Of a DNA stretch of 64,000 bases, positions 1-64,000 are shown one piece after another (the first letter of the stretch is position 1; each line of letters starts with the position of its first letter). Under the pieces are notes generated by a model. The model saw only the letters and a list, made by a program, of their open reading frames with translations, was not told the DNA's origin and ran no database searches. Origin of the DNA: Comamonas sp. lk (GTDB lineage Bacteria > Pseudomonadota > Gammaproteobacteria > Burkholderiales > Burkholderiaceae_C); assembly GCF_900564145.1 (NCBI RefSeq), contig NZ_UOOB01000001.1, positions 3,784,754 through 3,848,753 of the forward strand. The letters run 5' to 3'. Position numbers and translations under genes: made by a program.

Positions 1-7
1 TGCTTCC

Positions 8-928
8 ATGTCCGACTTCACTTCATCGCGCAGCTTTTTGCGCCAGATCGACCTGGCTTCCCTGGATCTGTTTGTGCTGATCTGTGAGTTCGGCAGCATT
101 GCACGTGCGGCCGAGCATGGCGGCATGGTCGCCTCGGCAGTCAGCAAGCGTATTGCCGAGCTGGAATCCCTGGCGCGCACCCCGCTGCTTCTGCGTCACG
201 CCCGGGGAGTGCGCCCTACCCCCGCCGGACAGTTGCTGCTGGAGCATGCGCGCACCATCTTGCTTGGCGTGGAACATCTGCGCGACGACTTGATTGAATA
301 TGCCCGTGGCGTGCGCGGGCTGGTGCGCCTAAGTGCCAATGCCTCCGCCGTGGAGCAGTTTCTGCCCGAGCATATTGCGGTGTTCGCCAGACTTCACCCC
401 GACATCCGCATTGATCTGCGCCAGGCGACCAGCCGAACCGTTGCACGTGCCGTGCGCGACCATATTGCCGACCTTGGCGTCTGCAGCCACAGCGATGAGG
501 CCGAGGGCCTGGAGTCCATGCCCTATAGACGCGAACACATGGTGCTGATCACGCCGGGCGATCATCCTCTGGTCGGCCGTCAGGAACTGGCCTACGAAGA
601 GGCGTTGGACTATGCCCAGATCGGGCTACGCGACAGCAGCATCGTCCAGGAAATGCTGGACAAGGAAGCCCGCGCTGGCAGACGCATGCTGCGCCAGCGT
701 ATCGAGGTCGACAGCCTGAGCGCCATGTGCCGCATGATCGAATGCGGGCTGGGCGTAGGCGTCATGCCCGAAGGCGCTTACCAACGCCTGGGAGAGGCAC
801 GCCATCTGCATGCCGTTGCGCTGAGCGATGCCTGGGCCGAACGCAGTCTCAACCTCTATGCCACCCGCTTTGCCGATCTACCTGCACCGGCCCGGCACTT
901 TGCCGCAGCGCTGATGCAAGAAAAATAA
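8..928 (+). CDS. LysR-family transcriptional regulator
   Basis: A 306-residue DNA-binding regulator of the LysR family. Residues about 18-75 form the winged helix-turn-helix (FGSIARAAEH...VSKRIAELE, then the wing RHARGVRPTPAG), and residues about 100-300 form the periplasmic-binding-protein-like effector domain. The length is normal for the family. The helix-turn-helix has EHGGMVASAVSKRI where many relatives read LNVSQSAVSRQI. No target gene can be assigned: the gene upstream lies outside the window, and the next genes downstream converge on it. The start lies only 7 bases from the window edge, so its ribosome-binding site is not visible. Confidence 0.92.
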   Translation: MSDFTSSRSFLRQIDLASLDLFVLICEFGSIARAAEHGGMVASAVSKRIAELESLARTPLLLRHARGVRPTPAGQLLLEHARTILLGVEHLRDDLIEYARGVRGLVRLSANASAVEQFLPEHIAVFARLHPDIRIDLRQATSRTVARAVRDHIADLGVCSHSDEAEGLESMPYRREHMVLITPGDHPLVGRQELAYEEALDYAQIGLRDSSIVQEMLDKEARAGRRMLRQRIEVDSLSAMCRMIECGLGVGVMPEGAYQRLGEARHLHAVALSDAWAERSLNLYATRFADLPAPARHFAAALMQEK

Positions 929-952
929 GCGGGCACGCCCGGAAGCGCCCGA

Positions 953-1012
953 ATTAGCTATCAAAACAGAAGCTACAAGCGCTTTATTCATAACCGCTCA
1001 GCCATTAAATCC
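953..1012. repeat. Comamonadaceae-type dispersed repeat copy
   Basis: Short element after the LysR stop with the shared core AGCTATCAAAA...AAGCGCTTTATTCATAA. It is related to copies at 18.7, 24.2, 34.9, 40.4, 51.5 and 60.1 kb. It lies between convergent genes. Confidence 0.6.
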
Positions 1013-1105
1013 CTATAGAACCAGCCAATTCAAGGCCGGCATGCGTGCATCCTCCAATCGAGCTTGCAGCACATGCCGTGCCATGAGTCTCGGCTGGATC
1101 GTAGG

Positions 1106-2536
1106 TCAGCTGTTGCGTTTGCGGCGCAGCAACCAGACGATCACGGCCAGCGCGGCGACCACAGCAGCGGCCATGCCGATGCGGGCAAAGATCAGCAAAC
1201 CGCTGGCACCGGCCTTGGCCGGGTCGCGCAGCTCGGCCACTTGCTGCTCGGTCACCTTGGCTGCCGGATTGCCATAGCTGGCCAGCAGGTAGTTGCCCAG
1301 AGTCACGATTTGCTTGTCGCTGAGCTCATGACTGAACGCGGGCATGACGGAGTCGACGCCGTGACGCTCCACGCCGTGCAGCAGAACCTGCACCAGATTG
1401 TTGCTATTGCTGTGGCCCAGGCTGGTATTGGCAAACAGCGATGGCAGGCCGCCGCCTTCTGTACCCTGGCCTTGCGCCTGGTGGCAGCTGGCGCAGTTGG
1501 CGTCATACAGCTGTGCGCCGGTCATGGTGTCATGGTCCTTGGGCAGCTCGGTGCCACGCAAGCTGTCCAGATCGTCTCTTGCCTTGCCAAAGCTGTCCGC
1601 AGCCTGCTTCACGCTGGCATCGGCCACGGCAGGCACGGATCGGATATAGGTGACGATCGCCTTCATGTCCTCAGGCCTCAAGTGCTTCAAGCTGTGGTCA
1701 ATGGCTTCAGCCATGGGGCCCGACGCAGCACCTTTGCCGGGAACGGGCTGGCCGCTCAGATAGGCAATCAGCTCTTGCTCCGACCATTGGCCAATGCCGC
1801 TGGTCTTGTCCGAGCTGATATTGGGCGCATACCAGCCGCCGATCTCGCCGCCGCCCAAAGAGCGCTTCATGTCTTCGGCCATCATGGCATTGCGCGGTGT
1901 GTGGCAGGTGGTGCAGTGCGCCAGGCCCTGGGCCAGATAGGCACCGCGATTCCACTCAGGGGTTTGCGAGTCATCGGCCTTGTAAGGCGTGGCGTCATGG
2001 AACAAGCTGTTCCACACGCTCAGCGATGCGCGGATGCTGAAAGGAAACGGCAGCGCGGTGACGGGCGCGGCCACATCGACCGCCTCCACGCCCTGCATGA
2101 AGTAGGCGTACAGGGCGGCAATGTCCTCGTCGCTGGTCTTGGCGTACGCGGTGTACGGCATGGCCGGATAGAGGTTGGCACCATCCGCACGCTTGCCATA
2201 GCGCAGAGCATTGCTGAACTGCTCCAGCGAGTAGTTGCCAATGCCATGCGTTTTTGACGGGGTGATATTGGTCGAATAGATCGAGCCCAGCGGGCTTGCC
2301 ATGGCCAAACCGCCCGCCATGGCTTTGCCGCCCACGGCGGTATGGCAGGCAATACAGTCGCCTGCAGTGGCCAGGTAGCGGCCACGTTCCACATCGGTCG
2401 ATGCAGTGGCAGCGGCGGGAGCGGCTGCTGAAGTTGCTGCGGGAGAAGCCGCCAGAACGGGCGAGGATGCCGCCATGGCAGCCGCAGCCAGCACGGCGCC
2501 AGCCCACAGGGAGGAGGAAAACAGAGTCTTGTTCAT
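1106..2536 (-). CDS. Triheme cytochrome c subunit of a membrane-bound FAD dehydrogenase
   Basis: 476-residue periplasmic electron-transfer subunit, last gene of a three-gene dehydrogenase operon. A signal peptide (about residues 1-30, ending VLAAS) precedes three CxxCH heme c sites at C61-H65, C208-H212 and C348-H352. A C-terminal membrane helix (about 443-470) is followed by RRKR. This is the layout of the cytochrome subunits of gluconate, sorbitol and alcohol dehydrogenases, which pass electrons from the flavoprotein to ubiquinone. The start at MNKTLF is chosen because it begins the signal peptide. It lies 14 bases after the GMC gene and has a GAGGAAAC ribosome-binding site. The substrate cannot be read from sequence. 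Confidence 0.93.
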   Translation of the reverse strand: MNKTLFSSSLWAGAVLAAAAMAASSPVLAASPAATSAAAPAAATASTDVERGRYLATAGDCIACHTAVGGKAMAGGLAMASPLGSIYSTNITPSKTHGIGNYSLEQFSNALRYGKRADGANLYPAMPYTAYAKTSDEDIAALYAYFMQGVEAVDVAAPVTALPFPFSIRASLSVWNSLFHDATPYKADDSQTPEWNRGAYLAQGLAHCTTCHTPRNAMMAEDMKRSLGGGEIGGWYAPNISSDKTSGIGQWSEQELIAYLSGQPVPGKGAASGPMAEAIDHSLKHLRPEDMKAIVTYIRSVPAVADASVKQAADSFGKARDDLDSLRGTELPKDHDTMTGAQLYDANCASCHQAQGQGTEGGGLPSLFANTSLGHSNSNNLVQVLLHGVERHGVDSVMPAFSHELSDKQIVTLGNYLLASYGNPAAKVTEQQVAELRDPAKAGASGLLIFARIGMAAAVVAALAVIVWLLRRKRNS

Positions 2537-2550
2537 GGTGGTTTCCTCGC

Positions 2551-4197
2551 TCAAGCCTTGGCACCTAGCGTGTTGCTGCGCGGGAGCATGGCGGGGCCGC
2601 CGTTTTCCGCAATCATGTGGGCGCCGGTGCGCAGGGCCACGGCAATGCCGTTGAGCGTGGAGTTGCAGGTGGACGAGGTGGGCAGCACGCCGGTGGAGGC
2701 GAAATACAGGTTTTCGTGGTTCCAGGCGCGGCCGAACTCGTCGCACACCGAGATGGTGCGGTCCGAGCCCATGCTCAGCGTGCCGCAGATATGCTGGTTG
2801 TTGGAAAAGTCGTCGTCTTTGGTGAAGCGCAGATTCGTGCCTCCCATCAGCTCGGCGATCTTGGCAAAGTCTTTTTGCGCGCGCTTGTGACCACGGAAGG
2901 TGTAGTCGTCAATGCTGTAGTGGGCACGGGGCTTTTGCAGGCCCATGGCATCTTTTTCGTCGGCCAGGTCGATGCGGCGCTCGGGATCGGGCAATACTTC
3001 CAGCACGCTTTTCACATTCATTTCACGTGCGGCAGAGTGGCGCAGCTTCTCGGCAAATTCCTTGCCATAGACGCCAGCCTTGAGCAGCGAGTTGGTGGCA
3101 CCGTCCACCCGGGAGATATTGGTGAAGTCCAGGCGGTAAGGCGAATGTTCCGCACGGAAAGTGCCATCGCGCATGGTGTTGATGGAGCTGGGGCTTTGCG
3201 GGCCACGGCCCAGCCACACGTCTTCATCGGCATCAAAGGTCAGCGAGGTGCTAGGGTGGTCCATCAGATGGCGACCCACCATGTCGTTGTCGTTGGCAAT
3301 ACCGTTCTTGAACTTGTCGCTCTTGGACAGCAGCAGCAGGCGGGGCGACTCGATACCGTTGGAAGCCACGATAAAAGTCTTGCCCGTCACGCGGTGAACG
3401 TTTTTGTCGGGGTCGTAGTAGTTGACGGCAATGATGCGGCCCTGTGCATCGTGCTCCAGCTGGAACACATTGGCGCGCACCTGCAGCTTCACGCCAACCG
3501 CCAGTGCCTGCTGCACGGCAATGCCGCCGTGGTATTGCGCATCGATGGGGCAGATAGGCTGGCAGCTGTTGTTGCCGCAGCAAGGCGGACGGCCGTCAAA
3601 CGAGCGGCTGTTGCGCGCTACCGTGTTGGCCACCACGTTATAGGTACCGGCCAGGCGCTCGCGCACGCGCTGCATGGCAAAAGGCTCGGCCACTGGGTCC
3701 ATGGGGAAGGGCTTGCTGCGGGGCGATCCGGTTTCGGTCGAGCCGCAGACGCCCATGATTTCTTCCGCTTCCTGGTAATAGGGCTCCAGATCGTCGTAGT
3801 CAAACGGCCAATCCACACCCACGCCGTACAGCGACTTGATCTTGAAATCACCCGGCACATTGCGCCATGCGTGCGCAGCCCAGTGCCAGCTGGTGCCGCC
3901 TACCTGGCGGATGTACTCGGCCTTGTAGGGATAGGGCCCGGCCTGGACCAGGTGATTGTTCTCTTCGGGCTTGTAGATGGGGTGTGGTGCCGTATCCAGC
4001 GAGGGATAAGGCGACATCCAGTCGCTGCGGCGCGGCGAGTTGCGAAAACGCGAGACGATTTCGCCACGCTTGACATGATCGCCGGCTTCCAGCATGAGCA
4101 CGGAAGCGTCGGCCTTGGCCAGCTTGGTCGCCAGCATGGCGCCGATGATGCCGGCGCCGACGATGACGTAGTCGGCAGATTGTGTAGATTCAGCCAT
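2551..4197 (-). CDS. GMC-family FAD dehydrogenase, catalytic subunit
   Basis: 548-residue flavoprotein, likely a quinone-linked gluconate- or polyol-dehydrogenase large subunit. The N-terminus carries the FAD-binding GxGxxG (VIVGAGIIGA, residues 11-20) followed by LEAGD at the end of the second strand. The C-terminal GMC region has HICGTLSMG and the motif TSSTCNSTLNGIAVAL. A cysteine-rich stretch (PPCCGNNSCQPICP, about residues 203-216) is typical of this gluconate/sorbitol dehydrogenase branch. It has no signal peptide of its own and would be co-exported with the small Tat subunit encoded 39 bases upstream. The operon order small-large-cytochrome supports the assignment; gluconate, 2-ketogluconate, sorbitol or another sugar acid are all possible substrates. 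Confidence 0.93.
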   Translation of the reverse strand: MAESTQSADYVIVGAGIIGAMLATKLAKADASVLMLEAGDHVKRGEIVSRFRNSPRRSDWMSPYPSLDTAPHPIYKPEENNHLVQAGPYPYKAEYIRQVGGTSWHWAAHAWRNVPGDFKIKSLYGVGVDWPFDYDDLEPYYQEAEEIMGVCGSTETGSPRSKPFPMDPVAEPFAMQRVRERLAGTYNVVANTVARNSRSFDGRPPCCGNNSCQPICPIDAQYHGGIAVQQALAVGVKLQVRANVFQLEHDAQGRIIAVNYYDPDKNVHRVTGKTFIVASNGIESPRLLLLSKSDKFKNGIANDNDMVGRHLMDHPSTSLTFDADEDVWLGRGPQSPSSINTMRDGTFRAEHSPYRLDFTNISRVDGATNSLLKAGVYGKEFAEKLRHSAAREMNVKSVLEVLPDPERRIDLADEKDAMGLQKPRAHYSIDDYTFRGHKRAQKDFAKIAELMGGTNLRFTKDDDFSNNQHICGTLSMGSDRTISVCDEFGRAWNHENLYFASTGVLPTSSTCNSTLNGIAVALRTGAHMIAENGGPAMLPRSNTLGAKA

Positions 4198-4236
4198 GGT
4201 GTTCTTTGTGGGGTATTTGTTGTTATGTGCTGCGCA

Positions 4237-4773
4237 TCAGGCGTGAACAGGCTGCAACTTGAGATCGAACCTCGTGGGATTAGCGCTCCAGCTGCCATAC
4301 ATGCCGTAGGCATAGGTGGGCGGCTTGAGCTTGTCCGAGACCACTTGTGCATTGAGCGCAAACTCATAGGCCACGACCTTGGCTTGCGTGCCTGCACCAG
4401 CAACGCCCAAATACCAGGCTTGCATGAGCTGAGCGGGAACGCCAGCCAGTTCGGGCTTCTCGGCCTTCAGACGCTCGTTAAGCTGGGCCAGCGGCACTTT
4501 CTGGCCGTCAACCCATTGCCACAAGGCATCGACCTGCGCAGCAAACTGCGCATTCACGGCTTGCAAGGCCGTCTGCATGCGGGCCCCTAGCCTGGCGTTC
4601 AAGTCACTGCGCTCCGTCAGATAGCTCGACAGCGCCATGAAACGGCTGGCGTCCGTAACGGGCGCCGCCGCCCAGCTCCAGGGAGCCAATTGCACGGCGC
4701 CAACGGCTAATGCGCCCCCCAGCAGGTGCCGGCGTTGCAGGCCGGGCAAAGAAAAGTGAGTCATAGATGTCAT
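4237..4773 (-). CDS. Small Tat-exported subunit of the FAD dehydrogenase (sorbitol dehydrogenase family)
   Basis: About 178 residues. The N-terminus has twin arginines (LQRRHLLGGALAVGAVQLAP, residues 12-31) followed by a hydrophobic stretch and AAAP, as in Tat-exported small subunits of gluconate/sorbitol dehydrogenases (the FAD-SLDH or gluconate dehydrogenase subunit 3 type). It probably acts as the export chaperone and third structural subunit of the complex. The C-terminal part (YLGVAG...VVAYEFALNAQVV...PPTYAYGMYGSW) matches that family. The first gene of the operon; the start at MTSMTHFS is preferred, with a second ATG at 4764 as an alternative; neither has a strong ribosome-binding site. 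Confidence 0.85.
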   Translation of the reverse strand: MTSMTHFSLPGLQRRHLLGGALAVGAVQLAPWSWAAAPVTDASRFMALSSYLTERSDLNARLGARMQTALQAVNAQFAAQVDALWQWVDGQKVPLAQLNERLKAEKPELAGVPAQLMQAWYLGVAGAGTQAKVVAYEFALNAQVVSDKLKPPTYAYGMYGSWSANPTRFDLKLQPVHA

Positions 4774-4912
4774 GGTGGGATGTTGTCGTTTGAATGGATG
4801 CCGCACACTGCCCATTGGTCGGCAAGCACCCACGCTTACGCGAAGGACGGCGCTGCAGCTTTCACTTCCACGCTCGGCCGTTTACAAGCCGGTCAACGAC
4901 TACAAAAATCGC

Positions 4913-4964
4913 CAAAAAAAAGACGGTGTGCAGCGACTCAAAAGCCTGCCAGCACACCGTTTTT
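4913..4964 (-). terminator. Terminator-like hairpin in the leader of the dehydrogenase operon
   Basis: ACGGTGTG (4923-4930) pairs perfectly with CACACCGT (4953-4960). On the minus strand the stem is followed by a run of eight T after one C, the form of an intrinsic terminator. On the plus strand five T follow. It sits about 140 bases before the small-subunit start and downstream of the LysR palindrome, so it would lie inside the 5' leader of the dehydrogenase mRNA. Confidence 0.6.
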
Positions 4965-5076
4965 GGTGTTTGTTACGTGGTGAATTGAAGTGCTGAAATC
5001 AGCTACAGCAAAAAATGTTTGCACTTGCTCTCACTCTAAGCCTTACGGAAACAAGAAAAAATACACCTACGGACAA

Positions 5077-5105
5077 TTGATTGTTACGTCACTCGTAATA
5101 ATCAA
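5077..5105. promoter_or_regulatory. Palindromic LysR-type operator
   Basis: TTGATTGTTAC and GTAATAATCAA form 11-base arms with one mismatch and a 7-base spacer. The inner part is a T-N11-A motif, the form recognised by LysR regulators. It lies 35 bases upstream of the LysR start and about 300 upstream of the dehydrogenase operon. Confidence 0.75.
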
Positions 5106-5130
5106 GCCTCTTCTTCAGCTCAAAAGAGGC
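5106..5130 (+). promoter_or_regulatory. Hairpin overlapping the LysR ribosome-binding site
   Basis: GCCTCTT (5106-5112) pairs with AAGAGGC (5124-5130). The second arm covers the likely Shine-Dalgarno AAAGAGG of the GTG start at 5140, and the stem is followed by CTTTTCCTT. It could limit translation or act as a weak terminator. Confidence 0.4.
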
Positions 5131-5139
5131 CTTTTCCTT

Positions 5140-6066
5140 GTGTTAGACCGTTTGCAAACCATGCAGGTGTTTTTGTCCGTAGCACAGGAAGGCGGCTTTA
5201 CTGCCGCAGCACGCCGCCTGTCGATGACGACACCCCATGTCACACGCCACATTGCGGCACTGGAAAATCAATTGGGAACACGTCTGCTGCAACGCACGAC
5301 ACGACGTGTGAGCCTGACCGCCGCAGGCGAGCGCTATGCAGTCCGTGTGCGTGAAATTCTGGAAGCGGTGGACACGGCCAGCGCAGAAGTGCAAAGCAAG
5401 ACCAGTGCGCTCAGCGGCGTGCTGCGCATCGTCGCGGCCCCATCGCTGACCGATGCGCTGGTATCTCCGCTGGCCGCTGCCTTTCGCGAGCAATACCCAG
5501 GTATCTCGCTGGATGTGTATGTGGACGCACATCCTTTGCCCGATCTGAATCGCTACGACCTGGGTTTTTTGCAGGTGCCTGAGGGCTATGACTCCAGCAT
5601 CGTGGCGCGCACGCTGTCCACCTCCGAAGCCATACTGTGTGCGTCGCCCGCCTATATCGCCCGCCATGGCCTGCCGCAGACGCCTCAGGAACTGGCACAG
5701 CATATGTGCGTGCTGCGCCGCCCCGCAGGGCTGCATCGCGACAGCTTCAGCTTGTGGCGCAGCGATCAAAAAATGGATGAGCCACCGTCACATGACATTG
5801 AGGTGCAAGCCGCCATCACCATCAATCAGACCGCCAGCATCTTGCAAATGGTTCTGGACGGCGCAGGCATCGCCACCTTCACCATGGATTCAGCACGCCC
5901 CTTCCTGAACCAAGGCGTGCTCGAACAGGTTCTGCCAGGCTGGATTACGGGGCGCTACTGCGTATTGGCCGCCTTGCCGAGCCGCAAACACCTGCCCGAA
6001 CGGGCCAAGGCCTTTCTGGACTTTGTGTTTGCCGCCCATAAGGCGCAATTGATTGACCGCTGCTGA
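5140..6066 (+). CDS. LysR-family regulator of the divergent dehydrogenase operon
   Basis: 308-residue regulator of the CrgA/DmlR branch of LysR. It opens LDRLQTMQVFLSVAQEGGFTAAARRLSM, followed by the recognition helix PHVTRHIAALE and the wing RTTRRVSLTAAG. The remaining about 220 residues form the effector-binding domain. I place the start at GTG 5140 because the LDRLQTMQVF opening is conserved in this branch and AAAGAGG lies upstream; a frame extending back to 4990 would add 50 unrelated residues over the operator palindrome. Divergence from the dehydrogenase operon and the LysR box between them suggest it controls that operon and itself. Confidence 0.88.
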   Translation: MLDRLQTMQVFLSVAQEGGFTAAARRLSMTTPHVTRHIAALENQLGTRLLQRTTRRVSLTAAGERYAVRVREILEAVDTASAEVQSKTSALSGVLRIVAAPSLTDALVSPLAAAFREQYPGISLDVYVDAHPLPDLNRYDLGFLQVPEGYDSSIVARTLSTSEAILCASPAYIARHGLPQTPQELAQHMCVLRRPAGLHRDSFSLWRSDQKMDEPPSHDIEVQAAITINQTASILQMVLDGAGIATFTMDSARPFLNQGVLEQVLPGWITGRYCVLAALPSRKHLPERAKAFLDFVFAAHKAQLIDRC

Positions 6067-6376
6067 GCAGAGTTCAAATATCCTCGAGGCCGGTAGAAAT
6101 CCGGTCTCGCCTTTGGTGCAAAACACTTCATAGACAACAGAAACAGAGGCATTGCATGCACTGCTTCTTCCATGGAGAGTTCGCTGAGTGCGAACCACTA
6201 CTACATGGCAATCTACTTGCTGGAAGTGTTCGAACCGATATCAAGCCAGCTAGATAAAGCTGCACCCAGAACACATGTAAAAATACCCGCGCGGAGAGCT
6301 ATGCAGATGTTCTCTGATACTGGAAGTGGTACTGAGGCATATAGCCTCAGCACAGGCAATTAACACATTTCAAAAT
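6067..6376. other. Gene-free stretch after LysR gene
   Basis: 310 bases between convergent genes. Two hairpins are visible: GAGGCCGG/CCGGTCTC at 6086-6108, just past the LysR stop, and CTGAGGC/GCCTCAG at 6332-6350, just past the end of the barrel gene. Neither is followed by a good T run, so both are only possible terminators. GC content falls from here rightwards. Confidence 0.5.
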
Positions 6377-7429
6377 TTACCATTCATAGCGAGCATACAT
6401 GCTTGCCAGTTGTACGGAACTTTCTTTTGTGTAATGCAAGCCAACGCCCGCTTGAAAATTTTTCTGCGGCATCCAGGACAAACTCAGCATTAGATTTTTA
6501 AATTTCATGCTAGATATGGAAAATCCAAAATCTTGGTAACGAAAATCCATGTTGACCCATGGCACCACTACATTGCCCAGACTGTAAGCCCCAACAGAAA
6601 AATTATCGAATGAATCATGCCTTACACCGATGTTGGTTAATACAGGCAGCCTCATGGTTGTGCTTTTATAATTATATCGCCCTGTCAACGCCAGATTATC
6701 TCCAGCACCATAAATGCTCCCCCCTTGAACGGATGCATTATAGGTTCTATCGCTGTAATGGATAGTGGAAAATCTTAATTGGCTTAGCAAGTTTTCAACT
6801 CTTGCGTTGAATGCCAAAGGTCCTAATTGATAATCCGCTGAAAAATTCAAACCCCATCCCCAGCCTGAATCGTCCTTTTCGTTTCGAAGAATGCCAAATG
6901 ATCTGGTTCCAACCCTATTAAGCGTTCCTCTCAGAACACCTGTTTTACCTTTAACATTAATATTTAAATTTGACTCTCCATAATGAAAATCATGGATTGA
7001 AAAAATATGTGGCTCCAGGCGAATTTTAAAATTCTCTGAAAATTTAATATCTTTTTTTACAGTGAACTGCGTTGAATGAAGGAAATAATATTTCCCTTCC
7101 AAAGAATAACTACCTTCTGCTTTTGGAATTTTAATTCCATTTGCCTTCGCCGCAACGAACACCATGTTCCCATTACCCCAGAAATATCCTTGCAACTTCT
7201 GCGATATGTCGAATTCGGCATCTAAATAATTTTTTGATACACCGGCTGAAATATTAAAATTTCCAGCAATATTATCAGTTGTGGCCTTTAACTCTTTACT
7301 CTTCCACTGCTCGGGATAAAATAAGTCTGCAGTTGATTTATGCTCTCCACCTGCATAAAAAGTTTGCGCATGACTTGTTTGCAGAAATACGGAAAACAAG
7401 ATGAAAATAGATATTTTAAATCTATTCAT
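6377..7429 (-). CDS. Predicted small outer-membrane beta-barrel protein, unknown function
   Basis: 350 residues with a clear signal peptide (MNRFKISIFILFSVFLQTSHA, cleavage before Q22). The mature part is rich in alternating aromatic/polar strands and ends in YARYEW, the aromatic C-terminal signature expected of an outer-membrane barrel. I do not recognise a named family. It is strongly AT-rich (the 60 bases from 7381 hold only 13 G or C), unlike neighbours. It follows the large lipoprotein gene by 71 bases on the same strand, with a terminator-like hairpin between. A role in export, anchoring or partner binding of that lipoprotein is only an inference from adjacency and shared base composition. 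Confidence 0.72.
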   Translation of the reverse strand: MNRFKISIFILFSVFLQTSHAQTFYAGGEHKSTADLFYPEQWKSKELKATTDNIAGNFNISAGVSKNYLDAEFDISQKLQGYFWGNGNMVFVAAKANGIKIPKAEGSYSLEGKYYFLHSTQFTVKKDIKFSENFKIRLEPHIFSIHDFHYGESNLNINVKGKTGVLRGTLNRVGTRSFGILRNEKDDSGWGWGLNFSADYQLGPLAFNARVENLLSQLRFSTIHYSDRTYNASVQGGSIYGAGDNLALTGRYNYKSTTMRLPVLTNIGVRHDSFDNFSVGAYSLGNVVVPWVNMDFRYQDFGFSISSMKFKNLMLSLSWMPQKNFQAGVGLHYTKESSVQLASMYARYEW

Positions 7430-7458
7430 AATTGATAATTTTTAGATTTTTCAAATAA

Positions 7459-7484
7459 AATAGGGGGTTTTATAACCCCCTATT
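7459..7484 (-). terminator. Hairpin between lipoprotein and barrel genes
   Basis: AATAGGGGGTT (7459-7469) pairs perfectly with AACCCCCTATT (7474-7484) around a 4-base loop. On the minus strand the stem is followed by TTATTTGAAAA. It begins 17 bases past the lipoprotein stop and likely reduces read-through into the barrel gene. Confidence 0.65.
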
Positions 7485-7500
7485 ATTTACCGCAATGGAC

Positions 7501-9516
7501 TTACCTCAGAGAAAATTCACGACCATTGACTTTGATGACACCCGATTTAATATCACCAATAAGCTGGCTGCCTTCGTAAATTTGGCCACTAAAATTGTCG
7601 AAATCAAAATCATTGACCTTGTACAAGCCATGATTAGAAGCGATTTGGATACTGTTGGCGCACAGTTTTTTACCATCCTCTGCAGGGAAGCAGTATTTAC
7701 CGCTTGCAGATTCAGTCGCATTGATTGTTGCAATCAAATTGTACAGTCGCAGCGTTGAACTCAGGGTATTCGCACTATTTCGAGCAATATTGAGTTCGTA
7801 CTGATCAGCGGTAGCACCAGCACCAAGGCCAATGCTGCCATTGATTTCAAATTGATCGAAATCCTTTCCAGCGTATTCTGCAGAAGCGTAATTACCCTTG
7901 ACTGCCAAAGAGGCTGGATAAGCAGTACCGCTACGCATCAGTTTCCCTTCGCTAGATCTAAAGGTAAATGTCTCCAGTGCATAAGCATTGTTTTTCACTG
8001 CTACCTTAGAAGTAATAGCACCCTTAAAGGAATCGCCCTTTGAGGTTAGCAGAGTAGAATCGCCAGAAAAATCAACGATGCCATCCGCATTGGGTTTCAG
8101 AACGGCATTCTTGAGGGTGACTTCGGTATTCTTGCTACCGCTATAGGCCTTAAATTTGCTGTCAACAGCAAGGGAAATGAGCGGATTCTTGTTCCAGCCC
8201 TTACCAGGGGGATTGGCCGCATCATATTTAAGCGTCAAATTCAGATCAGATTCCTTTTTGGCATCAAGCAACCTGTTTCCAACAAATGTGGCGACCGTAT
8301 AATTTTTTCCATCTACAACTGCAGTCGCTGCCTGGACAGAAATTTTACCGGAAATTACGCCGCCAGAGTTACTACCACTGAGAATGCGAATGGCTTCTTT
8401 TTTATTATTTGGCGTAACAGTCCAGTTAGACCCTTGATCACAAGTGATTTCGGAAGCAGAGGAGATTTGGCAATCATTGACAAAGCCATATGCTTGGTTA
8501 ACGATGGCATAAGTACTCATGCTGGTCAAGTACTTATAATTGCCACTGAGATCATCATCCAAGAATTTAATGATGGAATCAGATTCCTTGACTTTGGCCT
8601 CGAGCAAATCGAAGAAGGCACTTTCGGATGGTGCAGGCGGCTTGGGTATTGTGATCTCTGGCGTAGTAGGAACGGCTTTCTTAATAATGTTCAAAAGAGG
8701 ATTATCACCTACGAGTGCAGCAAGTGCGTCATCAGCCGATTTCCATTGAGCACCTACAAATACCTCTAGCTTTGACAAGCTACCCGATGCAACATCCTGA
8801 GCGACCGAGTTTATTTTTTCAAGTTGGCACTTGATAGGATCTGTTTCGATTGCGCTGACGCAGCCTTCGCTCTGGCTGGAGAATCCAACCAATGCATGCA
8901 TGAGCTTTGCAGATTCTTCAAAGCCTGGCTTGGACAAGTCATTAATAGATGTAATGGGCTTGATGGTAAATGGATCAACACCAGCCAATTGTTTGGCCAG
9001 ATTTTTACCATATGTCATGGCCTCTGCACTAAAGCCATTTTTTGCAGCATAGGTGACGGCGGCCTCGGTGAAGGGATTCACCATTCCTTGCGCTTTCTCT
9101 CCCTCTTTGGGCTTCTCAACGAAGCTGCGCATTTTCATGCCAATAGGTGCTTTTTCAAACACGAATTCACCATCTTTTATTTTCAACTCATTCAGATACT
9201 CAGTATTGGCATCCGCAACAACTTCGATAACAAAAGGACCTTTTCCAGATTCAACGTCAAACGCAAAAGTACCGTCGGGATTGGTTCGAACTTCTAGAGG
9301 TTTAGTTGTGATTTGTTTGGTAAGGTCAGTGCTCTCATAAACCTTAACAATGGCATTTTTCATAATGCCTTTTGCTGCAGTACCTGTAAATGCAACGGAT
9401 GAAGCAACAGGAGTCGTTCCTCCTCCACTGTTACCGCCGCCTCCCCCACCACCGCATGCAACCAGTGCTGCGGCAGCCAAACTCGCGAAGACAAATTTAG
9501 ATTTTGTATATTGCAT
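7501..9516 (-). CDS. Large glycine-linker lipoprotein, unknown function
   Basis: 671 residues. The signal peptide ends in a lipobox (LVAC, lipidated Cys21), followed by a flexible linker of seven glycines, N, S and three glycines, as in surface or outer-membrane lipoproteins. Residues about 40-115 (AFTGTAAKGIMKNAIVKVY...NPDGTFAFDVESGKGPFVIEV) resemble a carboxypeptidase-regulatory-like beta fold found in other bacterial lipoproteins. The middle is helical, then a proline-rich hinge (about 290-305), and the C-terminal half is beta-rich (GGVISGKISVQAA; FSGQIYEGSQLIGDIKSG). Cys pairs occur near 212/223, 349/360 and 614/622. It is AT-rich like the barrel gene. GAAAGG precedes the start. Function unknown. 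Confidence 0.78.
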   Translation of the reverse strand: MQYTKSKFVFASLAAAALVACGGGGGGGNSGGGTTPVASSVAFTGTAAKGIMKNAIVKVYESTDLTKQITTKPLEVRTNPDGTFAFDVESGKGPFVIEVVADANTEYLNELKIKDGEFVFEKAPIGMKMRSFVEKPKEGEKAQGMVNPFTEAAVTYAAKNGFSAEAMTYGKNLAKQLAGVDPFTIKPITSINDLSKPGFEESAKLMHALVGFSSQSEGCVSAIETDPIKCQLEKINSVAQDVASGSLSKLEVFVGAQWKSADDALAALVGDNPLLNIIKKAVPTTPEITIPKPPAPSESAFFDLLEAKVKESDSIIKFLDDDLSGNYKYLTSMSTYAIVNQAYGFVNDCQISSASEITCDQGSNWTVTPNNKKEAIRILSGSNSGGVISGKISVQAATAVVDGKNYTVATFVGNRLLDAKKESDLNLTLKYDAANPPGKGWNKNPLISLAVDSKFKAYSGSKNTEVTLKNAVLKPNADGIVDFSGDSTLLTSKGDSFKGAITSKVAVKNNAYALETFTFRSSEGKLMRSGTAYPASLAVKGNYASAEYAGKDFDQFEINGSIGLGAGATADQYELNIARNSANTLSSTLRLYNLIATINATESASGKYCFPAEDGKKLCANSIQIASNHGLYKVNDFDFDNFSGQIYEGSQLIGDIKSGVIKVNGREFSLR

Positions 9517-10275
9517 AGAAATAACCTTTCAGAAAATTATCAAAACATATTAAATTTTATTTATATTCTATGTGACTTTTTTTTACATTTGATTCTTTTG
9601 CAATCTTTTCAATCATCTAAAAAAACTCAAAACGCCATCTAAATCAAGCGCAAAAGCAAAAGTAAGCACTCACATTTATTTCAAGCATTTTCAGAAACAT
9701 GGGAAAAATACAACGATTCGTTAAATGAAATGAAATTTCTTATATTTTGTGCTAAGAAATAAAAATAATCATATGATTCAAATATCGAAAAATGCAGAGC
9801 TTTAAAGTACTTTATTACAAATGATCGCATTGATAAAAAAATGCTATCAGCCGACGCCCATTCGCAAGACAAACTCCTATCTTTTACATCTGTAGTAGTC
9901 AATAGGGAATACCTTTAATTTCCATCTACCTGCACAACAAAGCCCACGCCATATTCGCATGCGTGCATAGATTGGCGTCAGCAGTGAATCGCCTCGGATT
10001 TTTTTGAATCCCTTTGAGCCGTTGGCAATGGCATCTCGGCCTCTGCCAGTGAAGGCCACTGATCGAAACGTGGCGCTTCTGGGATGGCCATCTCGATGTA
10101 GTTGAAGACGTCGGCCCGTGCACCGCTGCTGGTTGCGTAGGCCTGCGATGAAAGTCTGCGACGCCGAACTTTGATGCAAAAATTAGCACCGGGGTGCTCC
10201 CCTTCTGGCACGTCATTTGCTTATAACGACTTCATCGTATGAAACTCGTTCGTTATGAGGACAATTACATAAATC
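9517..10275. other. Long gene-poor stretch with an insertion-sequence remnant
   Basis: 759 bases. The first about 380 are very AT-rich and presumably hold the promoter of the lipoprotein gene; no confident -35/-10 pair could be chosen. A degenerate IS3-type transposase end occupies about 10005-10185. A 73-residue minus-strand reading frame at 9681-9902 has no recognisable features and is not called. Confidence 0.6.
10005..10185 (-). pseudogene. Degenerate IS3-family transposase C-terminus
   Basis: Read on the minus strand, one frame gives KVRRRRLSSQAYATSSGA then RADVFNYIEM, matching the end of IS3-type integrase domains (…RAxVFxYIEMFYN…). The match then jumps to another frame, which gives QKRHVSISGL where intact enzymes have RRHxxxGxLSPxEF. 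So at least one frameshift is present, and the upstream catalytic part is missing. It lies at the edge of the AT-rich cassette. Confidence 0.5.
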
Positions 10276-11295
10276 ATGAGTATCAGCCCCTATATCAAGG
10301 ACATCGGCCGCGGCACCAAGGGTGCTCGCTCGCTTACGCGTGAGCAGGCCGCAGACCTGATGGGCAAGCTGCTGGACGGACAAGTCAGCGATCTGGAGTT
10401 GGGCGCGTTCTGCATTGCCATGCGTTTCAAGGGCGAAAGCGCCCAGGAGCTGGCCGGATTTCTGGATGCCACGCAGCAGCGTCTGCCGGCCTGGCCCACG
10501 GCCTCGCCTGCGATCCCCGTCGTGGTGCTGCCCAGCTATAACGGTGCGCGCAAGCTACCCAATCTGGTGCCACTGCTGGCAGCGCTGCTGGCCCGCCAGG
10601 GTCTACCGGTACTGGTACACGGTTGCGATACCGAAGACAAACGGGTCAGCACAGGTGCTGTCTGGCAGCAACTGGGCTGGCCGGTGCTGCAAAAGCCTAC
10701 GCCCCTCGCAGCAGGTCAGATGGCCTGGATGCAGACCCGCCATCTGCTTCCCTCGCTCGAACGCTTGCTGCAGGTGCGCCGCCAGATTGGATTGCGCAAT
10801 CCCACACACAGCATCGTCAAACTGCTCAATCCCTTGAGCGGCCCGGGCACGGCGGCTGCGGCACAGCGCAGCCTGCTGTTGGCCAGCTACACCCATCCCG
10901 ACTACGCCCATCCCATGGCCGAGACCCTGGGCCTGCACAACGCCAGTGCGCTGCTGCTGCGCGGAACCGAAGGCGAAGCCGTGGCAGCGCCCAATCGTGA
11001 ACCTGCCAGCCTGGGCCTGATTGACGGCCAGATCTGCTTTGAGCGCAGCGCGGTTCACAGCAGCCAGCTCAGCAGCCAAACCGCTGGAGACGAGCCCGCA
11101 GCGCCAGAATTACCCCAAGGGCTGAGCGCCGCCCAGACGGCCCAGCGCATCGAAGCCATGCTGGCAGGCACGCTGGCGATTCCCGCACCGATTACCCAGC
11201 AGATAGCCCAGATTCAGGCCATGCACCGTGCTGTTCACCAGCCCGGTGCCGAAGCCATGGCCCAGGTGCAGAGCTTTCACCGCTGCCCGGACTGA
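10276..11295 (+). CDS. ybiB: YbiB-type DNA-binding protein (TrpD2 family)
   Basis: 339 residues homologous to the glycosyl-transferase fold of anthranilate phosphoribosyltransferase. It lacks that enzyme's glycine-rich substrate loop and matches YbiB/TrpD2: opening YIKDIGRGTKGARSLTREQA, GAFCIAMRFKGESAQELAGFL, LPSYNGARKLPNLVPLLAALLA and HSIVKLLNPLSGPG. The E. coli homologue binds nucleic acids and is LexA-linked. GAGGAC stands before the ATG. The cobA gene follows 44 bases later on the same strand and may be co-transcribed. It borders the foreign cassette on its left but has normal base composition. Confidence 0.9.
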   Translation: MSISPYIKDIGRGTKGARSLTREQAADLMGKLLDGQVSDLELGAFCIAMRFKGESAQELAGFLDATQQRLPAWPTASPAIPVVVLPSYNGARKLPNLVPLLAALLARQGLPVLVHGCDTEDKRVSTGAVWQQLGWPVLQKPTPLAAGQMAWMQTRHLLPSLERLLQVRRQIGLRNPTHSIVKLLNPLSGPGTAAAAQRSLLLASYTHPDYAHPMAETLGLHNASALLLRGTEGEAVAAPNREPASLGLIDGQICFERSAVHSSQLSSQTAGDEPAAPELPQGLSAAQTAQRIEAMLAGTLAIPAPITQQIAQIQAMHRAVHQPGAEAMAQVQSFHRCPD

Positions 11296-11339
11296 GTACA
11301 AAAAATTTCGCCCCACAGGCAAGCCCCACAAAGACCGCC

Positions 11340-12140
11340 ATGCCAAGCACTATTCATACCCCACTTCACACCGGCCAATGCACGCTGGTGGGCGCCGGCC
11401 CGGGCGACCCCGAACTGCTCACCATCAAGGCAGCCAAAACCATTGCGGCAGCCACGGTCTTGTTTGTGGACGATCTCGTCAGCGATGCCATCACCGCCCA
11501 CGCCAATCCGCAAGCGCGCATGGTTTACGTGGGCAAGCGCGGCGGCTGCAAGAGCACGCCCCAGGCATTCATTGAAAAGCTGATGATTGCGGCCGTGCAA
11601 GAGGGAGAGAAAGTGGTGCGCCTCAAGGGCGGCGACCCCTTCATCTTTGGCCGCGGCGGCGAAGAGGTCGAGCACCTGCGCCAGGCCGGTATCGAAGTGC
11701 AGGTCATCAACGGCATCACCTCGGGTCTTGCAGGTCTGACCAGCCTGGGCGCGCCGCTGACCCACCGCGATCGCGCCCATGGCGTGCTCTTCATGACAGG
11801 TCATGCCAAGCCCGGCGACAGCGGCCCCGACTGGCGCCAACTGGCCGCCACCGCCCATGCAGCCAAGCTCACCCTGGTGATCTACATGGGCGTGAGCAGT
11901 GTGGAGCGCATTACCGAAGACTTGCTGGCCGGCCTGCCCGGCAGCACGCCCGTGGCGGTCATCCAGCACGCAAGCTTGCCCCAGCAGCGCCATGCGCTCA
12001 CATTTTTGAAAGATCTGCCCCAGTGCATTGCTGACAACGGTCTGGGTAGCCCCAGCATCATCGTCGTAGGCGACGTGGTGCAAGGCGTTGCCGCCTGGCA
12101 AGACCAGCAAAACACCCAGCCGCAAGCCGCCGTGGCCTGA
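11340..12140 (+). CDS. cobA: Uroporphyrinogen-III C-methyltransferase
   Basis: 266 residues. It transfers two methyl groups from S-adenosylmethionine to uroporphyrinogen III to give precorrin-2, the branch point towards siroheme and cobalamin. The diagnostic motifs are VGAGPGDPELLTIKA near the N-terminus, VYVGKRGGCKSTPQ, VVRLKGGDPFIFGRGGEE and the SAM-site GITSGLAGLTSLGAPLTHRD. It is a stand-alone methyltransferase without the CysG dehydrogenase/chelatase domain. No sulfite or nitrite reductase gene is adjacent, so the siroheme link is inferred from the family only. Confidence 0.95.
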   Translation: MPSTIHTPLHTGQCTLVGAGPGDPELLTIKAAKTIAAATVLFVDDLVSDAITAHANPQARMVYVGKRGGCKSTPQAFIEKLMIAAVQEGEKVVRLKGGDPFIFGRGGEEVEHLRQAGIEVQVINGITSGLAGLTSLGAPLTHRDRAHGVLFMTGHAKPGDSGPDWRQLAATAHAAKLTLVIYMGVSSVERITEDLLAGLPGSTPVAVIQHASLPQQRHALTFLKDLPQCIADNGLGSPSIIVVGDVVQGVAAWQDQQNTQPQAAVA

Positions 12141-12150
12141 CGCTGCTTAA

Positions 12151-12223
12151 CGCGCCGACGTTTTGGCCCGGCGCGCTACCAACCAAAGACGAGCAGCAAA
12201 GCCGGCCCTCAGTAAGGGCTGGC
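12151..12223. terminator. Two GC-rich hairpins between convergent genes
   Basis: CGCGCCG/CGGCGCG (12151-12157 with 12169-12175) and GCCGGCCCT/AGGGCTGGC (12201-12209 with 12215-12223) lie between cobA and the thioesterase gene. Neither has a T run, so they are weak terminator candidates. Confidence 0.35.
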
Positions 12224-12230
12224 GGCAAGA

Positions 12231-12731
12231 TCAGGGTGTGACGTTCGCGCTGGTTGTCACGCGAATCTGGGCAAAACGCTCTGCCATGTCCTTGCGCAAC
12301 TCCTTGCGAATGATGGCAGCCTGCCAGCGGCGCTTTTCTTCATCGCCCTGAGGCTCCAGCGGCGGCACCAGTGCGGGCTTTTTGTCGTCGTCAACGGCCA
12401 CCATGGTGAAAAAGCAGCTGTTCACATGGCGCACCACCTGGCTGCGGATGTCCTCGGCCACCACCTTGATGCCGATTTCCATGGACGACTTGCCCGTGTG
12501 ATTGACGCTGGACAGAAACGTCACCAGCTCGCCCACATGGATGGGCTGCAGAAACATCACCTGGTCCACGCTCAGCGTCACCACATAACGGCCCGCATAG
12601 CGGCTGGCACAGGCGTAGGCCACCTGATCGAGCAGCTTCAAGATGGCGCCACCGTGCACATTGCCCGAAAAATTGGCCATGTCCGGCGACATGAGCACCG
12701 TCATGCTCAGCTGATGGGAAGGGGTATTCAT
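12231..12731 (-). CDS. Acyl-CoA thioesterase, hotdog fold
   Basis: 166 residues with a single hotdog domain (about 8-125) of the YciA/acyl-CoA hydrolase type. The active-site segment is DMANFSGNVHGGAILKLLDQVAYACASRYAG, with the usual N/H/G cluster, and VDQVMFLQPIHVGELVTFLSSV follows. It hydrolyses fatty acyl-CoA to free acid and CoA in the cytoplasm; chain-length preference is not readable. A charged tail of about 45 residues follows the fold. The start at MNTPSHQLSM is chosen because upstream codons do not resemble the family. It is divergent from the flavoprotein gene at 12897. Confidence 0.9.
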   Translation of the reverse strand: MNTPSHQLSMTVLMSPDMANFSGNVHGGAILKLLDQVAYACASRYAGRYVVTLSVDQVMFLQPIHVGELVTFLSSVNHTGKSSMEIGIKVVAEDIRSQVVRHVNSCFFTMVAVDDDKKPALVPPLEPQGDEEKRRWQAAIIRKELRKDMAERFAQIRVTTSANVTP

Positions 12732-12896
12732 GGGCTGCAATTTTAGATTTGAATACCCGCCAGCGCTTGGCGTCCACGCATATTCCCCTGCGACTTCCGT
12801 AGCCGTGCAAATCGGCCCGGATAAGCCTGTGCCAAGGCCTGCGCAAGCCGCTTCTGGGACAATCGCCCCCTGTTCCTGCCCTGCTCCTTTGTCTGA

Positions 12897-14186
12897 ATGT
12901 CTGCGCACGCCCCGTCTTCCTCCCCTGTTTTTTTTGATGCTGTCGTCATAGGCGCCGGTGCTGCCGGCCTGTTTTGTGCGGCGCAGGCAGGCCAGCGCGG
13001 CCTCAAGGTGCTGCTGATCGATCACGCCGAAAAAGTGGCCGAGAAGATCCGCATCTCCGGCGGCGGGCGCTGCAACTTCACCAACCGCGATCTGGACGTG
13101 CGGGCGCCGCACAAGCATTTTGTGGGGCAGAACCCGCAGTTCTGCCGCTCAGCCTTGTCGCGCTTCACGCCGGCCGATTTCATTGCGCTGATGGACAAGC
13201 ATGGCATTGCCCACCACGAAAAGCACAAGGGCCAGCTGTTTGCCGATCGCTCGGCCGAGGACATCATCGCCATGCTGTTGGCCGAATGCGCGGCAGGCCA
13301 GGTGCAGCGCTGGCAGCCTTGCCGGGTCAAAAAAATAGAGATTTTGGCCAGCAGCCCAAATGAGGAAAGCGCTGCGAGCTATCAAATCGATACGGATCGC
13401 GGCCCGGTGAACGCCACCAGTCTGGTAATTGCCACCGGCGGCCTGAGCATTCCCAAGATTGGCGCCAGCGACTTTGGCTACCGCCTGGCCCAGCAATTCA
13501 ATCTGCCGCTGGTGGAGCGCACGCCCGGCCTGGTGCCCATGACGTTCGACGGCGATGCCTGGCAGCCTTATGCCCAGCTGGCAGGCCTGGCCTTGCCGGT
13601 TGAAATCAGCACCGGTAGCAAAAAAGAGCGCATGGCCTTTAACGAGGACTTGCTGTTCACCCACCGCGGCCTGTCCGGCCCGGCCGTGCTGCAGATATCG
13701 AGCTACTGGAAGCCCGGCACGCCGCTGGTCATCAATCTGGCCCCCGAGGTGGATTTTGAAGCCGAGCTGCTGGCCGCCAAGCAGCGCTCGCGCAAGCTGA
13801 TTGCCAACGAGCTGGCCCAGTGGCTGCCCGCCCGTCTGGCCGATGCCTGGGTGCAGCAGGATGCAGCCTGGCAGCGCCCGATTGCCGAGGCCTCGGACAA
13901 GGCCCTGATCGCGCTGGCGCAAAAACTCTCGCGCTGGGAGATCACGCCCACGGGTACCGAGGGTTATAAAAAAGCCGAAGTCACGCTGGGCGGCGTGGAT
14001 ACCAAGGTGCTGTCGCAACAGACCATGGAGTGCAAAAACCAGAGCGGCCTGTATTTCATCGGCGAAGTGGTGGATATCACCGGCTGGCTGGGCGGCTACA
14101 ACTTTCAGTGGGCCTGGGCCAGTGCCGCCGCCTGCGCCCAGGCGCTGGCCGAGCGCAGCCAATGCCTGATGGAAAAAGCGTGCTGA
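12897..14186 (+). CDS. BaiN/HI0933-family NAD(P)/FAD-dependent oxidoreductase
   Basis: 429-residue flavoprotein. The dinucleotide-binding motif is VVIGAGAAGLFCAA (residues 16-29). The family hallmark EKIRISGGGRCNFTN (about 49-63) and the C-terminal TLGGVDTKVLSQQTMECK...GLYFIGEVVDITGWLGGYNFQWAWASA identify the HI0933/BaiN group, whose physiological substrate is mostly unknown. Residues 147-164 (IEILASSPNEESAASYQI) are encoded by a copy of the dispersed repeat carried in frame, so this surface segment is probably a lineage-specific insertion. The start ATG overlaps no other gene; GAATGTCTG precedes it without a good ribosome-binding site. Confidence 0.92.
   Translation: MSAHAPSSSPVFFDAVVIGAGAAGLFCAAQAGQRGLKVLLIDHAEKVAEKIRISGGGRCNFTNRDLDVRAPHKHFVGQNPQFCRSALSRFTPADFIALMDKHGIAHHEKHKGQLFADRSAEDIIAMLLAECAAGQVQRWQPCRVKKIEILASSPNEESAASYQIDTDRGPVNATSLVIATGGLSIPKIGASDFGYRLAQQFNLPLVERTPGLVPMTFDGDAWQPYAQLAGLALPVEISTGSKKERMAFNEDLLFTHRGLSGPAVLQISSYWKPGTPLVINLAPEVDFEAELLAAKQRSRKLIANELAQWLPARLADAWVQQDAAWQRPIAEASDKALIALAQKLSRWEITPTGTEGYKKAEVTLGGVDTKVLSQQTMECKNQSGLYFIGEVVDITGWLGGYNFQWAWASAAACAQALAERSQCLMEKAC
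13333..13388 (-). repeat. Dispersed repeat copy inside the flavoprotein coding sequence
   Basis: The reverse complement contains TTTGATAGCT, GCGCTTTCC and GGCCAAAATC, the shared core and end of the intergenic repeat. It is read through in frame without stop and codes for residues 147-164 of the flavoprotein. Confidence 0.65.
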
Positions 14187-14240
14187 GCCCCTGAAACAGG
14201 GCGCAGGACGCTATCAAGACGAAATCAACTGCGCAGGCTT

Positions 14241-15281
14241 TTAAACGGAAAACTCCGGCCCGTTATAGGCCTCGGGCACCTTGAGCTGACCCGAAGCAAT
14301 CGCGCGGCTGGCCTGCTCCACGCGGCTGCGCACGGCGGCGGGCACATCGGCCGCCGTGGTCAGACGCACGGCAGCCGGGTCCTGCAAACCGATCTTGACA
14401 ATGCCGGACTGCGGCGCAGCGTTCACCGTCATGTCCTTGACGGCCTGGAACACGCCAATCCCCACATCGGCCCAGGCCGAGGCCACGAAAACCTGCGGAT
14501 CGACCTGCGTCCAGTCGATCACATTGCCGATCTGGCGCACCTTTTTCTCGCGGCAAGCGCGCGTCGCACCATCGCGGCCCGCATTGAGCATGGTGAAGAT
14601 CACATCGGCTCCGGCCGCAATCTGCGCCTGCGCCACGCGATAGGACAAGGCGTTGTCGTCCTGATCGCCCGAGAAGTTGGTCAGCAGCTTGACCCGGGGA
14701 TTGGTATCGCGCACACCGGCAGCATAGGCAGCGCGGCCCTTGAGGCCCGGCGGCACGCGAATACCCGACATATGGCCGACCACGCCGGTCTGGGTCGTCA
14801 GCGCCGCCAACACTCCGGCCAGATAGGCCGACTCCTCTTGCAGCACGTCATAGCTGCTCAGATTGCTGCCCTGCACCAGCCCCTGGGTGACCACAAAGCG
14901 CGTACCGGGAAAGCGCGGCGCCACTTCGGCCACGGCCTGATTGTTCTGGCCGCCATGGGCAATCACCAGCTGCGCGCCCTGCTCGGCCAGCTGCGTGAGC
15001 GCCGGCACGAGCAGCTCTTTTTTGGGCGCAATACCGTCGATGAAACGCGTCTGCACTCCCAGCTCGGTTCTGGCCTTTTCCAGTCCGCGCCAGCCAGCTT
15101 CCATAAAGCCTTTGTCGCTGCGCGAGCCGGCAAATAGCCCGCCGACCACCAGATTTTTGTGGGCAGGCTGGACCGCCGGCGCGGCGCAACCGCCCAGGAC
15201 GAGCAAGCCCGCACCGCCGGCAGCCGATGCCAGCCACTGGCGACGCGAAATCAGATTCTGTGCAACACACTCCAACACCAT
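14241..15281 (-). CDS. BMP-family (PnrA-like) substrate-binding lipoprotein
   Basis: 346 residues. The N-terminus has twin arginines (SRRQWLASAA, residues 12-21) and then a lipobox ending at Cys32 (LLVLGGC), so it is probably a Tat- or Sec-exported lipoprotein. The mature domain is the basic-membrane-protein fold: VVGGLFAGSRSDKGFMEAGWRGLEKA, then IAHGGQNNQAVAEVAPRFP, EESAYLAGVLAAL, VKLLTNFSGDQDD and GADVIFTMLNAGRDGATRA. Relatives bind nucleosides or purines for ABC import. No permease or ATPase gene is adjacent, so it either works with a remote transporter or acts alone. Confidence 0.9.
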   Translation of the reverse strand: MVLECVAQNLISRRQWLASAAGGAGLLVLGGCAAPAVQPAHKNLVVGGLFAGSRSDKGFMEAGWRGLEKARTELGVQTRFIDGIAPKKELLVPALTQLAEQGAQLVIAHGGQNNQAVAEVAPRFPGTRFVVTQGLVQGSNLSSYDVLQEESAYLAGVLAALTTQTGVVGHMSGIRVPPGLKGRAAYAAGVRDTNPRVKLLTNFSGDQDDNALSYRVAQAQIAAGADVIFTMLNAGRDGATRACREKKVRQIGNVIDWTQVDPQVFVASAWADVGIGVFQAVKDMTVNAAPQSGIVKIGLQDPAAVRLTTAADVPAAVRSRVEQASRAIASGQLKVPEAYNGPEFSV

Positions 15282-15548
15282 AAGAACTCCTGGATCAACA
15301 ACAGCAGAGATTGATGAATTGATTTCTCAACTCAAAAACAAAGAAAATCAATTTCCAAAACTGTATACAAAACAGCCGAAATCTTCACTGCGACAAACCC
15401 GCTCAGGGTCGCTACGTACCATTGCAGCTATCTTGAGCACTTCTGTTGTGATAGCAAGTGATGTGCCAGGGCACAGGCATTCAGCAGGGCTGACCAGTGC
15501 CCCGCCATTGCTGGCCGTGCCGCGTAAAATTGAATTTGCGCAGCTACT
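15282..15548. other. Intergenic stretch upstream of rpsU
   Basis: No gene seen between the BMP lipoprotein start and the rpsU promoter. About 15424-15475 contains a diverged sequence (AGCTATCTTGAGCACTTCTG) that may be a worn copy of the dispersed repeat. Confidence 0.45.
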
Positions 15549-15577
15549 TCGACAGAGTCTTTTCAATCGTTTATAAT
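15549..15577 (+). promoter_or_regulatory. Sigma-70 promoter of rpsU
   Basis: TCGACA (15549-15554) and TATAAT (15572-15577) separated by exactly 17 bases. This gives an rpsU leader of roughly 125 bases, within which GGAAATATTCGCTA precedes the start. Confidence 0.8.
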
Positions 15578-15708
15578 GCTCGACTTTGCTGGCATTACCC
15601 CGTCGGCCATACTAGTTAATAGAGACGGGGAACAACCGCTGACCATGGCTCACAGGCTCGATCTCCTGTGAACCCTCTGACAGCACAGATATCTGGAAAT
15701 ATTCGCTA

Positions 15709-15921
15709 ATGACTACCATCCGCGTTAAAGAAAACGAGCCCTATGAAGTTGCCCTGCGCCGCTTCAAACGCACCATCGAAAAGCTGGGTCTGCTGACCGA
15801 TCTGCGTGCTCGTGAGTTCTACGAAAAGCCTACAGCCGAGCGCAAGCGCAAGAAGGCTGCTGCCGTGAAGCGCCATTACAAGCGCGTTCGCAGCATGCAA
15901 CTGCCTAAGAAGCTGTACTAA
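15709..15921 (+). CDS. rpsU: 30S ribosomal protein S21
   Basis: 70 residues, the full normal length. S21 binds the 3' end of 16S rRNA on the small subunit platform and helps initiation. The sequence is canonical: [26 protein letters not shown] followed by the basic tail [34 protein letters not shown] consensus promoter lies upstream, and an intrinsic terminator lies between it and yqeY. The usual partners dnaG and rpoD are absent from this neighbourhood. Confidence 0.98.
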
Positions 15922-15953
15922 TTCGTTAGGACAGTCGGCCGTTAAACGCCGCA

Positions 15954-15987
15954 AACCCGCGCTCGGGACGCCAGGCGCGGGTTTTTT
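15954..15987 (+). terminator. Intrinsic terminator after rpsU
   Basis: AACCCGCGC (15954-15962) pairs with GCGCGGGTT (15975-15983), followed by TTTTGTTTT. Confidence 0.85.
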
Positions 15988-16044
15988 GTTTTCTGGCCAC
16001 CGCTTCTGATTCAGGCGGTGACCTCCATCACCAGGAGAAAAGCC

Positions 16045-16491
16045 ATGAGCTTGAAAGCCCAGATCACCGAAGACATGAAGAACGCCATGCGCGCCAAAGA
16101 CAGCGTGCGCCTGGGAACCATCCGCCTGCTGCTGGCCGCGATGAAGCAAAAAGAAGTGGACGAGCGCGTGGAGCTTGATGACGCAGCCGTCATCGCCATC
16201 GTCGACAAGCTGCTCAAGCAGCGCAAAGACTCCATCACCGCTTTTGAAACCGCCAACCGCCAGGATCTGGCCGACGTGGAAAAAGCCGAAGTGGAAGTGC
16301 TCAAGGTCTATCTGCCCCAGCGCATGACCGAAGCCGAAATCACCGCTGCCGTCCAAGCCATCGTGGCCGAAGTCGGCGCTTCCGGCCCTGGCGACATGGG
16401 CAAGGTCATGGGCGCCGTGAAGTCCCAGCTGGCAGGCAAGGCCGATATGGGCCTGGTGTCTGCCGCCGTCAAGGCCGCACTGGCTCCTTGA
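16045..16491 (+). CDS. yqeY: GatB/YqeY domain protein
   Basis: 148 residues, the usual size for stand-alone YqeY proteins, which share the tail domain of the GatB amidotransferase subunit. They are thought to bind tRNA, but the cellular role is unclear. Motifs: LKAQITEDMKNAMRAKDSVRLGTIRLLLAAMKQKEVD, then LPQRMTEAEI and GPGDMGKVMGAVKSQLAGKADMG. The start is the ATG at 16045, six bases after AGGAGA; an upstream in-frame start at 16018 lacks a binding site. It sits behind rpsU as in many betaproteobacteria. Confidence 0.95.
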   Translation: MSLKAQITEDMKNAMRAKDSVRLGTIRLLLAAMKQKEVDERVELDDAAVIAIVDKLLKQRKDSITAFETANRQDLADVEKAEVEVLKVYLPQRMTEAEITAAVQAIVAEVGASGPGDMGKVMGAVKSQLAGKADMGLVSAAVKAALAP

Positions 16492-16511
16492 GGCGAACTC
16501 ACGCCACTCCC

Positions 16512-16537
16512 AAAAAGCGCCTGCGGGCGCTTTTTTT
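16512..16537 (+). terminator. Intrinsic terminator after yqeY
   Basis: AAAAAGCGC pairs with GCGCTTTTT around CTGCGG, followed by more T. Confidence 0.85.
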
Positions 16538-16614
16538 GCGTTTGAAATGCGCTAAAAAATATCAATTCAATCGCTACCCACGCTTGCAAACAATAGGCCA
16601 GCGGCATGTAGCAT

Positions 16615-17535
16615 TCAAATCTGCGTGGATTTTTCCATGCCGGAGGTTTCAAAGAACGCCTGCAGAAACTCCACGGCCACGCGCACCTTGGCCGAGCGAC
16701 TCAGACGCGCCGGGTAGACGGCCCAGACATTGGCCTCCTGCCGCCAGGCGGGCAGCAGCTGCACCAGGGTTCCGGCGGCCAGTTCGGCACGCACATCCCA
16801 TAGCGAACGCAGCACAACGCCATGCCCGTCCACCGCCCATTGCACGGCCATCTCGCCGTTGTTGGTCGATAGCGGCCCTGTCACCTTCAGCGTGCGCTCT
16901 TCGGCCCCGGCGCGCAGCTTCCATACGCCGAACGGGTGGTCACGCTCCTTGATCACCAGACAGTCATGGGCGGCAAGCTCATCCACGCTGCGCGGCATGC
17001 TCTTGCGCTGCAGATACGCAGGCGCAGCGCACAGCACGCGGTGGTTGGCTGCCAGCAGGCGTGCAATCAGGTGCGGCGCAATCTCGTCGCCCACGCGCAC
17101 ATCCAGATCAAAGCCCTCGGCCGCCACATCCACAATGCGGTCGAACACCTCCAGCCTCAGCTGCAAGCCGGGGTGAAGCGCTATCAGCTTCGATAGTGCC
17201 GGCGCCACCACCTTGCGCCCGAAGCCAAAGCTGCAGCTCACGCGCAGCAGGCCGCGCGGCTCGCTCTTGGTGGTGCTGACTTCTTCGACCAGATGATCGA
17301 TATCGTCCAGGATGCGCTGCGCCCACTGAAATACCCGCTCGCCCTCTTCCGTCACCGCCACCCGGCGCGTGGTGCGGTGCAGCAGCTTGACGGCCAGCTC
17401 CTGCTCCAGCAGGCGAATGCGCTTGCTCACATAGGCGGGCGAGGCCCCCAGCTCCAGCGCCGCCGCCGCAAAGCTGGCGCGGCGCACCACGACCTGAAAC
17501 ACACGCAGATCTTCCGGCAACAGGTTTTTAAACAC
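16615..17535 (-). CDS. LysR-family regulator, DmlR-like
   Basis: 306 residues. The helix-turn-helix (about 8-65) reads LRVFQVVVRRASFAAAALELGASPAYVSKRIRLLEQELAVKLLHRTTRRVAVTEEG. The first helix and the SPAYVSKRI segment are characteristic of the DmlR/TtuA branch that controls tartrate or D-malate dehydrogenases. The effector domain fills residues 90-300. It is divergent from the dehydrogenase gene at 17619 with 83 bases between them, so it is the probable activator of that gene. No clean T-N11-A palindrome was picked out in the short spacer. Confidence 0.92.
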   Translation of the reverse strand: MFKNLLPEDLRVFQVVVRRASFAAAALELGASPAYVSKRIRLLEQELAVKLLHRTTRRVAVTEEGERVFQWAQRILDDIDHLVEEVSTTKSEPRGLLRVSCSFGFGRKVVAPALSKLIALHPGLQLRLEVFDRIVDVAAEGFDLDVRVGDEIAPHLIARLLAANHRVLCAAPAYLQRKSMPRSVDELAAHDCLVIKERDHPFGVWKLRAGAEERTLKVTGPLSTNNGEMAVQWAVDGHGVVLRSLWDVRAELAAGTLVQLLPAWRQEANVWAVYPARLSRSAKVRVAVEFLQAFFETSGMEKSTQI

Positions 17536-17618
17536 GATCTGTAAACAATCAAAGCACGATAGAACAATTCACTTCATTACAGCATGGTTCAGAATCAGGC
17601 CCATACCAAGGAGTAGCC

Positions 17619-18707
17619 ATGTCCCAAGTGAAGAAGATTGCGGTAATTGCCGGTGACGGCATTGGCAAGGAAGTCATGCCCGAAGGCCTGCGCGCCCTGG
17701 AAGCCGCCGCACAGAAATTCAATTTACCGCTGGAGTTCCACCACTTCGACTGGGCGCATTGCGACTATTACGCGGCCCACGGAAAAATGATGCCCGACGA
17801 CTGGAAGGCCCAGCTCAGCGGCATGGACGCCATCTTCTTTGGCGCCGTGGGCTGGCCGGCCACCGTACCCGACCATGTCTCGCTGTGGGGCTCGCTGCTC
17901 AAGTTCCGCCGCGAGTTTGACCAGTACATCAATTTGCGCCCGGTGCGCCTGTTCGAAGGCGTGCCCTGCCCGCTGGCCGGCCGCAAGCCCGGCGATATCG
18001 ACTACTACGTGGTGCGCGAGAACACCGAGGGCGAGTACACGGCGCTGGGCGGCATCATGTTCGAGGGCACGGAGCGCGAGATCTGCATTCAGGAATCGGT
18101 CTACAGCCGCAAGGGCTCGGAGCGCCTGCTGAAATACGCTTTTGATCTGGCCCAGAGCCGCAGCAAAAAACATGTGACGCTGGCCACCAAGAGCAACGGC
18201 ATCGCGATCAGCATGCCCTGGTGGGACAAGCAGGCCGATGCCATGCACCAGCACTACCCCGATGTGGTGCTGGACAAGCAGCACATCGATATTCTGACGG
18301 CGCGCTTTGTGTTGCAGCCGGGCCGCTTTGACGTGGTGGCCGCCACCAATCTGTTTGGCGACATCCTGTCCGACCTGGGCCCTGCCACCACGGGCACGAT
18401 TGGTCTGGCACCATCGGCCAACCTCAACCCCGAGCGCACCTTCCCTTCGCTGTTCGAGCCGGTCCACGGCTCGGCTCCCGATATCTACGGCAAAAACATT
18501 GCCAACCCGATTGCCATGGTCTGGTCGGCCGCACTGATGCTGGACTTTCTGGGCCACAGCCAAGGCCCGTGGCGCGAAGCCCACGATACCATCGTGACGG
18601 CGATTGAAGAGACCATCAAAACCGGACCCAAGACGCCCGATCTGGGCGGCTCGGCCAACACCACGCAAGTGGGCCAGGCGATTGCGGCCGTGATTGCCCA
18701 GGGCTGA
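17619..18707 (+). CDS. Tartrate/D-malate dehydrogenase (decarboxylating)
   Basis: 362 residues of the isopropylmalate/isocitrate dehydrogenase family. It oxidises tartrate or D-malate with NAD, with decarboxylation depending on substrate. Seen: KIAVIAGDGIGKEVMPEGLRALE at the start, the metal/substrate loop VRENTEGEYTALGG, the catalytic TLATKSNGIAISMPWWD, and NLFGDILSDLGPATTGTIGLAPSANL plus FEPVHGSAPDIYGKNIANP at the cofactor side. The motif FRREFDQYINLRPVRLFEGV marks the TtuC/DmlA branch rather than LeuB. AAGGAG precedes the ATG. The divergent LysR gene is its likely regulator, and a repeat-derived terminator follows. Confidence 0.94.
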   Translation: MSQVKKIAVIAGDGIGKEVMPEGLRALEAAAQKFNLPLEFHHFDWAHCDYYAAHGKMMPDDWKAQLSGMDAIFFGAVGWPATVPDHVSLWGSLLKFRREFDQYINLRPVRLFEGVPCPLAGRKPGDIDYYVVRENTEGEYTALGGIMFEGTEREICIQESVYSRKGSERLLKYAFDLAQSRSKKHVTLATKSNGIAISMPWWDKQADAMHQHYPDVVLDKQHIDILTARFVLQPGRFDVVAATNLFGDILSDLGPATTGTIGLAPSANLNPERTFPSLFEPVHGSAPDIYGKNIANPIAMVWSAALMLDFLGHSQGPWREAHDTIVTAIEETIKTGPKTPDLGGSANTTQVGQAIAAVIAQG

Positions 18708-18719
18708 TATTGCTCTGCA

Positions 18720-18766
18720 ATTGATAGCTGCTTGCGCTTGACGAATAGGCGCAAGCAGCATTTTTT
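18720..18766 (+). terminator. Dispersed repeat acting as terminator of the dehydrogenase gene
   Basis: The repeat core TTGATAGCTGCTTGCGC is present. GCTGCTTGCGC (18727-18737) pairs perfectly with GCGCAAGCAGC (18749-18759), then A and six T. It starts 13 bases after the stop codon. Confidence 0.8.
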
Positions 18767-18861
18767 GCAGAAATCTTCATGCCGCTCGTCGTCTGCTGCT
18801 CAGCGCCTGCTCAATAGCCCAAGCCAGGACAGGCTTGCGGCCGCTGCACCACAATTGCGCC

Positions 18862-19113
18862 ATGACTAATTCTGAACAGCCACGCAACCCTTTGCATGGC
18901 GTGACGCTGGAGCGCATCGTCACCGATCTTGCGGATTACTACGGCTGGGCGGGGCTCAGCGATCGCATCCCCGTGCGCTGCTTTGCCGTTGATCCCAGCG
19001 TCACCTCCAGCCTGCGCTTCTTGCGCAAAACCCCCTGGGCCCGCGAAAAAGTGGAGAGCCTTTACCTCTACATGCTGCGCGAGCAGCGCCGAAACGCCCC
19101 TCGCCAGCCCTGA
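18862..19113 (+). CDS. VF530-family small DNA-binding-like protein
   Basis: 83 residues matching the VF530 family: [61 protein letters not shown]. The family is a compact helical fold suggested to bind DNA, with no firm function. The highly conserved [11 protein letters not shown] block is intact. The start at MTNSEQ is preferred to an upstream in-frame ATG at 18835 because the extra residues (MRPLHHNCA) are not family-like. No operon partner is evident. Confidence 0.88.
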
Positions 19114-19140
19114 AACGGCAGCCAGTCACCGCCGCCCGGT

Positions 19141-20061
19141 TCAGCGCCGCATCCAGCGTCCGCCAAACTGATTAACCATCATGCCCAGCAGCACGCCTGC
19201 CGTGCCCAGCCATTGCACGCCGCTGGGAAATTCACCCAGCAGCACCATGGCCGACAACAGACCTATCACCGGCACCAGCAGCGATAGCGGTGCCACGGTG
19301 CTGGCAGCGTAGCGCTGCAGCAGCCGCGTCCACAAGCCATAGCCCAGCAAAGTCGAGAGCAGGGCCAGATAGGCAATCACGCCCAGCTCGCGCAGGCCCA
19401 CCTGCTGCAGCTGGGCCAGCACGGCATCGCCGCCCTCCAGCCACACGGAAAGCCCTAGCAGCGGGGCAATGGGGAACACGCTGGTCCAGACGATGAACGA
19501 CACGGGCTCATACGAGCCCTGCTTGGCCGCCACGCGCGTGAGCAGATTGGAGCCCGCCCACATGGCCGCAGCCCCCACGGTGAGCACAAAGCCCAGCAGC
19601 GTCATATCCGCCGCACCGTTGCCGTGCGCGACACCAATCAGAATCAGGCCGCCGATGGCAATCGTCAGGCCCAGCCATTGCCAGCGCTGGGGCTTCTCGC
19701 CCAGCATGACGGCCGCCAGCAGCATGGTGATGAAGGCCTGGGTCTGCAACACCACCGAGGCCATGCCCGCAGGCATGCCCATCTTCATGCCGGTAAACAG
19801 CAGACCGAACTGGCCCACGCCCTGCACCAGCCCATAGCCCGCCAACAGCCCCCAAGAGAGGTTTTTGGGCGGACGCACGAACAGCAGAAACGGCAGCGAT
19901 GCCGCGACAAAGCGCAGCGCGCACAGCAGCAGCGGCGAGAGCGTGTCCAGCCCCCATTTCATGACCACGAAATTGAGCCCCCACACGACGATGACGATGA
20001 TGGCGCTGAACCAGTCGGACCGGCTCATGCCGGACTGGGACGCGTAAGAGGCTGAACTCAT
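19141..20061 (-). CDS. EamA-family drug/metabolite exporter
   Basis: 306 residues with about ten predicted membrane helices and two EamA repeats (about 12-145 and 160-295). The first opens SAIIVIVVWGLNFVVMKWGLDTLSPLLLCALRFVAASLP, and the second has the matching ending VPVIGLLSAMVLLGEFPSGVQWLGTAGVLLGM. It is close to the E. coli cysteine/O-acetylserine exporter EamA in length and motifs (GLVQGVGQFGLLFTGMKMGMPAGMASVVLQTQAF), though the substrate is not proven. The start MSSASYASQ is chosen over an upstream in-frame ATG because the first helix then begins about residue 17. Confidence 0.9.
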   Translation of the reverse strand: MSSASYASQSGMSRSDWFSAIIVIVVWGLNFVVMKWGLDTLSPLLLCALRFVAASLPFLLFVRPPKNLSWGLLAGYGLVQGVGQFGLLFTGMKMGMPAGMASVVLQTQAFITMLLAAVMLGEKPQRWQWLGLTIAIGGLILIGVAHGNGAADMTLLGFVLTVGAAAMWAGSNLLTRVAAKQGSYEPVSFIVWTSVFPIAPLLGLSVWLEGGDAVLAQLQQVGLRELGVIAYLALLSTLLGYGLWTRLLQRYAASTVAPLSLLVPVIGLLSAMVLLGEFPSGVQWLGTAGVLLGMMVNQFGGRWMRR

Positions 20062-20224
20062 GAAACGCTCACTCGCAGTTGTTGTTGTGTGAAGATCCGA
20101 GTATGGCCGAGGCAGCATGCCTGCGCTCTGCTACCGCCCGGCACTTCCGTCATCGGATTTGGCTTAAAACAAGGCAATAGCCCAATCGACACAAGCGCTT
20201 AATGCTCTTGTTTTAAGAGCGGCA

Positions 20225-20782
20225 TCAATGCAGCTTATAAGCACTGCCTGGGCGCGGCAACAGACTCAGCAAGGCCTTGACGGTGTAGAGCACGATCAGC
20301 GTGCCGCTCAAGTCCCCCAGCACCATGAATACCAGGCCTTCGAGGCTGACCTCCGCTGCGCTGAGCGCAAACCACAGATGGTGCAGCAAAGGGCTGGTAA
20401 TCGCATAAGCCAGGCTGAGCACCAGCAGCCGCCTCGGGGTGAGCTGCTGCAAGCTGGCGCCCAGCCCATACCAGCGCTGCGCCAGCTTGTACGTGGCATA
20501 AGGTGCCAGCGAGGCCAGAACGCCGCCCGCGAAAGCGCGAACCCCATCGTCCGGAAAAAAATAAAAGTAGCAGACCAGCCAGGAGGCCAGCAACAGGCCA
20601 ACGGCCCCTGCCTCGGCAAAAAGCAGCGTGCAAACCAGGCGCATTCCCGCAGGCAGATAGATGTAGTTGATGCCAGTGACAAACTTCAACGAAGAGAACA
20701 GCCATTCATTGAGTAGCAGCGCCAGCAGAAACATCAGCACGGTTGTCAGCACCATGGCCAGCTCGGCCCATAAGCTCTTCAT
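20225..20782 (-). CDS. Integral membrane protein of unknown function
   Basis: 185 residues with about five hydrophobic helices. The segment NEWLFSSLKFVTGINYIYLPAGMRLVCTLLFAEAGAVGLLLASWL followed by FPDDGVRAFAGGVLASLAPYATYKLAQRWYGL resembles MASE1-like sensory membrane regions, but no output domain is attached. It is divergent from the MarR-like gene at 20858, which may regulate it. The conserved-looking LPAGMR(L) motif is shared with such membrane sensors. No firm family was recognised. Confidence 0.75.
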   Translation of the reverse strand: MKSLWAELAMVLTTVLMFLLALLLNEWLFSSLKFVTGINYIYLPAGMRLVCTLLFAEAGAVGLLLASWLVCYFYFFPDDGVRAFAGGVLASLAPYATYKLAQRWYGLGASLQQLTPRRLLVLSLAYAITSPLLHHLWFALSAAEVSLEGLVFMVLGDLSGTLIVLYTVKALLSLLPRPGSAYKLH

Positions 20783-20857
20783 TCTTGTAGCGGAACTGTC
20801 TTTGAGAGAGCGGTATTATCTGCTCTGCCGTGCATGCATTCTCGCTGCCGCAGCCCA

Positions 20858-21211
20858 ATGAAGACCTCTCTATCCGCCGATATCTACCTGCGTTTTTTGC
20901 AACTGGCCGAGGCCATTCGCGGGCTGCCCACGCTCCCGGCACTGGACCCGCTGGAAGAGCGCATGCTGGGCCTCATCGCCAATGCGGGCGCGCGTCAGGA
21001 GCGGCTCAGCGTGCGCGACATGATGGCCAAGAATGAGCTGGGCGCACCGGCCACCATTCACACGCGCCTCAAATCCATGCGCGAAAAAGGCTGGATCGAG
21101 CTGGCCGATACCGAAGACGCACGCCGCAAGCAGCTGGAGCTGACCGAGGCCGCACGCCAGCATTTTGAAAAGCTCTCAGCCTGCATCGTGCAAGCAGCCA
21201 GCGACGCCTAA
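20858..21211 (+). CDS. MarR-like winged-helix regulator
   Basis: 117 residues. The core (about 25-105) is a winged helix: LEERMLGLIANAGARQERLSVRDMMAKNELGAPATIHTRLKSMREKGWIELADTEDARRKQLELTEAARQHFEKL. The ARRKQLELTEAA segment is the MarR/TrmB-type wing. It is shorter than typical MarR proteins at both ends. The start at MKTSLS is preferred over an in-frame ATG at 20834. Divergence from the membrane protein gene, with 75 bases between, suggests local regulation. Confidence 0.82.
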   Translation: MKTSLSADIYLRFLQLAEAIRGLPTLPALDPLEERMLGLIANAGARQERLSVRDMMAKNELGAPATIHTRLKSMREKGWIELADTEDARRKQLELTEAARQHFEKLSACIVQAASDA

Positions 21212-21243
21212 GCCTCGGCGACCAGCCCAGCGATACCCATGAA

Positions 21244-21266
21244 AAAAGCAGCCCGAGGCTGCTTTT
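21244..21266. terminator. Bidirectional terminator between convergent genes
   Basis: AAAAGCAGCC and GGCTGCTTTT pair perfectly around CGA, with A runs on one side and T on the other, serving both the MarR-like gene and pmbA. Confidence 0.85.
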
Positions 21267-21291
21267 CGTTGAACCAAGTGCCGCTAGGCCA

Positions 21292-22713
21292 TCAGCTGCC
21301 GGCCACCTTCATGCGGTTGATCAGGATCGAGCCCACGGTCTTGGCACCGTAGTTGTAGGCATCGGCCCCAATGGCTTCAATGCCCTTGAGCATGTCCTTG
21401 AGGTTGCCGGCAATGGTGATCTCGTGCACGGGGAAGGCGATTTCGCCGTTTTCCACCCAGAAGCCCGAAGCGCCGCGCGAATAGTCGCCCGTCACCGAGT
21501 TCACGCCCTGACCCATCAGCTCCACCACAAACAGACCGGTGCCCAGTTTCTTGAGCATGGCGTTCAGGTCGTCGCCGGCCTTGGTGCGGCGCGAAGTCAT
21601 AGTCAGATTGTGCGAGCCACCGGCATTGCCCGTGGTCTTCATGCCCAACTTGCGAGCCGAGTAGCTGGACAGGAAATAACCCTCCACACGACCGGCATCC
21701 ACCACCTTGCGCTGCTGCACGCGCACGCCTTCTTCGTCAAACGGCGAGCTGCCCTTGCCACCCAGAATGAAGGGATCTTCATCGATGTCGATGTGCTTGG
21801 GGAAAATCTGCTTGCCCAGCGAATCGAGCAAGAACGTGCTCTTGCGGTACAGCGCACTGCCGCTGATGGCCTGCACAAAGCCGCCCAGCAGACCTGCGGC
21901 CAGCGGCGACTCGAACAGCACCGGGCATTCGGTGGTGGGAATCTTGCGGCTGTTCAGGCGGCTCAGCGTGCGTTCTGCGGCGTAACGGCCCACCGCCTCG
22001 GGCGAAGCCAGATCCAGCGCATTGCGCATGGAGCTGTACCAGTAGTCGCGCTGCATCTCGGCATTGCGGCCGGGCAGCTTGGCAATCGGCGCCACCGACA
22101 GACTGTGGCGCGAGCTGGCATAGCCGCCGCGGAAACCATTGGTATGGGCGGTAAAGAAATGGCTTTGCTGGGCCGACACGCCCGCGCCTTCACTGTTGGT
22201 GATGCGCTTATGGGTCTTGAAGGCCGCTTCCTCGCAGCGCAGCGCCAGCTGGGCCGCTTCCTCGCTGTTGATAGCCCAGGGGTGGAACAGCTGCAGATCG
22301 CGGTGGGTACCGGGCAAGGCGATGTCGGCGCTGTCGGGCAGGCGGGCAAACGGATCTTCGGCGGTGAAGCGGGCGATGTCGTAGGCGGCCTGCACCGTCT
22401 GCTGGATGGCAGCTTCCGAAAAGTCCGAGGTGCTGGCGTTGCCACGGCGCTGACCCAGGTACACGGTCACGCCCAGAGACTTGTCACGGTTGCGCTCCAC
22501 GGTCTCCAGCGCGCCCTTGCGCACGCTCACCGAGAGGCCGCAGCCCTCGGAAGCCTCGGCTCCGGCATCGGTGGCGCCAAGCTTTTTGGCGTGCTGCAAA
22601 GCCTGGTCCACCAGGCCTTCAAAAAACGAGGGGCTGAAGCTGAAACCGGCTTGCGGTTCGGATTGGGCCTGTGCACTAGAAGTGCTTGTGGTGCTGGAAC
22701 GAGGTTTTTTCAT
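21292..22713 (-). CDS. pmbA: Metalloprotease-family protein PmbA (TldE)
   Basis: 473 residues. PmbA/TldE pairs with TldD to form a cytoplasmic protease that processes microcin B17 precursor and the CcdA antitoxin; the zinc site is on TldD. Seen: DAGAEASEGCGLSVSVRKGALETVERNRDKSLGVTVYLGQRRG near the N-terminus, the central SHFFTAHTNGFRGGYASSRHSL, and the C-terminal FVVELMGQGVNSVTGDYSRGASGFWVENGEI block typical of the family. tldD is not in this window. The N-terminal 30 residues are serine-rich and not conserved. It is divergent from darP, 64 bases away. Confidence 0.94.
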   Translation of the reverse strand: MKKPRSSTTSTSSAQAQSEPQAGFSFSPSFFEGLVDQALQHAKKLGATDAGAEASEGCGLSVSVRKGALETVERNRDKSLGVTVYLGQRRGNASTSDFSEAAIQQTVQAAYDIARFTAEDPFARLPDSADIALPGTHRDLQLFHPWAINSEEAAQLALRCEEAAFKTHKRITNSEGAGVSAQQSHFFTAHTNGFRGGYASSRHSLSVAPIAKLPGRNAEMQRDYWYSSMRNALDLASPEAVGRYAAERTLSRLNSRKIPTTECPVLFESPLAAGLLGGFVQAISGSALYRKSTFLLDSLGKQIFPKHIDIDEDPFILGGKGSSPFDEEGVRVQQRKVVDAGRVEGYFLSSYSARKLGMKTTGNAGGSHNLTMTSRRTKAGDDLNAMLKKLGTGLFVVELMGQGVNSVTGDYSRGASGFWVENGEIAFPVHEITIAGNLKDMLKGIEAIGADAYNYGAKTVGSILINRMKVAGS

Positions 22714-22777
22714 AGCGGCGGCTATGATAGCCGCCACTGCCGCACGCCCTGTGCAGCCACCGATATTGCCCCTTACC

Positions 22778-23476
22778 ATGCCACGCAAACCTCAAAAAGG
22801 CTATTTCGTCAAAGGCAAGTTCGTCGCCGAAGGCAGCGAACTGGACCTGGAGCTGAAAGCCGAACTCAAAGGCACCTACGATTCCACCAAGACCGATCTC
22901 AAGCGCGAAATGGGTGCGCGACAAGATCTGGGCAAGGAATTGCTGACGCTGCGCGCCGATCTTTTCAAGCGTCTGCCCATCACCGAACAATTGGCCGATG
23001 CGCTCAACGAAGTCAAGCGCATCACCAACTTCGAAGGCAAGCGCCGTCAGATGCAATACGTAGGCAAGCTGATGCGCAAGCTTGACGAATCGCAGCTGGC
23101 CGCCGTTCATGCCGCTCTGGACGAGCAGCGCAACGGCTCGGCCGGTGAAAAAATGGCCCTGCAAGTGGCCGAGCAATGGCGCGACCGCCTGATCGTTGAA
23201 GAAACTGCCCTGCCCATCTGGCTGGAACACTTTCCAGGCAGCGATATTCAGCAGCTGCGCTCGCTGATCCGCCAGGCCCGCAAGGATCTGGAAAAAGCCA
23301 AGGCCGATGCCGCAGCAGCCGCTGCCGAAGCCGGCCCCGACGCTCCCGTCAAGGAAACCACCAAGGGTCGCGCCTACCGCGACCTGTTCCAGCTGGTGCG
23401 CGAGCAACTGTCCACCGCCGGAAAGAATGACAGTGCCAGCACTGCCGCCGACGAAGACGAAGAAGGCGATGAGTAA
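22778..23476 (+). CDS. darP: Ribosome biogenesis factor DarP (YjgA)
   Basis: 232 residues matching YjgA/DarP, a dual-action 50S assembly factor that associates with late large-subunit particles. Motifs: KRELGARQDLGKELLTL-type segment (here KREMGARQDLGKELLTL), LPITEQLADALNEVKRITNFEGKRRQMQYVGKLMR, and ETTKGRAYRDLFQLVREQL at the C-terminus. It is longer than the E. coli protein (about 183 residues) because of an alanine-rich insertion (about 172-185) and an acidic tail ending DEDEEGDE. Its stop overlaps the mog start by eight bases, so the two are translationally coupled. Confidence 0.93.
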   Translation: MPRKPQKGYFVKGKFVAEGSELDLELKAELKGTYDSTKTDLKREMGARQDLGKELLTLRADLFKRLPITEQLADALNEVKRITNFEGKRRQMQYVGKLMRKLDESQLAAVHAALDEQRNGSAGEKMALQVAEQWRDRLIVEETALPIWLEHFPGSDIQQLRSLIRQARKDLEKAKADAAAAAAEAGPDAPVKETTKGRAYRDLFQLVREQLSTAGKNDSASTAADEDEEGDE

Positions 23477-24089
23477 CTTGCCCGATGCCGCGCTGAACCC
23501 GCACGATGCCGTGAAGATCGGCATCGTCTCCATCAGCGACCGCGCCAGCAGCGGTGTGTATGAAGACAAGGGCTTGCCCGCGCTTCAGGCCTGGCTGAGC
23601 CAGGCCCTGCACAACCCCATCACCTTTGAAGCACGGCTGATTCCCGATGAACAAGACGGCATCAGCACCGCGCTGATCGAGCTGGTGAACGCCGGCTGCT
23701 CCCTGGTGCTGACCACCGGCGGCACCGGCCCGGCCCTGCGCGACGTGACGCCCGAGGCCACGCTGGCCGTGGCCGACAAGGAAATGCCCGGCTTTGGCGA
23801 GCAGATGCGCCAGATCAGCCTGGCCTTTGTGCCCACGGCCATTCTTTCGCGCCAGGTGGCGGTGATTCGCGGCAACAGCCTCATCATCAACCTGCCCGGC
23901 CAGCCCAAGGCGATTGCCGAAACGCTGGAAGGCCTGAAAGACGCCGATGGCAAGCAAAAGGTCAACGGCATCTTTGCTGCCGTGCCCTATTGCATCGATC
24001 TGATCGGCGGACCTTACCTGGAAACCCGCGACGAGGTGTGCAAGGCCTTTCGTCCCAAGAATGCGATTCGCGCGCCACGCACGGCCTGA
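23469..24089 (+). CDS. mog: Molybdopterin adenylyltransferase
   Basis: 206 residues. Mog activates molybdopterin with ATP to give adenylyl-molybdopterin before molybdenum insertion. Motifs: KIGIVSISDRASSGVYEDKGLPAL, the phosphate-binding TTGGTGPALRDVTPEAT, MPGFGEQMRQISLAFVPTAILSRQ, and NLPGQPKAIAETL. Length is normal for Mog (E. coli 195). The ATG overlaps the end of darP (ATGAGTAA inside GGCGATGAGTAA), and a strong terminator follows. No other molybdenum cofactor genes are in the window. Confidence 0.95.
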   Translation: MSNLPDAALNPHDAVKIGIVSISDRASSGVYEDKGLPALQAWLSQALHNPITFEARLIPDEQDGISTALIELVNAGCSLVLTTGGTGPALRDVTPEATLAVADKEMPGFGEQMRQISLAFVPTAILSRQVAVIRGNSLIINLPGQPKAIAETLEGLKDADGKQKVNGIFAAVPYCIDLIGGPYLETRDEVCKAFRPKNAIRAPRTA

Positions 24090-24128
24090 AGCCGATACCT
24101 GGTTGCGATAAGCGCCAGCAGCACCACC

Positions 24129-24153
24129 AAAGCAGCCCCCGGGCTGCTTTTTT
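24129..24153 (+). terminator. Intrinsic terminator after mog
   Basis: AAAGCAGCCC pairs with GGGCTGCTTT around CC, followed by three more T. Confidence 0.88.
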
Positions 24154-24155
24154 CA

Positions 24156-24462
24156 TCTTCCGACTCCAACCGCATCCGTCCGCATCCGTCAGTAATCCGC
24201 TATCAAAATAAAAGCACCTAGTGCTTGCTGCATAGGAAATTCAAATACTTTCAGCTTGATACACAAACCATATGCGGCGCCAGCCGCTATGAATTTCGAT
24301 GAGCCCCTTGGGATTTCCCTGCCGTGCTTGCCCCGATGCTGGCGGCTCGCGCCCGCCCTAGCATCGGTGCTGCACTGCAGCGACTTTGCTCATGCACGCT
24401 GCACAGGCTCTCGCCCCGGCCGGTGACGGGAGGCCTGATGTTTGTCATTCACAGGAGACTTC
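24156..24462. other. Intergenic leader of the binding-protein gene
   Basis: Holds a dispersed repeat (24197-24246) and an inverted repeat CCGATGCT/AGCATCGG (24333-24340 with 24360-24367, 19-base loop). CAGGAGAC lies just before the start at 24463. No promoter was chosen with confidence. Confidence 0.5.
24197..24246. repeat. Dispersed repeat copy
   Basis: GCTATCAAAATAAAAGC followed by AGTGCTTGCTGCATAGG and TTCAAATA, matching the repeat family found at 0.95, 34.9 and 40.4 kb. Confidence 0.65.
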
Positions 24463-25713
24463 ATGCATCGCTCGATTTCGTCAGCTGGATCCGTGTTTTC
24501 TGCTTCGGGCACGCGCCTCAAAGCCCATGCCGCCACGGCTCTGGGCTTGGCGCTGGCGGCCGCGTTTGCACCCTCGGCCATGGCCCAGCAGGACAAGGTC
24601 AAGGTCGGCTTCATCACCGACATGTCCAGCCTCTACGCCGATGTGGAAGGCAAGAACGGCGCCGTCGCCATCCAGATGGCAATTGACGATTTCGGCGGCA
24701 AGGTGCTGGGCAAGCCCATCGAGCTGCTGACGGCCGACCACCAGAACAAGGCCGACATCGCCGCCAGCAAGGCCCGCGAATGGATTGACACCCAGGGGAT
24801 CAGCCTGGTGTTTGGCGGCACCAACTCGGCCACGGCCCTGGCCATGGCCAAGGTGGCGCAGGAGAAAAAGCGTATCTTCATCGACAACGGTGCCGGCTCC
24901 TCGGCCCTGACCAACGAGCAATGCAGCCCCTACACGGTGCACTACGCCTTCGACACCGTGGCCCTGGCCAAGGGCACGGGCTCGGCCGTGGTGGAAACCG
25001 GCGGCAAGAACTGGTTCTTCGTGACCGCCGACTATGCTTTCGGCCATGCGCTGGAGGCAGACACCAGCAAGATCATCGAAGCCAAGGGCGGCAAGGTGCT
25101 GGGCTCGGTCAAGACGCCGCTCAACGCCAGCGACTTCTCCAGCTTCATGCTGCAGGCACAGAACTCCAAGGCGCAAATCCTGGGTCTGGCCAATGCGGGC
25201 GGCGACACCATCAACTCCATCAAGGCCGCCAAGGAATTTGGCGTAACCAAGAACATGAAGCTGGCCGGCCTGCTGGTGTTCTTTACCGACATTCACAGCC
25301 TGGGCCTGAAAAATACCGAAGGCATGCAGTTCACCGCCCCCTGGTACTGGGACATGAATGATGCATCGCGCAAATTTGCCGATGCCTTCATGGCCAAGAC
25401 CCAGCGCCGCCCCAGCGAAATCCAGGCCGCCGATTACTCCGCCACCATGAACTACCTCAAGGCGGTGGAAAAAGCCGGCACGCTGGATGCAGACAAAGTC
25501 ATGGCCGTGCTCAAAAGCACCAAGATCGATGACTTCTTCGGCAGCGGCTTCATCCGCGAAGACGGCCGCTATGTGCACGATATGTATCTGATGCAGGTCA
25601 AGTCACCGGCCGAATCCAAAGGCACCTGGGACTATTACAAGATCATCAAGAAGCTGCCTGCCGACCAGATCTGGACCACCAAGGCGGAAAGCAAGTGCCA
25701 GTACTGGAGGTGA
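24463..25713 (+). CDS. Solitary ABC-type amino-acid/urea-like substrate-binding protein (paralogue 1)
   Basis: 416 residues. A long signal peptide (to about residue 41, ending AMA before QQDK) precedes a type I periplasmic binding fold (Peripla_BP_6, LivJ-like): VKVGFITDMSSLYADVEGKNG, LLTADHQNKADIAASKARE, GAGSSALTNEQCSPYTVHYAFDT and LGLANAGGDTINSIKAAKEFG. Such proteins usually feed branched-chain amino acid-type ABC importers, but no permease or ATPase is nearby. A second, very similar protein is encoded at 38307. CAGGAG precedes the ATG and a terminator follows, so it is a single-gene unit. The ligand is unknown; aromatic or short-chain acids are possible. Confidence 0.9.
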   Translation: MHRSISSAGSVFSASGTRLKAHAATALGLALAAAFAPSAMAQQDKVKVGFITDMSSLYADVEGKNGAVAIQMAIDDFGGKVLGKPIELLTADHQNKADIAASKAREWIDTQGISLVFGGTNSATALAMAKVAQEKKRIFIDNGAGSSALTNEQCSPYTVHYAFDTVALAKGTGSAVVETGGKNWFFVTADYAFGHALEADTSKIIEAKGGKVLGSVKTPLNASDFSSFMLQAQNSKAQILGLANAGGDTINSIKAAKEFGVTKNMKLAGLLVFFTDIHSLGLKNTEGMQFTAPWYWDMNDASRKFADAFMAKTQRRPSEIQAADYSATMNYLKAVEKAGTLDADKVMAVLKSTKIDDFFGSGFIREDGRYVHDMYLMQVKSPAESKGTWDYYKIIKKLPADQIWTTKAESKCQYWR

Positions 25714-25738
25714 GTTAAAGCTCGGGCTCTATTCCATG

Positions 25739-25770
25739 AAAAGGCTTTGCGTTTTGGCAAAGCCTTTTTT
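25739..25770 (+). terminator. Intrinsic terminator after binding-protein gene
   Basis: AAAAGGCTTTGC pairs with GCAAAGCCTTTT around GTTTTG, followed by TT. Confidence 0.88.
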
Positions 25771-25902
25771 ATGAAGGCCGTCGGCCATGCTCTGCCGCTT
25801 CCTACGAAGGCAACGCGACATGGCTGGTATCAGCCGGCTTGCAAGCCGCGGCCTTATCCTTGCGACTTCGCACGTATGCGCTGAATGACTGAGCTGTGAT
25901 CA

Positions 25903-26400
25903 ATGACTGCCAATTCGACCCATTCCCTACCCGATATTGGCGCCTCGGTGGAGCGACTGGTGCAATTCTATGAAGAGCTGACCCCGGCCCATCTTCGGCG
26001 ACTTGATACTTACTACGCAACTGATGCGCACTTCAAGGACCCATTCAACGATGTGTATGGCCTGATGGCTATCACCCGCATTTTCGATCACATGTTTGTT
26101 TCGTTGCAGCAGCCACGTTTCGTAGTCACACAGAGGCTGGTGCAGGGCCAACAGGCTTTCCTGGCCTGGGAGTTTCACTTTCGACTGCGAAGCTGGCGAC
26201 CCGATACCGAACAATGCATCAACGGTGCCACGCTGCTGTGCTTTGATGCGCAAGGCCGCGTTAGCCAGCATCGTGATTACTGGGATACGGCTGAAGAGCT
26301 GTATGAGAAATTACCTCTGCTCGGAGCACTGATGCGCTGGCTTCGTAAAGCAGGTTCCGCTTCTAGGAAAACCATCCATGCTGACCGTTCATCACCTTGA
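25903..26400 (+). CDS. NTF2-like (SnoaL-type) protein
   Basis: 165 residues with an NTF2-like cone fold: LVQFYEELTPAHLRRLDTYYATDAHFKDPFNDVYGLMAITRIFDHMF, then FLAWEFHFRLR and the closing strand GRVSQHRDYWDTAEELYEKLPLLGALMRWLR. Proteins of this kind, with the HRDYWD ending, often accompany Cfa-like lipid operons, one of which begins 1.6 kb downstream. No catalytic assignment is possible. Its end overlaps the glutathione transferase start by 23 bases, so the two form a coupled pair. Confidence 0.85.
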   Translation: MTANSTHSLPDIGASVERLVQFYEELTPAHLRRLDTYYATDAHFKDPFNDVYGLMAITRIFDHMFVSLQQPRFVVTQRLVQGQQAFLAWEFHFRLRSWRPDTEQCINGATLLCFDAQGRVSQHRDYWDTAEELYEKLPLLGALMRWLRKAGSASRKTIHADRSSP

Positions 26401-27067
26401 AACCTCGCGCTCGCAGCGCATACTCTGGCTGCTTGAAGAGCTTGGTGTTCCCTACGAGTTGCGTCTTTACAAGCGGGATCCCGCTACCCGTCTGGCTCCG
26501 CCAGAACTCAAGCGGGTGCACCCGCTAGGCAAATCACCGGTGATTACCGACGCAGATACCGTAGTCGCCGAATCCGGCGCCATCATCGAATACCTGGTCG
26601 AGTGCTATGGCAATCAAGCACCTTTGGAACTTTCGCATCTGGAGCCGTTACGGGGCACAGCCGAGCACCGTCAGTGCCGCTTCTGGATGCACTACGCCGA
26701 AGGCTCGCTGATGAACTGGTTGGTGATGAAACTGGTTTTCGACACCATCCCGCGCCAGCCCATGCCATTTTTCGTGCGTCCTATCGCGCGCGCCCTGTGC
26801 AGCAAGGTGCAGCAAAAGCTCATTGCGCCCAATGTACAGACCGCGCTGGCCTTTATGGATGAGCATTTGGCAACGCACAGCTGGTTTGCTGGCGAGCACT
26901 TGAGCATGGCCGACTTTCAGATGAGCTTTGCCGTTGAAGCCGCTTTGGTGCGCGGAGGCAACGAGGCCGCGTGGCCTCATCTGATCGCCTATCGCCAGCG
27001 CATGCAGTCGCGTCCCGCTTATCAGCGAGCTTTGAGCAAGGGCGGGCCGGTGGTGATGCAAGCCTGA
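26378..27067 (+). CDS. Glutathione S-transferase
   Basis: 229 residues. Residues 1-80 form the thioredoxin-like glutathione-binding domain (VHHLETSRSQRILWLLEELGVPYELRLY, with the cis-proline at HPLGKSPVI and the glutathione-contacting VAESGAIIEYL). Residues 90-225 form the all-helical substrate domain, with the conserved capping HLSMADFQMSFAVE. Ser9 of SRSQR is the likely thiolate-stabilising residue. It starts inside the end of the NTF2-like gene. The substrate is unknown. Confidence 0.92.
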   Translation: MLTVHHLETSRSQRILWLLEELGVPYELRLYKRDPATRLAPPELKRVHPLGKSPVITDADTVVAESGAIIEYLVECYGNQAPLELSHLEPLRGTAEHRQCRFWMHYAEGSLMNWLVMKLVFDTIPRQPMPFFVRPIARALCSKVQQKLIAPNVQTALAFMDEHLATHSWFAGEHLSMADFQMSFAVEAALVRGGNEAAWPHLIAYRQRMQSRPAYQRALSKGGPVVMQA

Positions 27068-27194
27068 ACCTGAAAAATACGTGCATTACCCGGATAAGCA
27101 GCAAGCAGAAACGGACTTCTGAAAACGGATTCGCGCCCGTCGCGTCCTCACTGCGGCCTCGGCAAGGCTGGGTGCATTTACCGATGCAGGCGGC

Positions 27195-27839
27195 TCATCT
27201 TGCGCCAGCCAGCCCGTCAAACGTGGTGCTCGACACCCAGTCGATGATTTGCGCATGCGTGTACTGCCCCGATTCCTTGAGCAGGGCCACCACGGGATCG
27301 CAGGCGCGCGCAAACAGCGTGTAGAGCACCAGCTCGGCCGGTAGCGTGGCCTGCAGCTGGCCGCTGGTCTGTGCCTCCGTGATCCAGATGCTGAGCCGGT
27401 TGCTCAGCGAGATCAACCTATCCATATAGGCATCGTTGGATTGCAGGGAGGCGCTGAGATTGGAGTTCTGCGCCGGCAGAGAAGGCATTTCACCCTCCAG
27501 CTGGGTCTGCATGGCCCAGCGCGTCACGGCCTTGAGCTGGTCCAGCGGGCGCATCGGCGTGCCGGCCTCAGCCGCCTGGTTGGCCTCGTCACGCAGGCCG
27601 TCCACAAAGGCCAGGGCACGGTCCAGCACGCCGACCATGGCGGCCCCTGCCAACTCTTCCTTGGAGGTGAACAGCTTGTACAGGCTGGCCTTGGCCATGC
27701 CGGCCTCGGCTGCGACCTCGTCCACCGTCATTGCGTCATAGCCCTTGGTGGCCAGCAACCGATTGACGGCCGCCACGATGGCCTGCTCGCGCACGCGCTG
27801 TATCTGTTCTTTGATGGAGGTGCGGCTTGTCATAGGCAT
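27195..27839 (-). CDS. TetR-family repressor
   Basis: 214 residues. The helix-turn-helix (about 12-58) reads QAIVAAVNRLLATKGYDAMTVDEVAAEAGMAKASLYKLFTSKEEL, and the rest is an all-helical ligand/dimer domain with TetR-type composition. It is divergent from the seven-gene lipid operon at 27974, with 134 bases and two palindromes between them, and so is its probable repressor. Two in-frame ATGs lie six bases apart at the start (27839 and 27833). The ligand is unknown; a fatty acyl compound would fit the operon. Confidence 0.93.
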   Translation of the reverse strand: MPMTSRTSIKEQIQRVREQAIVAAVNRLLATKGYDAMTVDEVAAEAGMAKASLYKLFTSKEELAGAAMVGVLDRALAFVDGLRDEANQAAEAGTPMRPLDQLKAVTRWAMQTQLEGEMPSLPAQNSNLSASLQSNDAYMDRLISLSNRLSIWITEAQTSGQLQATLPAELVLYTLFARACDPVVALLKESGQYTHAQIIDWVSSTTFDGLAGAR

Positions 27840-27905
27840 ATTTTAGACCTGGCAGGTTATCTCTGATACCAAATAGTGCAAAGTGGATATTCTTGGTTTA
27901 TAGTT

Positions 27906-27939
27906 TGAACTCATCAGTTCACAGTTTGACCGTCACGGT
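27906..27939. promoter_or_regulatory. Candidate TetR operator palindromes
   Basis: TGAACT-CATC-AGTTCA (27906-27921) and ACCGT-C-ACGGT (27929-27939) are two adjacent perfect inverted repeats in the divergent promoter region. A TATAGT (27899-27904) just upstream could be the -10 box of the operon, placing the palindromes over the transcription start. Confidence 0.6.
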
Positions 27940-27973
27940 TTAACTTGTCGATTCAACCAGGAAAGGCGCTCCC

Positions 27974-29311
27974 ATGCATCGCATTGCAGTCATTGGGTCG
28001 GGAATTGCGGGTCTGGCCGCAGCGCGGCGGCTGGCCGGCGCGCCGGGCGGGCATGGCGTGACCCTGCTGGAAGCAGGCAGCCATTTCGGCGGTCACGCCA
28101 ACACGGTCGACATGACGCTGGACGGCGTGAGCCAGGGCGTGGACACGGGCTTTCTGGTGTTCAACCACCGCACCTATCCGCTGCTGACCCGTTTGTTTGA
28201 AGAGCTGCAAGTGCCCACGGCTGCGGCCGAGATGTCGTTTTCCGTGCAAGTGCCGCAGCTCAATGGCCGGGCCGGTCTGGAATGGAGCGGCAGTTCGCTG
28301 GGCGGCGTGTTCGCCCAGCGCGGCAATCTGCTGCGGCCCCGCTTTCTGAAGATGCTGGCCGAGATCCTGCGCTTCAACCGCCTGGCCACGCGCATCGCCC
28401 AGGAAGGCGATGAAGCGCGGCTGCACAGCTCCATTGAGGTGTTTCTGGACGAGCACGACTTTGGATCGGCCTTTCGCCAAGACTATCTGCTACCCATGAT
28501 GGGCTGTATCTGGTCTTGCCCCACCGACCAGATGCTGCGTTTTCCCGTGGCCACGCTGATCCGCTTTTGCCACAACCACGGCCTGATCCAGGTCACGGAC
28601 CGGCCGCAGTGGCACACGGTGCAAGGCGGCTCGCGCCAGTATGTGCGGCGCATGGTGGCCGCGCTGCAGCAGGATGGACGTCACGAAGCCCGTCTGAACG
28701 CACCCGTGCTGGGCCTGCGCCGCGTGGCGCATGGCGTGCTGCTGCAGACGGCGCACGGCACGGAGCAGTTCGACGCCGTGGTGCTGGCCTGCCACAGCGA
28801 CCAGGCCCTGCGCCTGCTGGGCACCGATGCCACGTCTCAGGAGCGCAGCGTGCTGGGCGCCATCCGCTACCAGCCCAACCAGGCCGTGCTGCACACCGAT
28901 GCCAGCGTGCTGCCGCACCACGAAGCGGCATGGGCCGCCTGGAACTACGAACGCGCAGCCGATGCGGGGCGCGACCAGGCCGGCGTCTGCCTGCACTACC
29001 TGCTCAATCGCCTGCAGCCCCTGCCGTGGCAGCAGCCCGTGATGGTCTCGCTGAACCCGGTGCACCCGATTGACGACAGCCAGGTCCACGCGCGCATAGC
29101 GTACAGCCATCCGGTGTTCGACCTGGCCGCCATCGAGGCCCAGGGCCAGGTGGCCGATCTGCAAGGCCAGCGCCGGACCTGGTTCTGCGGTGCATGGTGC
29201 GGCTACGGATTCCATGAAGACGGCCTGCGCTCTGGCCTGGACGCGGCCGACAGCCTGTTGCACGCCTTGCAGGCATTACCGGCCAACCCCGCCATCGAGG
29301 GGGTCGCATGA
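27974..29311 (+). CDS. FAD-dependent amine-oxidase-like protein of lipid operon
   Basis: 445 residues with an FAD-binding N-terminus (IAVIGSGIAGLAAARRL, residues 4-20) and the flavin-containing amine oxidase fold: LLEAGSHFGGHANTVDMTLDG, VDTGFLVFNHRTYPLLTRLFEEL, and a C-terminal CGAWCGYGFHEDGLRSGLDAADSL that closes the FAD site. Relatives are found next to Cfa-type methyltransferases and are thought to dehydrogenate or otherwise oxidise modified acyl chains. First gene of the operon, preceded by AGGAAAGG. Its stop overlaps the next start (ATGA-type junction). Confidence 0.92.
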   Translation: MHRIAVIGSGIAGLAAARRLAGAPGGHGVTLLEAGSHFGGHANTVDMTLDGVSQGVDTGFLVFNHRTYPLLTRLFEELQVPTAAAEMSFSVQVPQLNGRAGLEWSGSSLGGVFAQRGNLLRPRFLKMLAEILRFNRLATRIAQEGDEARLHSSIEVFLDEHDFGSAFRQDYLLPMMGCIWSCPTDQMLRFPVATLIRFCHNHGLIQVTDRPQWHTVQGGSRQYVRRMVAALQQDGRHEARLNAPVLGLRRVAHGVLLQTAHGTEQFDAVVLACHSDQALRLLGTDATSQERSVLGAIRYQPNQAVLHTDASVLPHHEAAWAAWNYERAADAGRDQAGVCLHYLLNRLQPLPWQQPVMVSLNPVHPIDDSQVHARIAYSHPVFDLAAIEAQGQVADLQGQRRTWFCGAWCGYGFHEDGLRSGLDAADSLLHALQALPANPAIEGVA

Positions 29312-30060
29312 CTGCCAGCCCCCTCATAGGCTTCGGCCATGTCTGGCACCGCCGCCTGCGGCCGGTGGAGCATGCGTTTCGCTATCCGGGCTACTTCCTC
29401 ATGCTCCCCATGCGCAGCCTGCGCGCACAGCCCGATGCCGTGCTCAGGCGCAACCAGCTGGGCTGGCTGAGCTTTTACGACCGCGACCATGGCGATGGCG
29501 GGGCCGATGCGCTGGCCTGGTTCGAGCAGCTGCTGCACAGCGAAGGCATTGACGATGCCGATGGCGAAGTCTGGCTGCACACTTTTCCGCGCGTGCTGGG
29601 CTATGTATTCAAGCCCGTGAGCTTTTGGTATGCGCACCGGGCCGATGGCTCGCTGGCCGCCGTGCTGGCCGAGGTCAACAACACCTTTGGCGAGCGCCAT
29701 GCCTATCTGCTGGCCGGGCCGGATCTGGCCTGGGGCCGCGAACAGGTGGCGCACAAGCAATTCCATGTCTCGCCCTTCTGCGAGGTGAGTGGCGAGTACC
29801 GCTTTCGCTTCGAGCGCAGCGAGAACCGCACCCTGGCGCGCGTGGACCTGTATGACGATGACGGCCCGCTGCTACAGACCAGCGTGGGCGGCGTGCTGCA
29901 CGCGCTGGATGCCGCCACCGTGCGCCGCGCCTTCTTCGGCACCCCTTTGATGACGCTGGGCGTGGTCGCCCGCATCCACTGGCAGGCGCTGCGCCTTTGG
30001 GCCAAGCGCGTGCCTTTTCATGGCAAACCCTGCAAGCCCAAGCGCTTCGTCACACGATGA
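29308..30060 (+). CDS. DUF1365 protein of lipid operon
   Basis: 250 residues covering a whole DUF1365 domain: GHVWHRRLRPVEHAFRYPGYFLMLPM, LHTFPRVLGYVFKPVSFWYAHRADG, LAEVNNTFGERHAYLL and the C-terminal WQALRLWAKRVPFHGKPCKP. The family is unassigned biochemically but almost always neighbours Cfa-like methyltransferase and FAD oxidoreductase genes. It overlaps both neighbours by four bases, showing tight translational coupling. Confidence 0.92.
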   Translation: MTASPLIGFGHVWHRRLRPVEHAFRYPGYFLMLPMRSLRAQPDAVLRRNQLGWLSFYDRDHGDGGADALAWFEQLLHSEGIDDADGEVWLHTFPRVLGYVFKPVSFWYAHRADGSLAAVLAEVNNTFGERHAYLLAGPDLAWGREQVAHKQFHVSPFCEVSGEYRFRFERSENRTLARVDLYDDDGPLLQTSVGGVLHALDAATVRRAFFGTPLMTLGVVARIHWQALRLWAKRVPFHGKPCKPKRFVTR

Positions 30061-31343
30061 ACACTACCGCCGCCTCCCTGCTGAGCCCCACCGCCGCAGC
30101 ACCGCGCCGCACGCCTGCGCGGGCGCGCCGTGTGCTGAACCTGCTCGAACGCCTGCCCCACGGGCAACTGGACCTGGAGCAGCCCGACGGCCGGCTGCTG
30201 CACCTGCCTCGCTCCCCACATCTGCAGCATCAGCCATCCTGTGCTGCCGATGCGCATTGCGTGCTGCACGACTGGCAGGCGCTGGAGCGCACGCTCAAAT
30301 CGGGCGACATCGGCCTGGCCGAAGGCTATATTGCTGGCGAATGGGACAGCCCCGACCTGGCCGCCCTGCTGCGGCTGTGCATGAGCAACCGCGACCATGT
30401 GCAAAGCCTGGTCTACGGCAGCTGGTGGGGCCGGCTGGGCTACCGCCTGCGCCACCTGCTGCAACGCAATACGCGGGCCGGCAGCGCCAGAAACATCCAT
30501 GCCCATTACGACCTGGGCAATGACTTCTATCGCCTGTGGCTGGACCCCGGCATGAGCTACAGCGCGGCCTGGTTCGAGGGCCGCACGGGCCAATCGCTGC
30601 ACCAGGCCGACCTGCAGGACGCCCAGCAGGCCAAGTTCAGACGCACGCTGAACGAGGTGCGACTGCAGCCCGGCCAGCGCCTGCTGGAAATCGGCTGTGG
30701 CTGGGGTGGGCTGGCCGAAGCGGCAGCGCACGAGTTCGGTGCCCGGGTCACGGGAGTCACGCTGTCGCGCGAGCAACTGGTCTGGGGACAGCGGCGCATG
30801 CTGCAGGCCGACCTGACCGACGCCGTGGAGCTGCGCTACCAGGACTACCGCGACCTACCCGCACAGCATACAAAAGAGCCCTTCGACGCCATCGTCTCCA
30901 TCGAAATGTTCGAGGCCGTGGGCCGCGAATACTGGCGCGGCTACTTCCAGACGCTGCGCGACTGCCTCAAGCCTGGCGGCCTGGCCTGCATACAGACCAT
31001 CACGCTGCGCGAGGATCTGTTCGCACGCTATCTGCGCTCCACCGACTTCATCCAGCAGTACATCTTCCCGGGCGGCCTGCTGCCCAGCATCCCCGCCTTC
31101 GAGCAGGAGGCGCGTCGCGCCGGCCTGGTGGTGGAAGGCCGCATGGCCTTTGGCCGCGACTATGCAGAAACACTCAGGCGCTGGCGCCAGTCCTTTGAAG
31201 AGCGCATCGAAGCCGTGCGCGCTCAGGGCTTTGATGAACGTTTTGTACGCATCTGGAGCTTCTACCTGGCTTACTGCGAGGCAGCCTTCGACACCGGCAA
31301 CACCGATGTCGTCCAGTTCACGCTGCGCAAGCCTCTGCCATGA
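30057..31343 (+). CDS. Cyclopropane-fatty-acid-synthase-like methyltransferase
   Basis: 428 residues. The N-terminal domain (about 25-145) is followed by the SAM-dependent methyltransferase: AHYDLGNDFYRLWLDPGMSYS (149-169), the SAM loop LLEIGCGWGGLAEAAA (209-224), GVTLSREQ, and YIFPGGLLPSIPAF near the C-terminus. It probably methylates or cyclopropanates the double bond of membrane acyl chains. The position beside an FAD oxidase and DUF1365 resembles the gene sets linked to methylated and furan fatty acids in Rhodobacter-type RpoE regulons, but here the control is by TetR. The start ATG overlaps the DUF1365 stop. Confidence 0.93.
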   Translation: MNTTAASLLSPTAAAPRRTPARARRVLNLLERLPHGQLDLEQPDGRLLHLPRSPHLQHQPSCAADAHCVLHDWQALERTLKSGDIGLAEGYIAGEWDSPDLAALLRLCMSNRDHVQSLVYGSWWGRLGYRLRHLLQRNTRAGSARNIHAHYDLGNDFYRLWLDPGMSYSAAWFEGRTGQSLHQADLQDAQQAKFRRTLNEVRLQPGQRLLEIGCGWGGLAEAAAHEFGARVTGVTLSREQLVWGQRRMLQADLTDAVELRYQDYRDLPAQHTKEPFDAIVSIEMFEAVGREYWRGYFQTLRDCLKPGGLACIQTITLREDLFARYLRSTDFIQQYIFPGGLLPSIPAFEQEARRAGLVVEGRMAFGRDYAETLRRWRQSFEERIEAVRAQGFDERFVRIWSFYLAYCEAAFDTGNTDVVQFTLRKPLP

Positions 31344-31930
31344 CAGCCCAGCCACCCCGCACATCACGCCGCCAGGCCCTGACCTGGGGCGCCGCCTGTG
31401 CTCTTGCACCGTCTTTGATCACCATGTCCAACGCACTACATGCCATAACCTCAAATACAGACCTTCCGGCTGAACTGCGCAGCGCCTTGCCGGCCGCGCG
31501 CCTGGTGGGCACGGCCGTGCTGCGTTTCTTCGGCCTGCGCGTTTACGAAGCCCGGTTGTGGGCCGCGCCCGGATTCCTGCCCGAGGACTACGCCCGCTAC
31601 CCGTTTGCGCTGGAGCTGGTCTATGACCGCAAGTTGGAAGGCGCGGCCATTGCCGAGCGCTCCATCGCCGAAATGCGCAGGGTCGGCAGCTTCACCGAGG
31701 AGCAGACCCGACAATGGCTGGCCCTGATGAAGCAGGCGTTCCCCGATGTGGTGTCGCAAGACCGGCTGCTGGGCCTGAACGACGGCCAGGGCGAGGTGCG
31801 CTTCTTTCACAACGGCCGGCAGACTGCGCAGCTGCGCGACGCCGACTATGCACGCCTGTTCTTCGGTATCTGGTTGGCGCCGCAGACCTCGGCGCCAGCC
31901 ATGCGCACCTCGCTGCTAGGCCTGGGCTGA
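31340..31930 (+). CDS. Chalcone-isomerase-like periplasmic protein
   Basis: 196 residues. An N-terminal twin-arginine sequence (SRRQALTWGAACALAPS, residues 9-25) suggests export. The mature part is a bacterial chalcone-isomerase-like domain: LVGTAVLRFFGLRVYEARLWAAPGF, FALELVYDRKLEGAAIAERSIAEMRR, and DGQGEVRFFHNG...YARLFFGIWLAPQTSAPAMRTSLLG. Plant family members bind fatty acids or isomerise chalcones; bacterial ones are uncharacterised, and a fatty-acid-binding role would suit this operon. It overlaps the methyltransferase by four bases. Confidence 0.88.
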   Translation: MTAQPPRTSRRQALTWGAACALAPSLITMSNALHAITSNTDLPAELRSALPAARLVGTAVLRFFGLRVYEARLWAAPGFLPEDYARYPFALELVYDRKLEGAAIAERSIAEMRRVGSFTEEQTRQWLALMKQAFPDVVSQDRLLGLNDGQGEVRFFHNGRQTAQLRDADYARLFFGIWLAPQTSAPAMRTSLLGLG

Positions 31931-31948
31931 GTGCCAAGGGACTACGCC

Positions 31949-33244
31949 ATGGCCTCCCACCCTGCCACCGCCCCTATGCTATCTTGGCGCACAGGGCTGG
32001 CCTATGGCGGGCTGGCCGCGCCCCTGGCCTTTGTGTCCCTGCCGCTGTATGTGAACCTGCCCTACCACTACGCCAGCGTGGCGGGCGCACCGCTGGCGGG
32101 GCTGGGCGCCGTGCTGCTGGCCACGCGCGCCTTTGATGCCTTGGTCGACCCCGCCATCGGCCGCCAGGCCGACAGGCTGCTGCGCCAGGGTACGCGGCCG
32201 GCCTGGTGCGCGGCGGCGCTGGGCAGTCTGCTGATGGCGCTGGGCTTTTGGGCGCTCTGGCATCCCCCACGCGAAACCCAGGCCGCCATGCTGGCTTGGC
32301 TGGCCTGCAGCCTGCTGGTGTGCACGCTGGCCTATAGCTTTGTCACCATCCTCCACCAGGCCTGGGGCACCCGCTGGGGCGGCCAGCCTGCATGGCGTGC
32401 GCGGGTGACCGCATGGCGCGAGGGCGCCACGCTGGCGGGCGTGCTGCTGGCCAGCGCGCTGCCGGCGTGGATGGGCTTTGATGCGACCAGTGGCGTGCTG
32501 GCTCTAGGTCTTGTGCTGGGCCTGACCGGTCTGTACCGGCTCAAGGCTCCGGTGGCGCTGCCGGAGCAGGCCACAGCAGCCAGTGCCACCGCTGTTGCTC
32601 ATCAGGCCTCGCCGTGGGCAGATGCCGGCTTTCGCAGGCTGCTGGCCATCTTCATGCTCAATGGCGTGGCCGCTGCCATTCCTGCCACGCTGCTGCCCTT
32701 TTTTGTAGCCGACCGGCTGCAGGCGCCCGCGCTCCAGCCCTTGCTGCTGCTGTGTTTTTTTGGCGCGGCGGCCCTGGGCCTGCCGCTGTGGGTGAAGGCC
32801 GTCTCACGCTGGGGCCTGGCGCCCAGCTGGCGCGCAGGCATGCTGGCCAGCGTGCTGGCCTTTGGCTTCACACCCTGGCTGGGCGCGGGCGACAGCCTGG
32901 CCTTTGCCATGATCTGCCTAGCCAGCGGGCTGGCCCTGGGCGCGGATCTGGCCTTGCCGGGCGCCTTGCTCACGGGCGTGATCCACGAGTCCGGCCAGGG
33001 CGGCCAGGGCGAGGGCCGCTACCTGGGCTGGTGGACCTGCGCCACCAAGCTCAACCTGGCCCTGGCCGCCGGCCTGGCCTTGCCCCTGCTCTCCGCTGCG
33101 GGCTACCGCAGCGGCGGCACCGATCCGGCCGGCCTGCAAGCGCTGGCCTGGGCCTATGGCGGGCTGCCCTGCCTGCTCAAGCTGGCGGCGGCGTTGCTGC
33201 TCTGGCGCGCCGAGCGACTGCATTCTTCCTGGAGGCACATATGA
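31949..33244 (+). CDS. MelB-like (GPH/MFS) transporter
   Basis: 431 residues with about twelve membrane helices. It opens SWRTGLAYGGLAAPLAFVSLPLYVNLPYHYASVAGAPLAGLGAVLLATRAFDALVDPAIGRQADR, which contains the D-x-x-x-D-P-x-x-G motif of the glycoside-pentoside-hexuronide cation symporter group. The substrate is unlikely to be a sugar here; a lipid-derived compound is possible. The ATG at 31949 follows AAGGGA and is preferred to GTG at 31931 immediately after the previous stop. Its stop overlaps the DUF3833 start. Confidence 0.9.
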   Translation: MASHPATAPMLSWRTGLAYGGLAAPLAFVSLPLYVNLPYHYASVAGAPLAGLGAVLLATRAFDALVDPAIGRQADRLLRQGTRPAWCAAALGSLLMALGFWALWHPPRETQAAMLAWLACSLLVCTLAYSFVTILHQAWGTRWGGQPAWRARVTAWREGATLAGVLLASALPAWMGFDATSGVLALGLVLGLTGLYRLKAPVALPEQATAASATAVAHQASPWADAGFRRLLAIFMLNGVAAAIPATLLPFFVADRLQAPALQPLLLLCFFGAAALGLPLWVKAVSRWGLAPSWRAGMLASVLAFGFTPWLGAGDSLAFAMICLASGLALGADLALPGALLTGVIHESGQGGQGEGRYLGWWTCATKLNLALAAGLALPLLSAAGYRSGGTDPAGLQALAWAYGGLPCLLKLAAALLLWRAERLHSSWRHI

Positions 33245-33801
33245 GCCACAACACCCACTCCGCTTCGTTTTCGCCACTGCGGCGCACCTGCCTGGGGGCC
33301 GCATTGGCACTGTCTCTTGCAGGCTGCGCCGGGCCTTCGGTGCAGGACTACGCCAAGGAGCAGCCGCAGCTGGACCTGCGCCAGTATTTCAACGGACCGC
33401 TGACGGCGCACGGCATATTCACGGACCGCTCGGGCAAGGTGGTCAAGCGCTTTAACGTGCGCATGACGGGCCGCTGGAATGGCGACGAAGGCACGCTGGA
33501 AGAGCACTTTGTCTACAGCGATGGAAGCACGCAGCAGCGAACCTGGCATATCCGCCACCTGGGCGACGGCCGCTACAGCGGTCGGGCCGACGACGTGGTG
33601 GGCGAAGCCCAGGGCCAGAGCGCAGGCAATGCCATCCGCTGGAGCTATGTGCTGGCCCTGCCCGTGGGCGGCAGGGTCTGGAACGTCAGCATGGACGACT
33701 GGATGTATCTGATGGACGGGCGCACCCTGCTCAACCGCACGGCCATGAGCAAGCTCGGCCTGCACCTGGGCGACGTGACGCTGGCCATCATCAAGGAGTG
33801 A
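33241..33801 (+). CDS. DUF3833 lipoprotein
   Basis: 186 residues. A signal peptide with lipobox (LALSLAGC, Cys29) precedes a DUF3833 domain: LDLRQYFNGPLTAHGIFTDRSGKVVKRFNVRMTGRWNGDEGTLEEHFVYSDGSTQQRTW, then DDWMYLMDGRTLLNRTAMSKLG. The fold resembles lipocalin-like barrels and may carry lipid across or within the periplasm. It overlaps the transporter gene by four bases. Confidence 0.9.
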   Translation: MSHNTHSASFSPLRRTCLGAALALSLAGCAGPSVQDYAKEQPQLDLRQYFNGPLTAHGIFTDRSGKVVKRFNVRMTGRWNGDEGTLEEHFVYSDGSTQQRTWHIRHLGDGRYSGRADDVVGEAQGQSAGNAIRWSYVLALPVGGRVWNVSMDDWMYLMDGRTLLNRTAMSKLGLHLGDVTLAIIKE

Positions 33802-33806
33802 TTGCC

Positions 33807-34598
33807 ATGCCACTGTTCTCTCGCCGCCTGAACCCGCCGCTACGCGACTGGAAGGGCCGCTCGGTGTGGATTCTGGGAGCCTCCTCGGGCATAGGGCGCG
33901 CCACCGCCGAAGCGCTGCACAGACAGGGTGCGCGCGTGATCGTCTCTGCGCGAGATGCCGGTGCGCTGCAGGATTTCGAGCGCGGCCGCGAAGGCTGTCT
34001 GGCCCTGCCCCTGGACGTGACCGATGCCCAGGCCGTGGCTGCTGCAGCCCAGACCGTACTGACCCATACGGGCGGAGCGCCTGACCTGGTTCTCTACTGC
34101 GCAGGCCACTACCGGCCCCTGCGCGCCACGGAGTTCGACCTGGCCGAGATGCAGCGCCACCTGGCCGTGAACTATGGCGGCGCGCTGCACCTGCTGGACG
34201 CCGTGCTGCCCATGCTGCTGGCAGTTGGCAAGGGCCATCTGGCCCTGGTCGGCTCGGTGGCCGGCTATCGCGGGCTGCCCATGTCCCTGGCCTACGGACC
34301 AACCAAGGCGGCGCTCAACAACCTGGCGGAAAACCTCTATCTGGATCTGCACAGCCTGGGCCTGGGCGTGTCCATCATCAACCCCGGCTTTGTCGATACG
34401 CCGCTGACGGCGCAAAACAGCTTCAGCATGCCGGCCCTGATCGGTGCCGACGAGGCGGCCCAGCACATGCTGCAAGGCTGGGCCCAGGGGCGCTTCGAGA
34501 TGAATTTTCCGCGCCGCTTCACGCGCTGGATGCGATTGCTGCGCTGCCTGCCCGACGCCTGGTATTTTTCGGCTGTACGCCGCATCACAGGAAGCTGA
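33807..34598 (+). CDS. Short-chain dehydrogenase/reductase of lipid operon
   Basis: 263 residues of the classical SDR fold: cofactor loop WILGASSGIGRATAEAL (21-37), NAG-equivalent LYCAGHY, and the catalytic Ser plus YxxxK (GSVAGYRG...AYGPTKAAL). Last gene of the seven-gene unit. The ATG at 33807 follows AAGGAG. The C-terminus carries a basic segment (RRFTRWMRLLRCLP) that may touch the membrane. It probably reduces or oxidises an intermediate of the modified acyl chain; the substrate is unknown. Confidence 0.92.
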   Translation: MPLFSRRLNPPLRDWKGRSVWILGASSGIGRATAEALHRQGARVIVSARDAGALQDFERGREGCLALPLDVTDAQAVAAAAQTVLTHTGGAPDLVLYCAGHYRPLRATEFDLAEMQRHLAVNYGGALHLLDAVLPMLLAVGKGHLALVGSVAGYRGLPMSLAYGPTKAALNNLAENLYLDLHSLGLGVSIINPGFVDTPLTAQNSFSMPALIGADEAAQHMLQGWAQGRFEMNFPRRFTRWMRLLRCLPDAWYFSAVRRITGS

Positions 34599-34851
34599 TG
34601 TCCGAGTTGTTTCACTGCATAAGCTGCGGCTAAAGGGCCGCCGCACACAAGAATAGGCGATCAACAAAGCCTCGCGTGATCCAAATATTGAAGAGGGCTG
34701 AATTGGGCAAACCAGCCGTCACTGACAGACAGCGACCTGCATAAATGGGGTCATCTGGAAAGGCGAGATAAGTGTCCGCATGGGTCGTTTGGCTGCGCTC
34801 TCGCATAAATCGAATGTTGACCTCAAACTCTGAATCACCTCTTCACAAAGC

Positions 34852-34880
34852 AAAAAGCGCAGACCTCGTCTGCGCTTTTT
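34852..34880. terminator. Bidirectional terminator
   Basis: AAAAAGCGCAGA pairs perfectly with TCTGCGCTTTTT around CCTCG, between the SDR gene and thiC, which converge. Confidence 0.88.
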
Positions 34881-34881
34881 A

Positions 34882-34926
34882 TTTGATAGCTACCAGTGCT
34901 TGATATATAAGCGCTTCAGCCCTATT
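34882..34926. repeat. Dispersed repeat copy
   Basis: TTTGATAGCTACCAGTGCTTG followed by a short spacer, then AAGCGCTTCAGCCCTATTTC; the best-preserved copy type in this window. Confidence 0.7.
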
Positions 34927-34936
34927 TCACCTTGAA

Positions 34937-37082
<2,146 letters not shown>

Positions 37083-37114
37083 GACAAAACCCCAGTGCGC
37101 GAGGCGCCTGGGGT
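37083..37114 (-). terminator. Intrinsic terminator in the thiC leader
   Basis: On the minus strand ACCCCAG (37114-37108) pairs with CTGGGGT (37095-37089), followed by TTTGTCTTTT. It lies about 70 bases past the TPP aptamer, the position expected of an expression platform. Confidence 0.75.
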
Positions 37115-37186
37115 GTGCTGTGCCGCATGGTTCAAAGGTGCGGCGCTTGAAAAGCAGCCTTGCCTGTCATCCATCGGCCCCGCTTC

Positions 37187-37312
37187 AGGGTCCCGCTCTT
37201 CTTCCGCCGGTATGAACCGGATCAAGTTCGTCGGGTTAACCTTGATAGAGCCGTCTTTCGACAGATCCACTTCTGGTCTCTCAGCGCTTTCGCACACCCC
37301 GGAGCAGCAGCC
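37187..37312 (-). promoter_or_regulatory. TPP riboswitch aptamer
   Basis: Reading the minus strand: GGGGTGTGCGAAAGCGCTGAGA matches the P2/J2-3 THI-box start, and GAACTTGATCCGGTTCATACCGGCG matches the conserved pyrophosphate-sensor arm and P4/P5. Between them a P3 extension includes CTGTC-GAAA-GACGG. It is 300 bases upstream of thiC, as expected for thiamine feedback control. Confidence 0.93.
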
Positions 37313-37386
37313 AGTATAGGCGAGGTTTTTGGCAGGTCAAGCCCCGCACAAACCCGTTGCAACAGCTGTGACCGCACTGTGCTCAA

Positions 37387-38043
37387 TCAAAAACCCTGCA
37401 GCGTGAGCCATTCGCCGCCGGGCGCACGGCTGGCGCGCCACTGGTTGATGGAAGCCGATGGATCCTCATACCCCAGCGCAATGCCAAAAGCGATCTGATA
37501 GCCGGCGGGCAGCGCCAGCTGCTCTATCAGCATGTCGTTGTACAAGCGCCAGAAACCCTGGGCGCAGGTGGCCAGACCTTGCTCCACCGCCAGCAACATG
37601 AAGGATTGCAGATAAATGCCCAGGTCCACCCACTGCGCATAGCCCATGCGCTCTTCCACCGCCACGAAAACACCCACCGGGGCGCCGAACATCTGGCTGT
37701 TCTTGGCCAGCTGCTGCAGACGGGCGGCCTTGTCCTCGCGGCCAATCCCGATGGCGCGATACAGATCTTCGCCATTGTCAAAACGGCGACTGCGATACGG
37801 CTCCCACAGACCGGGCGGATAGGACAGACCGGGGCGCGATACCGGCTCGGTCTGGCTGGCCTTGGTGCCAAGCGCCTGCAGCGCATCACCGCCCACGGCC
37901 GTCACCCGCCAGGGCTGCATATTGCCGCCCGACGGGGCTTGCGCCGCCGTCTCCAGCAGCTGGCGCACGGTCGCTGCGTCCACAGCGCGGGGAAGAAAAG
38001 CACGCACCGAGCGGCGCTGCTGCAGCAAATTTTCCATGGTCAT
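37387..38043 (-). CDS. Nitroreductase-family protein (paralogue 1)
   Basis: 218 residues of the FMN-dependent nitroreductase fold. The FMN contacts RRSVRAFLPRAVD, APSGGNMQPWRV and the C-terminal GIALGYEDP are present, and FGAPVGVFVAVEERM and GLATCAQGFWRLYND mark the subgroup. A close paralogue lies at 39646 in the same orientation; both share WEPYRSRRFDNGE. The substrate (nitroaromatic, quinone or other) is unknown. It is divergent from the binding-protein gene at 38307. The ATG at 38043 is used; a second ATG lies at 38037. Confidence 0.92.
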   Translation of the reverse strand: MTMENLLQQRRSVRAFLPRAVDAATVRQLLETAAQAPSGGNMQPWRVTAVGGDALQALGTKASQTEPVSRPGLSYPPGLWEPYRSRRFDNGEDLYRAIGIGREDKAARLQQLAKNSQMFGAPVGVFVAVEERMGYAQWVDLGIYLQSFMLLAVEQGLATCAQGFWRLYNDMLIEQLALPAGYQIAFGIALGYEDPSASINQWRASRAPGGEWLTLQGF

Positions 38044-38232
38044 CACTCAATCACCTGTCTTCATCCGTCAAAAGATTGCGCCGCAGTGTATGCGGCTCAG
38101 GCAATTGCTCCTGTACCGCAGGCAACAGCCCGCAAACGCCCTGGTGCCGCAAGCAACAGCTCATCACTTGACTGCGCCTGAGCCGTGCTTGCCCTAATGG
38201 CATCGCACTGCCGGCCTGCCACCATGCAGCCT

Positions 38233-38260
38233 GCTTGCACCCACGATGGTGGGTGCAAGC
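38233..38260 (+). other. Perfect 12-base-arm hairpin in binding-protein leader
   Basis: GCTTGCACCCAC and GTGGGTGCAAGC form perfect arms around GATG, ending 46 bases before the binding-protein ATG. No T run follows, so it is not a terminator; it could be an operator or an mRNA 5' stabiliser. Confidence 0.55.
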
Positions 38261-38306
38261 GCCCCGGTAAGCCCTGTCCGTCCGACATTTGCAGGAGATG
38301 CATTTA

Positions 38307-39533
38307 ATGAGTGGTTCTGCTTTTTCTTCGCTACGCAAATCATGGCCCCAAGCCTCCACCTTGATGCTGGCCCTGGGCCTGGCCTTTGGAGCCGGCGCGG
38401 TTCACGCCCAGGACAAGGTGCGCATAGGCTTTATCACCGACATGTCGGGCTTGTACTCCGATGTGGACGGCAAGGGCGGCGCACTGGCCGTGCAGATGGC
38501 GGTGGACGACTACGGCGGCAAGCTGCTGGGCAAACCGGTTGAAGTGCTGACGGCAGACCATCAGAACAAGGCCGATATTGCGGCCAGCAAGGCCCGCGAG
38601 TGGTTTGACACCCAGGGCATGAACATGCTGATTGGCGGCACCACCTCCAGCGCCGGCCTGGCCATGGGCAAGGTGGCCGACGAAAAAAAGCGCGTTTACA
38701 TCATCAACGGTGCGGGCTCTTCGGCCCTGACCAATGAGCAGTGCAGCCCTTATTTTGTGCACTACGCCTATGACACCGTGGCCCTGGCCAAGGGCACGGG
38801 CAAGGCCGTGGTGGAGCTGGGCGGCAAGAGCTGGTTTTTTCTGACCGCCGACTATGCCTTCGGTCACGCGCTGGAAGCCGATACCACCCGCGTCATCAAC
38901 GCCTCTGGCGGCAAGGTGCTGGGCAGCGTCAAGCACCCGCTGAACACGGCGGACTTCTCCTCCTTCCTGCTACAGGCCCAGAATTCCAAGGCCCAGATTC
39001 TGGGGCTGGCCAATGCCGGTGGCGACACCATCAACGCCATCAAGTCGGCGCGTGAATTTGGCCTGACCAAGAACATGAAGCTGGCCGGCCTGCTGCTGTT
39101 CAGCTCCGACATTCACAGCCTGGGTCTGAAGGCCACCGAAGGGCTGATGTTTACCGACAGCTGGCACTGGGACCTGAACCCGGAAAGCCGCAAGTTCTCC
39201 GACCGCTTCTTTGCCAAGTTCAAGAAGATGCCGACCTCGCTGCAAGCGGCCAATTACTCGGCCGCCATGCAGTACCTGAAACTAGCAGAGCGTCTGGGCA
39301 CGCTGGATGCAGACAAGATCATGGCCGGCTTCAAGGCCACGCCGCTGTCCGACTTCTACGCCAAGGGCGTGGTGCGCCCCGACGGCCGCTATGCCCACGA
39401 TATGTATCTGCTGCAGGTCAAGGCTCCGGCCGAATCGAAAAAAGCCTGGGATTACTTCAAGGTGGCCAAGACCTTGCCCGCAGACCAGGTCTTCACCACC
39501 AAGGAAGAAAGCAAATGCGCGCTGTGGAAATAA
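38307..39533 (+). CDS. Solitary ABC-type substrate-binding protein (paralogue 2)
   Basis: 408 residues, a close paralogue of the protein encoded at 24463. A signal peptide ends at VHA (residue 34). The mature fold repeats paralogue 1 almost word for word in places: GFITDMSGLYSDVDGKGG, TADHQNKADIAASKAREW, GAGSSALTNEQCSPYFVHYA and LGLANAGGDTINAIKSAREFG. Ligand-site differences are visible (SSDIHSLGLKATEGLMF against FTDIHSLGLKNTEGMQF). No permease or ATPase is adjacent; it lies between two paralogous nitroreductase genes. AGGAG precedes the start; a terminator follows. Confidence 0.9.
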   Translation: MSGSAFSSLRKSWPQASTLMLALGLAFGAGAVHAQDKVRIGFITDMSGLYSDVDGKGGALAVQMAVDDYGGKLLGKPVEVLTADHQNKADIAASKAREWFDTQGMNMLIGGTTSSAGLAMGKVADEKKRVYIINGAGSSALTNEQCSPYFVHYAYDTVALAKGTGKAVVELGGKSWFFLTADYAFGHALEADTTRVINASGGKVLGSVKHPLNTADFSSFLLQAQNSKAQILGLANAGGDTINAIKSAREFGLTKNMKLAGLLLFSSDIHSLGLKATEGLMFTDSWHWDLNPESRKFSDRFFAKFKKMPTSLQAANYSAAMQYLKLAERLGTLDADKIMAGFKATPLSDFYAKGVVRPDGRYAHDMYLLQVKAPAESKKAWDYFKVAKTLPADQVFTTKEESKCALWK

Positions 39534-39554
39534 GGCCGCGTTGAGTCCAAGGCA

Positions 39555-39580
39555 AGCCGGGCGCAGCGCCCGGCTTTTTT
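39555..39580 (+). terminator. Intrinsic terminator after binding-protein gene 2
   Basis: AGCCGGGCGC and GCGCCCGGCT pair, followed by TTTTT. Confidence 0.85.
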
Positions 39581-39591
39581 ACGCCCGGCCG

Positions 39592-39640
39592 TAACTATAT
39601 AAACAGCATCACTCACCGCTTTATTGATAAAGGCTGCAGA
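39592..39640. repeat. Possible diverged copy of the dispersed repeat
   Basis: ACTATATAAACAGC, then CGCTTTATTGATAAAGGCTGCAG, resembling the end of the copy at 953-1012. Confidence 0.4.
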
Positions 39641-39645
39641 CGAAT

Positions 39646-40308
39646 TCAATCAAAACCGCGCAGCTCGCACCAGTCGGTCACAGGTGCACGGGTGGACCGC
39701 CACTGATTGACGGGTGCCGTCTTGTCCTCATAGCCCAGCGCCATGCCAAAGGCGATCTGGTAGCCCTGGGGCAGCGCCAGCTGACGGGCCACAAAATCGC
39801 CATAGTTGCGCCAGAAGCCCTGGGCGCAGGTCGCAAGCCCTTTTTGCGTGGACAGCAACATCAGCGACTGCAGATAAAGCCCCAGATCCACCCACTGCGC
39901 ATGCACCATGCGCTCTTCCACGGCGACAAAAATGCCTACCGGTGCACCAAACATCTGGGCATTGCGGGCCAGCTGCATCAGGCGGCCGCGCTTGTCCTCG
40001 CGCGGCAACTGGAGTGCTTGGTATAGCTGCTCGCCATTATCGAAGCGGCGGCTGCGGTACGGCTCCCACAGCTGGGCCGGGTAGACCAGGGCGGGATCCG
40101 GGTTGGGCACGGCCGTGGCCATGGCGGCGCGCAAGTCGCTCAGGCTTTGGCCTGTCAGCGCGATCACGCGCCAGGGTTGCAGATTGCCACCCGATGCCGC
40201 CTGGCCTGCAGCAGCCAGCAAGGTCTTGACCAGCGCGCCATCGACGGTCTGCGGCAAGAACGCGCGCACCGAATGGCGCTGCTGCAATGCCTGTTCCACA
40301 TTCATCAT
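39646..40308 (-). CDS. Nitroreductase-family protein (paralogue 2)
   Basis: 220 residues, paralogous to the protein at 37387. It has the FMN-binding RHSVRAFLPQTVDG, AASGGNLQPWRV and GMALGYEDK, and shares WEPYRSRRFDNGE, FGAPVGIFVAVEERM and GLATCAQGFWR with its partner. The arrangement nitroreductase / divergent binding protein / nitroreductase suggests a duplication of one or both genes. It may reduce a compound bound by the neighbouring binding protein, but this is inference only. Confidence 0.92.
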   Translation of the reverse strand: MMNVEQALQQRHSVRAFLPQTVDGALVKTLLAAAGQAASGGNLQPWRVIALTGQSLSDLRAAMATAVPNPDPALVYPAQLWEPYRSRRFDNGEQLYQALQLPREDKRGRLMQLARNAQMFGAPVGIFVAVEERMVHAQWVDLGLYLQSLMLLSTQKGLATCAQGFWRNYGDFVARQLALPQGYQIAFGMALGYEDKTAPVNQWRSTRAPVTDWCELRGFD

Positions 40309-40414
40309 GCTTGAGTCCGGGGTTGAAACCAGGCCCAGTCTCAGACCCAGCGACCGGCCCGCCGCCCCTCAAATCAACTAATGGCAAGCACTGAGCCGCA
40401 TCCATCGCCCCATG

Positions 40415-40440
40415 AAAAAAGCCGGAGGATTCCGGCTTTT
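40415..40440 (-). terminator. Terminator after cysE
   Basis: GCCGGA/TCCGGC stem around GGAT flanked by AAAAAA and TTTT; on the minus strand it closes the trmJ-cysE unit. Confidence 0.8.
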
Positions 40441-40493
40441 GCTATTGAATACGCAGCTGACAGCGCTTGAATGACAAGCGCTTGAAGGCTATT
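40440..40493. repeat. Dispersed repeat copy supplying the cysE stop codon
   Basis: AGCGCTTG (40462-40469) pairs with CAAGCGCT (40475-40482), followed by GAAGGCTATTT. The TAG stop of cysE (40489-40491) lies inside the terminal GGCTATTT of the element. Confidence 0.7.
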
Positions 40494-41331
40494 TACCCAT
40501 GATCTGATCGATCTTGTCCTTCTGGAAGGCCTGGGGGCGCTCCGACTCGCAGGGCATGCAATCCGACACCTTGCCCTGAATCGACAGCTTCTCGATCGCC
40601 GCCCACAGCAGCGCTATCTGCTTTTCATGGCAGGCAGCACCTTCGGACAGGCCGCGCATGGCCAGAGCCACGGGGTCCACTTCCGAGGTAATGCCATAGG
40701 CGGAAAAGCCCGATTTATCCGCCTCGCCCGCAGCGGCTGCCGCCTCGGAAGCCGGCGCAGCCTTGGATGCGGCATCGGTCTCGACCACGTCAGTCACATC
40801 GGCGCTGTGGCCGTTCTTGCTGGCAATGATGCGCGCCGGAATGCCCACGGCGGTTGCGCCGGCCGGCACGGGCTTGATGACCACGGCATTGCTGCCGATC
40901 TTGGCACCATCACCGACCTCGAAACCGCCCAGCACCTTGGCGCCCGCGCTGACCACCACGTTCTTGCCCAGCGTGGGGTGGCGCTTGCTGCCTTTGTACA
41001 GCGAGGTGCCGCCCAGCGTAACGCCGTGATAAATCGTGCAGCCGTCGCCCACCACGGCGGTTTCGCCGATCACCACGCCCATGCCGTGGTCAATGAAGAC
41101 CTGTTTGCCGATCACGGCCCCGGGATGGATTTCAATGCCCGTGAACCAGCGGCCCATATGGGAGATGAAACGGCCCAGCCATTTGAAGCCATGCGTCCAG
41201 CACCAGTGCGCGGGTCGCTGCAGCCAGATGGCATGCAAGCCCGGGTAACAGGTGATGACCTCCCAGGTGCTGCGGGCCGCAGGATCGCGGTCGAGAATGC
41301 ACTGGATGTCGGAGCGCAGGCGAGCAAGCAT
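40489..41331 (-). CDS. cysE: Serine O-acetyltransferase
   Basis: 280 residues. It acetylates serine with acetyl-CoA, the first step of cysteine synthesis. The left-handed beta-helix carries [40 protein letters not shown], with catalytic DH and the acetyl-CoA loop [19 protein letters not shown]. It is of the short EpsC-like type without the long N-terminal helical domain, but has an added tail after about residue 180: an alanine-rich linker, the segment [22 protein letters not shown], then a CMPC motif. The TTG at 41334 is one codon upstream of the ATG used. It follows trmJ by 39 bases. Confidence 0.94.
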
Positions 41332-41370
41332 CAAAAGCTTATAAGGTAAAGATTGACAGGGATGCTCAGT

Positions 41371-42171
41371 CTAGCGGCTTGGCGGCTGCGCCTTCAGCAT
41401 GGCTTTGGCAACACCGCGAAGAATATGGATTTCTTCCTGGGTCAGCTGCGCGCGATTGAAAAGCTGGTTAAGCCGGGGCATGAGCTTCTTGGGCGCCGCC
41501 GGGTCCAGAAAGCCGATATGGGCCAGTGCCTGCTCCCAGTGGCCCAGCATGCCCTGGACCTGGGCCATGTCGGCCCGGTTCACCTCGGGCGTGATCTCTG
41601 CCTGCGGAAAACCGCCCAGCGCCAGACGCCACTCATAGGCCACGACCTGAATCGCCGAACCCAGATTGAGCGAGCCGAACTTGGGATTGGACGGAATGGA
41701 CAGGGCCACATCGCAGCGGTACACATCCTCGTTGCTCATGCCAAAGCGCTCGCAGCCAAACAGAAAGGCCACGCCCTTCTGGTTGCAGGCAACGCCCGGC
41801 GTGACGGCGTTATCGGTCAAATCGCCATCAACCGAGGGTTCAGAGCGCGTATCCAGCTCGCCTTTCAATAGCATCTCGAAATGCTGGCGCGGCGTGCGCG
41901 TGGGCGGGCCAAAGTCGCGCGGCGTCATGGCCGTGGCGCACATGTGGCTGATGCCATCCAGGGCTTCCTCCAGCGTCTCGACCACGCGGGCCTGGTTGAG
42001 CACATCCAGCGCGCCGCTGGCCCGCTGAATGGTTTCTTCCTTGCGCAGCACATTGGCCCAGCGCGGGCGCACCAGCACCAGATCATCAAAATCCATGGTC
42101 TTGAGCGCGCGAGCTGCAGCGCCCACATTGCCGGCATGGCTGGTTTCAATCAATACGAATCGGGTTTTCAT
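41371..42171 (-). CDS. trmJ: tRNA (cytidine/uridine-2'-O-)-methyltransferase TrmJ
   Basis: 266 residues of the SPOUT family. TrmJ methylates the ribose of position 32 in several tRNAs using SAM. Motifs: FVLIETSHAGNVGAAARALKTMDFDDLVLVRPRW (about 5-38), FLFGCERFGMSNEDVYRCD and the knot segment IPSNPKFGSLNLGSAIQVVAYEW. A C-terminal helical extension (about 215-266) is as in the E. coli enzyme. The start MKTRFVLIE is preferred to longer frames. Likely co-transcribed with cysE. Confidence 0.94.
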   Translation of the reverse strand: MKTRFVLIETSHAGNVGAAARALKTMDFDDLVLVRPRWANVLRKEETIQRASGALDVLNQARVVETLEEALDGISHMCATAMTPRDFGPPTRTPRQHFEMLLKGELDTRSEPSVDGDLTDNAVTPGVACNQKGVAFLFGCERFGMSNEDVYRCDVALSIPSNPKFGSLNLGSAIQVVAYEWRLALGGFPQAEITPEVNRADMAQVQGMLGHWEQALAHIGFLDPAAPKKLMPRLNQLFNRAQLTQEEIHILRGVAKAMLKAQPPSR

Positions 42172-42419
42172 CAAGACTAAAGGCCCCACTTGTGGCCCAG
42201 ATAAGACGGTGACCTCGCGCAAGCGGCTCTCTCTGGTACGCAGGAATAGAGCACCCTAGAAGGCCCACAAAACAGCGGGCCGAGCAACACAAAAAACGCA
42301 GGCTGGTTAGAATTGCGCCTATTGTCGCCGCCCCGCATCGCCGGTCGCGGCTTTTTACGTTCTTACCCGCGTCGAGCAGTCCTGTTTTCCTGGCTGCTGC
42401 GCCAACGCAATCACAATTT

Positions 42420-43316
42420 ATGTCGAACTCCCTGCACCCCATGCTCAACGTGGCCATCAAGGCTGCTCGCGCCGCTGGCGCCCTCATCAACCGTGCCGCA
42501 CTAGATGTGGAATCGGTGCGCGTTGCGCAAAAGCAGGTAAACGACTTTGTGACCGAGGTAGACCAGGCCTCCGAGCGCGCCATCATCGAGACGCTGCTCA
42601 CCGCCTATCCCCAACACTCCATCCTGGCCGAAGAATCGGGCAACGAACACGGCACCAAGGGTTCGGACTATGTCTGGATCATTGACCCCCTGGACGGCAC
42701 GACCAACTTCATCCACGGCTTCCCCGTGTACTGCGTGAGCATCGCTCTGGCCTACAAGGGCAAGATCGAGCAGGCCGTGGTGTACGACCCCAGCCGCAAC
42801 GACCTGTTCACCGCCACCCGTGGCCGTGGCGCCTACCTGAACGAGCGCCGCATCCGCGTCTCCAAGCGCAGCCAGCTCAAGGACTGCCTGATCTCCACCG
42901 GCTTCCCCTTCCGCCGTGGCGACAACTTCAAGCAATACATGAACATGCTGGGCGATGTGATGCAACGCACGGCTGCCGTGCGTCGCCCCGGCGCCGCCGC
43001 TCTGGATCTGGCCTATGTGGCTGCCGGGTTCTCCGACGGCTTCTTTGAATCCGGCCTGTCCATCTGGGACGTGGCTGCAGGTTCGCTGCTGGTCAGCGAA
43101 GCCGGCGGTCTGGTGGGCAACTTCACCGGCGAAGCCGACTTCCTGGAACAAAAGGAATGCATGGCTGCCAACCCCCGCATTTACGGCGCCCTGATCCCCG
43201 TGATCGGCAAGTACAGCAAGTTCGCCACCGCCGGTGAAAAGGCCGACGTGCGCCAAGCCATCGACAGCGGTACCGACGAGGAATCTGCCCAGGCAGACCA
43301 GTCCGACGCTGAATAA
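42420..43316 (+). CDS. suhB: Inositol-1-monophosphatase
   Basis: 298 residues. It hydrolyses inositol monophosphate; SuhB also binds NusA and the rRNA antitermination complex in enterobacteria. The metal-binding motifs are complete: [25 protein letters not shown] and [15 protein letters not shown]. The tail after residue 275 is acidic and variable. The start ATG directly follows a short AT-rich stretch with no strong Shine-Dalgarno. It is divergent from trmJ; a strong terminator follows it. Confidence 0.95.
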
Positions 43317-43361
43317 GCAGCTCTGACAAGATAAAAAAGCGGTCGCCCCACGGCTGCGGAG

Positions 43362-43395
43362 AGAGCCCGATCCGGTGGATCGGGCTCTTTTTTTG
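43362..43395 (+). terminator. Intrinsic terminator after suhB
   Basis: AGAGCCCGATCC pairs with GGATCGGGCTCT around GGT, followed by TTTTTT. Confidence 0.9.
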
Positions 43396-43476
43396 CCTGT
43401 GCTCATGGGGCGCCTCCACACAAATCACAAATTCAGGCGCAAGAATTTCGGCCAATGCAGGCATTGGTAGACATTC

Positions 43477-44559
43477 ATGACTGATTTTTTCAGCCAGCAC
43501 TGGTCGCTGGCAATCGACTGGATTTCGGGCCGGGTGGTGGTTCCCGTGGTCAACGCCCTGGATGTGGCCCAGGCCGCAGGCAATCCGCGCGAGATTGCCG
43601 AAGCGGTGTTGATTTCGGCACTGCAGCTGTTTCTCATCGCCTGCGTGATGCGGCCGCTGGAGAGCTTGATCCCGGCGGAGCGCTGGGCCCAGCGCCGCCA
43701 CACCACGGTAGACCGCAATATGACGCTGCTCATGCTGCTGGGCCTGTTTCCGCTGTTCAGTTTTCTGATCCTGATGCCCGTGGCCCATATGCTGGGCGGC
43801 GGCCCCGCCACCGAGGAAGCCAGCGGCCTCAAGGCCTGGCTGCCCTGGTTCGAGAACCATCCCTATCTGCTGTTTGCCCTGTACTACGTGATCTACGACC
43901 TCACGTATTACTGGATGCACCGCGCCCAACATGTCATTCCCTGGTGGTGGGCCATGCACAGCATGCACCACAGCCAGCGCCAGATGAGCTGCTGGAGCAA
44001 TGACCGCAGCCACTATCTGGACGGTGTGCTGCAAAGCTTTGTCCTGGCCGCCGTGGGGCTGCTCATGGGTGTGGAGCCTTCGGAATTTGCGCTGCTGGGC
44101 CTGATCAGCGAACTGGTGCAAAACTTCTCGCACGCCAATGTGGCGCTGCGCCTGGGCTGGGTCGGCAAGATAGGTGAGCGCCTTTTCGTTGGCCCGCGCT
44201 TTCACCGCAACCACCATATGCTGCGTGATGCCGACAGACCCGAGCGCCACAACTGCAACTTCGGCCAGGTTCTGCCCTGGTGGGATCAGCTGTTTGGCAC
44301 GGCCCTCTATCACCACGAGGCTCTGCGCCCCACGGGCGTAAGCGACCCCGAAGTCGATGCCGACAACGAGCGCGGTCTGATTGCCATGCAGTGGTACACC
44401 TTGCGCCGCTTCTGGGGTGCTTTCAGCTGCCGCGCGGGCTGGCGACTGGGCGATGTCTCCTTTGGCCCCGGCTATCGCCCTGTCCACGATGTGGACGAAG
44501 CAAACACTCGCAGCGGCGGCCCCGCAGCCTCTCAAGCCTCGGTGGGCTCGGTGAAATAG
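43477..44559 (+). CDS. Sterol desaturase/fatty acid hydroxylase family membrane protein
   Basis: 360 residues with about four membrane helices in the first 260. The histidine-rich di-iron motifs are present: YYWMHRAQH, WAMHSMHHS and FHRNHHM. This is the ERG3/fatty acid hydroxylase superfamily, which oxidises lipid acyl chains or related compounds using oxygen. A soluble tail (about 290-360) follows. It stands alone between suhB and mutS. The true substrate is unknown. Confidence 0.9.
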   Translation: MTDFFSQHWSLAIDWISGRVVVPVVNALDVAQAAGNPREIAEAVLISALQLFLIACVMRPLESLIPAERWAQRRHTTVDRNMTLLMLLGLFPLFSFLILMPVAHMLGGGPATEEASGLKAWLPWFENHPYLLFALYYVIYDLTYYWMHRAQHVIPWWWAMHSMHHSQRQMSCWSNDRSHYLDGVLQSFVLAAVGLLMGVEPSEFALLGLISELVQNFSHANVALRLGWVGKIGERLFVGPRFHRNHHMLRDADRPERHNCNFGQVLPWWDQLFGTALYHHEALRPTGVSDPEVDADNERGLIAMQWYTLRRFWGAFSCRAGWRLGDVSFGPGYRPVHDVDEANTRSGGPAASQASVGSVK

Positions 44560-44649
44560 GCTCAGGCACAGAGCTTTTGGTCATCGCCGATAATCTGCGG
44601 TTTGGCGCAGCACCGCTGCCGCGCCCCCTGATTGCCAAACGCTGAAGCG

Positions 44650-47316
44650 ATGACCCAGAAAAGTACAGTAAACCCGTCGCTGGCCAATTTCCCCGATATG
44701 ACGGACCTCTCGGCGCACACGCCGATGTTCCAGCAATACCTGCCTCTGAAGGCCGAGTATCCCGATACCCTCGTTTTCTATCGCATGGGCGATTTCTACG
44801 AGCTGTTCTTTGGCGATGCCGAAAAAGTCACCCGCCTGCTGGACATCACGCTGACCTCGCGCGGCCAGACCGCAGGCCAGCCGATTCCCATGGCCGGCGT
44901 GCCGTTTCATGCGCTGGAGAACTACCTGGGCCGCCTGATCAAGATGGGCGAATCGGTGGCGATTTGCGAGCAGGTCGGCGAGATCGGCGCGGGCAAGGGC
45001 CCGGTGGAGCGCAAGGTGGTGCGGGTGGTCACGCCCGGCACGCTGACGGACAGCGAGCTGCTCTCGGACAAAAGCGAAGCCATGCTGGTCGCCGTGCACA
45101 CCGCAGGCCGTCAGCGCGTGGGGCTGGCCTGGATGGCCGTGACCCAAGGCCGTATCCACATGGCCGAGTGCGCAGCCGACGAGCTGGGCGCCTGGCTATC
45201 GCGCATCAGCCCCAGCGAAGTAATTTACAGCGCCGGCGTGACCGAGCGCTTCGAGCAAAACCTGCTGGCCATCAAGCACAGCGGCGCCATCAGCTGCCCG
45301 CTGTCGCCGCGCCCCGACTGGCAGTTCGACTCCGGTCTGGGCGAGCGCAAGCTGCTCGAGCTTCTGGGCGCCGCCAGTCTCAAGGCCTGGGAGGCCGAGA
45401 ACCTGGCCCTGGCCCATGCCGCCAGCGCTGCCCTGCTGTCGTACGCCGAGCACACCCAGGGCCGCAACCTCACCCATATCCACGCCATTGCCGTGCAGCG
45501 CGACGACGAGCTGATTGCTCTGCCTCTGGCCACCCGCCGCAATCTGGAGCTGGTCAAGACCTTGCGCGGCGAAGATTCGCCCACACTGTTCTCGCTGCTG
45601 GACAGCTGCATGACCGGCATGGGCAGCCGCTTGCTCAAGACCTGGATGCTGGAGCCCGAGCGCAACCGCAAGGCCGCCATGCAGCGGCTCGATGCCATAC
45701 GCGTGCTGCGCGGAAGCGGCGCCGGCATGGCGCCCTGGCAAGCGCTGCGCGCCGAGCTCAAGGGCGTCAGCGATGTGGAGCGCATCACCGCCCGCACGGC
45801 GCTGCGCCAGGTGCGGCCGCGCGAACTGGTGGGCCTGTCCAAGACGCTACAAAAATCGCAGCTACTGGCGCAATCGGGTAGTACGCCTTCAGCCTATCTG
45901 ACTCAGATTTTCACCGATCTGTTGCCGCCCGAAGGCTGCGCCGAGCTGCTGGCCCGAGCCATCATGGAAGAGCCTGCCGCCCTGGTGCGCGATGGCGGGG
46001 TGATCGCCACCGGCTTTGATGCCGAGCTGGACGAGCTGCGTGCCATTCAGAACAACTGCGACGAATTTCTGCTGGAGCTGGAAGCCAAGGAAAAGCTGCT
46101 GACCGGCATTCCCAATCTGCGCGTGCAGTTCAACAAGGTGCATGGCTTCTACATCGAAGTCACCAACAGCTACAAGGATGCGGTGCCCGAGCGCTTTCGC
46201 CGCCGCCAGACGCTCAAAAATGCCGAGCGCTACATCACGCCCGAGCTCAAGGTCTTCGAGGACAAGGCGCTATCGGCCCAGGAACGTGCCCTGCAGCGCG
46301 AAAAATGGCTTTACGAGCAGATTCTCGATCAGCTCCAGCCCCATGTGCCGGCCCTGACCCGCGTGGCGCAGGCGATTGCGGCGCTGGATGTGCTGTGCAC
46401 GCTGGCCGAACGCTCGCTGACGCTCAACTGGAGCGAGCCCGAGTTCGTCAGCCATCCCTGCATAGAGATCGAGGCCGGCCGCCACCCGGTGGTAGAAGCG
46501 CGCATGGCCGAATCGTCCAGCGGCAGCTTCATCGCCAACCACACGCGCATGAACACCAACACGCGCATGCAGATCATTACCGGCCCCAATATGGGCGGTA
46601 AATCGACCTATATGCGCCAGGTGGCGCTGATCACCTTGCTGGCCAGCATGGGCAGCTATGTGCCTGCGGCCAGCTGCCGCCTGGGGCCGATAGACGCCAT
46701 CCACACCCGGATCGGCGCGGCCGATGACCTGGCCAATGCCCAGTCCACCTTCATGATGGAGATGACCGAGGCCGCGCAGATTCTGCATGCCGCCACGCCC
46801 CACTCCCTGGTGCTGATGGACGAGATCGGCCGCGGCACCAGCACTTTTGACGGTCTGGCCCTGGCCAGCGGCATTGCCAGCCAGCTGCATGACAAGACCA
46901 AGGCTTTCACGCTGTTTGCCACCCATTACTTCGAGCTGACCGAGCTGCCGGCCAAGGCCCGCGCAGCCGTCAACGTACACGTGGGTGCGGCCGAATCGGG
47001 CAGCGATATCGTGTTTCTGCACGAGATCCAGGCCGGTCCGGCCAGCCGTAGCTACGGGATTCAGGTCGCCAAACTCGCCGGCATGCCTGCCGCCGTGCTG
47101 CACCACGCCCGCCATGCGCTGGAAGCGCTGGAGAACCAGGCCGGCGAAAATGAGCTGCAGGTCAATCTGTTCGATGCTCCCGACATGCCTGACACATCGG
47201 CGATTCACGACCCGCTGGCCGAGGCCCTGGCCGCCATCAACCCCGATGCACTGAGCCCGCGTGAAGCGCTGGAAGCGCTGTACCAACTCAAGAAGCTGAG
47301 CAACAGCGCTGCCTGA
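44650..47316 (+). CDS. mutS: DNA mismatch repair protein MutS
   Basis: 888 residues. MutS recognises mismatches and recruits MutL with ATP. Domain I carries the mismatch-reading [17 protein letters not shown]; domains II-IV fill the middle; domain V has Walker A ([13 protein letters not shown]), [20 protein letters not shown], Walker B ([20 protein letters not shown]) and [10 protein letters not shown]. The start at MTQKST is chosen; a later ATG at 44698 (MTDLSAHTP) is possible. Residues about 400-418 appear to be coded by a copy of the dispersed repeat. It is monocistronic. Confidence 0.97.
45846..45900. repeat. Probable repeat copy inside mutS
   Basis: AGCTACTGGCGCAATCGGG then CGCCTTCAGCCTATCT aligns with the 34.9 kb copy (AGCTACCAGTGCTTG, then CGCTTCAGCCCTATTT). 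The mutS frame is kept. Confidence 0.5.
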
Positions 47317-47368
47317 TCCTTCCGAACTTGAACACGGGCCTTTGAATCCTCAGGCCCTGCGTTCGGGT

Positions 47369-49294
47369 TCAGGCCTCCAGCAAATGTTGCGGCCTGGGCT
47401 GCGGAGACGGGCTAAGCAGGGGCTTGTCGCCCAGTTTGAAGGCCGACACCTCTCCCATCAGGCGCACGGCCTGCTCGCGCAAGCTGGTCGCAGCAGCTGC
47501 CGACTGCTCGACCAGTGCGGAGTTCTGCTGCGTGGCGTCGTCCAACCCGGCCACGGATTGGTTGATCTCGGCAATGCCGCGCCCCTGCGTCTGTGAAGCG
47601 TCGCTGATCTCCTCGATGATCTGCGTCACCTTGATCACAGCGTCCAGCAGCTCCTGCATGGTGGCGCCCGCATGCTCCACCTGCTGCGAGCCGCTGCCCA
47701 CCTGGGTTACGGAATCGGTGATGAGCTGGCGCACCTCCTTGGCCGCTTCGGCCGAGCGCTGAGCCAGGCTGCGTACCTCGGCCGCTACCACGGCAAAGCC
47801 GCGGCCCTGTTCGCCGGCACGCGCAGCTTCCACGGCCGCGTTGAGCGCCAGAATATTGGTCTGGAAGGCAATGCCGTCGATCACACCGATGATGTCGACG
47901 ATCTTGCGCGAGGAGTGATTGATGCCCTCCATGGTCACCACCACCTGCTGGAAGGCCGCGCCACCGCGCTCGGCCACGCCGCGCGCCGACTGCGCCAAAC
48001 CGCCGGCGCTGCGCGTGGCCTCAGTATTGGTCTGCACGCTGTCCGTCAGCACCGATAGCGATGCAGCCGTCTGCTGCAGCGCGCTGGCCGCCTGCTCGGT
48101 GCGCTGGCTCAGATCCTGGTTACCCTGGGCCACTTCGGAGCTGGCCACGGAAATTGAATCTGCCGCCTGGCGCACCGCACCCACCATGCGCTCCAGCGAA
48201 GAGACAAAGCGGTTGAAAGCCGAGGCCAGCGCGCCCACCTCGTCATTGCTCTCCACTGGCATGCGCCTGCTCAGGTCGCCATGGCCATCAGCAATTTCTT
48301 CCAGCATGCGCGCCGCGCGGCCAACGGGTGCGGCAATGGCCCGGCTCACCAGCCAGATCACCAGCAGGCCGATGCCGCCGCCCACCAGGCCGGCCACGAC
48401 CGAGGTCAGTGCAATGGTGCGTCGCACGCCGCCCAGCACCTGGGCCTCGGGGAGCTCCGCGATCACGTACACATCCAGCTCTGGCACATAGGAGGAGGCA
48501 ATCAGTTGCCGGCCCGACGGCGCATCGTACATGGCGTGGGCAAAGCGCTCGCGCTTCAGCAGCGAGGCGCTGAGATCGGCGCTGAAGCCAGGCCTATCCT
48601 TGAGCCAGTGCTTGCCGTCCACCAGCGCCGGATCGCGGTGCACAAGGATGCTGCCATTGCCGCGCACCAGAGAAATCGAACCGGACTCCCCCACCTTGTA
48701 GCCACGCACGGCCTGGGCCAGTTCATCCACCGACAGGCTCAGACCCGCAATGCCCTGCTTGCCATGGCCCGCGTCGAACTTGACGTTGATGAACAGCATG
48801 TAGACATTGGAGTTCGCATCCTTGTCGATCTCCAGTACCTGCGACTTGTCGCTGGCAAGCAGATCGTAGAACCATTTGTCTCCCTGGCCCGTGGGTGCCA
48901 GCTTGCGCACCAGGCCCTGCTCGCCAAAGTACTGGCCCGTGCTGCCCGACACCCAGAACACCGAGGAAGCCCTGGCCTGCTGTTTGACTGCCTGGGCGTA
49001 CTTGGCCCAGGCCGCGTTGCCGCCCTCTGGTTCGCCGGCGGTTTCCCAGTCCAGCACAAAGCTGTTGCCTGCCACGGATTTGGCCATGGCCAGCGGCATG
49101 CCGATCTGGCGCAAAATGTCGTTGCGGATCTCACCCACGACGGCGGGCAGCTCCTGGCTCACCACCCGCTCGCTCAAACTGGCGCCCGTCAGCACAAAGC
49201 CCAGCACCGTGGAGACGGTCACGAACAGCAGTAGGCAAGCCACCATGCTGGACATGAGCTTGGTCTGTATCGACAGATTGCGAAACACATGCAT
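47369..49294 (-). CDS. Methyl-accepting chemotaxis protein
   Basis: 641 residues. A membrane helix at about 13-36 and another at about 290-315 enclose a large periplasmic sensing domain of dCache type (it includes [23 protein letters not shown] and [18 protein letters not shown]). A HAMP region follows ([21 protein letters not shown]), and then the signalling hairpin with [45 protein letters not shown]. No CheR-binding NWETF pentapeptide ends the protein. The ligand is unknown; the AKYAQ/VFWVSG context suits small organic acids or amino acids. Confidence 0.94.
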
Positions 49295-49566
49295 TGGGGC
49301 CCTCCTCCGGCCAACAGTAAGTAATTGCTTCCAAAAGGAATTGCATCTTTTTATGCGTCAACTCCATGCATCTCAGGGACTTCCTCATCCGGAATCTGCA
49401 CCTGGGTACGGGCATGGCTGCGGCCGATGTTCCAATGCCGCCATCGGCAATATTCAAACCCTTCTAGAATCGCGTTGCAGCGCGTGCTTACCGCTATCTT
49501 TTCTGAAGCATTAAACGCTTACCAGATCTGGATTTCATACGATTTTCATTATTATATTTATCACCC

Positions 49567-50562
49567 ATGACATACTGCGTCGCTCTCAAGCTCAACGCCG
49601 GTCTCGTGTTCCTGTCCGATTCGCGCACCAATGCGGGACTGGATCAGATCAGCTCTTTCCGCAAGGCCATGGTCTATGAAAAGCCCGGCGACCGTTTCAT
49701 GGTGTTGCTGGCGGCCGGTAACCTGTCCATCACGCAGTCCGTGCGCGAGCTGCTGGAGCGCTTTCAGCTCGAGGACGAAGCCAGCGGCGAGGCGCTGACG
49801 ATATGGAATGTGCGCAGCATGTTCGATGCGGCCCGCGTGCTGGGCGCTGCCGTGCGCCATGTCTATGACCGCGAAGCCGCCGCCCTGCAGCGTGCCGGCG
49901 TGGATTTCAATATCTCCATGGTGCTGGGCGGGCAGATCCAGGGCGAGACCATGCGCCTGTTCCAGGTCTATTCGGCCGGCAACTTCATCGAAGCCACGGG
50001 CGAGACCCCTTATTTCCAGATCGGCGAATCCAAATACGGCAAACCCGTGCTCGACCGCGTCATCACGCTGGAAACCCCGCTGGACGAAGCCGCCAAGTGC
50101 GCACTGGTGTCCATGGACAGCACGCTCAAGTCCAATCTCTCGGTAGGCCTGCCGCTGGACTTGATCGTCTACGAGAAAAACCGTTTCGCCACCGACAAAA
50201 TCGTCTGCCTGGATGCCGACAACCCCTATCTGCGCATGCTGCACGACAGCTGGGGCGAGCGCCTGCGCCATGTATTCGACAGCATTGAAGACCCGGCCTG
50301 GGGCGGTGGCGAAACCGATGCACCGATTCGCGTGCACAGCCGCCTGGCCCATCCGCTGGTCAAGGTGGCCGCGCCCCCGCCGCTGAGCGAATCGGCAGGC
50401 CAGCATCAGGGCGCAGGCAATCTGCCCCCTACGGCCTTGCGCCAGCCCATGGTTCCCGTGCAGGTCAGCCTGTTGACGGCCAAGGAGTACCAGCGCATGC
50501 AGACCGAGGCCGAGCAGGCACGCCTGCAACACCAGGGCAGCAACTTCTTTCCCAAACGCTGA
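49567..50562 (+). CDS. Anbu-type proteasome homologue with C-terminal extension
   Basis: 331 residues. It starts MTYCVALKLNAGLVFLSDSRTNAGLDQISSF, so after Met removal Thr1 would be the N-terminal nucleophile. It keeps the Lys (RKAMVYEK) and the GAGNxx-like AAGNLSITQS of the ancestral beta-subunit (Anbu) family, plus SVGLPLDLIVYE. Anbu proteins assemble into ring- or lock-washer-like particles. The core is about 245 residues; the last about 80 are an unusual proline/glutamine-rich extension. The usual partner genes (alpha-E protein, ATP-grasp ligase, transglutaminase) are absent here. Confidence 0.85.
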   Translation: MTYCVALKLNAGLVFLSDSRTNAGLDQISSFRKAMVYEKPGDRFMVLLAAGNLSITQSVRELLERFQLEDEASGEALTIWNVRSMFDAARVLGAAVRHVYDREAAALQRAGVDFNISMVLGGQIQGETMRLFQVYSAGNFIEATGETPYFQIGESKYGKPVLDRVITLETPLDEAAKCALVSMDSTLKSNLSVGLPLDLIVYEKNRFATDKIVCLDADNPYLRMLHDSWGERLRHVFDSIEDPAWGGGETDAPIRVHSRLAHPLVKVAAPPPLSESAGQHQGAGNLPPTALRQPMVPVQVSLLTAKEYQRMQTEAEQARLQHQGSNFFPKR

Positions 50563-50637
50563 GACCTGCGATTACCAATGCACCTGAGGGTGCGTTTTGT
50601 TTGCCTGAAGACACCACTGAGCCCTACCCCGCCCATC

Positions 50638-51519
50638 ATGCCCATGACCAAGGCAACTGCCCCCACCAAAGCCCAGCCTGCCGAGCCCCAGACCCTGCCT
50701 GTGGTGTTTGCCCATGCCAACAGCTTTCCCCTGCCCACCTACAGCCTGTTGTTTTCCCTGCTGGCCCAGCGCGGCATCCAGGCCAACGGCGTGCAGCGCT
50801 TCGGCCATGACGCCAAGCGCCCGGTCACCAACCACTGGCCCCATCTGGTCGATGAGCTGGTCGAATTTACCGAGAGCGAAGTCAAGCGCCTGGGCCATAG
50901 CGTCTATCTGCTGGGTCATTCTCTGGGCGGCATTCTGAGCTTTCTGGCGGCATCCAAGCGCCCCGAGCTGGTACGCGGCGTGCTGCTGATCGACTCGCCC
51001 CTGCTGGGCGGCTGGAAGGCCAATGCCCTGGGCCTGGTCAAGCAGGCGCAGATCGTGGGCTCCATTTCACCGGGCAAGATCAGCCAGCGCCGGCGCAATA
51101 CCTGGGCCGACAATGCCGAGGCGCTTAGCTACTTTCGCAGCAAGAAAGCCTTTGCCCAATGGCATCCGCAAGTGCTGCAAGACTATGTGGAGCAAGGCCT
51201 GGTGGACGAACAGGGCAAGCGCAGCCTGCTCTTCAGCCGCGAGGTGGAAACCGCCATCTACAACACCTTGCCCAGCAATCTCAACAGCCAGCTGCGTCGC
51301 CAGCCCGTGCGCTGCCCCGTGTCCTTTATCGGCGGCCGCTCCTCGGTGGAAATGCGCCAGGTGGGCATGGAGATGACGAACCGCATCACCAGGGGTCGCA
51401 TCATGATGCTGGACGGCAGCCACCTTTTCCCCATGGAACGCCCCGAGGCCACGGCCGCCGCCATCGAGGCCTCTCTGCTCAATATGGAGCAGACCCTGCT
51501 GCAGAAAAGCGCAACCTGA
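50638..51519 (+). CDS. Alpha/beta hydrolase
   Basis: 293 residues with an alpha/beta-hydrolase fold. The nucleophile elbow GHSLGG (about residue 98-103) and a C-terminal histidine in DGSHLFPMERPE fit the Ser-His pair; LIDSPLLGGW is near the usual acid position. Substrate unknown. Two in-frame ATGs occur (50638 and 50644); an upstream ATG at 50578 adds non-conserved residues. It follows the Anbu gene by 75 bases on the same strand and may be co-transcribed. Confidence 0.88.
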   Translation: MPMTKATAPTKAQPAEPQTLPVVFAHANSFPLPTYSLLFSLLAQRGIQANGVQRFGHDAKRPVTNHWPHLVDELVEFTESEVKRLGHSVYLLGHSLGGILSFLAASKRPELVRGVLLIDSPLLGGWKANALGLVKQAQIVGSISPGKISQRRRNTWADNAEALSYFRSKKAFAQWHPQVLQDYVEQGLVDEQGKRSLLFSREVETAIYNTLPSNLNSQLRRQPVRCPVSFIGGRSSVEMRQVGMEMTNRITRGRIMMLDGSHLFPMERPEATAAAIEASLLNMEQTLLQKSAT

Positions 51520-51526
51520 ACGCTCC

Positions 51527-51576
51527 TGAATCAATAGCTTGTTGCGATTGTATTGATTGGGCTTGAGGCCTATTTC
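51527..51576. repeat. Dispersed repeat copy
   Basis: ATCAATAGCTTGTTGCGATTG then GGGCTTGAGGCCTATTTC, placed directly after the hydrolase stop and before a terminator. Confidence 0.6.
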
Positions 51577-51599
51577 ATTCAAAAATGCAAGCCACCATC

Positions 51600-51628
51600 A
51601 AAAAAAGCCACATGCAGTGGCTTTTTTT
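51600..51628. terminator. Bidirectional terminator
   Basis: AAAAAAGCCAC pairs with GTGGCTTTTTT around ATGCA, between the convergent hydrolase and uppP genes. Confidence 0.88.
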
Positions 51629-51645
51629 GATGGGTGAAACGGCGC

Positions 51646-52470
51646 TCAGTGGTTCCAGTTCACCACGCCGGTATAGGCCGTCACCAGCACGATGATGCCG
51701 AAGACAATGCGGTACCAGGCAAAGGGCACAAAGCTGTTGGTGGAGATGAAGCGCAGCAACCAGCGCACGCACAGCCAGGCGCTGATGAAGGAGAAGATCA
51801 GGCCCACGGCAAACATGGGCACGTCGGCCATGGACAGCAGCGCCCTCTCCTTGTAGAGGCTGTAGACGCCCGCGCCGATCAGCGTGGGCATGGCCAGGAA
51901 GAAGGAGAAATCGGTGGCGGCCTTGCGCGACAAGCCCATGAGCATGCCGCCAATGATGGTGGAGCCGCTGCGGCTGGTGCCGGGCACCAGGGCAAAGCAC
52001 TGGACCACACCCACCTTCAGCGCATCCAGCGGCGTCATGTCGTCAATCGACTGCACGCGGGTGGCCGATGCCGGGCGCTTTTCGGCCCAGAGAATCACAA
52101 AGCCGCCCAGGATGAAGGTAGTCGCCACTACCACGGGGGTGAACAGATGCTCCTGGATGTATTTGCCGAAAATCAGCGCCAGCACCACGGCGGGCAAGAA
52201 GCCGATGATCACATTGAGCGCAAATTTTTGCGCCTGGCGGCTGGTGGGCAGCTCCACCAGCGTGCTGCGAATCTTTTGCCAGTACACCAGCATCACGGCA
52301 AAAATGGCGCCGGTTTGAATGGCAATCTCGAAGACCTTGGCCTTGGCATCCACAAAGCCCATCAGCGAGCCCGCCAAAATCAGGTGGCCGGTTGAGGAAA
52401 TCGGCAAGAACTCGGTCAGCCCTTCCACAATGCCCATGATGGCGGCTTTGAGCAGCAATAAAGTATCCAC
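51646..52470 (-). CDS. uppP: Undecaprenyl-diphosphate phosphatase
   Basis: 274 residues, eight or so membrane helices. It recycles undecaprenyl pyrophosphate to the monophosphate carrier for cell wall synthesis, and confers bacitracin resistance when raised. The two active-site motifs are present: [16 protein letters not shown] (N-terminal) and [17 protein letters not shown]. The start is the GTG at 52470, with AAGGAC just upstream; longer frames have no membrane-protein character. Expression unit is single. Confidence 0.94.
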
Positions 52471-52668
52471 GCGAATCGTCCTTAGGATGCAGGGTTGGGA
52501 AACAAAGCCGCCCATTATCCGCCGCACCGATGGCATGCCTATGCTCAAGCCCGACAGCGTGGCGAGCATCGCAAACTTTTACACGCCGCGCCCTGATAGG
52601 CAAAGCCGCCAAGCTGTGCTGCAATGGCTGCGCGCCGGCTGTCGGCGTTTTTCAAGCATCACACCATC

Positions 52669-52947
52669 ATGAAAAAACTCCTTGTCTTGGCAGTTGCCTC
52701 TCTGGCTTGCAGCATGGGCATGGCCGCAGAGGACAAACCCAAAACCGCCCAGCAGCAGCTCATGGGCACTTGCAACACCGAAGCCACGGGCAAAAAAGGC
52801 GATGAACGCAAGGAATTCATGAAGTCCTGCCTGTCCGACGGAAAAAAGCGCCAGCAAGAACGCATGAAGTCCTGCAACGCCGATGCAACTGGCAAGAAAG
52901 GCGACGAGCGCAAAGCCTTTATGAGCGAGTGTCTGAAAAAGAGCTAA
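52669..52947 (+). CDS. PsiF-family periplasmic protein with two tandem repeats
   Basis: 92 residues. A signal peptide (about 1-19, ending GMA before AEDKP) precedes two near-identical 23-residue units: CNTEATGKKGDERKEFMKSCL and CNADATGKKGDERKAFMSECL, each framed by two cysteines. This is the PsiF (phosphate-starvation-inducible) layout. Function of the family is unknown; disulfides between or within units are likely. No pho box was identified upstream. A strong terminator follows. Confidence 0.9.
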   Translation: MKKLLVLAVASLACSMGMAAEDKPKTAQQQLMGTCNTEATGKKGDERKEFMKSCLSDGKKRQQERMKSCNADATGKKGDERKAFMSECLKKS

Positions 52948-52972
52948 GCGTCATCCAGCCCTCTCCAAAAAC

Positions 52973-53002
52973 AAAACGCCATGGGGAAACCATGGCGTTT
53001 TT
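52973..53002. terminator. Bidirectional terminator
   Basis: AAAACGCCATGG pairs with CCATGGCGTTTT around GGAAA, between the psiF-like gene and the convergent PepSY gene. Confidence 0.9.
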
Positions 53003-53005
53003 GGT

Positions 53006-54253
53006 TCAGGCGATCACCACGCCTGGCTTGCGCCGCGCGCGGCGCTTGCGCCACCAGATCACCACCCCGGTGATGGACAGCATGGCCACCATCACACCGA
53101 CAAAAGACATGAGCACGCGACCGAAAGTGCCCAGAATGCGCCCGCTGTGCAGCGGCAGCTGCAACTGCACAAAGACATCGGCCGCCGTGCCATGCCAGGG
53201 ACGATAGCTGCCCAGCACCTGGCCGGTGTCCGAACTCACATAGACATTGGACAGACCCATGCCCATGGCGCCAACCTCGTTCTCGGGGTCGAAGAAGGAG
53301 ATGTTGTAGAACGGGAAATCGCCGCCATACCAGATGCCGCCGGCCGGCGTGGCAATGCCCAGCTTGGCAGCTTCCAGCCTGGCAATCTCTATGGCCTTGG
53401 CAAACGAGATTTGGGACTCGATAAAGCTGCCCAGTGGCGCGGGCTTGAGAGTTTCATACGGCCCCGGTGTGGTGGTGGAGACCTTGCTCATCACCGGATA
53501 GAACACCTCGCGGTAGAGATTGATCGAGAACGAGGTAAAGGCCACCACCACGATCACGCCCCAGATCCACAGGCCGCCGGCACGGTGCAAGTCAAAGTTG
53601 AGCTTGTAGGCACCCGAGCCCCAGCGGATGCGCCAGGAAGGCAGCCAGCGCTGCCACCAGGATTTGCCGGGATTGGCGCTCTCGACCTTGCCCTGCGCCG
53701 GCTTTCTTTTGACCGGCAGCGTCAGCACCAGCGCCCAGAAGCTGTCTGCCAGCCACAACAGCGCCAGAGCGCCCATGAACCAGTAGCCCCAGCGGTTGCT
53801 GCCGGCAAACGTGGGGCTGAGCAGGCTTTCATGCAGATTGCGCAGCCAGGGCATGAGGTTGCGCTGGCTCAGGGCCACACTCTTGGAATCTCGATGGCCG
53901 GTGATGGCACCCGTCACCGGATCCACAAAGACCGTGTTGTAGTCCAGCACATAGGGCTTGGCCGTGGCGGGGTCCACCAGTGGGCGCACCATGAAGGAAG
54001 CCGCTTCGCCTGGGCTCAGACCCAGCGTCATATAAGAAATGTCCACGCGCGGGTCCGCTGCCTGCACTACGGCCGCCAGTTCCAGCGGCGTTTTGAGTGC
54101 GCCCTTGCCGGGCGTGTGCAGCATGTCGGCATTGAGCCAGTCATCGAGCTCGTGATCCCAGGAGAGCACGGCCCCCGTGAGTCCGGCCATGACGAGAAAG
54201 CCCGCCAGAAACAGCCCGACCCAGCGGTGAACAATCGTCCAGAGTGCGCGCAT
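53006..54253 (-). CDS. PepSY-domain inner-membrane protein of iron uptake operon
   Basis: 415 residues with about four membrane helices (about 10-32, 140-165, 200-225, 380-400) around periplasmic PepSY domains. It opens MRALWTIVHRWVGLFLAGFLVMAGLTGAVLSWDHELD, the mark of PiuB-like, siderophore-associated membrane proteins that may reduce or release iron. A conserved NLYREVFYPVM and SYRPWHGTAADVF follow. Its start overlaps the stop of the TonB receptor gene by one base, so both are translated together under the Fur-type promoter. Confidence 0.92.
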   Translation of the reverse strand: MRALWTIVHRWVGLFLAGFLVMAGLTGAVLSWDHELDDWLNADMLHTPGKGALKTPLELAAVVQAADPRVDISYMTLGLSPGEAASFMVRPLVDPATAKPYVLDYNTVFVDPVTGAITGHRDSKSVALSQRNLMPWLRNLHESLLSPTFAGSNRWGYWFMGALALLWLADSFWALVLTLPVKRKPAQGKVESANPGKSWWQRWLPSWRIRWGSGAYKLNFDLHRAGGLWIWGVIVVVAFTSFSINLYREVFYPVMSKVSTTTPGPYETLKPAPLGSFIESQISFAKAIEIARLEAAKLGIATPAGGIWYGGDFPFYNISFFDPENEVGAMGMGLSNVYVSSDTGQVLGSYRPWHGTAADVFVQLQLPLHSGRILGTFGRVLMSFVGVMVAMLSITGVVIWWRKRRARRKPGVVIA

Positions 54254-56421
54254 CAGAAGTTGACGGTTGCGCTGAGCGACAGCGTACGCGGAGCCGACTG
54301 CACCAGATAGTTGGAGCCAGGATAGCCGCCCACCGAGGCCCAGAAGTTCTTGTCGAACAGATTATCCAGACGGGCGCGCAGCGTGAGCATGCGGTTATTG
54401 CCCAGATCCACCAGATAGCGCGCGCCGATATCGGTACGCGTCCAGCCCGCAACCTTCAGGGTGTTGCTGGCATTGGCGTACTGGCCGGAGGAATGGATGA
54501 CGCGCGCATTGAGCGACAGGCCGGAGACTGCCGGCACATCCCAGTCCACACCCACCGTGGCCTGGCGCTTGGGCACGCCGATGGCATAGCGGTTGTTCTG
54601 GCTGGCATCGGCCGCCTGCTTGATCTTGGCATCCGTCAGCGTCAGGCCGCCGAGCAGGCGCAAGCCCTTGAGCGGCTCACCAAACACATTGAATTCCAGG
54701 CCTTGATTGCGCTGCTTGCCGTTCTGACCGAACACCTGGTTGAGCACATAACTGCTGGGAACATCCGTGGTATAGAAAGCAGCCGTCGCGCCCAGATCGC
54801 CACGCTGCCACTTCACGCCCACTTCCTTTTGCTTGGATTTATAGGGTGCAAACACCTGACCGGCATTGAGCACCGGCAGATTGTTGGCCAGCGCCGGGGC
54901 CACTGCGCCCTTGGTCAGGCCTTCGATGTAGTTGGCGTAGACGGAGACATCGTCCGTGGCCTTGAACACCACGGCCAGCGATGGCGTGGTGGCGGACTTC
55001 TTGTAGCTATCGGTCTGCGCGCCCGTGTTGTAGTCATAGCTGCTCTGGTCCATGCGCTGATGGCGCAGGCCCAGCGTCACGCGCAGACGGTCGTCTAGCA
55101 TGGACAGCGTGTCGCCCAGCGCAAAACTGTCAAAGCGGGTCTCGCCCACCTTGTAGGGATTGCCCAGGCTGCCGCCAAAAAACACATGGTCGGGCGCTAC
55201 GCTGGCATAAGGCCGGTACAGATTGTTGCTCACCCCCAGCCCCATGGCCCAGGCACCGGACTCGGTGGCGGAATAGGTGCTGGCCGAAGCCACCATTTCA
55301 TGGCCCACACTGCCGGTCTGCAGCCGGGTGCGGATACCGACTTCCGCCGTGCCTACGCGGTCCTTGCGCGTGTTGTCAAAACGCGTGCCCGTGGTGTCGC
55401 CTGCGGTGTTGAGCATGGTCACGCCGCTGTTGGAGTTGTCTTCCTTGCTGCGGCGCAGACCGCCGGCCGCCCAGGCGGTGGTCGTGGCATTGATATCCCA
55501 TTCGCCGCGCAAGGTGGCAAACAGATCGCGCTCCTTGGAATAAGTCCAGTCCTGGCCGTAGTTGGTCTTGTTGTCCGGTACGGCAGGAATGAAGTCCGAA
55601 GGCGTCACGCTGGGGCGGCCGCCACGGTAGCTGTTGCGCTGATAGCCCAGGTCGGCAGATAGGCGCACATCGCGGCTGCGCCAGTCCAGTCCCAGGCCGA
55701 TGGCGGTCAGCGATCGGTCTTCGCCCTTGATGCCCGTGCCACCTTCACGGTGCACCGCATTCAGGCGCACGCCCGCGCTCTGATCCGGGCCGAAGCGGCG
55801 CGAGAGATCGGTGGAGGCATAAGCCTGGCCGCCGGTCTGAATGCCGGTCGCAACCTGAGACAACGGCTCGCTGCCTGCACGCTTGGGCAAGAGGCTGATG
55901 ACACCGCCAATGCCGCTGCCGCCCGGCGCCGCGCCGTTGAGGAAAGCATTGGCACCGCGCAGCACTTCCACCCGCTCGAAGAATTCGGCCGCCACGTACT
56001 GGCGCGGCAACAGGCCGTAGAGGCCGTTGTAGGCAATATCGTCGGAGTACACCGGCATGCCGCGCAGCATGTACATCTCCTGAAAATTACCAAAACCACG
56101 CGCCTGGCGCACGGAAGGATCGTTGAGCAGCACATCGCCCACGCTTTTGGACTGGCTGTCTTCGATCAGCTGCCCGGTATAGGCCGTGGAGGAGAAGGAG
56201 GAATCCTTCCAGTTCTGCGTACCCAGCACGCCCATGCGTGCGCCGGTTGCCACCTGTCCGCCGGCAAAAGGCTTGGCCAGGCCTTGGGCCGAGGCATCGG
56301 CACTGGCCTCCACCGTCACGGCCTGCAGCGTGGCTTCGGCGGGCTGGGCACTTTGGGCAAACAAGGCCTGCTGGCTGCACAGGGCAATCGCAGCCAAGGA
56401 AATCTGGCGAATAGAGAACAT
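54253..56421 (-). CDS. TonB-dependent siderophore receptor
   Basis: 722 residues. A signal peptide (to about residue 22, ALFAQ) and a TonB-box-like ATLQAVTVEASA precede the plug (SVGDVLLNDPSVRQARGFGNFQEMYMLRGMPVYSDDIAYNGLYGLLPRQYVAAEFFERVEVLRGANAFLNGAAPGGSGIGGVISLLPKRA, given here in part: plug core is about residues 95-180). The barrel ends RTLSLSATVNF with C-terminal Phe. It imports a ferric siderophore across the outer membrane. The start MFSIRQISL is chosen for its signal peptide; longer frames are not. A Fur-box-like palindrome lies just upstream. Confidence 0.94.
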   Translation of the reverse strand: MFSIRQISLAAIALCSQQALFAQSAQPAEATLQAVTVEASADASAQGLAKPFAGGQVATGARMGVLGTQNWKDSSFSSTAYTGQLIEDSQSKSVGDVLLNDPSVRQARGFGNFQEMYMLRGMPVYSDDIAYNGLYGLLPRQYVAAEFFERVEVLRGANAFLNGAAPGGSGIGGVISLLPKRAGSEPLSQVATGIQTGGQAYASTDLSRRFGPDQSAGVRLNAVHREGGTGIKGEDRSLTAIGLGLDWRSRDVRLSADLGYQRNSYRGGRPSVTPSDFIPAVPDNKTNYGQDWTYSKERDLFATLRGEWDINATTTAWAAGGLRRSKEDNSNSGVTMLNTAGDTTGTRFDNTRKDRVGTAEVGIRTRLQTGSVGHEMVASASTYSATESGAWAMGLGVSNNLYRPYASVAPDHVFFGGSLGNPYKVGETRFDSFALGDTLSMLDDRLRVTLGLRHQRMDQSSYDYNTGAQTDSYKKSATTPSLAVVFKATDDVSVYANYIEGLTKGAVAPALANNLPVLNAGQVFAPYKSKQKEVGVKWQRGDLGATAAFYTTDVPSSYVLNQVFGQNGKQRNQGLEFNVFGEPLKGLRLLGGLTLTDAKIKQAADASQNNRYAIGVPKRQATVGVDWDVPAVSGLSLNARVIHSSGQYANASNTLKVAGWTRTDIGARYLVDLGNNRMLTLRARLDNLFDKNFWASVGGYPGSNYLVQSAPRTLSLSATVNF

Positions 56422-56434
56422 CTTGCAATGAGAT

Positions 56435-56449
56435 TGAGAATAATTTTCA
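56435..56449. promoter_or_regulatory. Fur-box-like palindrome
   Basis: TGAGAAT-A-ATTTTCA is a 7-1-7 inverted repeat with one mismatch, the layout of Fur boxes, 14 bases upstream of the receptor start on the minus strand. It suggests iron repression of the receptor and PepSY pair. Confidence 0.75.
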
Positions 56450-56738
56450 TCAGCATTACATGACAGGTGCCCCCACCCTGCTCGCAAGCCTGAAACATCC
56501 TTGCCGTCAGATTGCCTTCTGTTCAAACCGCTAGCCATCCATGGCAAATAGCGCTATAGGCCTGTGTGAGCAATTGCTTCATGAGACCTGCCAGCGATCG
56601 CCACCACCAGCAGCAGCTCCTGCTGCAACTCGCGCCGCCCCCACGCATTTCAGGCCTCGGTTTCGTCGCTTGATCGCAAAGCCCTGGCTTGGCGGCCGGC
56701 TCGCTTGCAAAGTCTCCCCCAAGCCCAGGAGAGACGCC

Positions 56739-57146
56739 ATGCAACTGACACCGTTGATCGCCATTCACGCTTTTTGCGCCATAAGTGCCACCGCCATAGG
56801 CCCGGTGGCCTTGTGGGCGCGCCGCAGCGGCTCGGCAGCCCATCCCCGCCTGCACCGAGCCGCTGGCTATGCCTTTGTCACGCTGATGCTGGGTGCGGCC
56901 TTGACGGCCTTGTTCATCCGCGACTGGCGGCTGCCCAATCTCTGGGGCTACACGCCCATCCACCTGCTGATCCCCATCACCCTGGGCAGTCTGGCCCTGT
57001 CGTTCTGGCATCTGGCCCATAGCCGCGTAGAGCAGCACCGCCGCATCATGCGCAAGCTCTACTTCGGCGCCTGCCTGACGGCCGGGCTTTTCACTTTGCT
57101 GCCGGGTCGTCTGCTGGGCGACCTGCTTGTTCAATCGCTTGCTTGA
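56739..57146 (+). CDS. DUF2306-like small membrane protein
   Basis: 135 residues with four hydrophobic helices: LIAIHAFCAISATAIGPVALWARR, HRAAGYAFVTLMLGAALTALFI, IHLLIPITLGSLALSFWHLAH, and the final GLFTLLPGRLLGDLL. The conserved HRxxGYxF... and HLLIP pattern is typical of DUF2306 membrane proteins. Role unknown. AGGAGAG precedes the ATG. It heads a unit with the 2TM protein, kinase and response regulator that follow. Confidence 0.85.
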   Translation: MQLTPLIAIHAFCAISATAIGPVALWARRSGSAAHPRLHRAAGYAFVTLMLGAALTALFIRDWRLPNLWGYTPIHLLIPITLGSLALSFWHLAHSRVEQHRRIMRKLYFGACLTAGLFTLLPGRLLGDLLVQSLA

Positions 57147-57160
57147 AACAGGAAATCACC

Positions 57161-57457
57161 ATGAACCGCCTCCTCACCCAGGACTCTCAAGCCGCCCAAT
57201 ATCAGCAAGCCCGCCGTCGCGCAGGCAAAAAGCTGGGCTGGTACCTCCACGCCACGGTCTATGTGCTGGTCAATCTGGGCCTCATGGCCCTGGCCTTGAG
57301 CCAGGGGCGACACTGGGCCCTCTATCCGGCTCTGGGCTGGGGTCTGGGCCTGCTGGCGCATGGCCTGGCGGTCTGGCTGACCTCGCCCCACAGCCCCTGG
57401 TGGAAGCGCATGGTGGAGCGCGAACTCGAGCAGTTGCAGTCCACCGAAAAGCGCTAG
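57161..57457 (+). CDS. 2TM-domain membrane protein
   Basis: 98 residues: a basic N-terminal stretch, two membrane helices (about 30-50 and 58-80) and a C-terminal charged helix. The sequence ARRRAGKKLGWYLHATVYVLVNLGLMALAL and WWKRMVERELEQLQ are typical of 2TM-domain proteins found next to LytS/LytTR systems. It follows the DUF2306 gene by 14 bases. Function unknown; a partner of the sensor kinase is plausible. Confidence 0.88.
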   Translation: MNRLLTQDSQAAQYQQARRRAGKKLGWYLHATVYVLVNLGLMALALSQGRHWALYPALGWGLGLLAHGLAVWLTSPHSPWWKRMVERELEQLQSTEKR

Positions 57458-57510
57458 CCGCTCATCCAGCCTCTACCTCGCCACCCCCTGGCCCACGTAC
57501 CATAAGCCCC

Positions 57511-58581
57511 ATGCCCTCCCTGCCAACTTCATCGCTTGCCGGCACCTTGTTGCGTCACGGTGCCGTCACGCTGACCGCGTGCCTGCTGATCACGGCCGCA
57601 CTCACTGCAGCTGGCAAAGGCCCGTGGGATGTGAACCTGGTCTATTCACTGGCCATAGGCCTGATCAGCTGGCTGACCATTGACCTGGCCAGACGGCGCT
57701 GGCGTCAATCGGAGGAGATTCCCTGGCCGCGCGGCCTGCGCGGCCCCTTCATCGTGGTACTGGGCATTGCCCTGGGTTTTGGTTTCGGCAACCTCATTGG
57801 CCAGAGCTATATCCGCGTCCTGCGGCCCGAGCTGCAACAGGCTGCACCGCCTTCCATGCTGTTCCCCATGGCCATCACCATTGCCACCAGCATCCTCATG
57901 TCCTGGGGCTTTTATGTGGTGGGCAAGGCACGCCATCTGCAGATGCAGGCCGAGCAAGCGCAGCGCCAGGCCGCCGAAGCCCGGTTGGGCCTGTTACAGG
58001 CGCAGCTGGAGCCGCACATGCTGTTCAACACCCTGGCCAATCTGCGCGTGCTGATAGGCAGCGACCCGCAGCGCGCCACACATATGCTGGACCACCTGAT
58101 CGCCTATCTGCGCGCCACCCTCAGCGGTTCGCGCAGCGGCACGCACAGTCTGCAGGCCGAGTTTGCCCTGCTGGCCGACTATCTGGCCCTGATGCAGATC
58201 CGCATGGGCCCACGGCTGAGCTTTGCTCTGGACCTGCCCGAATCGCTGAGCCAGCTGCCCGTGCCGCCGCTGCTGCTGCAGCCGCTGGTGGAAAACAGCA
58301 TTCGCCACGGGCTGGAGCCCCAGCTGGCGGGCGGCCATATACAGGTGCAGGCAAGACAGATGGGCGAAAACCTGCAGCTGAGCGTCAGCGACAACGGCTG
58401 CGGCATAGGCCAAGACATGAGCACCAGCCCGACCACCGAAGGCAGCCGCTTTGGCCTGGAGCAGATTCGCGAGCGACTGGCCACCCGCTACGGCCAGGCA
58501 GCCACTCTCGAACTGATAGCAGCTAGTGCAGGTGGTACGCTGGCTATCATTCAATTCCCCTTGAACCCAGCCTCGCCATGA
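57511..58581 (+). CDS. LytS/YehU-type sensor histidine kinase
   Basis: 356 residues. Four membrane helices (about 17-35, 43-60, 78-98, 118-140) are followed by the His_kinase domain with the phospho-accepting histidine in EPHMLFNTLANLRVLI, and the ATPase part with PPLLLQPLVENSIRHGLEPQ (N-box) and SDNGCGIG, FGLEQIRERLATRYG (G-boxes). The C-terminal codons overlap a possible dispersed repeat. It ends four bases into the response regulator gene (58578), so kinase and regulator are coupled. Confidence 0.92.
   Translation: MPSLPTSSLAGTLLRHGAVTLTACLLITAALTAAGKGPWDVNLVYSLAIGLISWLTIDLARRRWRQSEEIPWPRGLRGPFIVVLGIALGFGFGNLIGQSYIRVLRPELQQAAPPSMLFPMAITIATSILMSWGFYVVGKARHLQMQAEQAQRQAAEARLGLLQAQLEPHMLFNTLANLRVLIGSDPQRATHMLDHLIAYLRATLSGSRSGTHSLQAEFALLADYLALMQIRMGPRLSFALDLPESLSQLPVPPLLLQPLVENSIRHGLEPQLAGGHIQVQARQMGENLQLSVSDNGCGIGQDMSTSPTTEGSRFGLEQIRERLATRYGQAATLELIAASAGGTLAIIQFPLNPASP
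58514..58560. repeat. Possible repeat copy at the end of the kinase gene
   Basis: TGATAGCAGCTAGTGC then CGCTGGCTATCATTC resembles the palindromic repeat core; read in frame as the kinase C-terminus. Confidence 0.35.
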
Positions 58582-59399
58582 CTGCAGCACCACGCGCTCT
58601 GATTGCCGAAGACGAACCCCTGCTGGCCCAGGCCTTGCAGCAGGCACTGGCCCAGGCCTGGCCCGGGCTGGAGATCATCGCCAGCGTGGCCGACGGGCTG
58701 AGCGCGGCGCAGCAGGCCTTGGAGCAGTTGCCCGATGTGCTGTTTCTCGATATCCGCATGCCCGGTCAAAGCGGGCTGGATGCTGCAGCCGACATTGCCG
58801 ACCGCTGGCCCGCAGATCTGCCTCTGCCGGCCCTGGTCTTTGTGACTGCCTACGACCAGTACGCCCTGGCTGCGTTTGAGGCCCAGGCCATGGACTATGT
58901 GCTCAAGCCCGTGCAGGCCGACAAGCTGCAGCGCAGCGTGCAACGCCTGCAAAACTGGTGGGCCCAGCGCCAGCAGCAAAGCGCGACCGCCAGCCTGGAG
59001 CAAAGCCTGGAACAACTGCTGCAGCTGCAGCAAATACAGCAGCAGTTGCGCAAAATCAGCAACCATGGGGCCGCAACGCTGCAAATCATTCAGGCCAGCG
59101 TGGGCAGCCAGATCCATATGCTGAAGGTGCAAGACATCGTCTATCTGGAAGCGGCAGACAAATACGTGCGCGTACTCACCGCCAGCCAGGAATATCTGCT
59201 ACGCACCCCACTCAAGGACTTGCTGCCCCAGCTTGATGGCGAGCAGTTCTGGCAAGTCCATCGCGCCACCGTGGTGCAAGCCGCCGCCATAGACCGCGTG
59301 CAGCGCGATGAAGCCGGGCGCATGTGGCTGCTGCTGCACCACCGATCCGAGAAACTGGCCGTCAGCCGCCTCTATGCCACGCGCTTCAAGCCCATGTGA
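58578..59399 (+). CDS. LytTR-type response regulator
   Basis: 273 residues. A receiver domain (1-125) with the acidic pocket AEDEP, phospho-acceptor in DVLFLDIRMPG, and the switch TAYDQYALAAFEAQAMDYVLKPV is followed by a glutamine-rich coiled linker (about 133-160) and a LytTR DNA-binding domain (about 170-273: DIVYLEAADKYVRVLTA, REYL-type TPLKDLLPQL, FWQVHRATVVQAAAIDRV). It should activate targets with LytTR-type sites, which could not be located by eye. Confidence 0.94.
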   Translation: MTAAPRALIAEDEPLLAQALQQALAQAWPGLEIIASVADGLSAAQQALEQLPDVLFLDIRMPGQSGLDAAADIADRWPADLPLPALVFVTAYDQYALAAFEAQAMDYVLKPVQADKLQRSVQRLQNWWAQRQQQSATASLEQSLEQLLQLQQIQQQLRKISNHGAATLQIIQASVGSQIHMLKVQDIVYLEAADKYVRVLTASQEYLLRTPLKDLLPQLDGEQFWQVHRATVVQAAAIDRVQRDEAGRMWLLLHHRSEKLAVSRLYATRFKPM

Positions 59400-59422
59400 A
59401 GAGCCACTAGTACAAAAGCACT

Positions 59423-60091
59423 TCAGCGCGGCGCAAGCGCCAGCACATCGTCCCAGTCAATGCCTTGCATGGCATCCCAGTGCGCCACGATGACGGAACG
59501 CGGCCGGGCCGCATCTTTGAGCGAATCGGCCATCTGCGCCAGCGCCTGCAGCACATAGCGCTCCGACGCCAGATCGAGCGCCGCCAGCGGCTCGTCCAGC
59601 AAGGTCAGGGCCGCACCGCTGGCCCAGCCTGCCGCCAGCCACAGCTTGCGCAGCGAACCGCTGGACAGCGCCAGCAGCGGCTTGTGCCAATGCACCTCCA
59701 GGCCAAAGCCCTGCACATGTCTGGCCATCTCGGGCGCGGACCAGTGCGGGTACAACAATTGCTGCTGTGCGACCCAGTCGGCCACCAGCACGCGGCTTTG
59801 CGCTTCGCTCAAGATCTGGCGCGGGTCCTGCCAGTACAGCTCATGGGCAGGCAAGCGACCGTCTGCGGCAAAGCGGTAACTCAGCGCTCCGGCCTGGGGC
59901 TTGAGCTGGCCCGCCAGAGTTTTGAGCCAACTGCTCTTGCCCGTGGCTTCATCACCTTGAATCAGACACAGACCTGCGGGCCACACATGGCTGGCGGCAT
60001 CGGCCAGCAGCAGGCCGGGGTAACCAAAGCGCAGGCCGTCGGCCTGCACCATAGCCGCTTGGCTCTGCAATGCATTTACTACTGAATTCAT
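59423..60091 (-). CDS. Solitary ABC-type ATPase with atypical signature motif
   Basis: 222 residues, a single ABC domain. Walker A reads GDEATGKSSW (about 46-55), a D-loop follows Walker B ALTLLDEPLAALD, and the H-loop is IVAHWD. The signature is LSSGSLRK instead of LSGGQ. No membrane partner gene is adjacent. CcmA-like heme exporters and ATPases of lipoprotein or cobalt systems have similar size, but no reliable family was recognised. The start lies in or next to a dispersed repeat. Confidence 0.82.
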   Translation of the reverse strand: MNSVVNALQSQAAMVQADGLRFGYPGLLLADAASHVWPAGLCLIQGDEATGKSSWLKTLAGQLKPQAGALSYRFAADGRLPAHELYWQDPRQILSEAQSRVLVADWVAQQQLLYPHWSAPEMARHVQGFGLEVHWHKPLLALSSGSLRKLWLAAGWASGAALTLLDEPLAALDLASERYVLQALAQMADSLKDAARPRSVIVAHWDAMQGIDWDDVLALAPR

Positions 60092-60126
60092 AGCTATCAG
60101 CGATTACTCCATTGGGGCTACAGGCA
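60089..60126. repeat. Dispersed repeat copy at the start of the ABC ATPase gene
   Basis: CATAGCTATCAGCGATTACTC then GGGGCTACAGGCATG, abutting the start codon of the ATPase gene, which would place the repeat in its leader. Confidence 0.5.
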
Positions 60127-60211
60127 TGTTTTATTCAAAAACCCGCCGACCACCCGGTCCAGGCACCAGCGGGCAAAATAGCCGCCTTGTTTTGTTGACC
60201 CGCAATATGCC

Positions 60212-60577
60212 ATGGCCCTGGATTATCTGGATTTTGATTACAGCGAAGACGAAGAAGGCACAGGCACCTGGGATGCCATGGCCTGCGTGAAAGCCGAGCG
60301 CGTGCCGGCGCTGGCCGCCGAGATTGAACAGCTGCTGCGCTGGGCCCAGCAGTCGTTTGCCGGCCGCCAGGGCGCCGTGGACGACGGCTTTGACTGGGAC
60401 TACGACTTGCAGGCCCAAGACGATGACGGCGCCTCGCTGCCTGCGAGATTTGACGCCGCCAGCGGCCGCCTGCAGCTGGCCGCCGCAGCGCCAGGCCGCA
60501 CCACCGTCAATCTGTCGATTTCAGGTTCGCAGCAGTTTGGCGATGCGCTGCGCGAGGCCTTTGAACTCGATAGCTGA
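60212..60577 (+). CDS. Acidic conserved hypothetical protein
   Basis: 121 residues, strongly acidic at the N-terminus (ALDYLDFDYSEDEEGTGTWDAMACV) and in the centre (DDGFDWDYDLQAQDDDG). No motif is recognised. The regular amphipathic segments (VPALAAEIEQLLRWAQQ; VNLSISGSQQFGDALREAF) suggest a small folded domain. It lies alone between divergent/convergent neighbours with no partner evident. ATG at 60212 has a weak upstream site. Confidence 0.78.
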   Translation: MALDYLDFDYSEDEEGTGTWDAMACVKAERVPALAAEIEQLLRWAQQSFAGRQGAVDDGFDWDYDLQAQDDDGASLPARFDAASGRLQLAAAAPGRTTVNLSISGSQQFGDALREAFELDS

Positions 60578-60588
60578 GCATTAGCGGC

Positions 60589-62145
60589 TCACTGCACAGC
60601 AGCGGGCTGAGTAACGGGCTGAGTTACGGGTTGATTTGCGGCCTGGGCAACTGCCTTGCCGTCCACGGGCTCCCAGCGCCCGGCCACATTCTTGAGCAAG
60701 GTATTGACCGCCGTCAGCCGGCGGTTCTTCACGCTGGTCAAATTGTTCTGCGCACTGAGCACCGTGGTCTGGGCCGAAAGCACATTGAGATAGGCCACCG
60801 TGCCCGCCTTGTACTGGTTGTTGGCCACCGTCAGCGATTTTTGGGCGGCCACCAAGGCCTCGCCCTGCAGGGCTTCCTCTTGCGTCAGATTGGTGGCGGC
60901 CACTAGGTTGTCCTCCACCTCCTGCAAGGCCGTCAGCACGGTTTGCTTGTAAGTGGCAGCCGCCAGATCCAGCGAGGCGCGGGCCGATTCCACGGCTGCA
61001 TTGCGTGCACCGCCGTCAAACAGATTCAGCGCCAGCGCCGGGCCCAGCGACCAGAACAGATTGGGTGCATTGAGCAACTCGGACAGCATGGAATTGCGAT
61101 AGCCCGCACTGGCCGACAAAGTCAGCGAAGGGAAGTAGGCCGCACGCGCCACGCCGATCTGGGCATTGGCGGCAAACACGCGGCGCTCGGCCGCCGCGAT
61201 ATCGGGGCGCTGCTCCAGCAAGGTGGAAGCCAGCATGCCGGGCACGGCAGGCGGCGTGGGCAGCACGCCGGTGACCGGCAGGCTGAAGGCCGCCGGCGCC
61301 TTGCCCAGCAAGGCAGCCAGGGCATGCTCGAACTGGGCGCGCGTGGTTTGGGATTCCAGCAGCTGTGCCTGCGTGCTCTTGTATTGCGACTCGGCCTGGG
61401 CCACGTCGGCCGAGGACACCACACCGGCCTTGTAGCGGTTTTGCGTCAGCTTCAAGCTCTGCTCGTAAGCCTCCAGGCTTTCCTGCTGCAAAACGGCTTG
61501 GGCTTCGGCTGCACGCAGCGAGAAATAGGTCTGTGCCACCGAGGCCTGGGTGGACAGGCGGGCCGCGGCCAGATCGTCGCCGCTGGCCTGGGCGCTGGCA
61601 CGGCTGGAATCCACCGCACCCGAGAGCTTGCCCCAGAGATCCAGCTCCCAGCTGGCGCTCAGCCCCAGCGAGAAGTTGTTGTTGATGGAGCCGCTGCGCG
61701 CCACGTTCTCACCATTGGTGTTGCTATAGGTGCCGCCGCCGGTCAGGGCCCGGCTGCCGCTGCCCGTGGTGCCCAGGGTGGGCAGTTGCGCGGCGCGGCT
61801 GCTGGCCACGCTGGCCTGGGCCGCGCGCAAGCGGGCCACGGCCTGCTCCACGCTGGGGTTGGCCTTGGCCGCCTCATCCTGCAGCTGGTTGAGCACGGCG
61901 TCGCCATACACGGTCCACCACTGTGCAGACACGACTACGGGCTGGCCGTCTGCACCATGCCGGGCCGCCTGCCAGATGCCGAACTGCGCGGCTTCTGGCG
62001 TGGCTTCCTTGAACTGGGCAGGCACTTGCATCTGCGGCACTTGGTAGAGCGGCTGCATGGAACAAGCCCCCAAAAACAGCGCCGCCACCAAGGGCAGCAG
62101 ACGCGGCGAAGACTTCAAAAAAGTGAGCTTCTCGCGCTTGTTCAT
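60589..62145 (-). CDS. RND efflux outer-membrane factor (NodT family lipoprotein)
   Basis: 518 residues. A lipoprotein signal with LFLGAC (Cys about 28) precedes the two TolC-like repeats; the typical NodT features are QWWTVYGDAVLNQLQDEAAKANPSVEQAVARLRAAQA, YFSLRAAEAQAVL, RYKAGVVSSADVAQAE and RPDIAAAERRVFAANAQIGVARAAYFPSLTLSASAGY. It is the outer-membrane channel of the RND pump encoded upstream, whose stop lies 50 bases before this start. The ATG at 62145 is chosen; an earlier ATG at 62187 is possible. It should export drugs, metals or other toxic compounds. Confidence 0.93.
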   Translation of the reverse strand: MNKREKLTFLKSSPRLLPLVAALFLGACSMQPLYQVPQMQVPAQFKEATPEAAQFGIWQAARHGADGQPVVVSAQWWTVYGDAVLNQLQDEAAKANPSVEQAVARLRAAQASVASSRAAQLPTLGTTGSGSRALTGGGTYSNTNGENVARSGSINNNFSLGLSASWELDLWGKLSGAVDSSRASAQASGDDLAAARLSTQASVAQTYFSLRAAEAQAVLQQESLEAYEQSLKLTQNRYKAGVVSSADVAQAESQYKSTQAQLLESQTTRAQFEHALAALLGKAPAAFSLPVTGVLPTPPAVPGMLASTLLEQRPDIAAAERRVFAANAQIGVARAAYFPSLTLSASAGYRNSMLSELLNAPNLFWSLGPALALNLFDGGARNAAVESARASLDLAAATYKQTVLTALQEVEDNLVAATNLTQEEALQGEALVAAQKSLTVANNQYKAGTVAYLNVLSAQTTVLSAQNNLTSVKNRRLTAVNTLLKNVAGRWEPVDGKAVAQAANQPVTQPVTQPAAVQ

Positions 62146-62194
62146 TCTTGCTATCAGGCCGATTTGATTCAGATTTATCTCTTGCATGGTGATC

Positions 62195-64000
62195 TCACTT
62201 ACCGGCATTCAGTACCCCAGGCGTGGGCGCAGTTTGGGCGGCTGCGCCATGGCGCAACCAGGCCGGACGTGCCGCCCAGCCGCGCAGCACGCGGCGGCGG
62301 ACACGGTCCAGCAGCACATAAACCACGGGGGTGGTGTAGAGCGTGAGCAACTGGCTGAGCAACAGCCCGCCCACGATGGCAATGCCCAGCGGCTGGCGCA
62401 GCTCTGCACCATCGCCCCGGCCCAGGGCCAGCGGCAGCGCACCGAACAATGCGGCCATGGTGGTCATCAGAATCGGGCGCAAGCGCAGATTACAGGCACG
62501 GTAAATCGCCTGGGCCGCGCTGGCGTGACCGCTTTTTTCACGCTCCAGCGCAAAGTCGATCATCATGATGGCGTTCTTCTTGACGAGGCCAATCAGCAAG
62601 ATCACGCCGATGAAGGCGATCAGCGAAAACTCGGTCTTGCACAGCATCAGCGCCAGCAACGCCCCCACGCCGGCCGAAGGCAGGGTGGACAGAATCGTCA
62701 GCGGGTGCACCAGGTTTTCATAAAGGATGCCCAGCACCAGATAGATGGTGATGATGGCCGCGAGGATCAGCAAGGGTTGGCCCGCCAGCGCCTGCTGGAA
62801 GGCTCCGGCCGAGCCGCTGAAGCTGCCGCGAATCGACACTGGCACGCCCAGCTCCAGCATGGCATTGCGAATCGCATCATTGGCCTGCGACAGCGAGGCA
62901 TTGGGCGCCAGGTTGTAGCTCACCGTACTGGCCGGCGTGCCGCTCTGGTGCTGCACGGACAGCGGCGTGGTCGAGGTGGTGATCTTGGCAAAGGCCGTCA
63001 GCGGAATCTGCAGGCCCGCGCTGTTGACGAAGAAGAAGCCGCGCAGCGTCTCCGGGCTTTGCAGATACTGGGGCGCGGCCGTCATCACCACGCGGTACTG
63101 GTTGAGCGGGTTGTAGATCACGCCCACCTGGCGCTGGCCAAAAGCATCGTTCAAGGTGTTGTCGATCTGCGAAACCGTCAGTCCCAGACGCGTGGCCTGG
63201 TCGCGGTCTATGACCAGCTTGGTCTGCATGCCGTTGTCCTGCACATCGCTGTTGACATCAGTCAGCTCGGGCAGGGTCGAGAGCACCTGGCGAATGCGCG
63301 GCTCCCACATGCGCAGCTCGGCCGTGTCGTCGGCCTGCAGCGTGTACTGATAGGCCGACATGCTTTGGCGCCCGCCAATGCGCACATCGCTCTGGGTCAC
63401 CATGAACAGGCGCGCACCAGGCTCGTCCTTGAGCTTTTCACGCAGGCGATTGATGACTTCGTCGCTGGAGACCTTGCGCTCGGCCATGGGCTTGAGCGAC
63501 ATGAACATATTCGCCGAGTTGGCCTGACCGCCGCCGGTAAAACCGGTCACATATTCCACAGCCGGATCCTGCTGCACCACATCCAGAAAGCGCTTGATGC
63601 GCCGCTCCATAGCTTGGAAGGACGTGGACTGGTCGGCGCGGATAAAGCCCATGACGCGGCCCGTGTCCTCGCTGGGCATAAAGCCTTTGTCTATGGTCTG
63701 GTAGAGATGGACATTGAGACCGATGACCGCTGCCAGACAGAGCAGCACCACGGGCTGGTGGCGCAAGCCCCAGGCCAGCGTGCGACGGTACAAAGCGGTC
63801 AGGCGCTTTTCAAAACGGTCCATGGCCAGCGAGATGCGCTGCCAGAACGCATCCCAGCGGCGCGTGAAGGGGCGTTTGGCGCGCTCGGCGCGGCGGCGCT
63901 CTTCCTCGGCGGGCGTGCGCAGCAAGGCCGCGCACATCATGGGCGTGGTGGTCAGCGAGATGATCATGGACACCAGAATCGCCGCCGACATGACCACGGC
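62195..64000 (-). CDS. RND efflux inner-membrane pump, C-terminal part (cut by window edge)
   Basis: About 600 residues of the C-terminal half of an RND (HAE1, MdtB/MdtC-like) transporter; the gene continues past 64000. Seen: the large periplasmic loop with GFMPSEDTGRVMGFIRADQSTSFQAMERR, QPLLILAAIITIYLVLGILYENLVHPLTILSTLP, and the final helices FIGVILLIGLVKKNAIMMIDFALE and RLRPILMTTMAALFGALPLALGRGDGAELRQPLGIAIVGGL. The adaptor protein gene would lie upstream. Substrate not readable. The outer-membrane factor follows it. Confidence 0.93.
   Translation of the reverse strand, partial: AVVMSAAILVSMIISLTTTPMMCAALLRTPAEEERRRAERAKRPFTRRWDAFWQRISLAMDRFEKRLTALYRRTLAWGLRHQPVVLLCLAAVIGLNVHLYQTIDKGFMPSEDTGRVMGFIRADQSTSFQAMERRIKRFLDVVQQDPAVEYVTGFTGGGQANSANMFMSLKPMAERKVSSDEVINRLREKLKDEPGARLFMVTQSDVRIGGRQSMSAYQYTLQADDTAELRMWEPRIRQVLSTLPELTDVNSDVQDNGMQTKLVIDRDQATRLGLTVSQIDNTLNDAFGQRQVGVIYNPLNQYRVVMTAAPQYLQSPETLRGFFFVNSAGLQIPLTAFAKITTSTTPLSVQHQSGTPASTVSYNLAPNASLSQANDAIRNAMLELGVPVSIRGSFSGSAGAFQQALAGQPLLILAAIITIYLVLGILYENLVHPLTILSTLPSAGVGALLALMLCKTEFSLIAFIGVILLIGLVKKNAIMMIDFALEREKSGHASAAQAIYRACNLRLRPILMTTMAALFGALPLALGRGDGAELRQPLGIAIVGGLLLSQLLTLYTTPVVYVLLDRVRRRVLRGWAARPAWLRHGAAAQTAPTPGVLNAGK

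Follow-up and report, generated by a model that had tools for sequence, protein, structure and literature searches.

A pair of adjacent minus-strand genes in the window (the whole 64,000-nucleotide stretch of DNA that was analysed) encodes a glycine-tethered lipoprotein and an outer-membrane barrel, and both proteins have homologs in a wider family in which the two genes keep their pairing and order and the lipoprotein ends in a conserved tail. The reading we favour, tentatively and at somewhat less than an even chance, is a surface-lipoprotein system of two genes, with a barrel that recognises the tail and either displays the lipoprotein or docks it. Given the conserved ends and variable middle of the lipoprotein and the barrel dedicated to it, we infer from sequence that tail recognition and surface display may occur. 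We found no description of this lipoprotein-barrel pair in the full-text, mainly open-access literature.

The gene pair in the window

The genome carrying the window comprises 4.9 Mb in two contigs. The lipoprotein gene (7501..9516, minus strand; ORF of 671 aa) is the first of the pair, and the barrel gene (6377..7429, minus strand; ORF of 350 aa) is the second. They are flanked by a LysR gene and a ybiB-like gene, whose Glycos_trans_3N protein we take to be ‘ybiB’. The first-pass annotation had reported two adjacent A+T-rich genes here, and both ORFs were as described, with 41.8% G+C in the pair vs 62.1% in the remaining window (∼42% vs ∼62%); its count of 13 G or C in the 60 bases from 7381 was exact. 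G+C content was 37.9% in the barrel gene, 44.3% in the lipoprotein gene and 27.6% in the 409 bases upstream, compared to 61.1% in the window. The whole stretch containing the pair had 41.3%, the window minimum at equal length being 40.7%, and the only 1-kb steps in the window below 50% G+C were those starting 6001 to 9501. The A+T-rich upstream region (9517..9925, minus strand) is the presumed promoter region, and a promoter scan of it gave no signal above chance. Between the two genes, an intrinsic-terminator-like hairpin (7459..7484, minus strand) with an 11-bp stem and a T-rich tail folds at −17.4 kcal/mol (z −2.45), and is a possible attenuator candidate.

On the lipoprotein's upstream side lies the degenerate 3′ end of an IS3-type transposase gene (9985..10169, minus strand), identified by protein and DNA similarity. 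Twenty-seven residues at 10089-10169 (minus strand) match a transposase end with 67% identity (E 2e-9), and DNA similarity extends to about 9985. Pfam rve domains were present in two relatives of this remnant, its 63-residue frame alone matched no Pfam family, and it had no match on plasmids. The remnant noted at first pass is therefore real and on the side given, but its placement at the left border was wrong, as it lies to the right in plus-strand coordinates. Based on composition and sporadic occurrence, the unit looks recently acquired in the window genome, with or beside an IS3-type element. A plasmid or phage origin was considered and dropped, with no matches among plasmids, phage records (lipoprotein only) or viral contigs (barrel only), and a search regarding an anti-phage role gave nothing meaningful.

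Distribution and homology of the paired genes

When 5.8 billion proteins were searched by words with a barrel profile, scoring being restricted to the 7,996 candidates that had the most words in common, nine close-branch barrel clusters were recovered, one of them 99% identical to the window barrel; two were named, both as Comamonas sp. A close barrel was present in one of 52 other genus genomes (G046), and a profile search of 399 order genomes matched the window's own barrel only, G046 and G143 not being among the matches. G143, from another genus, encodes a full-length lipoprotein with the barrel directly behind it, and the close barrel immediately follows the lipoprotein in all three genomes (window, G046 and G143). 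The pair's genes overlap in G046 and G143, where the barrel N-terminus MAK[NS]TRS corresponds to the lipoprotein's last codons read in another frame; the overlap explains why this N-terminus is common. Eight of ten barrel N-termini could be read as overlap, the exceptions under the pattern tested being P0003 and the window's, and for six of those eight, known only as proteins, an overlap origin is a possibility. By eye, the pair lies beside different genes in the window genome (G000), G046 and G143.

Rather than being a local oddity, the close pair represents a rare branch within a wider family. Where lipoproteins matched in their N-terminal half only, a second signal-peptide gene was initially read downstream in 10 of 12 loci; the other two (L075 and L083) were unclear at that point, and their barrels were found later by profile. 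A profile (A6) built from ten of these downstream barrel proteins matched 17 of 299 family genomes (16 strongly), 1 of 100 relatives (G080), 6 of 399 order genomes (G080 included) and 8 of 219 class genomes (7 strongly), these samples overlapping in a few genomes. Across the class, 29 distinct strong barrel loci were identified (E 2.2e-16 or better), while weak matches in G366 and G824 were set aside as no tail-bearing frame was seen. All 29 had a long tail-ending frame directly upstream on the same strand, a feature kept in 19/19 strong loci outside the seed profile. Linkage of the two genes in relatives, examined as a possible refutation, held in 32/32 strong loci (3 close, 29 distant). The tail follows the pattern [YF]-x-[DN]-G-x-x-x-[ST]-[LIF], with variants that have D-S, D-Q, G-G or D-D at places three and four or other residues at the last two. 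In a lipobox check of 17 loci, a script found 11 lipoboxes and two were added by eye (L135 and L107). L136, with serine in place of the lipobox cysteine, is an apparently unlipidated member, and the three without a readable lipobox are damaged (L141), run off the contig (L132) or are split between frames (L105, in G148).

Profile comparisons connected the two branches for both proteins. The window-branch lipoprotein profile (seven sequences, four of them known only as database proteins) aligned with 12 distant paired lipoproteins over 246 N-terminal columns (E 9e-37), and the tail alignment of the last 110 scored 22.4 vs a maximum of 15.1 in 100 shuffles; the middle was not alignable between branches in this comparison. 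For the barrels, the close branch matched the 29 distant members in hhalign with 97.4% probability (E 1.4e-11, score 89.7, 274 columns), vs control scores of 20.7 for the reversed profile and at most 22.2 in 100 shuffles. An earlier comparison with a 10-member barrel profile was weak, and single-sequence comparisons of the two barrel branches gave scores not separated from reversed controls. The window pair thus has the features that define the family: barrel homology, an upstream same-strand lipoprotein and the conserved C-terminal tail.

Another 18 lipoproteins matched more weakly. Seven were cut before the C-terminus, among them the paired L067 (G202), and none of the 11 readable ones had a tail by pattern. 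The L011 C-terminus (FGEGNYVTMG) is loosely similar to the tail. Among the matches listed, and assuming the same family genome sample, no barrel match stood beside these 11, which include three genus members in the search of 100 relatives and seven family members in the family search; the barrel of G080 lies on another contig than its weakly matched lipoprotein. Since these weak lipoproteins lack both tail and adjacent barrel match, the shared N-terminal domain alone does not predict the barrel, while the tail does, in this sample.

Neighbours were inspected in 17 loci, the 13 order and class loci being left out. Type II secretion genes adjoin the pair in three: L074 (gspE, gspD), L084 (gspF, gspE, gspD) and L085, where the pair sits between gspE and gspF. 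Histidine kinases were near the pair in four (L075, L078, L081 and L083), with a LuxR-type regulator in three. Solute-binding or permease genes were likewise found in four (TctC in L074, SBP_bac_3 in L079 and L080, and BPD_transp_2 in L084), and other pairs were near tgt, queA or recG. Given that no single partner recurs throughout, neighbours give no firm function.

The pair had 9 points less G+C than its flanks in G046 and G143 and 6 points less in L084 and L085. In the remaining 10 of the 14 loci, pair and flanks agreed to within 2.5 points (pair limits approximate for L075 and L083). The A+T richness emphasised at first pass therefore holds for the window branch and, more weakly, for two gsp-adjacent pairs, but is not a mark of the wider family. 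This comparison bears on the view that two unrelated surface genes were merely co-inherited on a mobile A+T-rich cassette. The low G+C and IS3-type remnant in the window, the differing neighbours of the three close pairs and the presence of the pair in a single other genus member would suit that view, but order and adjacency are kept in the 29 distant loci amid varied flanks and usually normal G+C, and the gene overlap also argues against it. We regard it as already disfavoured and very improbable.

Predicted folds and known systems

The lipoprotein begins with a signal peptide and lipobox (residues 1-21, ..AAAALVA-C21; 9454..9516, minus strand), read from the sequence and aligned with homologs of other genomes, followed by a glycine-rich tether read from the sequence (residues 22-35; 9412..9453, minus strand). 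Its N-terminus, MQYTKSKFVFASLAAAALVAC-GGGGGGGNSGGG, comprises the lipobox plus the glycine run, in agreement with the polyglycine tether reported after the lipid cysteine. Database records P0005 and P0006 begin at residue 52, and the signal peptide is consequently absent from them. Profile comparison placed the conserved C-terminal tail at residues 638-671 (7501..7605, minus strand, stop codon included). At 671 aa the protein is not ‘giant’, as it had been called, and of its two supposedly beta-rich halves the second is so in a moderate-confidence AF2 model (m11611e5f9532; pLDDT 70.7, pTM 0.49), while the first is a beta-sandwich plus helices. The lipoprotein of a near relative is 94% identical; of the 34 distinct sites at which it differs, 18 fall in a stretch of 50 residues, a clustering matched in 0 of 10,000 random draws and in keeping with exposure to selection or recombination. 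For the barrel, another record shows 3 differing sites.

The barrel was predicted with confidence (AF2 model m7a4d922e15ee; pLDDT 82.3, pTM 0.80), which bore out the proposed fold. The model lists 16 strands, running from residue 22 onward, with helices short and in loops only, and we consider a barrel of about 14-16 strands probable. The final residue is W, consistent with the aromatic terminus reported before. Neither protein was recognised, as the first-pass annotation had it: the lipoprotein matched no Pfam family (E ≤ 10), nor any NCBIfam family above its cut-off, and the barrel had no Pfam family listed to E ≤ 10 and no NCBIfam match. Membership in Slam, TbpB, autotransporter, porin or FadL families was rejected by sequence, as Pfam, NCBIfam and PDB sequences yielded no usable match. 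Matches below cut-off were not used: NF058595 (E 0.077; 0.041 for a relative), TIGR04526 for one relative's lipoprotein (E 2e-5, 23.7 bits vs a cut-off of 150), DUF5723 for two relatives' barrels (E 0.027 and 0.06), and FABP and fHbp (E 0.2-0.6). The same applies to CarboxypepD_reg (one relative, E 0.048).

In fold comparison (VIA alignment, single chain), the barrel resembled OmpG/CymA/FadL-type barrels. The single-chain model has the monomeric beta-barrel fold of the FadL/OmpG type, which alone is no functional proof. Although these are its nearest folds, no sequence relation to them was detectable in Pfam or PDB sequences, and the window-family barrel differs from them in its strict pairing with a lipoprotein among the genomes found. 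As the folds closest to the barrel belong to small-molecule channels, an uptake pair is a real rival: a lipoprotein at the barrel surface or mouth would capture a substrate, and an OmpG/CymA/FadL-like channel would admit it without TonB. The transport genes near the pair in 4 of the 17 inspected loci shifted weight slightly from the export reading toward uptake. However, these genes are of different types and no one of them was seen again across genera (remaining loci read by eye), conservation showed no excess on the side presumed to face the lumen (p 0.40, with hydrophobicity used to assign the sides), and porin or FadL family membership was absent at Pfam E ≤ 10. We consider uptake less likely than not, but a close rival of the favoured reading.

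The other obvious comparison is with Slam. T11SS/Slam systems, which have TbpB-like cargo, are defined by a DUF560 barrel and a periplasmic TPR (PMC8406197, PMC12282271), and their mode of action is the one proposed here for the window pair. In the window pair, too, the barrel gene neighbours that of a lipoprotein combining a variable part with a conserved C-terminal part. In contrast, the window barrel has no SlipAM/DUF560 match (Pfam E ≤ 10), no TPR, POTRA or other periplasmic domain (Pfam and model) and no separate periplasmic domain in its model, and what the family shares is a tail of ∼34 residues, not a recognised eight-stranded domain of the TbpB type. The C-terminal half of the lipoprotein is beta-rich at moderate model confidence, with fHbp at E 0.43-0.62 only. 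The first-pass annotation was right about the missing TPR, but the kinship with Slam that it raised was not supported. Two further comparisons showed differences. Compared to the PgcA non-heme domain (Geobacter sulfurreducens, PDB 9i0d), the window protein has no CXXCH heme motif in its sequence, and it had no sequence match in the PDB set. PorV of the type 9 secretion system gave a poor rmsd.

Possible roles of the pair

The earlier proposal of an undescribed two-component surface system gained support from the linkage and the confidently folding barrel. In the surface-lipoprotein system that we favour, a glycine-tethered outer-membrane lipoprotein and its dedicated barrel would be made together as one unit, and the lipoprotein would reach the outer membrane via the Lol route. 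The barrel would then recognise the C-terminal tail and allow the variable middle to be exposed at the cell surface, or keep it there. The unit would in this way resemble a surface-lipoprotein exporter and its cargo, in a small version that has no TPR. Points against this reading are the channel-like nearest folds of the barrel, its lack of any TPR, POTRA or other periplasmic domain, the transport genes near some pairs and the conservation that is no stronger on the presumed lumen side. The tail could also be simply the last strands of a beta domain. More specifically, a minimal barrel without TPR or POTRA may constitute a distinct export route that uses a short tail, rarely with unlipidated cargo, in scattered lineages across the class and with a fast-changing cargo middle; we consider this version unlikely on present evidence.

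Complexes of RcsF with OMP partners are known. By this precedent, the pair could be structural or sensing, with the tether or tail threaded through the barrel to monitor or shape the envelope. The flexible glycine tether, the strict pairing and the kinases that neighbour the pair in four of the 17 loci are compatible with such a role. However, the lipoprotein is much bigger and has a rapidly diverging middle, a better fit to an outward-facing function, and no kinases were seen in most inspected loci, which makes this role quite improbable.

The tail plus a downstream barrel provides a search rule for proteins that went unrecognised by Pfam and NCBIfam among the scanned members. Lipoprotein delivery to the Gram-negative surface is largely unsolved outside Slam-type systems, and a small barrel strictly paired with a short-tailed lipoprotein would be a simple system in which to test it.

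Neighbouring genes in the window and in relatives

Elsewhere in the window, a TPP riboswitch scoring above the Rfam gathering score lies on the minus strand (37182-37311), and a GMC oxidoreductase gene with an adjoining FAD-SLDH subunit, on the same strand (2551-4833), probably encodes a membrane-bound sugar or polyol dehydrogenase. Among relatives of the lipoprotein-barrel pair, the type II secretion genes gspD, gspE and gspF adjoin or enclose the pair in three loci (L074, L084 and L085). Histidine kinase genes adjoin it in four others (L075, L078, L081 and L083), accompanied in three of these by LuxR-type response regulators, and it is possible that such neighbours regulate the pair. Solute-binding or permease genes are close to the pair in L074, L079, L080 and L084, with the families TctC, SBP_bac_3 (twice, within a single genus) and BPD_transp_2 represented.

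Atypical family members

At locus L136 (genome G798), the frame ending in the conserved C-terminal tail reads ASGGGGG where the lipobox cysteine is expected, and the paired protein that it encodes is apparently an unlipidated member of the family. At L105 (G148), the barrel gene has an open frame and the adjoining lipoprotein gene is broken across frames, reflecting either a pseudogene or a sequencing error.

Strain variation and start site of the lipoprotein

Between P0005 and P0006, two database records of the lipoprotein, strain differences cluster in two blocks (residues 256-299 and 368-402). Both records place the gene start 51 codons late, which hides the signal peptide and lipobox (window 9454-9516); lipoprotein surveys may therefore overlook the window protein.
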